A stretch of 25,282 nucleotides of DNA from a virus. Made by a program: the position numbers and the translations under genes. Below the pieces are notes generated by a model. That model did not search any database, was not told the DNA's origin, and saw nothing but the letters and a program-made list of their open reading frames with translations. This document shows, in pieces, positions 1-25,282 of the stretch (positions within the stretch are counted from its first letter, which is position 1; every line of letters begins with the position of its first letter). Location of the stretch: IMG/VR virus record IMGVR_UViG_3300005833_000011, positions 1 to 25,282 of that record; one strand, 5' to 3'.

Positions 1-51
1 CCCCTCCCTGGGTGCGACGGCCTGGATAGCGAGGGGCGGTCGATTGTCCTG

Positions 52-1563
52 GTGGGACGGCACCAGCTCGGGACGGGGCCGGTGGTGGACGAAGCCCTGC
101 ATCAGATTCTCACCTACCTCGCCCTGGGGGATTGTCCCGATACCGTGTGGCCCGTGGTGTTTGCCCCCCAAGCCTCGGTGGCGATTGCCACCGCCGTCTG
201 TGGGGAGCAGGATGCCGAAGTGCTGGTGCATGGTCCGCGCAATACGGGCAAGACGCACGCCTTGGCGGCGATCACGATGATCGAAGCGGAGTGGGCCTGG
301 CGGGCCGGATTCCCTGGGCCGCTCCTCGTGGCCTGGCTCCATGATAGTTTGCTCAGTGCCGCGACGAAGACGGGACGCTCGTTGCAGTTGCCGATGTGGG
401 GCGGGTTCTGGAAGTTGCGCGACGATTCCCGCCGCGCCGTGTGTACGCTGGCCGGCAAGGAATTGGTCTTAGGCGACTTCATCGGCTGTAAGGACGACGA
501 AGCGAATCAGCGGTTACGCATCGAAGTGAATCTGGTCTTGGGCGAAGAACTCGTGGCGTCGATGACGGACGGGACTGGCATTACCGAACAGCAATGGGAT
601 CTCGCACGCTCCTCGACGTTGCGCTTGCCGACGCGCCATCGGCTCGCGGTGGCGGCGACGAATCCGGGCGGCCCCGACACCTGGCCCTACCAACGCTGGC
701 TCAAATTCCCCACCCTCTCACGCCTTCAGGCGATTCAAGTCCCGCAGACGGATCGGATGACGCCCGAGCAGCAAGCGGCGAATCGCGCCGTGTTTGCCTA
801 TTCGCCCACGCTCCAAAAACGCTTGGCCGATGGGGAATGGATCATGGCGGAGCAAGGGCAGGCGGTCGCCGAAGGCTTTGACGCTGCCGTGCATGTGACG
901 ACGCAGCCGCTGCGTCCCTCGCCGAATCTCTTGCTGGGCCTCGGCTGGGACGGCGGACACAGTCCCTCCTGTGTCATCGGCCAGAACCATCAACAGCAAA
1001 TCCAACTCTATGCGGCGATGAACGAACTCCACGTCGGCGTGCTGGAATTAATCGAACAACAGATTTACCCCTGGCTGATGGAACACGCCCCCTGGGTGAT
1101 CCAGAATCACGGCATCGACCTCGTGCATATCATCGATCCCAATATGGCCACGCCGGGCCAATCCACGATTACGGAGAGCGCGGAGAAAATGATCCTCGCC
1201 AAATTGGGCGGACGCATCGTGCGCGGCCCCGTGCGCTGGCCCCCCAGACGGGAGGCGGTCCTGCGCGTCCTCGCCCCCCGCCATGAGCGCGGGCTGATCC
1301 CGCTCCGCATTCTTGACAGCCCCGACACCGCGTTGCTCGTCCAGGCTCTCGCGGGCCGCTGGTACTATCCGACCTCGAAGACGACAGGCCAAGTCGATCG
1401 CACGGGGGCAGAGAAACCAAACAGTCCGTGGGCGGACGTGGGGGATGCGTTTGCGAATCTCGCGGGCTGGCTCCTCGGCGGCGACCTCATGGCGATTCCA
1501 GAGGCGGGCGAGATGAAAGTCGAAACAGTCGGGTCGCTTGACAATCTCGCGACATTCAGATAA
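52..1563 (+). CDS. terL: Terminase large subunit (packaging ATPase/nuclease)
   Basis: This is the motor that pumps phage DNA into the prohead and cuts concatemers. The ATPase half has a clear Walker A at residues 61-68 (GPRNTGKT). The likely Walker B is LVLGEE around residues 161-166, where Gly-Glu stands in place of the usual Asp-Glu. The C-terminal half fits an RNase H-fold nuclease, with acidic residues at D300 (GWDGG), D362 (IIDP) and D462/D465 (WADVGDA). The length of 503 aa is normal to slightly short for the family (T7 gp19 is longer). I use the GTG at 52, but no good SD precedes it and the frame is open back to base 1, so the true start may lie upstream and the gene may be 5'-truncated by the window edge. 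The product call is secure; the start is not. Confidence 0.93.
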   Translation: MGRHQLGTGPVVDEALHQILTYLALGDCPDTVWPVVFAPQASVAIATAVCGEQDAEVLVHGPRNTGKTHALAAITMIEAEWAWRAGFPGPLLVAWLHDSLLSAATKTGRSLQLPMWGGFWKLRDDSRRAVCTLAGKELVLGDFIGCKDDEANQRLRIEVNLVLGEELVASMTDGTGITEQQWDLARSSTLRLPTRHRLAVAATNPGGPDTWPYQRWLKFPTLSRLQAIQVPQTDRMTPEQQAANRAVFAYSPTLQKRLADGEWIMAEQGQAVAEGFDAAVHVTTQPLRPSPNLLLGLGWDGGHSPSCVIGQNHQQQIQLYAAMNELHVGVLELIEQQIYPWLMEHAPWVIQNHGIDLVHIIDPNMATPGQSTITESAEKMILAKLGGRIVRGPVRWPPRREAVLRVLAPRHERGLIPLRILDSPDTALLVQALAGRWYYPTSKTTGQVDRTGAEKPNSPWADVGDAFANLAGWLLGGDLMAIPEAGEMKVETVGSLDNLATFR

Positions 1564-1573
1564 AGGAGACCCT

Positions 1574-1825
1574 ATGGCTGCTGCGGTTCCCGTGGTCATT
1601 GATCAAGCGTTTAATAAAGGGAAGGGCACCAAGGGGGTGCTCAAGACCGTGTCGGGGCTGTTCAAGACCCCGTCGCCGCCCGAAGCCGGGTCGGCGCCGT
1701 CTCCTGAGACGAAAGCCGTCCAGACGGCCACCGCCGAAGCCGCCCAGCGCCGGTCTCGTGCGCGGGGGTTTCAAAGCACCATCCTCTCCCAACCCTCAGA
1801 GTTGAAACCCACTTATGGTTCGTAG
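1574..1825 (+). CDS. Small Pro/Ala-rich phage protein between terminase and portal
   Basis: This is an 83-aa basic protein. The ATG at 1574 sits behind a strong SD (aaggag, from 1563) that begins right at the terminase stop. The middle is disordered and rich in Pro, Ala, Glu and Lys. The C-terminus carries a short conserved-looking block, RGFQSTILSQ. Small proteins with a Pro-rich body and an 'R-x-STIL-T' type tail are common between terL and the portal in podoviruses; that resemblance is from memory. Their function is unknown, and a virion or head-assembly role is only inferred from position. An in-frame TTG further upstream lies inside terL and is not needed. Confidence 0.75.
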   Translation: MAAAVPVVIDQAFNKGKGTKGVLKTVSGLFKTPSPPEAGSAPSPETKAVQTATAEAAQRRSRARGFQSTILSQPSELKPTYGS

Positions 1826-1878
1826 GTATGCGTAGCGTCAAGAGTACCCGTCACGATCATCGCGCACCGCACTTGGGA

Positions 1879-1894
1879 GCTGACGCGAAAGCGA
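1879..1894. repeat. 16-bp direct repeat, copy 1
   Basis: The sequence gctgacgcgaaagcga is repeated exactly at 2079-2094, 200 bp downstream. Copy 1 lies just upstream of the SD and ATG of the mini zinc-finger gene. Copy 2 encodes Ala-Asp-Ala-Lys-Ala at the portal N-terminus. The phase of copy 1 within a 24-codon ORF (1828-1902) gives the same ADAKA peptide. Confidence 0.7.
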
Positions 1895-1903
1895 GGAGTT
1901 AGC

Positions 1904-2083
1904 ATGGGCACACGATGTATGGAATGTGAGTGGACGGAGACGCCATCGACCACCCTCGCTGCGCTTCTTGCCCATCGCACGGCGACCCAGCATACCGTGT
2001 TTCAAGTCCGACCCGATTCCCCGCTTCTCGACATTACGTATATTCATGGCGATGAAGTGATTGAGGTGCATGATGCCGGCTGA
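1904..2083 (+). CDS. Mini zinc-finger-like protein upstream of the portal
   Basis: This 59-aa protein starts at ATG 1904 with a gaggag SD just upstream, and it ends inside the portal start region (its TGA at 2081 overlaps portal codons). It has Cys5-x2-Cys8, then 15 residues, then His24-x5-His30, close to a classical C2H2 zinc-finger spacing and followed by a beta-like tail (FQVRPDSPLLDITY). A zinc-binding fold is plausible. It could bind DNA or simply be a small structural or assembly factor; the sequence does not decide. The tight overlap with the portal gene implies translational coupling. The gene is easily missed because of its size. Confidence 0.65.
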   Translation: MGTRCMECEWTETPSTTLAALLAHRTATQHTVFQVRPDSPLLDITYIHGDEVIEVHDAG

Positions 2084-3737
2084 CGCGAAAGCGATTGGTG
2101 CCCGGTACGAGCGGCTCTGGAACGACGCCGCCACGCACTTCCGCTATTGCGACGAGATGGCCCCGTACTTGGCCCCCTCCCGCAGCGGCATCCTGACGCA
2201 GCGCGTTCCCGGCGACAAACAAACCCGACAGGTCTATGACTCCACCTCCACAATGGCCGCCGAACTCTGCGCGCATTTTGTGGCTGGGCAAGTCATCAAC
2301 CCCGCGCAACTCTGGGGGGCGATGTCGATGCGCCATCCGCGTAAGGGCGCACAGGACGCGATCAACGAATGGCTCGAAGAGTCGCGGGACCGCATGTTGT
2401 CTCGGCTCTCGCAAAGTATGTTCTATGCCGAAGCGGTCGAGTCGAAGATTGATTGGGTCGGCTTTGGCACCGGCTTTCTCCTCCGTGAAGAACTCCCGCA
2501 GCCCGTGAACCGCACCGTCCAGGGCTTTCGCGGCTTTCGCTTTGAAGCGGTGAAGACGGGACGGTTCGTGATGGCGGAAGGGGCGGATGGCCTGATTGAT
2601 ACGGCCTATCGCTGCACCATGATGAGTGCGCGGCAATTGGTGGATCGCTTCGGCACGCAGGCGGTCTCCGAGAAAGTGCGCCAGTGCATGGAGAACCAGA
2701 AACCCGACGAGCCGTTTGAGATTCTCCACGCGATCTATCCGCGCAGTCTTGCCGATCAACGTTATGCCGCCGGGGCGCAGAAAATGCCGTGGGCCTCGTG
2801 CTGGGTCGAGAAAGAGACGAAGCATCTAATCTTGGAAAGCGGATACCGGAGCTTTCCCGGCGCGATCTATCGTTATACGAAAACGCCGGGTGAGACGTTT
2901 GGACGCGGACGCGGCCATCTCGCCTTCCCCGATACCTGGACCCTAAACCAAGCCAAGCACCTGGCGCTCGATGATTGGGCGCTCAAGATCAGTCCGCCGC
3001 CGTTGGTCGCGCATGACTCCGTGATCGGCACCTTGCGCTTACGCCCCGGCACGCCGACCGTCATCAATACACGAGGCCGCAGTATTCAAGACGTGATTCA
3101 GCCCTATCAAACCGGCTCGCGCCCAGAAGTGTCGCAGATCAAGGAAGAGGAATTGCGCAAGAGCATTCGCCAAATCTTCTTTGTCGATCAGATCCTCATG
3201 CTGATGGAAGTGAACAAATCCGAGATGACCGCCGAAGAGTGGCGCTCGAAGATCGGGTTGCTGTTCAAGATCATGGGGCCGGTTTATGGCCGCTCGGAGC
3301 ATGAATTTCTTCGGCAAATCTGGGACGGCGTGTTTGACGAGATGCTGGCGGCTGGGGAGTTCAGTGACCCGCCAGAGGCGATCTATGAAACCGATGGCCA
3401 GATTGATACGGCGTTTCAGAATCCCATTGCCCGTGCGCAACGCAGTGGCGATGTGGAAGCGATGACGCAGACGGTGCAAGACCTGCTCCCCTTCGCGCAG
3501 TTTGCCCCACAGGTGTTTGACCGCATGGACCCCGAGAAATCGGCACAGATGATTATGGAGATTCGTGGCTATCCCGCCCGCGCCACGCGCAACGATGTGG
3601 AAGTGCAAGCCTTGGCGGATGCCCGGCAAGCGCAGCAACAGCAGGAACAGCAGCTCGTGGAAGCGGGCCAGATCGCCGCTGCGGCAGGCGATGCCTCGAA
3701 GATGGTGACAGCGTTGCAAGGGGGCGCATCGAAATGA
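2073..3737 (+). CDS. Portal / head-to-tail connector protein (T7 gp8 type)
   Basis: The portal forms the dodecameric ring at the capsid vertex through which DNA passes and to which the tail attaches. At 554 aa it is close to T7 gp8. The N-terminal region (AKAIGARYERLW, then YLAPSRSG and DSTSTMAAELCAHFVAG, with the WGAMSMR stretch after it) follows the pattern of the podoviral head-tail connector family (Pfam Head-tail_con). The C-terminus is Gln/Ala-rich, as is common for these proteins. Two adjacent ATGs exist at 2070 and 2073; 2073 has better spacing from the gaggt SD at 2063-2067. A TTG at 2061 also lies in frame. The gene overlaps the mini zinc-finger ORF and is followed by an ATGA overlap at 3734. 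Confidence 0.92.
   Translation: MPADAKAIGARYERLWNDAATHFRYCDEMAPYLAPSRSGILTQRVPGDKQTRQVYDSTSTMAAELCAHFVAGQVINPAQLWGAMSMRHPRKGAQDAINEWLEESRDRMLSRLSQSMFYAEAVESKIDWVGFGTGFLLREELPQPVNRTVQGFRGFRFEAVKTGRFVMAEGADGLIDTAYRCTMMSARQLVDRFGTQAVSEKVRQCMENQKPDEPFEILHAIYPRSLADQRYAAGAQKMPWASCWVEKETKHLILESGYRSFPGAIYRYTKTPGETFGRGRGHLAFPDTWTLNQAKHLALDDWALKISPPPLVAHDSVIGTLRLRPGTPTVINTRGRSIQDVIQPYQTGSRPEVSQIKEEELRKSIRQIFFVDQILMLMEVNKSEMTAEEWRSKIGLLFKIMGPVYGRSEHEFLRQIWDGVFDEMLAAGEFSDPPEAIYETDGQIDTAFQNPIARAQRSGDVEAMTQTVQDLLPFAQFAPQVFDRMDPEKSAQMIMEIRGYPARATRNDVEVQALADARQAQQQQEQQLVEAGQIAAAAGDASKMVTALQGGASK
2079..2094. repeat. 16-bp direct repeat, copy 2
   Basis: This is the exact second copy of gctgacgcgaaagcga (first copy 1879-1894). 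It lies in the first codons of the portal gene and spans the stop codon of the mini zinc-finger gene. Confidence 0.7.
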
Positions 3738-3931
3738 CAGCACCGTGGAGGCCTGCTGGTCTTAATCCGAAGATTCGGATTGGTTATTTCGGCGCACACC
3801 GAGAAGGACTCTGCAAGACATGGCCGAAAACATCCTTATGTATTTATTGCGATGAAGAGTGGAAGCGAGCATACAAAATGAGTAAGGCAACACGCCGCAT
3901 GCATGAAATCCAAGACGGGAAGCGCATATGA
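3734..3931 (+). CDS. Small Cys-rich protein downstream of the portal
   Basis: This 65-aa basic protein starts with ATG 3734 in an ATGA overlap with the portal stop. A purine-rich SD (aaggggg, around 3718-3724) lies inside the end of the portal gene. It contains Cys27, then Cys36-x2-Cys39 (CIYC), with His22 and His57 as other possible ligands, so zinc binding is plausible. The C-terminal third is a charged, helix-like Lys/Arg segment. I do not recognise the family. It ends in another ATGA overlap with the Bbp19-like gene, so it belongs to the head operon and is probably translated by coupling. Confidence 0.7.
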   Translation: MTAPWRPAGLNPKIRIGYFGAHREGLCKTWPKTSLCIYCDEEWKRAYKMSKATRRMHEIQDGKRI

Positions 3932-4212
3932 CGCGCCCGTTCATAAACTGGCTCTCGCGCAAATGGCAACGACGCCTCGATCCTGCGCTTGCACAGGCCT
4001 ATCAGGTGACGTTCAGCACCGCGCAGGGGCAGCTCGTCTTGCAGCATTTGATGGATGAAGTCTACTGCCAAATCTGCCCCAGCATCGACCCGATTGCGCT
4101 CGCGCTCCACAACGGGCGGCGCTCCGTGATCCAGGAAATACTAGAGAACATTGACGAAGCCCAATCACCCACGAAGTACACCTTGACCGAGGAGAGCACC
4201 TATGCCACCTGA
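3928..4212 (+). CDS. Bbp19-like phage protein
   Basis: This 94-aa protein shows the pattern of the Bordetella phage Bbp19-like family: a phenylalanine-threonine-type motif around FSTAQGQLVLQHLMD, then an aspartate-rich middle (SIDPIAL), then NGRRSVIQEIL near the end. Members lie between portal and scaffold or capsid in podoviruses, as here. Their role is not established; a head-assembly or internal function is inferred from position only. The ATG at 3928 overlaps the preceding stop (ATGA) and has ggaag upstream. Its 3' end overlaps the scaffold start by 11 nt. Recognition is from memory of the family pattern. Confidence 0.75.
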   Translation: MTRPFINWLSRKWQRRLDPALAQAYQVTFSTAQGQLVLQHLMDEVYCQICPSIDPIALALHNGRRSVIQEILENIDEAQSPTKYTLTEESTYAT

Positions 4213-5068
4213 CGCGGGAGTGTTAGAGACCACGACCACCAATGCGGCCCCTGCGGCCCCGACCGACTGGCGCACGTTTCTGACCGACGATCTCAAGGCT
4301 GATCCAGTCGTCTCCGACTGGGCAGGGAAGGCTAGCGAGAAGGATGTGCCGTCGCTCATCAAGGGCTACGCCAACATCTTCAAGCAGCAAGGCAATAAGA
4401 TTGCGCTGCCGGGTAAAGACGCCAAGCCAGAAGAGATCACGGCGCTCAAAGCCAAGCTGATTGAGGCAGGCGTGATGCCCAAGCCGATTGCCGACCCAAA
4501 AGAGTACGCGATTGCGAAACCGGACAATCTCCCGGCAGGGATGCAGTGGTCCGACGAACTCTCTGGCAAGCTCGCCAGTGTCATGCACAAATATCAGGTG
4601 CCAAAGGAAATGGCCGCCGATCTCATGGCGCTCCATATGGAGTCACTCGGGGGGACTGTCGCCTCCTTTGCAGGCGATCACGCCACGGTGATGGCGGAAC
4701 TCAAAGCGGAACACGGTGAAAAGTTCGACGAGCGCAAGGAACTGGCCACGCGATTGATTGGGGAAATCTTTAAGACCGATGAGGAAGCCGCACTCGCCAA
4801 TAAGCTCGGCCTGGGCGAGAACGCCCGGTTTGTCTCTCTGCTCATGCGGATTGCGCCCTTGGCAATGCAGGATTCGAGCTTCATGGAAAAACTATCGGTG
4901 AAGGGCGGCGAGATCACGGGCGAGACGGCACGGGATGAATATGCGAAAGTGATGAGTGATCCTAAACATCCCCACTACGAAGGATTCAAGAAGGGCGCGA
5001 AAGAGTCCTTGGCCTATGTGGACAACCTCTATAAACAAAGCTACGGCAACGCGCCGGTCGTCCTATGA
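4202..5068 (+). CDS. Capsid scaffolding/assembly protein
   Basis: The scaffold guides assembly of the procapsid and leaves before or during packaging. This 288-aa, acidic, largely helical protein sits between portal and major capsid gene, the standard scaffold position, and its size matches T7 gp9. The N-terminal region has the typical WRTFLTDDLKADP stretch followed by a conserved-looking segment in which full-length subunits align with 'SLIKGYANIFKQQG'. The central part has PxPIADPKEYAI, also frequent in this family. The SD is gaggag just upstream of ATG 4202. The gene overlaps both neighbours, so it is translationally coupled. Confidence 0.85.
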   Translation: MPPDAGVLETTTTNAAPAAPTDWRTFLTDDLKADPVVSDWAGKASEKDVPSLIKGYANIFKQQGNKIALPGKDAKPEEITALKAKLIEAGVMPKPIADPKEYAIAKPDNLPAGMQWSDELSGKLASVMHKYQVPKEMAADLMALHMESLGGTVASFAGDHATVMAELKAEHGEKFDERKELATRLIGEIFKTDEEAALANKLGLGENARFVSLLMRIAPLAMQDSSFMEKLSVKGGEITGETARDEYAKVMSDPKHPHYEGFKKGAKESLAYVDNLYKQSYGNAPVVL

Positions 5069-5445
5069 TTCGTACATTACTGCGGGAGGGCGATATCATT
5101 CAGCTTGGTCCTGAGCATCGCGTGTATGCGCAGGTTCCTAAGCATTTCGTTTATGCCAACAAGCGAGGCGATTTCGAGTTGACATATACGGATGTGCAGA
5201 TTGGCACACGCTTTGAGTATTTCATTGGGCGGTATGTGGTCTATAAAACCTGTTATGACGGTGGCGGGTCGCTGGACGGTCTGCCACACGAGCAGGGCTA
5301 TCATGTCTTCTGCGAAGGATTGGATGAAAAGCGATATCGGGTCGATTTCTACCAAACCGGAGGATTTACGGCAGTGAACCCAGACATCCAGGCCATTGGT
5401 CATGCGCAGCTATCGTATACGGAGCAAACTGCGGGGATACAATGA
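5065..5445 (+). CDS. Unknown 126-aa phage protein
   Basis: The gene begins with an ATGA overlap on the scaffold stop and lacks a clear SD, so translation is probably coupled to the scaffold. The product looks beta-rich, with many aromatic residues (YAQVPKHFVYANKRGDFELTY) and a Cys/His-containing middle (YKTCYDGGG, YHVFCEGLDEKRY). There is no signal peptide or membrane segment. I do not recognise the family. Its place between scaffold and capsid suggests an assembly or virion role, but that is inference. Confidence 0.7.
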   Translation: MIRTLLREGDIIQLGPEHRVYAQVPKHFVYANKRGDFELTYTDVQIGTRFEYFIGRYVVYKTCYDGGGSLDGLPHEQGYHVFCEGLDEKRYRVDFYQTGGFTAVNPDIQAIGHAQLSYTEQTAGIQ

Positions 5446-5651
5446 AACCCGCTTTTGCGAACCAGATAGCCGTGGAGAGTCCCACGATGACGGACGGGCT
5501 CCGAGTTGACCATCCACGCTTAAAGGAGTATATCCTGAATGGCGTGAAGATGGGATGGAACAATGAGCACATTATTAAAGTGACGGGCGCTCCACAGGAA
5601 CTCGTGGGGAAAGTCCGCCATCAGTATGAGAAGGAGAAGATGAAACCGTAA
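5442..5651 (+). CDS. Small helical phage protein, HTH-like
   Basis: This 69-aa protein starts with an ATGA overlap at 5442. An in-frame ATG at 5487 also has a usable SD (ggag 5474-5477) and would give a 54-aa form containing all the conserved-looking sequence. The core (LKEYILNGVKMGW, NEHIIKVTGAP, ELVGKVRHQYE) looks like a short helix-turn-helix of the 'I-x-K-x-TGAP' type seen in small phage proteins. DNA binding is possible but unproven. It is the last gene before the structured capsid leader. Confidence 0.65.
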   Translation: MKPAFANQIAVESPTMTDGLRVDHPRLKEYILNGVKMGWNNEHIIKVTGAPQELVGKVRHQYEKEKMKP

Positions 5652-5799
5652 CACTCCGGGGTGCCCCCGTGTGGGGTCCGGTGGGATCACCGAAAGGTGA
5701 CGAACCTGCCAGCACGTTACGCTGGTAGGAGGGTCTGCATAGCGCAGGCTGCCCTCCGCGATCTGAACTGTTCACACAGTCTCTACACGGAGGTTCCTC
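5652..5799 (+). promoter_or_regulatory. Structured mRNA leader of the major capsid gene
   Basis: This is 148 nt without a gene but dense in inverted repeats. Hairpins seen directly: cgggg/ccccg (5657-5661 with 5665-5669); tcacc-gaaa-ggtga (5687-5700), a 5-bp stem capped by a GNRA loop; ccagc/gctgg (5709-5713 with 5721-5725, extendable by two pairs); ggaggg/ccctcc (5728-5733 with 5752-5757) with inner ctgc/gcag; and actgt/acagt (5767-5771 with 5776-5780). A six-base segment gaacct (5702-5707) is complementary to aggttc (5791-5796), which overlaps the capsid SD (ggagg, 5789-5793), so a closing helix could hide the SD. Competing pairings also exist: cccc/gggg (5665-5668 with 5673-5676) and cggtg/caccg (5679-5683 with 5688-5692). 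I match it to no known riboswitch class. Confidence 0.65.
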
Positions 5800-6735
5800 A
5801 TGTCTTTCACAGCCGATCAAGCCTGGGTGTATCGTTTTCACGACACCCTGCTTCTGACGTTCCAGCAAATGTCCTCGATTGTGCGCGGGTTGCTCGATCC
5901 GGCGATGGTGCACAACGATGTCTCCGCCGCTATCGACTATCACGAGCGTCTCGGCAACGGGATTGCCAACGATGTCGTAGCCCCGTTCGCCCCGACCGCC
6001 GCACAAAACCTGAACCAGTCTCGCCGGGCCGTCACGATGCAGTCTTCGGACTTCACCGTGTTGGTGTCGGATGAGAATACGCTGCGCAGTATGGTCAACC
6101 CGACCAACGGCTTTACCCGGACCATTCTCGCGGGCTGTCAGCGTCGAGCGGATAAGCACGTCATTGATGCCTTGATCGGCACGGCGCAAACCGCGTCCGT
6201 GACGGCAGGGACCGGCGTGATTACCACGAGCACGCAAGCGATGCTCGCGGCACATCAGATCGGCGCGGCTTCGGCCATCGATCTGGCCCGCATCATCAAT
6301 GCGGCAGAACTGCTCTCCAAGAAGGGCGTGCCGAACGACGGCAAGCGGGCGTTCCTCTACTCCCCTGGGCAGTTGCGCGACTTGCTCGCCATCACGCAGG
6401 CCAGTTCCAGCGACTTCACGAAGAACCAGATCCACGACAAGGGCACCATTGATGGGGTCGCGTGGGAAGGGTTCCGCTGGTACGAAATCGCCGATGTCAT
6501 CGCCGACGATGCGAGCACGATCTTGCAGCGCATGCTGCCCGTGCCGTCCTATCGACAGTGCATCGCGTTCCATCCCTCCAGCGTGGGCCTGTCCATTGCG
6601 AAGGAAATCAAGTCGCAGTTGGACCCCAGGCCGGACCTGCAATCCCGACCCATGCAAGTACGAGCCAGCATGATGATGGCCGCAGTCCGAGTGTGGGAAG
6701 GCGGAGTCGTGGAAGTGAGAGCGTTGGAGAACTAA
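5800..6735 (+). CDS. Major capsid protein (HK97 fold)
   Basis: This is the coat protein that builds the icosahedral shell. Its 311 aa are in the usual range, slightly shorter than T7 gp10A. It follows the scaffold and shows a pattern typical of HK97-fold podoviral coats: an N-terminal segment (WVYRFHDTLLLTFQQ), a middle part rich in short helices (GFTRTILAGCQRRADKHVIDAL) and the P-domain-like FLYSPGQLRDLL, and a C-terminal end with RPMQVRASMMMAAVRVWEGG. The SD is ggagg (5789-5793), 6 nt before ATG, and may be sequestered by the leader. A stable hairpin follows the stop. The HK97 fold is inferred from family resemblance. Confidence 0.88.
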   Translation: MSFTADQAWVYRFHDTLLLTFQQMSSIVRGLLDPAMVHNDVSAAIDYHERLGNGIANDVVAPFAPTAAQNLNQSRRAVTMQSSDFTVLVSDENTLRSMVNPTNGFTRTILAGCQRRADKHVIDALIGTAQTASVTAGTGVITTSTQAMLAAHQIGAASAIDLARIINAAELLSKKGVPNDGKRAFLYSPGQLRDLLAITQASSSDFTKNQIHDKGTIDGVAWEGFRWYEIADVIADDASTILQRMLPVPSYRQCIAFHPSSVGLSIAKEIKSQLDPRPDLQSRPMQVRASMMMAAVRVWEGGVVEVRALEN

Positions 6736-6755
6736 CATTTCGTAAGCACTATCAC

Positions 6756-6779
6756 GGCACGGCTCATCGGGGCCGTGCC
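6756..6779 (+). terminator. Hairpin after the capsid gene (no U tract)
   Basis: This is a perfect 8-bp inverted repeat, ggcacggc (6756-6763) and gccgtgcc (6772-6779), with an 8-nt loop. It lies 20 nt after the capsid stop and 22 nt before the next ATG. No T-run follows, so it is a poor intrinsic terminator. It is more likely an attenuator, or a 3' stabiliser or processing site that raises capsid mRNA relative to neighbours. Confidence 0.5.
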
Positions 6780-6801
6780 ACTGACACAAGGAGCGTGAAT
6801 C

Positions 6802-7221
6802 ATGGCTGTACTCAATTCGACGTTGTACACCAACGTCTATGTGAACAAGTATATTGCGGATGCCCGCGACAAGGGCGGGCGGCGGGTAGATGTGCCGTTT
6901 ACCCATACTGTAGGCTCGGACACGACCTCCGACACGGTGAATCTGTGCGTGATTCCTGAAGGCTGGGAAGTAGTTTCGCTGGACGTATCGTTCGATGCGT
7001 GCGGGGGTTCCTGCACGATGGCATTGGGCGACTCAGGAAGTGCGACCCGCTTCATGGCTGCGACCTCGGTGGTCTCAGCGGGCAAGTTCAACGGGTTGCT
7101 CACGGCGGGGATGCGGTATCGTCCCGCGTCCGATACCATCGTGTTCATTACCTGGGCCGGGTCGAATCCCACGGCATCCGCCGTGGTCAAGGGGACCATC
7201 GGCTGCGTGCCGAGAGGGTAG
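6802..7221 (+). CDS. Probable beta-rich virion decoration protein
   Basis: This 139-aa protein starts at ATG 6802 behind an aaggag SD. It is rich in Thr, Val, Ser and Gly, with alternating hydrophobic strands (EVVSLDVSFDACGG, TIVFITWAG) and no signal peptide. I do not recognise a named family. Position directly after the major capsid gene and the beta-sandwich-like composition suggest a head decoration or stabilising protein, by inference. It is bracketed by hairpins on both sides, so its mRNA may be separately stable or processed. Confidence 0.6.
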   Translation: MAVLNSTLYTNVYVNKYIADARDKGGRRVDVPFTHTVGSDTTSDTVNLCVIPEGWEVVSLDVSFDACGGSCTMALGDSGSATRFMAATSVVSAGKFNGLLTAGMRYRPASDTIVFITWAGSNPTASAVVKGTIGCVPRG

Positions 7222-7236
7222 GTCTTTACGGGGGTT

Positions 7237-7262
7237 GAGGGTGCGCCCGGATGGGCACCCTC
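7237..7262 (+). terminator. Hairpin between small head genes (no U tract)
   Basis: An 8-bp inverted repeat, gagggtgc (7237-7244) and gcaccctc (7255-7262), encloses a 10-nt loop that can also pair internally (gccc/gggc). No T-run follows. It lies 15 nt after the previous stop and about 10 nt before the next SD. Like the hairpin at 6756-6779 it is best read as an attenuator or RNA-stability element. Confidence 0.45.
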
Positions 7263-7284
7263 CCCTCTCACAGGGAGGTCTATT

Positions 7285-7476
7285 ATGGCAGCCTTTGCCA
7301 GTTTTGCGGCAGCGGAAACACGGGCCTATGCCAAGCGAGCCGATGGCACCTGGATCAATGCGCACGCCGAGCAATCGAGTTCCGGCGTGTTTGCGGTGCG
7401 GGTCCAGCGGAAAATGAGTGCCGGGTCTCCCGGCAACGGGGCTTGGGTCACGATCACGGACGACGGAACAGTATAA
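7285..7476 (+). CDS. Small unknown phage protein (63 aa)
   Basis: The ATG at 7285 follows a strong ggagg SD. The product begins with an Ala-rich stretch (MAAFASFAAAETRAYAKRAD) and continues with beta-like sequence (SGVFAVRVQRKM, GAWVTITDDG). It has no membrane segment or Cys. I do not recognise a family. It sits between the decoration-type genes and the coiled-coil gene and is probably co-expressed with them. Confidence 0.6.
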   Translation: MAAFASFAAAETRAYAKRADGTWINAHAEQSSSGVFAVRVQRKMSAGSPGNGAWVTITDDGTV

Positions 7477-7486
7477 GGAGGGCAGC

Positions 7487-7930
7487 ATGACCAGCGCAGA
7501 GATTCGACGGATGCTCCAACCGATGAAGGATTTTGCCCCGGCCATTCTGCGCTGTGCCGAGATTGTCGAAGCGGCAGAACAGGCAGAAGGGCTGCTCAAG
7601 GAACAGGACGGCGCGGTGAAGGCCGCGAAGAAGGAACTGGTGTCCCTCGCAAAACAGCGCGAGGATGCGGAGGCGGAGTTGGGGGCGTGCTGTGCGTCCG
7701 TCGAGCAAGCGAAGCAGGACACGGCGGCAGAGAAAGCGGCGTTGGCGGCGACGTTGAAAGCGACGAAGGAGAAGCTGAAGCTCGCAGAAGAGGCCTTGGA
7801 CGCCACGCAGAAGGATCACGCCAATACGCTCGCCGCGCACAAGCAGGAATTGGATGGACTGAACATCGTCCTCGACGCGAAGAAGAAAGAGCTGGCCGAT
7901 TTCCGGCGAGCGATTCCCAAGACGTACTAG
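7487..7930 (+). CDS. Coiled-coil protein in the head module
   Basis: This 147-aa protein starts at ATG 7487, preceded by an excellent SD (aaggaggg, 7475-7482) that overlaps the previous gene's stop. From about residue 25 to the end it is a long heptad-like run of Glu, Lys, Ala and Leu, typical of a coiled coil (for example AEKAALAATLKATKEKLKLA). The frame can be extended upstream to ATG 7418, but that start has no SD and overlaps the previous gene. The function is unknown; an oligomerising, rod-like virion or assembly component is plausible. Confidence 0.7.
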   Translation: MTSAEIRRMLQPMKDFAPAILRCAEIVEAAEQAEGLLKEQDGAVKAAKKELVSLAKQREDAEAELGACCASVEQAKQDTAAEKAALAATLKATKEKLKLAEEALDATQKDHANTLAAHKQELDGLNIVLDAKKKELADFRRAIPKTY

Positions 7931-7939
7931 GCTCTCACG

Positions 7940-8218
7940 ATGTCGTTAGGGCGTCCCGGTCAACTCTTCTACGGTCTAGAGGTTTCCAATACGGGGGCGG
8001 GCGTGGCGCTCCCGTCTCAAGGATGCCATTCGATCACGGTCAAGGCAGACATCGACAATATCGGTCTCGTGTATGTCGGGGATAGTCTCGTGACGGCAGG
8101 CACAGGGTTCGATCTGACAGCGGGGGAATCTATTACCGTTCCCGTATGTGACGCCAGTACGATCTTTCACATGGCGTCCGTGGATGGGCAAGTCGTGCAT
8201 TATATCGGGGTCACATGA
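7940..8218 (+). CDS. Small beta-sandwich-like virion protein
   Basis: This 92-aa protein has a pattern often seen in small phage virion proteins: 'HSITVKADIDNIGLVYVGD', then 'GFDLTAGESITVPV', ending 'VVHYIGVT'. The alternating strand pattern and Gly turns suggest a single beta-sandwich or jelly-roll domain. A decoration or adaptor role is inferred from that resemblance and its position. The ATG at 7940 has only a weak SD (ctctcacg upstream). The stop overlaps the collagen-like gene's ATG (ATGA), so the two are coupled, and this domain may act with that fibre. Confidence 0.6.
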   Translation: MSLGRPGQLFYGLEVSNTGAGVALPSQGCHSITVKADIDNIGLVYVGDSLVTAGTGFDLTAGESITVPVCDASTIFHMASVDGQVVHYIGVT

Positions 8219-8850
8219 GCTTCGATCACCAAGACCATACCTATCCTCCTGGTACACGCTCCACGGCAGCGCGTGCTACCGGGGTTCCACTACCTAGCGA
8301 CGGCGAACCTGGCGAAGACGGGAGTCCTGGACCTCCCGGTGCTCCTGGTAGCGCGGGAACTCCTGGCACGACGGGTGCCGCAGGGCCGCAAGGCGTGGCC
8401 ACGTACCTGGAAGCCGACGGGCTTGACGGCGAACCTGGCCCACCAGGGGTGCGGGGAGTCGATGGTGTCGCAGGATCAGCAGGGTCGCAAGGCCCCACCG
8501 GTCCCGCTGTCTATCTTGAGGCTGAACCAGGCGACGAAGGCCAGCCTGGGGTGCCTGGTGTCCGTGGACTCGATGGGACCACAGGCACGACCGGCAGCGT
8601 AGGGCCGATGGGGCCTGCGGTCTTTCTCGATGCGGAGCCTGGTGAGGACGGCCTTCAGGGGGCTCCTGGTGCGACAGGACCGCAAGGACCAGCAGGGGGT
8701 GGCGGCACCGATCCGCCAGGAGGGTCGTATTCGCCAGGGTCATACACCATTGCCACGGGAACATTTCGTCTTGCAGTCAAGCGACAACAGTTCACCACCA
8801 CGCAACGCCTGACAGTTGCAGGGACGGCTCGATTGAGCATTTATAACTAA
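8215..8850 (+). CDS. Collagen-like fibre protein
   Basis: This 211-aa protein has Gly-X-Y triplets over about residues 30-163 (for example GSPGPPGAPGSAGTPG). The triplets are broken by a recurring insertion, TYLEAD (63-68), VYLEAE (99-104) and VFLDAE (136-141), giving a period of about 37 residues. The N-terminus (1-29) is non-collagenous. The C-terminal about 40 residues form a beta-like cap (SYTIATGTFRLAVKRQQF, RLTVAGTARLSIYN) of a kind common in phage virion proteins. It is probably a trimeric head or tail surface fibre that binds cell surfaces or mucus-like matrices, which is inference. It is flanked by overlapping genes on both sides. Confidence 0.8.
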   Translation: MSFDHQDHTYPPGTRSTAARATGVPLPSDGEPGEDGSPGPPGAPGSAGTPGTTGAAGPQGVATYLEADGLDGEPGPPGVRGVDGVAGSAGSQGPTGPAVYLEAEPGDEGQPGVPGVRGLDGTTGTTGSVGPMGPAVFLDAEPGEDGLQGAPGATGPQGPAGGGGTDPPGGSYSPGSYTIATGTFRLAVKRQQFTTTQRLTVAGTARLSIYN

Positions 8851-9488
8851 TGGCTGATATTCTCCTTGATGTCCAGAGTCCCCCTTCCACCCCTTCCGCA
8901 GGGCAGATCGTCCTCTATGGCGACACCTTAACGAAGAAGATCCAATCGAAGAATGACGCCGGAGCGGTCGAAACCTTGGGCTGTTTGTGTAACGCCAGTA
9001 CGGCGAACCAAACGGGGTTTGCCGCCGATACGTATCTGGTCGGCTCTTCCATCAATATCCCTACTTCATTGGTTGCCGCTAAAACGATCTATCGACTGTT
9101 CTTTGACATGGTGAAAACCGGAGCAGGTACAGCATCATTTGTTATTACCATTCGATTTGGGACAGCAGGAAGCACGGCAGATACCGCACGGCTCACCTTT
9201 ACGTTTGCGGTGGGAACGGCAGTTGCGGACACGGGAATCTTTGAAGTGACTTGTCATTTTCGCGTGGGGGGGGCATCCGCTACCATGGCGGGTTATTCCA
9301 AATGCCAGCATGCGCTGGCCGCGACAGGACTGACGACGACAGGTGCGTCAGGGACGGGCATTATCTTGGCTACCGCATCCGCGTTTGATGCTACAGTAGC
9401 CAATAGCATTATCGGCGCGTCTATCAATGGTGGAGCGTCATTTTCGGGTACGAATACCGTTGTTCACGCAGAAATGATCGCAGCATAA
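8850..9488 (+). CDS. Beta-rich virion protein following the collagen-like fibre
   Basis: This 212-aa protein starts at ATG 8850 in a TAATG overlap with the collagen-like gene. The N-terminal 40 residues (LLDVQSPPSTPSAGQIVLYGD, then KNDAGAVETLG) resemble the short attachment segments of phage fibre proteins. The rest is Thr/Ala/Gly-rich and beta-like, with strand-like blocks TYLVGSSINIP, IYRLFFDMVKTG and FVITIRFGTAGSTADTARLT. That pattern recurs in phage structural proteins of unknown fold; the match is from memory. A run of eight G (9266-9273) lies inside, but the frame is intact. It is probably a surface fibre or decoration component. Confidence 0.6.
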   Translation: MADILLDVQSPPSTPSAGQIVLYGDTLTKKIQSKNDAGAVETLGCLCNASTANQTGFAADTYLVGSSINIPTSLVAAKTIYRLFFDMVKTGAGTASFVITIRFGTAGSTADTARLTFTFAVGTAVADTGIFEVTCHFRVGGASATMAGYSKCQHALAATGLTTTGASGTGIILATASAFDATVANSIIGASINGGASFSGTNTVVHAEMIAA

Positions 9489-9497
9489 GGAGAAACT

Positions 9498-9875
9498 ATG
9501 CCACAGAATAAAACCTTTAACTTCGGTCCAGTTGCGTTGACCACCACACTGACGACCAACATCCTCAATCCGACCGTGACCTCGCTGGCTGGGCCAGTCG
9601 GGTTCACCATGACCCAGCCGTTCATCATCCTGAAACACATTCGCATCGTGAATAAAACGGCAGGGGCCGTCACGTTCTCGCTCTGGCGTGGTGCAACTGG
9701 GGCCAACGCGGCAGGCACGGAAGTCGTCGGCATCGGCACCTCAATTGCCGCCAATTCCTACTTTGATTGGTACGGAATAATGAGATTCGACGCAGCGGAT
9801 TTCCTGGTGGGAGGGGCAGGCACGACGACTGCTCTGTCGATCCAAGGAGAAGGCGAAATCGGCGTCTCAGGCTAA
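9498..9875 (+). CDS. Small beta-rich virion protein (125 aa)
   Basis: The ATG at 9498 lies behind a perfect aaggag SD that overlaps the previous stop. The product has no signal peptide. It shows strand-like blocks (FIILKHIRIVNKTAGAVTF, SLWRGATG) and ends in TTALSIQGEGEIGVSG. The central region fits a small jelly-roll of the type found in head or tail decoration proteins, but I cannot name a family. It is the last gene of the accessory head module before the tail tubular genes. Confidence 0.6.
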   Translation: MPQNKTFNFGPVALTTTLTTNILNPTVTSLAGPVGFTMTQPFIILKHIRIVNKTAGAVTFSLWRGATGANAAGTEVVGIGTSIAANSYFDWYGIMRFDAADFLVGGAGTTTALSIQGEGEIGVSG

Positions 9876-9886
9876 GAGGAGTAGAC

Positions 9887-10495
9887 ATGGCCACAGAAAC
9901 CGACTGTAACAACGATGCGCTTGGGCAGATTGGCGCGACACGGATTACCTCGATTAACGACGGGAGCGTAAATGGCAACCACTGCCTCACGTTCTATCCC
10001 GCGCTGCGTGACGGCCTGCTTCGCTCGCACTTCTGGAACTTCGCGTTGACGTGGGTGGAGTTGGCGCAAGATGTGCCCGCGCCGACTATTGGCTACGCCT
10101 ACAGTTACGAACTGCCATCCGACATGCTGCGGCTGAAAGAGTATGCCGGGGGATTGCCGACTGCCACGACGATGACCTCGTTGCTCTGGTGGCCGGGCAC
10201 GCGCTACCTGTCCAGCTACAAGGTTGAAGGTTCGAAGCTCCGCACGAACGATGGGCAAGCGTTTATTCAATACATCCGTCGCGTCGAGAATCCTGACGAA
10301 TGGGACGCGACGTTCTATCAGGCGGTCACGACCTTGCTCGCCTCCAAACTAGCGATGGGGATTCGCAAAGAGCCGAAATTGTCGATGGCCCTTTTTGAGC
10401 AGGGCCAGGCGTTGCTCTCGTTAGCACTCGCAGTGGACGGACAAGAAGGCTCTGCGGAGCCGTTCGTCAGCGATGAATTGACCTGGGGCCGATAA
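9887..10495 (+). CDS. Tail tubular protein A (gatekeeper/adaptor, T7 gp11 type)
   Basis: This protein forms the ring below the portal in short-tailed phages. Its 202 aa match T7 gp11. The N-terminus (DCNNDALGQIGATRITSIND, then LRDGLLRSHFWNFAL) has the standard start of this family: the 'N-x-AL-x-x-IG' pattern, and the aromatic 'R-x-x-LLR-x-HPW' position is present here as LLRSHFW. The middle carries YSYELPSDMLRL, also typical, and the C-terminus is helical. The ATG at 9887 follows gaggag; the frame is open further upstream but overlaps the preceding gene without an SD. One base separates it from the gene for tail tubular protein B. Confidence 0.9.
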   Translation: MATETDCNNDALGQIGATRITSINDGSVNGNHCLTFYPALRDGLLRSHFWNFALTWVELAQDVPAPTIGYAYSYELPSDMLRLKEYAGGLPTATTMTSLLWWPGTRYLSSYKVEGSKLRTNDGQAFIQYIRRVENPDEWDATFYQAVTTLLASKLAMGIRKEPKLSMALFEQGQALLSLALAVDGQEGSAEPFVSDELTWGR

Positions 10496-10496
10496 G

Positions 10497-12938
10497 ATGT
10501 CGAAAACGCGGCTGCGATGGACCCGACTCAGTAAAGGCGAACTCTCGCCCTTACTCGCAGGGTCGTCTGACCTCGCGCATTACTTTGAGGGCGTGAGCAT
10601 CGCCGAGAATGCGAAGGTCATGCGGCAAGGCGGCGTCACGCGCTGGGAAGGCACGCGCTTCATTAAGGAGGTCAAGGACTCCACGAAGGATACGATTCTC
10701 TGGCCCTTTGAGTTTAGTGTCGATGATGCCTATATGCTCGAAGTCGGTGATTTCTACGTGCGGATCTACAAAACGAAAGCGCCAGTGCTCGATACCGGCG
10801 TCCATGTGGAAGTCGTGACGCCATTCGTCGTGGCAGACGTGCGCGAGATCCATATGACCCAATCCGCCGATGTGCTCTTTCTCTTTCATTCCACCTATCA
10901 ACAGCGCAAGCTCTCGCGGGTGTCTGATATCAGTTGGTCCTTGACCTCCATGGCGCCCTCTCCGCCCCCCTCCTTTGAGGCGGATACGGACCTGGGCGAC
11001 ACGTTGGCGCTCGAAGCGACGAGCGGCACCACCATACAGGCGCGGGCTGGCAGTGCCATTTTTCTCAATGCCGATGTCGGGCGTCAGATTATTGCAGGCG
11101 CAGGCCGCGCCATTATTACCGCGTTCACTGATACCAGCGAAGTGGTCGTGGATATTATCGATCCCTTCACCGAAGCCATTACCGCAGGCCCCAACACGTT
11201 GACGAGCGTGGGGACCGCCGTGACGAGTACGGCCCACGGCGCGGCGATTGGCAATTTCGTGCAACTCACGGCTGGGGCGCAAGCAGGACAGATCCGCGAG
11301 ATTGTGGGGACGCCGACGGCGGACACCTTTACCCTCCTGACCGCGTTTACCGTCGATCAGGGGGTGGGCGTCGCCTGGAACAAGATTGTCCCGATCGCCT
11401 CTGGGGCGTGGAGGCTCAGACTGTCTCCACAAACGACGCTCGATCCCGATAAGAAGTCCCCCATTGGCACCTTAGTCACACTGGTTGCCGGAGTCGCCGC
11501 CTTTCGATCTGGCGATGCGGGCAAGTATGTCAAGATTTACGGCGGCGTGGTGCGTCTCACGACCTTTAATTCGACGACGAATATGAGCGGGATTCTCGAA
11601 AGTGAGATGGGGGATACAACGGACGCCAATCCTGCTGCTGCACCAGCCGGTGCCTGGACGCTCGAAGTGGCGTCATGGAGTGTTGCAAATGGCTATCCGC
11701 GTACAGGAGATTTTTTCCAAGGGCGACTCTACCAAGCCTCGACGACGGCGCAGCCCGTGACGTTCTGGGGTTCAGCGGCTGACGATTTCGAGAACTATGC
11801 CTTGGGCGTGACCGCTGAAGATGCGGTGGAATACACTATTGCCTCACGGCAAGTCAATCGGCTCGAATGGCTGACCGAAAAGAATAAAGCGTTGTTCATT
11901 GGCACGGCTGGATCAGAGCACCAAGCGACGGGCAGCGGCAACACCGATGCGCTCATTGGCGGCGATACCGTGCCCCAGCTTGATCGATTGGCGACGAACG
12001 GCTGTGCTCCGATTCAGCCGGTTGTGGCTAGACAATCCGTGATCTACATCGATCGCAGTCGGCGCAAAGTGATGCTGATGGGGTTCAACCTCGAAAGCGA
12101 TGGGCAGACCGATGTGGAATTGACCGTGGGGGCCGAGCATATCACGGAGAGCGGGGTGCGCCTTGGCCCCGTGGCCTTTGAGAAGCGCCTCGATCCGCGC
12201 CTCTATGTCGTGCGTGAGGATGGGCAGCTGGTCGCCATGACGTTCTTTCCAGAGCAAAAGGTGGTGGCCTTTACGCGCCGGACCACAATCGGGATGTTTG
12301 AGTCGGTGGCCATTATTCCCAATGCCACGGGCGGTCCCGACCAAGTCTGGGTGATTGCATGGCGGAATATCAATGGCACCCTCAAGCGGTACGTGGAGAT
12401 GTTTGAGCCAGCCCACGAACTCCTCACAACGGCCTATCGCGGGGCAATGCAAACCGATTGTGGGGTGGTGCAAACCGGCCTGACGGGGACCACGGTGACG
12501 GGATTGACACACCTGGAAGCGGCAACGGTCGATGTGGTGAAGAACGGATCATATCTGGGGCAGAAAGTCGTAACGGCTGGACAGATCACGCTCGACGCTG
12601 CGCTAATTGGGAGCGATGTGGTGGAAGTGGGCTTGCACTATGAGACGACGATCCGCACGATGGAACCTGCGGTCCAAGGGCAAGTCATTGATGGACTCCC
12701 AAGGACCTGGGATAGTCTGTTTGCCAGGTTTCACCGCACCTTAGGCGGCACGATCAATGGCGAACCGATCCAGTATCCTCCGGCGACCTTGGACCCCCAA
12801 GGTCTTTATACGGGCATTCGCAAGGTCTCGACACAGACGGTCGATGAGGATGGCCGCGTGACCCTCGTACAAAATCAACCCTATCCCTGGACCGTCCTCG
12901 GTCTGTTCGGGACTTTAACCGTAGGAGAGATGGATTGA
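10497..12938 (+). CDS. Tail tubular protein B (nozzle, T7 gp12 type)
   Basis: This is the large hexameric nozzle protein at the tail tip. Its 813 aa match T7 gp12. The N-terminus (RLSKGELSPLLAGSSDLAHY, then AENAKVMRQGGVTRWEGTRF) is the family hallmark: 'F-x-x-GE-x-SP', tyrosine and asparagine spacing, and 'GG-x-x-R-x-GT-x-F'. A middle segment with RLYQASTTAQPVTFWGSAADDFENYALG is also characteristic. The rest is beta-propeller-like. It starts one base after the gp11-type stop. Its last base-triplet overlaps the TTG start of the next gene, so the ejection-protein genes are coupled to it. Confidence 0.92.
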   Translation: MSKTRLRWTRLSKGELSPLLAGSSDLAHYFEGVSIAENAKVMRQGGVTRWEGTRFIKEVKDSTKDTILWPFEFSVDDAYMLEVGDFYVRIYKTKAPVLDTGVHVEVVTPFVVADVREIHMTQSADVLFLFHSTYQQRKLSRVSDISWSLTSMAPSPPPSFEADTDLGDTLALEATSGTTIQARAGSAIFLNADVGRQIIAGAGRAIITAFTDTSEVVVDIIDPFTEAITAGPNTLTSVGTAVTSTAHGAAIGNFVQLTAGAQAGQIREIVGTPTADTFTLLTAFTVDQGVGVAWNKIVPIASGAWRLRLSPQTTLDPDKKSPIGTLVTLVAGVAAFRSGDAGKYVKIYGGVVRLTTFNSTTNMSGILESEMGDTTDANPAAAPAGAWTLEVASWSVANGYPRTGDFFQGRLYQASTTAQPVTFWGSAADDFENYALGVTAEDAVEYTIASRQVNRLEWLTEKNKALFIGTAGSEHQATGSGNTDALIGGDTVPQLDRLATNGCAPIQPVVARQSVIYIDRSRRKVMLMGFNLESDGQTDVELTVGAEHITESGVRLGPVAFEKRLDPRLYVVREDGQLVAMTFFPEQKVVAFTRRTTIGMFESVAIIPNATGGPDQVWVIAWRNINGTLKRYVEMFEPAHELLTTAYRGAMQTDCGVVQTGLTGTTVTGLTHLEAATVDVVKNGSYLGQKVVTAGQITLDAALIGSDVVEVGLHYETTIRTMEPAVQGQVIDGLPRTWDSLFARFHRTLGGTINGEPIQYPPATLDPQGLYTGIRKVSTQTVDEDGRVTLVQNQPYPWTVLGLFGTLTVGEMD

Positions 12939-13381
12939 CCGTACTCGCTACCATGACCCCGACGGTACGCGGCTTTCGGGCCACGGATGCCCAATGCCTG
13001 CTCAATAGGGACGGGGTGCAGCTTGACGTGGCGGCCTTGGTTCGGCAAGCGGCGGCGGGGCCGTCATTTACCGCCTGCGTCGAGGACCGACCGATTGGCG
13101 CGGCGGGAGTGATCCTCCTCTGGCCTGGCGTGGGATCGTGCTGGATGACGGTCACGGATGAACTCGGACAGCACGGCCTGTGGATGACGAAAACCGTGAA
13201 ACGCTTTCTCCGTGAGATGATTCGGGTGCATCAGTTGCACCGGCTCGAAGCCTCTTCGGTGAATGGGGATAATGGCCGCTGGCTCGAAGTCCTGGGGTTT
13301 ACCAGTGAACGAGACGGTGTAGCCCGTCAATTCCTCTCTGACCGGCGCAACGTCGTGCGCTATGAATGGGTGAGAGACTAA
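12935..13381 (+). CDS. gp13-like internal virion protein with GNAT-type fold
   Basis: This is a 148-aa homologue of the T7 gp13 class, small proteins with an N-acetyltransferase-like fold needed for virion assembly. The visible pattern is GPSFTACVEDRPIGAAGVIL, then LWPGVGSCWMTV, then a helix with VKRFLREMIRVHQLHRLEA and finally NGRWLEVLGF. The TTG start at 12935 has an aggag SD at 12923-12927 and overlaps the gp12-type stop; the alternative ATG at 12953 lacks such spacing. Whether it keeps acetyltransferase activity is unknown. Position between gp12- and gp14-like genes matches T7 order. Confidence 0.85.
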   Translation: MTVLATMTPTVRGFRATDAQCLLNRDGVQLDVAALVRQAAAGPSFTACVEDRPIGAAGVILLWPGVGSCWMTVTDELGQHGLWMTKTVKRFLREMIRVHQLHRLEASSVNGDNGRWLEVLGFTSERDGVARQFLSDRRNVVRYEWVRD

Positions 13382-13791
13382 TGGCTGAAGCAGCACAGAT
13401 GCTAGGGACAGGGTTACAAACGGTCTCCAATGTCTCCGCCCTCGATGTCAATGCGAAGGCATTGGACGCGGAAGGCCGCAGCATTGCCGAGCAAGCGGCG
13501 TTCGATGAGCGCCAGCAACGGCGAACGAATCGGCTCCTGCTGGGGCAGGGCATTGCCGCAGGAGCGTCGAGCGGGGTGGCGATCACGTCAGGGAGTCCGT
13601 TGCTCCATGAACTGGATCGGGTGAGGCAGACCGAGATCGAGGCGTTGAGTATCCGGCGGCAAGGTGAGATTGGCCAATCGGTCAAACGCTTCCAGTCCCG
13701 CATGACGCGCCGGCAGATCCCGTTTGAGATCCTGGGGGGCACCTTAAAGGCAGCGGGACAATTCCAGTCGAAACCGACGGGAACAGGCTAA
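13381..13791 (+). CDS. gp14-like internal virion protein (ejection protein)
   Basis: In T7 the gp14 protein is ejected with the DNA and forms the outer-membrane part of the trans-envelope channel. This 136-aa protein is shorter than T7 gp14. It has the class pattern: an Ala-rich helix, then RQQRRTNRLLLGQGIAAGAS, then SSGVAITSGSPLLHEL, then a helical C-terminus. The ATG at 13381 overlaps the previous stop (TAATG) and has ggtgag upstream; an in-frame ATG at 13366 would lie inside the gp13-like gene. Its stop overlaps the stop of the - strand exported gene by 4 nt. Confidence 0.8.
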   Translation: MAEAAQMLGTGLQTVSNVSALDVNAKALDAEGRSIAEQAAFDERQQRRTNRLLLGQGIAAGASSGVAITSGSPLLHELDRVRQTEIEALSIRRQGEIGQSVKRFQSRMTRRQIPFEILGGTLKAAGQFQSKPTGTG

Positions 13792-13991
13792 CACGGATGT
13801 TTGATGGCTGGCGCGGACGGCGGATACTGCATCGTCCCGTTGGAGCCACGATAGCTCGGCTGTCCTGGCTGTGACCCGTAGCCGCGCTGATAGTCGAGAC
13901 TGTTCCCGTACTCGTTGACCCACCCTTCGGCAAAGGATTGGCCACTGAGGGCGACGAGCAGACCGAGGAGAAACCAGAGGAGTGGACGCAT
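13788..13991 (-). CDS. Small exported protein on the minus strand
   Basis: This 67-aa protein reads right to left, starting at 13991. It has a near-consensus SD (aaggaggtg) about 6 nt before its ATG. The N-terminus is a convincing Sec signal peptide: MRP, a hydrophobic core LLWFLLGLLVALSG, and a probable cut after QSFA. The mature part is short, about 46 residues, rich in Gly, Tyr, Pro, Ser and Gln (SLDYQRGYGSQPGQPSYRG) and ends in Cys. No lipobox is seen. It probably acts in the periplasm or at the outer membrane. A candidate own promoter lies upstream (14016-14045). Its stop overlaps that of the gp14-like gene. I do not recognise a family. Confidence 0.7.
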   Translation of the reverse strand: MRPLLWFLLGLLVALSGQSFAEGWVNEYGNSLDYQRGYGSQPGQPSYRGSNGTMQYPPSAPAIKHPC

Positions 13992-14015
13992 GGGACACCT
14001 CCTTGTTGATACGGT

Positions 14016-14045
14016 AGTCTACAGCCGAGATAGAGGATTGTGCAA
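14016..14045 (-). promoter_or_regulatory. Candidate sigma70-type promoter for the minus-strand exported gene
   Basis: On the - strand TTGCAC (14045-14040) and TAGACT (14021-14016) are separated by 18 bp, and the start codon lies about 25 bp downstream. It is the only short gap available to drive the - strand gene. Matches to consensus are partial, so this is a candidate only. Confidence 0.35.
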
Positions 14046-14047
14046 GC

Positions 14048-15652
14048 ATGCCTAAAATAGACACCTATACTGCACAAGGCAAAAACGGCATTCTAAACCT
14101 GCCCGCCGTCTCACCGGACGCCTTTGGCCATCAAGCCTTTGGGCAACTGTCGGAGTTTGGGAATAAGCTCCAAGAGGTGGGGCAGAAGATTCAGGCCGAG
14201 CAAGACAAACTCGACCTGGCCAACCTGGCTGCCGATCACGAAATCGCCATTGGGGCCGTCAAGGCGAAGGTACTGCAAGAGCCTGACACCACGAAGCATC
14301 TTGGACTCTTCCAGGATGGCGCAGCGGCCTTGCAGAGTAAGCTCTTTGCAGAACGTCCGTCGCTGAGTGCCCACACGAAGAAAGCCTTTCAGGCGCATGT
14401 GGCGGGAGCGAATGCCAAAGATTACCTGGAAGTCGCGCATCAAGCGCAAGTGCAACGAGCGGATAAGGCGGTGGCGGATTTCAGCCAGACCGAAACAAAG
14501 CTGACGGAACGGGCAGCACTGGAGCCAGACCCCATGAAGGCGGCACAGCATCTCATGCTCTTGAACGATCTTCGGTCTGGCATGGTCCGTGGGGGACTGC
14601 TCAAAGAGACGGACGCCAGGAAGCGGGCCGAGGCGTCACAGGATCGCTACTGGAGTATCTACGCGCAATCACGGCCACAGGAATTGCTTGATCTGGTGAA
14701 TCATCCGTTAGAGGGGGGTGAGAACATTGCGGGCATGGATTCCGAGAAGCGCAATGTCTATGTCAATCTGGCTGTCAACACCCTGCATGCGCAACAGGCG
14801 CAGGCCGACACGAATCAGAAGCAACTCGATAAGCAGCTCAAAGAGCAACAAGAGGCCAACAAAAGTGCGATTCAGGCGGCCATCATCAACGGGCAACCAT
14901 TGCCGCCTGGCTTATCGGAGATGGTCCGGTCACGGCAGGTGGATGGGGACGATGTGACCAAGATGCTGTCGCTCCAAGAGACGTTGACGAAAGTGCCAGA
15001 TATGTCGCGCTATCAACGTGGATTAGCGACACAGATTGAGACGCGATTGAGTGCGATGAAATATGATAATAGTCCCTTCAATCCTGCCTTAGCCGATGGG
15101 TTACAGGCTGATTATGTGCAAGGCCATCTGCTCAAGGATGAATTTATCCACCTCATGGGCATTGTCCGTGGCATTCAGGAGCATAAAGAGAGCGCCACAA
15201 ACACGCCCAAGAACAGTGCGATTGCCCAGGCCCATGCGAATCTCCAGCAAGTGATGCAATCGGCCAACAAACTCACGGGCTTCAGTGCGGTGGGGGAGCA
15301 AGCCTCGGCTGCCGCGAGTGAGTATTACTATCGACGGATGGAACAGGACAAGAATGCGAATCCGTGGGACGTGATGCACGATGCCGAAACACGGTTTAAG
15401 CCAATAGTCGAGAAACAGCAAGGCATCTCGAAAGTCGATCAGCTCTTGCTGGATGATGCGAAGTTCGCCGCCAGTGCGCAGCTTGGCATTGTGAGCAAGG
15501 CCGTGATGAGCCAGGGAGATCGTGGCAAGAAGATTGTGAGTGATGCCTTGAAGGCGTTGCCGCCACCGCCAGAGCCAGGATTCTTTGAACGCTTGTTGGG
15601 GAAGAAAGCACCACCGAAGGCCAGGAAAACCCCTGGCGTGATGGGAGAGTAG
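14048..15652 (+). CDS. gp15-like internal virion protein (ejection protein)
   Basis: This 534-aa, highly helical protein sits between gp14- and gp16-like genes, the position of T7 gp15, an ejectosome protein of the periplasmic tunnel. The N-terminus is YTAQGKNGILNLPAVSPDAFG, followed by long charged helices (KLQEVGQKIQAEQDKLDLAN) and an Ala/Gln-rich coiled region (LHAQQAQADTNQKQLDKQLK). The C-terminus ends in a Pro/Lys-rich tail (PPPPEPGFFERLLGKKAPP). It is shorter than T7 gp15. The gene order and helical character carry the assignment. The SD is gagga at 14033-14037, 10 nt before ATG. The stop abuts the next ATG. Confidence 0.75.
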   Translation: MPKIDTYTAQGKNGILNLPAVSPDAFGHQAFGQLSEFGNKLQEVGQKIQAEQDKLDLANLAADHEIAIGAVKAKVLQEPDTTKHLGLFQDGAAALQSKLFAERPSLSAHTKKAFQAHVAGANAKDYLEVAHQAQVQRADKAVADFSQTETKLTERAALEPDPMKAAQHLMLLNDLRSGMVRGGLLKETDARKRAEASQDRYWSIYAQSRPQELLDLVNHPLEGGENIAGMDSEKRNVYVNLAVNTLHAQQAQADTNQKQLDKQLKEQQEANKSAIQAAIINGQPLPPGLSEMVRSRQVDGDDVTKMLSLQETLTKVPDMSRYQRGLATQIETRLSAMKYDNSPFNPALADGLQADYVQGHLLKDEFIHLMGIVRGIQEHKESATNTPKNSAIAQAHANLQQVMQSANKLTGFSAVGEQASAAASEYYYRRMEQDKNANPWDVMHDAETRFKPIVEKQQGISKVDQLLLDDAKFAASAQLGIVSKAVMSQGDRGKKIVSDALKALPPPPEPGFFERLLGKKAPPKARKTPGVMGE

Positions 15653-18600
15653 ATGCCTGAGCAAGACCATCTCGAAGATCGCTACCTGCACACCCGTCAG
15701 ATGACGGACCTCTGGCAATCGGCGCAGTTGAATGATGTGCCAATCAAGTTGGAGGCACAGATTCCGCCGAAGGAACCCACGCCTGACCTTCCTGGAGGGA
15801 CACGCAGCAATGAGGAGATTGACGCGATACTCGCGGGTCAAAAAACCAGGAAAGAAAAAACCGTCGAACTCCCTGAAGTGCAAGCCATTCGCCAACAGTA
15901 TCAAGAGCATCTCGCCAAGATTAGCACTGGGGAAGCCGCGTTAGCCGAAGTGGGCAAGGCGGGTCGATCTGTGGCAGAAGCCATTGCCCCAGGCGTGGAG
16001 GTGGCGGGGCGGGCGATAGGTTTGGATGAGGAAGGGGCCGCCGCCCTCAGTCAAGGCATGGTGGAGTTTCTGGCGGGCTTGCCTGGAAAGAGCGAGTCTG
16101 ACACGACCGCAGGGATTGAAACGGCACTGGCTGCGTTGCCAATGGTGGGCATGGCTATCAAGGGTGGCAAGGTTGCCGGGAAGGCGCTAGGGCCAACCAT
16201 TGCCAAGGAGTTTGAAAAGGCAGTGGAATCACTCAAGTCTGAACGTGGCTCACTGCCAGTTGGCGGGAAGACCAAAGAGAAGTTGCCTGGCGGTGGCGTG
16301 GAAACGCCTGTGACGTGGGACCAAGCCATTCAGATTGACGAACATCAGAAAGCGTTTGACGACCGACTCACCACCTTTAGCGAACGGCTCTCGAAGCAAC
16401 GACGAGGCGTGCGGTCTGATGTGCAAGTGACGAGCGATTCGATCAGTCCTGACGCCTTGCAACTGGAGGCGTTTTTGAATCTCACGCCAGGGACCATTCT
16501 CAAAGACTCCGATGTGGTGGCCGCGAAGCGCATGTTTAAGGACTTGGCTGAACCTGTGCGGAAACTCTCACAATGGGTCTCAGAGAACCCTGGCGATCAA
16601 CAAGCCTTTCTCGCGCTGCTTGCGCAGCTTCCGAAGGTCGATCAAGGCGTCACCTCGATTGCGGGTGCCTATGCCGAATCAGGACGCACCCAGCGATTGT
16701 TGAGTAAAGACCGTCCGACGGGCGGGATGATTCCCTCGGAGACCAAGGAGCGCGTTCGCATCAGCGACCCCTATATCAACCAATGGCTGGAGTTCTTTAA
16801 GGAACAGGAGACACTTGCCAAGACGGGCGCACCGGCCTTGACGAAAGAGAAACTCCTGCAAGTGTTGACGGGCATGAAAACGCCTGAAGAGTTTGTGGCG
16901 GCAGCGAAGGTGCTCTCGAAGCCATCGAAGTGGGATATGTTCATTGAATACTGGATTAACGGCTTGCTCTCTGGCCCCGCCACCCATGCGACCAACATCT
17001 TGAGCAATGCCGCCACGATTGCCTGGGGCATCCCTGAGCGCCAACTCGCCGCGATGTATAGCAAGGAAGTCCGTCCCTCAGAAGCAGGGGCGATGCTCGG
17101 TGGCATTCTCGAAGCGCAAGGTGATGCCTGGCGGTTAGCCTGGAAGGCGTTTAAGGAAGATGAATCGCAGATCGGGCATGGCCCACTTGAAGTGCATCCC
17201 CGTGCGATTACGGCTGATGCGCTGGAACTGACCGGCGTACCTGGGCGAGCGATAGATTTTCTTGGGACCATGATTCGGCTCCCTGGTCGGACCTTGCTTG
17301 CCGCCGATGACTACTTCAAGGCCATTGCCTATCGGGCAGAACTGCGGGCCTTAGCGAAGCGCGAATCTTTTAAGGCTGTGACTGAAGCAGGACTTGATGG
17401 CCAAACGGCCCGCACGCGGATGCGCGAGATTGAAGATCGGATCTTGGCGAGTCCCCCAGAAGCGATTGATGAGGCGGCGAAGGAGTATGCCTCCTATGTG
17501 ACGTTCACGCGAGAATTGGGCGAGACGGGGCAGAAGGTCCAAGCCTTGGCCAATACGCCAGTGGGACGCTTGGTACTGCCGTTCGTCCGCACCCCCACCA
17601 ACATCTTCAAGTACTCAGGCGAACGCACCCCCTTGGCCTTTGCCTCGCGGGCGGTACGGGACGAGATTGCCGCAGGCGGCTCACGCCGCGCCTTGGCCTT
17701 GGCCAAGATTAGCTTGGGGTCGATGACGATGGCCTATATGGGCATGCTGGCTTCAGAAGGCATCCTGACGGGTGGGGGGCCAAAGGATAAGTCCTTACGC
17801 GCTGAAATGATGATGACGGGCTGGCAACCGTATTCGATTAAGGTGGGTGACACCTACTACAAGTATGGGCGGATTTCTCCCATTGCCGACTTCCTCTCCT
17901 TTGCCTCTGACGCTGCTGATCTGATGGGCCAACTGCCTGAGCTGGATGCGGAACAACTGGCGGCGGCCTTGGTGGTGGCCCTCTCACGGAATATCAGTCA
18001 AAAGACCTTCGTGAAAGGACTGGCGGGCACGCTGAATGCCGTGGCCTCACAGGACTTGAATGTAGTTAAGGGATTCCTTGAGCAGGAATTGCCCACCATT
18101 CTGCCGTTCTCGACTGGGTTGGCCCAACTCACACGGTTCGATGATCCGACGATGCGTGAAGTCAATTCCATTCTTGATGCGTTCAAGGCGAGAATCCCAG
18201 GCTTGTCTGATACGTTGCCTCCTCGGCGTAATCTCTGGGGGGAACCTATTATGCTGGAAGGGGGCCTTGGGCCTGACCTCATCAGTCCCATCTATACCAC
18301 GACGAAGAAACTCGATGCCGTGGCGCAGGAATTGGCACGACTCGAAATCCCCGTGGGGATGCCAGGCAAGAACATTGACGGGGTGCCTTTGAATCCGCAG
18401 GAGTATGATGCCTATGTGGTCCTGCAAGGCGCACAACCCATCATTGGCGATCTGACCTTGCGCCAACGCCTAGAAGATCTGATGCGGAGCGACCTTTATC
18501 AACGCTCATCTGATGGCAAGGACGGGGGCAAGAAGGTACTGATTCAAACGTGGGTGAGCCGCTATCGTGATATGGCGCGGCACATCCTGAGTGATGGCGA

Positions 18601-18697
18601 CTTGAGCAGGACCTATGGGTTTGACTTCCCTGAACTCCGCACCCATATTCAGGATGAACGCGATAAGGCGATGCAGAAATTCCAGACTGTGCACTAG
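15653..18697 (+). CDS. gp16-like large internal virion/ejection protein
   Basis: This is a 1014-aa protein at the T7 gp16 position, the largest ejectosome protein that inserts in the inner membrane. It has an Ala/Gly-rich region with hydrophobic stretches around residues 100-190, and a block at about 434-455 (WINGLLSGPATHATNILSN) that recurs in large phage injection proteins. A second block at about 643 reads PFVRTPTNIFKYSGERTPL. The C-terminus is charged and helical. I see no N-terminal lytic transglycosylase signature like that of T7 gp16, and it is shorter than T7 gp16. It begins immediately after the gp15-like stop. Confidence 0.82.
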   Translation: MPEQDHLEDRYLHTRQMTDLWQSAQLNDVPIKLEAQIPPKEPTPDLPGGTRSNEEIDAILAGQKTRKEKTVELPEVQAIRQQYQEHLAKISTGEAALAEVGKAGRSVAEAIAPGVEVAGRAIGLDEEGAAALSQGMVEFLAGLPGKSESDTTAGIETALAALPMVGMAIKGGKVAGKALGPTIAKEFEKAVESLKSERGSLPVGGKTKEKLPGGGVETPVTWDQAIQIDEHQKAFDDRLTTFSERLSKQRRGVRSDVQVTSDSISPDALQLEAFLNLTPGTILKDSDVVAAKRMFKDLAEPVRKLSQWVSENPGDQQAFLALLAQLPKVDQGVTSIAGAYAESGRTQRLLSKDRPTGGMIPSETKERVRISDPYINQWLEFFKEQETLAKTGAPALTKEKLLQVLTGMKTPEEFVAAAKVLSKPSKWDMFIEYWINGLLSGPATHATNILSNAATIAWGIPERQLAAMYSKEVRPSEAGAMLGGILEAQGDAWRLAWKAFKEDESQIGHGPLEVHPRAITADALELTGVPGRAIDFLGTMIRLPGRTLLAADDYFKAIAYRAELRALAKRESFKAVTEAGLDGQTARTRMREIEDRILASPPEAIDEAAKEYASYVTFTRELGETGQKVQALANTPVGRLVLPFVRTPTNIFKYSGERTPLAFASRAVRDEIAAGGSRRALALAKISLGSMTMAYMGMLASEGILTGGGPKDKSLRAEMMMTGWQPYSIKVGDTYYKYGRISPIADFLSFASDAADLMGQLPELDAEQLAAALVVALSRNISQKTFVKGLAGTLNAVASQDLNVVKGFLEQELPTILPFSTGLAQLTRFDDPTMREVNSILDAFKARIPGLSDTLPPRRNLWGEPIMLEGGLGPDLISPIYTTTKKLDAVAQELARLEIPVGMPGKNIDGVPLNPQEYDAYVVLQGAQPIIGDLTLRQRLEDLMRSDLYQRSSDGKDGGKKVLIQTWVSRYRDMARHILSDGDLSRTYGFDFPELRTHIQDERDKAMQKFQTVH

Positions 18698-18706
18698 GAG
18701 GACGTT

Positions 18707-20458
18707 ATGCTGAACGAAGTCGATCCCGCTGCGAACCGCTCCACTGCCAACGGCAGTACCACGGTGTTCGCCTACACCTTTGAGATTGCTAGGAAAGAGG
18801 ATATCGAAGTCCTGGTCGATCTGGTGGTCAAGACCGTAGACACCGACTACACCGTGGATGGCATCGGCAACAGCGGCGGCGGCAATGTCACGTTCATCTC
18901 GGCCCCTGCCAACGCCACCACCGTCACGCGCCTGCGCAAGCAGCCAGGCTCGCAACTCAGCGACCATGTCAGTAACACCTATAATGCGGAGCTGATTGAA
19001 GCGGATCTGGATAAGTTGGCCATGCAGATTCAGCAGGTCCGGGAAACGCTACATCGGGGGTTCTTCCTGCCGAAATCCTCGGCCTTGGTGGATCAGGGCA
19101 TCGACGTGCCGGAGGTGGGCAGGTTTGCCCGTGGCAAGAGCGGGGGTGGCATTGACTGGGCGACGCCCACGAATGCAGGGCCGCTGTCCAGTCCTGTGGC
19201 GATTGCCGATGGCGGGACCGGAGCCACGACGGCAGCCGGGGCACGCACGAACCTCTTGGTCTACAGCGAAAATACGCTAGTGGATGCCAAGGGAGATTTA
19301 CTCATCGGAGCCTCCGATAATACGTTGGCGCGTCTAGCTCCTCCTGCCACGACAGGGTTTGTTCCGACCTACGACCCTTCAGCTACGAACTTCATTTCCT
19401 GGGGGCCACGCGCCCAACAGAATCCCATCATCAACGGCAATATGGAGGTCTGGCAGCGGGGGACCACGTTTGCCGCCGCTGCGAATGGGACGTATACCGC
19501 AGATCGGTGGCGATGGGGGCAATCCGGGGCTGGCGTGGTGACGGTACAACGGTCTACCAACACTCCAGGATTTGGCCTTGGGTTCGGTCAGTTTAATTAT
19601 TCATTGGAGGTCAGCGTCACGACCGCTGATGCGGCGATTGCTGTTGGTGATCTCTATGTCATCTCGCAACGCATTGAGGGACATAATTGGAAACATTTTG
19701 CAGGGAGGCAATTTACAGTAAGTTTCTGGGCGATGTCGAGCAAAACGGGCGTGCATTGCATGGCATTCAGAAACAATGCAAGCGCAACACCTGATCGCTC
19801 GTATGTGGCCGAGTATACCATCACAACCCCGAACTTCTGGGAATATAAAACGGTCACGGTCACAGCCTCACCGGGATTAGGTACGTGGGATTATACGACC
19901 GGGGCAGGATTGGAGATAGCGTTTGTGATTGCGGCGGGGTCCACCTTTCACACGACGGCGAACGCCTGGCAGACAGGAAATTTCTATGCGACCGCCAATC
20001 AAGTCAATGCCATGGACCTCAACACGAACTTCTTCCGCATCATGGGTGTCAAGCTGGAGCTTGGCAGCGTGGCCACGCCGATTCAGTTCCGGTCGTTTCA
20101 AGAGGAGCTGGCGTTGTGCATTCGGTACTATCAAAAATCGTTTCCCTATGCGACAGCACCAGCGCAGAACGCGGGAGACGCTGGAGCAGATGTATTGCTT
20201 GCACCGTTTACGGGTACGACACAGGTAAGTATACCGGTGACATTTCAATCAAGAATGCGCGTAGCGCCAACCTCCGTCACTACGTACAATCCTGGAGCAG
20301 CAAACGCTCAAGCAAGAAATACAACCGACGCCGCTGATGACAACACGACTGGTATTGCCACAACCGAGCGAGGTTTGTTTATTACATTCGCACCCAATGC
20401 GACCAACACGGTTAGTGATGTACATCGCGTGCAGTGGTCCGCCGATGCGGAACTCTAG
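18707..20458 (+). CDS. Tail fibre protein with T7 gp17-type N-terminus
   Basis: This 583-aa protein is the likely receptor-binding protein. Residues 1 to about 125 match the T7 tail-fibre attachment domain: STTVFAYTFEIARKEDIEVL, then YTVDGIGNSGGGNVTF, then RLRKQPGSQLSDHV and a long helix (IEADLDKLAMQIQQVRETLHRG). A fibre-type motif GGTGATTAAGARTNL follows at about 169-183. From N239 it has NPIINGNMEVWQRGTTF plus TADRW, a module common in phage fibre C-termini, ending in FRIMGVKLELG and CIRYYQKSF. The SD is aggagg before ATG 18707. Its stop overlaps the - strand PagL-like stop by 4 nt. Confidence 0.88.
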   Translation: MLNEVDPAANRSTANGSTTVFAYTFEIARKEDIEVLVDLVVKTVDTDYTVDGIGNSGGGNVTFISAPANATTVTRLRKQPGSQLSDHVSNTYNAELIEADLDKLAMQIQQVRETLHRGFFLPKSSALVDQGIDVPEVGRFARGKSGGGIDWATPTNAGPLSSPVAIADGGTGATTAAGARTNLLVYSENTLVDAKGDLLIGASDNTLARLAPPATTGFVPTYDPSATNFISWGPRAQQNPIINGNMEVWQRGTTFAAAANGTYTADRWRWGQSGAGVVTVQRSTNTPGFGLGFGQFNYSLEVSVTTADAAIAVGDLYVISQRIEGHNWKHFAGRQFTVSFWAMSSKTGVHCMAFRNNASATPDRSYVAEYTITTPNFWEYKTVTVTASPGLGTWDYTTGAGLEIAFVIAAGSTFHTTANAWQTGNFYATANQVNAMDLNTNFFRIMGVKLELGSVATPIQFRSFQEELALCIRYYQKSFPYATAPAQNAGDAGADVLLAPFTGTTQVSIPVTFQSRMRVAPTSVTTYNPGAANAQARNTTDAADDNTTGIATTERGLFITFAPNATNTVSDVHRVQWSADAEL

Positions 20459-20868
20459 AATGCCCATCCAGACTGAATGGCAAGGAGATCAAGCCCAATA
20501 TTCGGCTGGGCCAGGCCAGCGTTGGAGAGGTGCTGATATTCCAGCCCGATGCGCCAGGACTGATAGCCGACGAGCAGGCCCGCGCCAAGCTGGAATTGGG
20601 TCTGCGCAGGCAGCTCATACACCGGCTGCATGGCATGCGAGAGGCCCGCTTTCGGTTGGAGGGTGAATGACCAGTCCCCGTGCGTCCATTGACGACCGTA
20701 TTGCCCAACGAGTCCGGCGAGTCCTGAGGCGGATACGTGCGCAGCGGCTCCGAGGCCCGTCTCGCAGGTTTGCACTTCGAGCATGGGCGCATCCATCGTG
20801 GTCGTCTGGTGCCACGAGGTTTGCATCGTGAGGAGATAGCCGATTAGGATGATTGGCGAGAGACACAC
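20455..20868 (-). CDS. PagL-like lipid A 3-O-deacylase homologue (outer-membrane beta-barrel)
   Basis: This 137-aa protein (GTG start at 20868) is on the - strand. Its last 25 residues (HLSNAGLAQPNIGLDLLA to the end SGWAF) match the C-terminal signature of PagL, where HYSNAGLKQPNDGIE carries the catalytic His, Ser and Glu. Here His113 and Ser115 are present and the Glu position is Asp127. Before that, QFQLGAGLLVGYQSWRIGLEY fits the preceding strands, and the protein ends in Phe like an outer-membrane barrel. Known PagL removes the 3-O-acyl chain of lipid A. The N-terminal 15-20 residues (LSPIILIGYLLTM) could be a signal peptide. No SD is seen; an alternative ATG is at 20826. Confidence 0.75.
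   Translation of the reverse strand: MCLSPIILIGYLLTMQTSWHQTTTMDAPMLEVQTCETGLGAAAHVSASGLAGLVGQYGRQWTHGDWSFTLQPKAGLSHAMQPVYELPAQTQFQLGAGLLVGYQSWRIGLEYQHLSNAGLAQPNIGLDLLAIQSGWAF
20821..20850 (+). promoter_or_regulatory. Candidate promoter for the exported-protein cassette
   Basis: TTGCAT (20821-20826) and TAGGAT (20845-20850) are 18 bp apart on the + strand, 32 bp ahead of ATG 20883. This lies inside the 5' end of the - strand PagL-like gene. The matches are partial. A local promoter would let the signal-peptide cassette run independently of the late operon. Confidence 0.3.
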
Positions 20869-20883
20869 AAAAGGAGTATAACA
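20868..20883 (-). promoter_or_regulatory. Candidate extended -10 promoter for the PagL-like gene
   Basis: On the - strand TGT-TATACT (20883-20875) is an extended -10 element. Its spacing puts transcription start at or next to the GTG at 20868, which would make the message leaderless and explain the missing SD. The weak -35 (gtagcg) gives little support. The element overlaps the SD of the divergent + strand gene. Confidence 0.35.
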
Positions 20884-21584
20884 TGAGACGAATGACGCGC
20901 TACACCCCACTCTTCCTGCTGCTGGCCCTCATGGCCTGGTGGCTCCCCGATCAGGCACAGGCCCAATGCCGGGCGTATAGCACCACGAATATATACGCCA
21001 ACGGAGATTCGATGGGCCACTTGGATTGCGATATCAACGGATTGCTGCGCGTCAATCCGAGCGTCCCAGGTTCCGCCACCGCTGCCGACCCAACCTATAC
21101 CGAAGGCTCGGCAGGCAGTTTCAGCTTCGACTTGTCAGGACAATTGCGTGTCAAAGACGACACAGCCAACGTCGGCAAGGACGCGACGAACAATGGCCTG
21201 ATGACCTTTGGCGGCGTGGTGCGGCAGACGACGATTGCCACGGGGCTGTTGGTCGCGGCAGACTGTACCAGTTCGTGCACCTTCGCCTCGGTGCAGCTTG
21301 TGCCCACGGGCATGAAAGTGTTTGAGGGGACTGTCGTCAGTACGACGAGTGGGGCGACGGTCACACAAACACAGAAAATCTATGGAAGCAGTTCGTCCTC
21401 CATGACCCCGGACGATTCGGTCTTGCTCTGTACGCTGACGCTCTCAGGGACGCAATCGACAACGAAGGCCATTGTGGGAGTATGTCCAGGTTTTACCTCT
21501 CCGTATTCCTATTATGGCGTGATCGCCTCAGGGACCACCACGACCGGGAATGCGGCCACCGGCTCTACGAAGGCCATGTACTAA
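20883..21584 (+). CDS. Exported Thr/Ser-rich protein, cassette gene 1
   Basis: This 233-aa protein starts at ATG 20883 behind an aaggag SD. Residues 1-27 form a clear Sec signal peptide: a basic n-region (RRMTR), a hydrophobic core FLLLALMAWWL, and a likely cut after AQA. The mature part is beta-like and rich in Ser, Thr and Gly, with several Cys (QCRAYSTT, LDCDING, ADCTSSCTF, LLCTL) that could form disulphides in the periplasm or outside the cell. I do not recognise a family. It is divergent from the PagL-like gene and leads a run of four signal-peptide genes. The upstream in-frame ATG at 20853 would spoil the signal peptide and lacks an SD. Confidence 0.75.
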   Translation: MRRMTRYTPLFLLLALMAWWLPDQAQAQCRAYSTTNIYANGDSMGHLDCDINGLLRVNPSVPGSATAADPTYTEGSAGSFSFDLSGQLRVKDDTANVGKDATNNGLMTFGGVVRQTTIATGLLVAADCTSSCTFASVQLVPTGMKVFEGTVVSTTSGATVTQTQKIYGSSSSSMTPDDSVLLCTLTLSGTQSTTKAIVGVCPGFTSPYSYYGVIASGTTTTGNAATGSTKAMY

Positions 21585-21594
21585 AGGAGCAATG

Positions 21595-22140
21595 ATGAAA
21601 CCATTCTTGACAGCCATTGTGGTCTTAGCCTTGGGCCTCCCCTCCGTGGCGTCGGCGCAGATCGTAGGCTCGCTCACTCCCGCTGCCGGTGGGCCAGCCT
21701 TTTCCATTGCGGAACGGGCGGTGGAAAGCCGAACCGCGACGATGGTCAACGGGACGATCATCTTTACTATCACGGGCGGGCCGATCCAGATATTGGAACT
21801 GCTCTCGGTCTGTGTCACGGCGAACGATGCGACCGCCTCAACCTTACAATGGCAATCAGTCCCGACGGTGGGCACGGCGACGACCATTACGGGGGCGACA
21901 GCGACCCTGGCCAGTGCGACCGCTGGGACGACGGTGCTGATTCAACCCACGGCACTCTCGACGGCGCCGGTGATTGTCACGGCGGCCAACGGCGGGTTGC
22001 ATCTGGGCCTGGTCGCACAGAACCACATTATCGTGAAGGACGGCACGCTCAAGGTCGTCATTGGCGTGGGTTCTACCACCGGCACCTGGAAACATCTGCT
22101 GCGGTATAAACCATTAAGTCCTAGCTCAACGGTGAACTGA
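21595..22140 (+). CDS. Exported beta-sandwich protein, cassette gene 2
   Basis: This 181-aa protein starts at ATG 21595 (or 21592) after an aaggag SD that overlaps the previous stop. The signal peptide is MKPFLTAIVVLALGLPSVASA with a probable cut after ASA. The mature domain has the pattern 'IIFTITGGPIQILELLSVC', 'STLQWQSVPTVGTATTI' and a closing 'GTWKHLLRYKPLSP'. I associate that pattern from memory with a jelly-roll domain common in phage virion proteins, which normally have no signal peptide. The role is unknown; the combination is odd. It overlaps the next gene's start. Confidence 0.72.
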   Translation: MKPFLTAIVVLALGLPSVASAQIVGSLTPAAGGPAFSIAERAVESRTATMVNGTIIFTITGGPIQILELLSVCVTANDATASTLQWQSVPTVGTATTITGATATLASATAGTTVLIQPTALSTAPVIVTAANGGLHLGLVAQNHIIVKDGTLKVVIGVGSTTGTWKHLLRYKPLSPSSTVN

Positions 22141-22844
22141 TGATAACCATGCGACGACTCTTATTGATTGGGCTGCTGGCGCTGGGACTGATGGGGCCGG
22201 GGGTGGGTGTGGGGTATGCAGCGGTCCTTGCAACTGATGATTTTAACCGTGCTGACGGCACCCTTGGGGCTAACTGGACGACCATTGCAGGATTCGCCAA
22301 TCCAGCCATAGTTACGAATCAAGTACAGCCGAATGCCGTAGGCGGAACAGGGTCTCTATCACTCTATACGGGGACGACCTTCCCTAACGATCAATATGCC
22401 AAAACATCGATCATTGCGGCGCTCACAGCTAACACGCGCAATCCGGGACTGCTGCTTCGAGGGACCACGGCAGCCCGCACTGAGTATGAGTGTGTTCTGT
22501 TCGGTCCATTGGGTGCGACGGTACAACTCAAAATCAATCGTTATAATGCGGGAGTATTGGCCTCATTAGCAACGACCGGTGCTGACCAAACGGTGGTGAC
22601 AACCGATGTCATGAAATGTACCGTAGTTGGGTACGTCCTCACAATCTACATTAACGATGTCTCCAAACTGGTCTATGACGATAGTGCCTCTGGGTCCAAA
22701 ATTACGTCGGGCACACCAGGGATTCACCTGTACACCGCTGCGGGCCTTACCAGTAATGTACAGATAGATAATTTTGAAGCAGGAGATATGTCTGTCACGT
22801 CTTCCAATGGTACGTTAAATGGCTGGATGGAGGTGGATGAATGA
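22140..22844 (+). CDS. Exported concanavalin A/LamG-like protein, cassette gene 3
   Basis: This 234-aa protein starts in an ATGA-type overlap at 22140; an in-frame ATG at 22149 is also possible. Residues 1-27 are a signal peptide (RRLLLIGLLALGLMG core, cut near GYA). The mature domain begins DDFNRADGTLGANWT and continues with GLLLRGTTAARTEYECVL and LTIYINDVSKLVYDD, ending in VQIDNFEAGD. That sequence of blocks is typical of concanavalin A-like jelly-roll (LamG or glycan-binding) domains. Sugar binding is plausible but not shown. Its stop overlaps the ATG of the beta-helix gene. Confidence 0.72.
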   Translation: MITMRRLLLIGLLALGLMGPGVGVGYAAVLATDDFNRADGTLGANWTTIAGFANPAIVTNQVQPNAVGGTGSLSLYTGTTFPNDQYAKTSIIAALTANTRNPGLLLRGTTAARTEYECVLFGPLGATVQLKINRYNAGVLASLATTGADQTVVTTDVMKCTVVGYVLTIYINDVSKLVYDDSASGSKITSGTPGIHLYTAAGLTSNVQIDNFEAGDMSVTSSNGTLNGWMEVDE

Positions 22845-24541
22845 AGCGCACCCTATTCGTGTTGGCTCTCCTGCTGGTCCTGGCTTCTCCCTCCTGGGCC
22901 ACGCTCTGGTATGTCGATAATACGGCGACTGGCTCGAACAATGGCACCTCCTGGGCGAATGCCTGGACGGGCGCAGCGTCGATTGCAGGATTAAGCGCTG
23001 GCGATACCGTTTACATCAGTGGCGGAGCATCAGGGAAAACATACTCGTGGCCAGCGAATTGGGTACCCGCGAGCGGGACCGCTGGAAATCCTATTACTTA
23101 TGCCGTCGGACAAGATGCTGGACATACCGGCACAGTGACATTCACGCGCAGCGGATCTACTGCTGAGCAAGCATTCATCCTGGGCACCAATGTCCGGTAT
23201 ATGAACATCACAGGTGAAGTCTCCGGTCAACGCAAGATGATGGTGGATAGCACCTATTCGCACTTCTTCTATGCGCTGGGCGCGACCGACAAGCACATCA
23301 GCATGAAGTATTTTACGAGCACGGCTGGAGTCTGGCACGGCTATGGTGGCTACTACGAATTATCCTATGCTGACATTACCCCAATGATTAACTTTACCCC
23401 GAATGCAGCAGCGGTGACACACTTTGGGGAAACCGGCCCGACGACCGGCTATGGCATCAACTCTCTGCATCACAATATCATTCGCATTGTGCACAAGCAT
23501 ACAGCAGGACTTGGTCTCGATGGGATCAAGTTTTTTTCCAACACCGATATTCACGACAACACCATCATTGGATATTACGATGCCTCCTATACAGGAGGTG
23601 AACACCAAGATGCGATACAGACCGGAGCGAACGGAACCACATACAACCGCATCTATAATAACTACTTTGAGAATGTCAGCAATGCCGCTATTTTCCTTCA
23701 GATGTTCGGCGTGAGCGGCTCGACCACTCGCGTCTATAACAACATCATGAATGTGAATGAGGTTGGGATGGACTGGGGAGCTTATGCCTGTATCCAAGTG
23801 GGCTCCAGTCCGCCAGGTGGCACATTAAGCGATACAATCATTGCGAACAATACGTGCGTGGCAGGCGGGACGCAGCGAGGCATCTTCTTTAATGTTGGGA
23901 ACGTGTTTACACCCTCGTCAGATGTCTATCTTGTCAATAATTTGATCTATAACGCATTGAGCGGCGAGACGATCGCAGGGACTACGACAGGGGCAACCGT
24001 CTCCAACAACGTCGGTGGGACGACCAATCTCGCCTTTGCCGCCAATGCGGTCTATCCCAACAACAACTTTCGGCTCACCGAAGCGGCCACTGCCGCCATC
24101 GATGCGGGCATCAGCCCGGCCTACCTTACGAGCGTCTATACGACGGATCTCTTTGGCATCACCCGTCCCACGGGGGCACAATGGGACGTGGGGGCGGCAG
24201 AACTTTTTGGCAATCCTCCGCCGAACGCTCCAACCGGCCTGCATATGGCGGCATTTACCGGACCTACATGGGCGGTCTTGATCTGGTCTCCCAATACTGA
24301 TGCCGATTTCGCCTGCTATCATGGCTATCGCAGCCTGGTCTCGGGCACCTATAGCGCCGTGCCACTCTTCACCATTACGGCGGCCAGTGCAGCAGCGGCA
24401 CGAAGTCCCATGACGCAATACTTCGACAGCAAGCTCTATACCGCCGGCACCTATTATTATAAAATTGCTGCGTGCGATGTGGACACGAATATCAGCGCCC
24501 TCTCCAGCGAAGTCTCCATCACCGTCACCGGCAAGCAGTAG
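22841..24541 (+). CDS. Exported right-handed beta-helix protein with C-terminal FN3-like domain
   Basis: This 566-aa protein starts at ATG 22841 (SD ggaggt, overlapping the previous stop). Residues 1-20 are a signal peptide (MKRTLFVLALLLVLASPSWA). The next part, LWYVDNTATGSNNGTSWANA, is the usual opening of secreted pectate-lyase-like beta-helix proteins. Repeated Asn-rich coils follow (FFSNTDIHDNTIIGYY, NRIYNNYFENVSNAAIFLQ, VYLVNNLIYNAL), with a possible active-site motif HQDAIQ at 255-260. Residues about 459-566 look like a fibronectin type III domain (APTGLHMAAFTG to SALSSEVSITV). It may be a polysaccharide lyase, hydrolase or binding protein; the substrate is unknown. The sequence gives the fold, not the chemistry. 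Confidence 0.8.
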   Translation: MKRTLFVLALLLVLASPSWATLWYVDNTATGSNNGTSWANAWTGAASIAGLSAGDTVYISGGASGKTYSWPANWVPASGTAGNPITYAVGQDAGHTGTVTFTRSGSTAEQAFILGTNVRYMNITGEVSGQRKMMVDSTYSHFFYALGATDKHISMKYFTSTAGVWHGYGGYYELSYADITPMINFTPNAAAVTHFGETGPTTGYGINSLHHNIIRIVHKHTAGLGLDGIKFFSNTDIHDNTIIGYYDASYTGGEHQDAIQTGANGTTYNRIYNNYFENVSNAAIFLQMFGVSGSTTRVYNNIMNVNEVGMDWGAYACIQVGSSPPGGTLSDTIIANNTCVAGGTQRGIFFNVGNVFTPSSDVYLVNNLIYNALSGETIAGTTTGATVSNNVGGTTNLAFAANAVYPNNNFRLTEAATAAIDAGISPAYLTSVYTTDLFGITRPTGAQWDVGAAELFGNPPPNAPTGLHMAAFTGPTWAVLIWSPNTDADFACYHGYRSLVSGTYSAVPLFTITAASAAAARSPMTQYFDSKLYTAGTYYYKIAACDVDTNISALSSEVSITVTGKQ

Positions 24542-24550
24542 GAGGCGCCT

Positions 24551-24781
24551 ATGTCCATCCCCTTAGCCCAGAAGATTGACCAGATCAAAGTACGGTACCA
24601 GGGCGAAACGAGTGTGCCGCCGCATGAGATCCTGGCGATCTGCGAGGCCCTGAACAGCCGTATCGACAATCTGCTCAGCCAGGTGTCACCCACCCTAGAG
24701 GCCATGGTGCGGCTGGATGCGCGGCTCAACGCGGTGGAACGCCTCGCGGCCACCTATAACCCGGATGCGAGGGGACGATGA
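24551..24781 (+). CDS. Small coiled-coil protein upstream of the endolysin
   Basis: This 76-aa protein starts at ATG 24551 after a perfect aggagg SD. It is helical and charged (ILAICEALNSRIDNLLSQ, VRLDARLNAVERLAATY), with heptad-like leucines suggesting a coiled coil, and no transmembrane segment. It overlaps the lysozyme gene by 4 nt (ATGA). The position invites the label 'holin', but it has no membrane segment, so I do not call it one. Its function is unknown. Confidence 0.65.
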   Translation: MSIPLAQKIDQIKVRYQGETSVPPHEILAICEALNSRIDNLLSQVSPTLEAMVRLDARLNAVERLAATYNPDARGR

Positions 24782-25197
24782 GCGACGTAGAGGATATGTT
24801 GCGGCATCAGGAAGGCGAGCGACTCACCCCCTACGTTGATAGTGTCGGCAAGATCACCATTGGCATTGGCCGGAATCTCACGGACAAGGGCATCTCGGCA
24901 GAGGAAAGCCGCATGTTCTTTTACCGTGATGTGGCGGATGCCATGCAGGACGTGCTGCATTGCTTCTCCTGCTATGAGCAGCTCAGCCGGCCACGGCAAC
25001 TGGTGTTGATTAGCATGGCGTTTAATTTAGGTAGGGAACGGTTATCGAAGTTTGTACGATTCATTGGCGCTGTTCATCTCGGCAAGTACGATGAAGCCGC
25101 AGCAGAAATGCTGAACAGTAAGTGGGCGGAGCAAGTCGGCACACGCGCGACCACGCTGGCCCACATGATGCGCACCAATGAAAGCGAATGGGTCTAA
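24778..25197 (+). CDS. Endolysin, T4-type lysozyme (GH24)
   Basis: This 139-aa muramidase cuts the glycan chain of peptidoglycan to lyse the host. The T4 lysozyme catalytic triad is visible: Glu12 in MLRHQEGERL, Asp21 in YVDSVG and Thr27 in ITIGIGR. Downstream the family blocks LVLISMAFNLGRERLSKF and SKWAEQVGTRATTLAHMM are present. It has no signal peptide or SAR anchor, so it needs a holin or similar to reach the cell wall; none is visible in this window. Its start overlaps the coiled-coil gene (ATGA). Confidence 0.93.
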   Translation: MSDVEDMLRHQEGERLTPYVDSVGKITIGIGRNLTDKGISAEESRMFFYRDVADAMQDVLHCFSCYEQLSRPRQLVLISMAFNLGRERLSKFVRFIGAVHLGKYDEAAAEMLNSKWAEQVGTRATTLAHMMRTNESEWV

Positions 25198-25199
25198 CG

Positions 25200-25282
25200 A
25201 TGATATTTAGAAAGAAACCAGTGGTGATTGAGGCAATGGAATATAAGGGAGATGGCAATTCCTTTGATATTGAAGCATGGTC
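25200..25282 (+). CDS. Small phage protein of the 'FRKKPVVIEA' type, partial at window end
   Basis: The ATG at 25200 opens a frame that runs off the right edge. The first residues MIFRKKPVVIEAMEYKGDG and then SFDIEAW match the start of a family of small phage proteins (often annotated as PGDYG-like or as unknown), whose function is not established. It follows the lysozyme stop by 2 nt. Only 27 codons are visible, so the call rests on the N-terminal motif alone. Confidence 0.6.
   Translation, partial: MIFRKKPVVIEAMEYKGDGNSFDIEAW

Follow-up and report, generated by a model that had tools for sequence, protein, structure and literature searches.

The gap in front of the major capsid protein (MCP) gene of the virus record analysed here (25.3 kb over its whole length, henceforth the window) almost certainly encodes a conserved structured RNA, which represents a new family of phage leader RNAs outside Rfam. 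Judging from its complementarities, this leader very likely switches access to the Shine-Dalgarno (SD) sequence of the capsid gene, and we propose that it is probably a cis-acting translational switch of the MCP, off by default and turned on when two hairpins that carry twin internal loops are held together. Few products of infection are as abundant as the capsid protein, and to our knowledge the timing of its translation in tailed phages is mostly unknown beyond a few model phages. The switch has been kept across podophages with capsid proteins ~26% identical, and its carriers include culturable Vibrio (K300) and Alteromonas (ZP6) phage relatives, which makes the question testable.

The capsid leader and its relatives

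The window encodes a terminase, a portal (head-tail adaptor), a scaffold/protease-like gene, two small ORFs, the MCP and tail genes. A collagen-like protein with Gly-X-Y repeats (8215-8850, + strand; Pfam Collagen, E 1.6e-13) lies among the structural genes, and a homologue of Lipid A 3-O-deacylase (PagL; 20455-20910, - strand, E 1.9e-9), an uncommon phage cargo that might change the host surface, lies on the strand opposite to them. The MCP leader spans the 148 nt from the stop codon of a small ORF, which ends at 5651, to the MCP start codon (ATG at 5800), with the SD GGAGG at 5789-5793. The features discussed in this work are as follows:

5442-5651, + strand: small HTH-like protein of 69 aa directly upstream of the leader, a candidate partner (HMM matches, AlphaFold model, weak Pfam matches)
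5656-5681, + strand: hp1, the switch hairpin with the first 4x1 internal loop, CCGG[GGUG]CCCC-cgugu-GGGG[U]CCGG (unsupervised motif parse and relatives; loop class linked to that of hp4)
5664-5672, + strand: predicted anti-SD within hp1, CCCCCGUGU, comprising the 5' inner arm and the loop (own-versus-swapped duplex test, covariation)
5687-5700, + strand: hp2, GAAA-capped (GNRA) hairpin UCACC-GAAA-GGUGA (two-sided changes in 4 of 5 pairs, sequence-only alignment)
5705-5729, + strand: hp3, CCUGCCAGC-acguuac-GCUGGUAGG, with the conserved UG/UAGG base (two-sided changes in 4 of 9 pairs)
5731-5754, + strand: hp4, with the second 4x1 internal loop, GGG[U]CUGC-auagc-GCAG[GCUG]CCC (circular permutation relative to hp1; motif parse)
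5752-5758, + strand: post-hp4 strand CCCUCCG, complementary to the 3' outer arm of hp1 (5679-5684), with which it can pair when the SD is hidden (MFE folds)
5767-5780, + strand: small pre-SD hairpin ACUGU-ucac-ACAGU (fold of the window leader)
5785-5793, + strand: SD region ACACGGAGG, with the SD core at 5789-5793, partner of the hp1 anti-SD (swap test, ensembles)
5800-6735, + strand: MCP, the controlled gene (PF19821, Pfam E 6e-39; PHROG 3437, E 5e-48)

The predicted folding energy of the window leader, calculated with nearest-neighbour parameters that ignore pseudoknots and tertiary contacts, is -73.5 kcal/mol, compared with -60.3 kcal/mol for dinucleotide shuffles (z -2.8, with 4 of 200 shuffles as good). 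Capsid searches yielded ~58 distinct contigs from viral_contigs, one MAG and several phage records, many of the contigs being fragments, and most of them (about 50 related phages) contain the same element in the gap before the MCP gene. The original prediction had proposed a covariance analysis of homologous leaders; in such an analysis the leader is conserved and its hairpins covary, with a covariation score of 0.435 among seven seed leaders, compared with 0.16 for shuffled alignments and at most 0.11 for slid ones. In the sequence-only alignment of these seven leaders 99.5% of the cells are paired, and 10 pairs show changes on both sides; in the slid controls the paired cells decrease to 25-55%. 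The GNRA-capped hairpin and the other predicted hairpins are real in the sense that they exhibit compensatory changes in relatives. With a covariance model of seven close leaders, 380 kb of sequence yielded 39 matches at E<=1, each of them a capsid leader on the coding strand. In full records the element occurs once each, before the MCP gene, and the sole second match is at chance level (E 0.78). Insertions aside, it always adjoins the MCP start codon.

The prediction that the leader falls outside the known classes also held, as neither the window leader nor ten related loci have a match at the gathering threshold in Rfam 15; only chance-level E-values were obtained, and the matches found with relaxed E-values were dismissed as chance. 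Literature searches, in which subscription papers are poorly covered, returned no description of the element, and a search of 297 genomes that belong to the carrier MAG's phylum recovered it from that one MAG alone.

The order of the elements is hp1, hp2 (often with a GNRA loop), hp3 (with the UG/UAGG base), hp4, then a hairpin or an H-type pseudoknot, and finally the SD. Type A leaders, which include the window group, form hp2 as a hairpin; its place is taken in type B leaders by a pseudoknot between the hp1 loop and the next segment (0 of 50,000 permutations). Many type A relatives possess the H-type pseudoknot GGCGGUU...CCCGCC instead of the pre-SD hairpin, and its stem 2 covaries (z -8.3). 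A scan with the pseudoknot pattern returned true matches in already known capsid leaders only, the remainder being chance matches.

Several relatives depart from this plan. In the pelagiphages L099-L101, L112 and L113 the leader is reduced to ~100 nt, with an hp4-like hairpin that contains a larger internal loop, and some of them have an SD, GGAGAC, complementary to the 3' arm of this hairpin. The shorter leader of L031 (2885-2971) has a single hairpin between hp1 and hp4 and retains the twin loops. Antisense LAGLIDADG-like ORFs of 172-178 aa lie between the leader and the MCP gene in three lineages, represented by L032 (2474-2998, - strand), L080 (2384-2920, - strand) and L011 (2468-2986, - strand); that of L032 has a Pfam match below the cut-off (E 0.004), while those of L080 and L011 were identified by motif, and in L032 and L011 the leader is found upstream of the insertion. 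In L030, L046, L050, L079, L080, L081 and L033 the leader is directly followed by an N-terminal extension of the MCP, which comprises ~20-60 hydrophobic or basic residues and frequently ends in RGS or RGT.

Pairing of the Shine-Dalgarno sequence

It had been predicted that gaacct (5702-5707) pairs with aggttc (5791-5796) in a closing helix that hides the SD. Both segments are located at these positions, but the helix was rejected: it is reduced to 2-4 pairs in 9 of the 13 leaders checked, and gaacct is part of the base of hp3, a conserved pairing with which the helix competes. The conserved partner of the SD is hp1: in the MFE fold of the window leader the SD is hidden by pairing with 5664-5672, not with gaacct. 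The broader claim, of a multi-hairpin leader able to hide the capsid SD, thus receives comparative support by way of the hp1 anti-SD, and so does the claim of mutually exclusive pairings, as the duplex between 5664-5672 and the SD region (5785-5793) cannot coexist with the inner helix of hp1.

Among 28 leaders, the predicted duplex of hp1 with its own SD has a mean energy of -17.3 kcal/mol, compared with -11.3 kcal/mol (sd 0.63) with the SDs of other leaders, a difference reached in 0 of 20,000 permutations, in which, as in the other permutation tests, related leaders count as independent. This signal is strongest at the offsets of hp1 (z -9.1), while in the gaacct region it is not significant (z about -1.5). 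The core of the pairing is partly generic (CCUCC/GGAGG); with the SD core removed, the 12 nt upstream of it alone still give 0 of 100,000. In an unsupervised covariation scan of 27 leaders aligned with MAFFT, an hp1-SD pair ranks first of 10,153 column pairs, and the pair formed by the x positions of hp1 and hp4 ranks fourth, with E ~0.8, which is not significant alone. Because leaders with GGAGG and with AAAGGA align shifted, the top hp1-SD columns lie one register away from the exact base pair. The pairing comprises 12 pairs in L056 (ACCUCCGUUGAG/CUCAACGGAGGU) and 11 pairs in L015 (CCUCCAUGUGA/UCACAUGGAGG), and a further example is provided by L081 (CCUUUCGG/CCGAAAGG). In the predicted ensembles the SD core pairs with hp1 at a probability >0.5 in ~25 of 28 leaders, and the calculated cost of opening the SD at 37 C ranges from ~2 to 13 kcal/mol across leaders, being 3.7 kcal/mol in the window.

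The arm that hides the SD differs among architectures. The hp1:SD pairing is absent from L043 and L031. In type B leaders the match to the SD is provided not by hp1 but by the 3' arm of hp4 with the next nucleotides (0 of 50,000), except for those related to L016, in which a local hairpin hides the SD with no competition with hp4. In the MFE folds of K300 and MW202510 the SD or the start region pairs with the 5' arm of hp4, and in the pelagiphages the hp4-like 3' arm is able to pair with the SD, both judged by eye. In several architectures, a twin-loop hairpin thus competes with the hiding of the SD. Comparative data thus establish, at the level of predicted pairing, the hairpins and the SD-hiding duplex.

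Twin internal loops and their putative partner

The hairpins hp1 (CCGG-NNRx-CC...GG-u-CCGG) and hp4 (GGG-u-CCG...CGG-NNRx-CCC) display one and the same 4x1 loop, NNRx/u, with opposite closing ends; it was also recovered by a parse based on energy only. K300 has one copy per orientation, and ZP6 has two copies, both in the hp1 orientation. The copies, between which the secondary structure contains no base pairs, fall into the classes AG/U, UG/U, AA/U, AC/C, AC/U and UA/C, defined by the third base, x and u. Of 46 leaders, 42 have hp1 and hp4 loops of the same class, compared with a mean of 15 and a maximum of 27 in permutations, several loops in this table having been assigned by hand; with automatically parsed loops only, the classes agree in 24 of 27 leaders, with 8.6 expected. 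On the MCP tree the class changes on 17 branches for hp1 and on 15 for hp4, and all 15 changes in hp4 are shared with hp1, although recombination of whole leaders could place both changes on one branch. Lockstep of the two loops is thus a comparative result.

In a mosaic quartet of genomes (the window, L001, L003 and L004), the case of L001 and L003 argues against whole-leader recombination as the full account. The MCP genes of the window and L001 are 90% identical in DNA and their leaders 68%; for L003 and L004 the values are 86% for the MCP genes and likewise 68% for the leaders. Between L001 and L003, the backbone of the leader is 86% identical, compared with 77% for the MCP genes and 51% for the scaffolds. 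Nonetheless, both loop copies belong to the U-class in the window, L001 and L002, and to the A-class in L003 and L004. The leader backbone was thus swapped, and the loops stayed with the genome. As the loop class tracks the genome and not the backbone, a partner that acts in trans and is particular to the phage or its host is favoured; with a handful of records and one pair of events, this pattern is suggestive but not proof. On balance, such a partner seems to act on the leader. Variation of the loop class among genomes would be unusual for a metabolite ligand, and we favour a protein operator or a host factor over a fixed metabolite.

We propose the following mechanism. In the open fold both hp1 and hp4 would be formed, with both 4x1 loops displayed and the SD free. 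In the hidden fold, which is favoured by nearest-neighbour energies, hp1 would be broken, its 5' inner arm and loop would pair with the SD and the preceding nucleotides, and its 3' outer arm may pair with the post-hp4 strand, for which the swap test is weak (p ~0.016). Since hp1 is transcribed first, a new transcript would be open at the start and would close later unless something keeps the twin-loop hairpins in place. Binding to both loops by a partner that acts in trans, most probably a phage protein or a host factor, would keep the SD open, so that capsid synthesis would wait for this partner. Binding of the partner would thus turn the switch on, and its target would be translation rather than transcription. 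It is tantalizing to consider a phage protein that binds the two circularly permuted copies and licenses MCP translation, the loop and the protein co-evolving as lock and key, which would constitute a new widespread class of phage RNA switches; this fuller scenario is tentative, with the chances somewhat against it.

The candidate closest at hand is the HTH-like protein, whose gene directly precedes the leader in most contigs. Its AlphaFold model contains three helices (core pLDDT ~90) with weak structural matches to HTH domains, HMM matches occur in nearly all related contigs, and a relative has weak Pfam HTH matches. It would be the specific activator in one version of the preferred explanation, in keeping with its predicted HTH-like fold and with its identity of >90% within and ~60% between the two loop-class groups. 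However, no homologue was found in the genomes of ZP6, K300, MW202510 and HTVC010P or near L033, L075 and L086, and the complete records of ZP6, K300 and MW202510 retain the twin loops, which excludes this protein as the universal partner. By eye, the first residue of the recognition helix exhibits no consistent match to the loop class either, and a residue code of this kind was discarded. We therefore regard the assignment as doubtful; the scaffold, the MCP and host factors remain candidates, and the lockstep, genome-specific loops offer a route to finding the partner.

A different use of the twin loops would be docking on each other with no outside ligand, which would make the RNA an autonomous timer, open when synthesized and closed thereafter. 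Circularly permuted copies in lockstep are what a symmetric contact would give, but self-docking offers no reason why the loop class should stay with the genome when the backbone is exchanged, as in the quartet above, and ZP6 has both copies in the hp1 orientation; we consider it unlikely. Still less probable is a put-like RNA that would target RNA polymerase, by antitermination or antipausing, instead of translation. The putRNA of HK022 functions alone, as a nascent transcript with two stems (PMC9378689), and ZP6 (L105) and K300 (L109) have sigma-70 promoters with 12/12 and 11/12 consensus positions just before the leader. Yet the leader is promoter-proximal only in these two, so that a promoter was rejected as its general feature, and the window group lacks a consensus promoter there; moreover, the anti-SD:SD pairing is conserved, the element adjoins the MCP start codon, and no SD pairing is reported for putRNA (~70 nt).

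An ordinary stable leader, serving only mRNA protection or gene spacing and complementary to the SD by chance, is disfavoured to a slightly greater extent: the MCP requires a stable, highly translated message and any GC-rich hairpin has C-rich anti-SD cores, but neither the outcome of the own-versus-swapped tests, which extends to nucleotides beyond the SD core, nor the lockstep of the loops would be expected from it. The layout had been likened to a riboswitch, an RNA thermometer or a protein-operator RNA. The likeness stands in that the leader, as a riboswitch does, joins an aptamer-like conserved part to an expression platform based on SD exchange; the thermometer is unlikely, and is the least probable reading of all. 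The SD does lie in a helix, but the hiding duplex comprises 9-14 mostly G-C-rich pairs and the conserved lockstep loops are located away from the SD, while known thermometers show little sequence conservation (PMC11182007).

Comparison with known regulatory RNAs

The preferred reading, a capsid switch held open by a partner, resembles translational ON riboswitches such as guanidine-II, in which two similar hairpins accompany an SD/anti-SD exchange: in both, a conserved-loop, aptamer-like part with two similar elements excludes the anti-SD:SD helix. The capsid leader differs in that it is found only before phage capsid genes, its loop identity depends on the genome, it has no counterpart in Rfam and its ligand is putative. 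The leader pseudoknot of T4 gp32 and the mom leader of Mu, whose SD is opened by the small protein Com, are likewise phage mRNA leaders with alternative structures; the capsid leader is distinguished from them by its twin 4x1 loops, its larger multi-hairpin form and its spread over diverged podophages. With the operators of ribosomal proteins it shares the control of an abundant structural protein by its own leader, but the twin-loop fold appears to open the SD, not to hide it. Finally, the ~70-nt, two-stem putRNA of HK022 (PMC9378689) is also a nascent phage RNA with two bulged stem-loops, to which the capsid leader bears a likeness extended by the nearby promoter in some phages; however, put targets RNA polymerase and belongs to early operons, whereas what the capsid leader conserves is the exchange of the SD.
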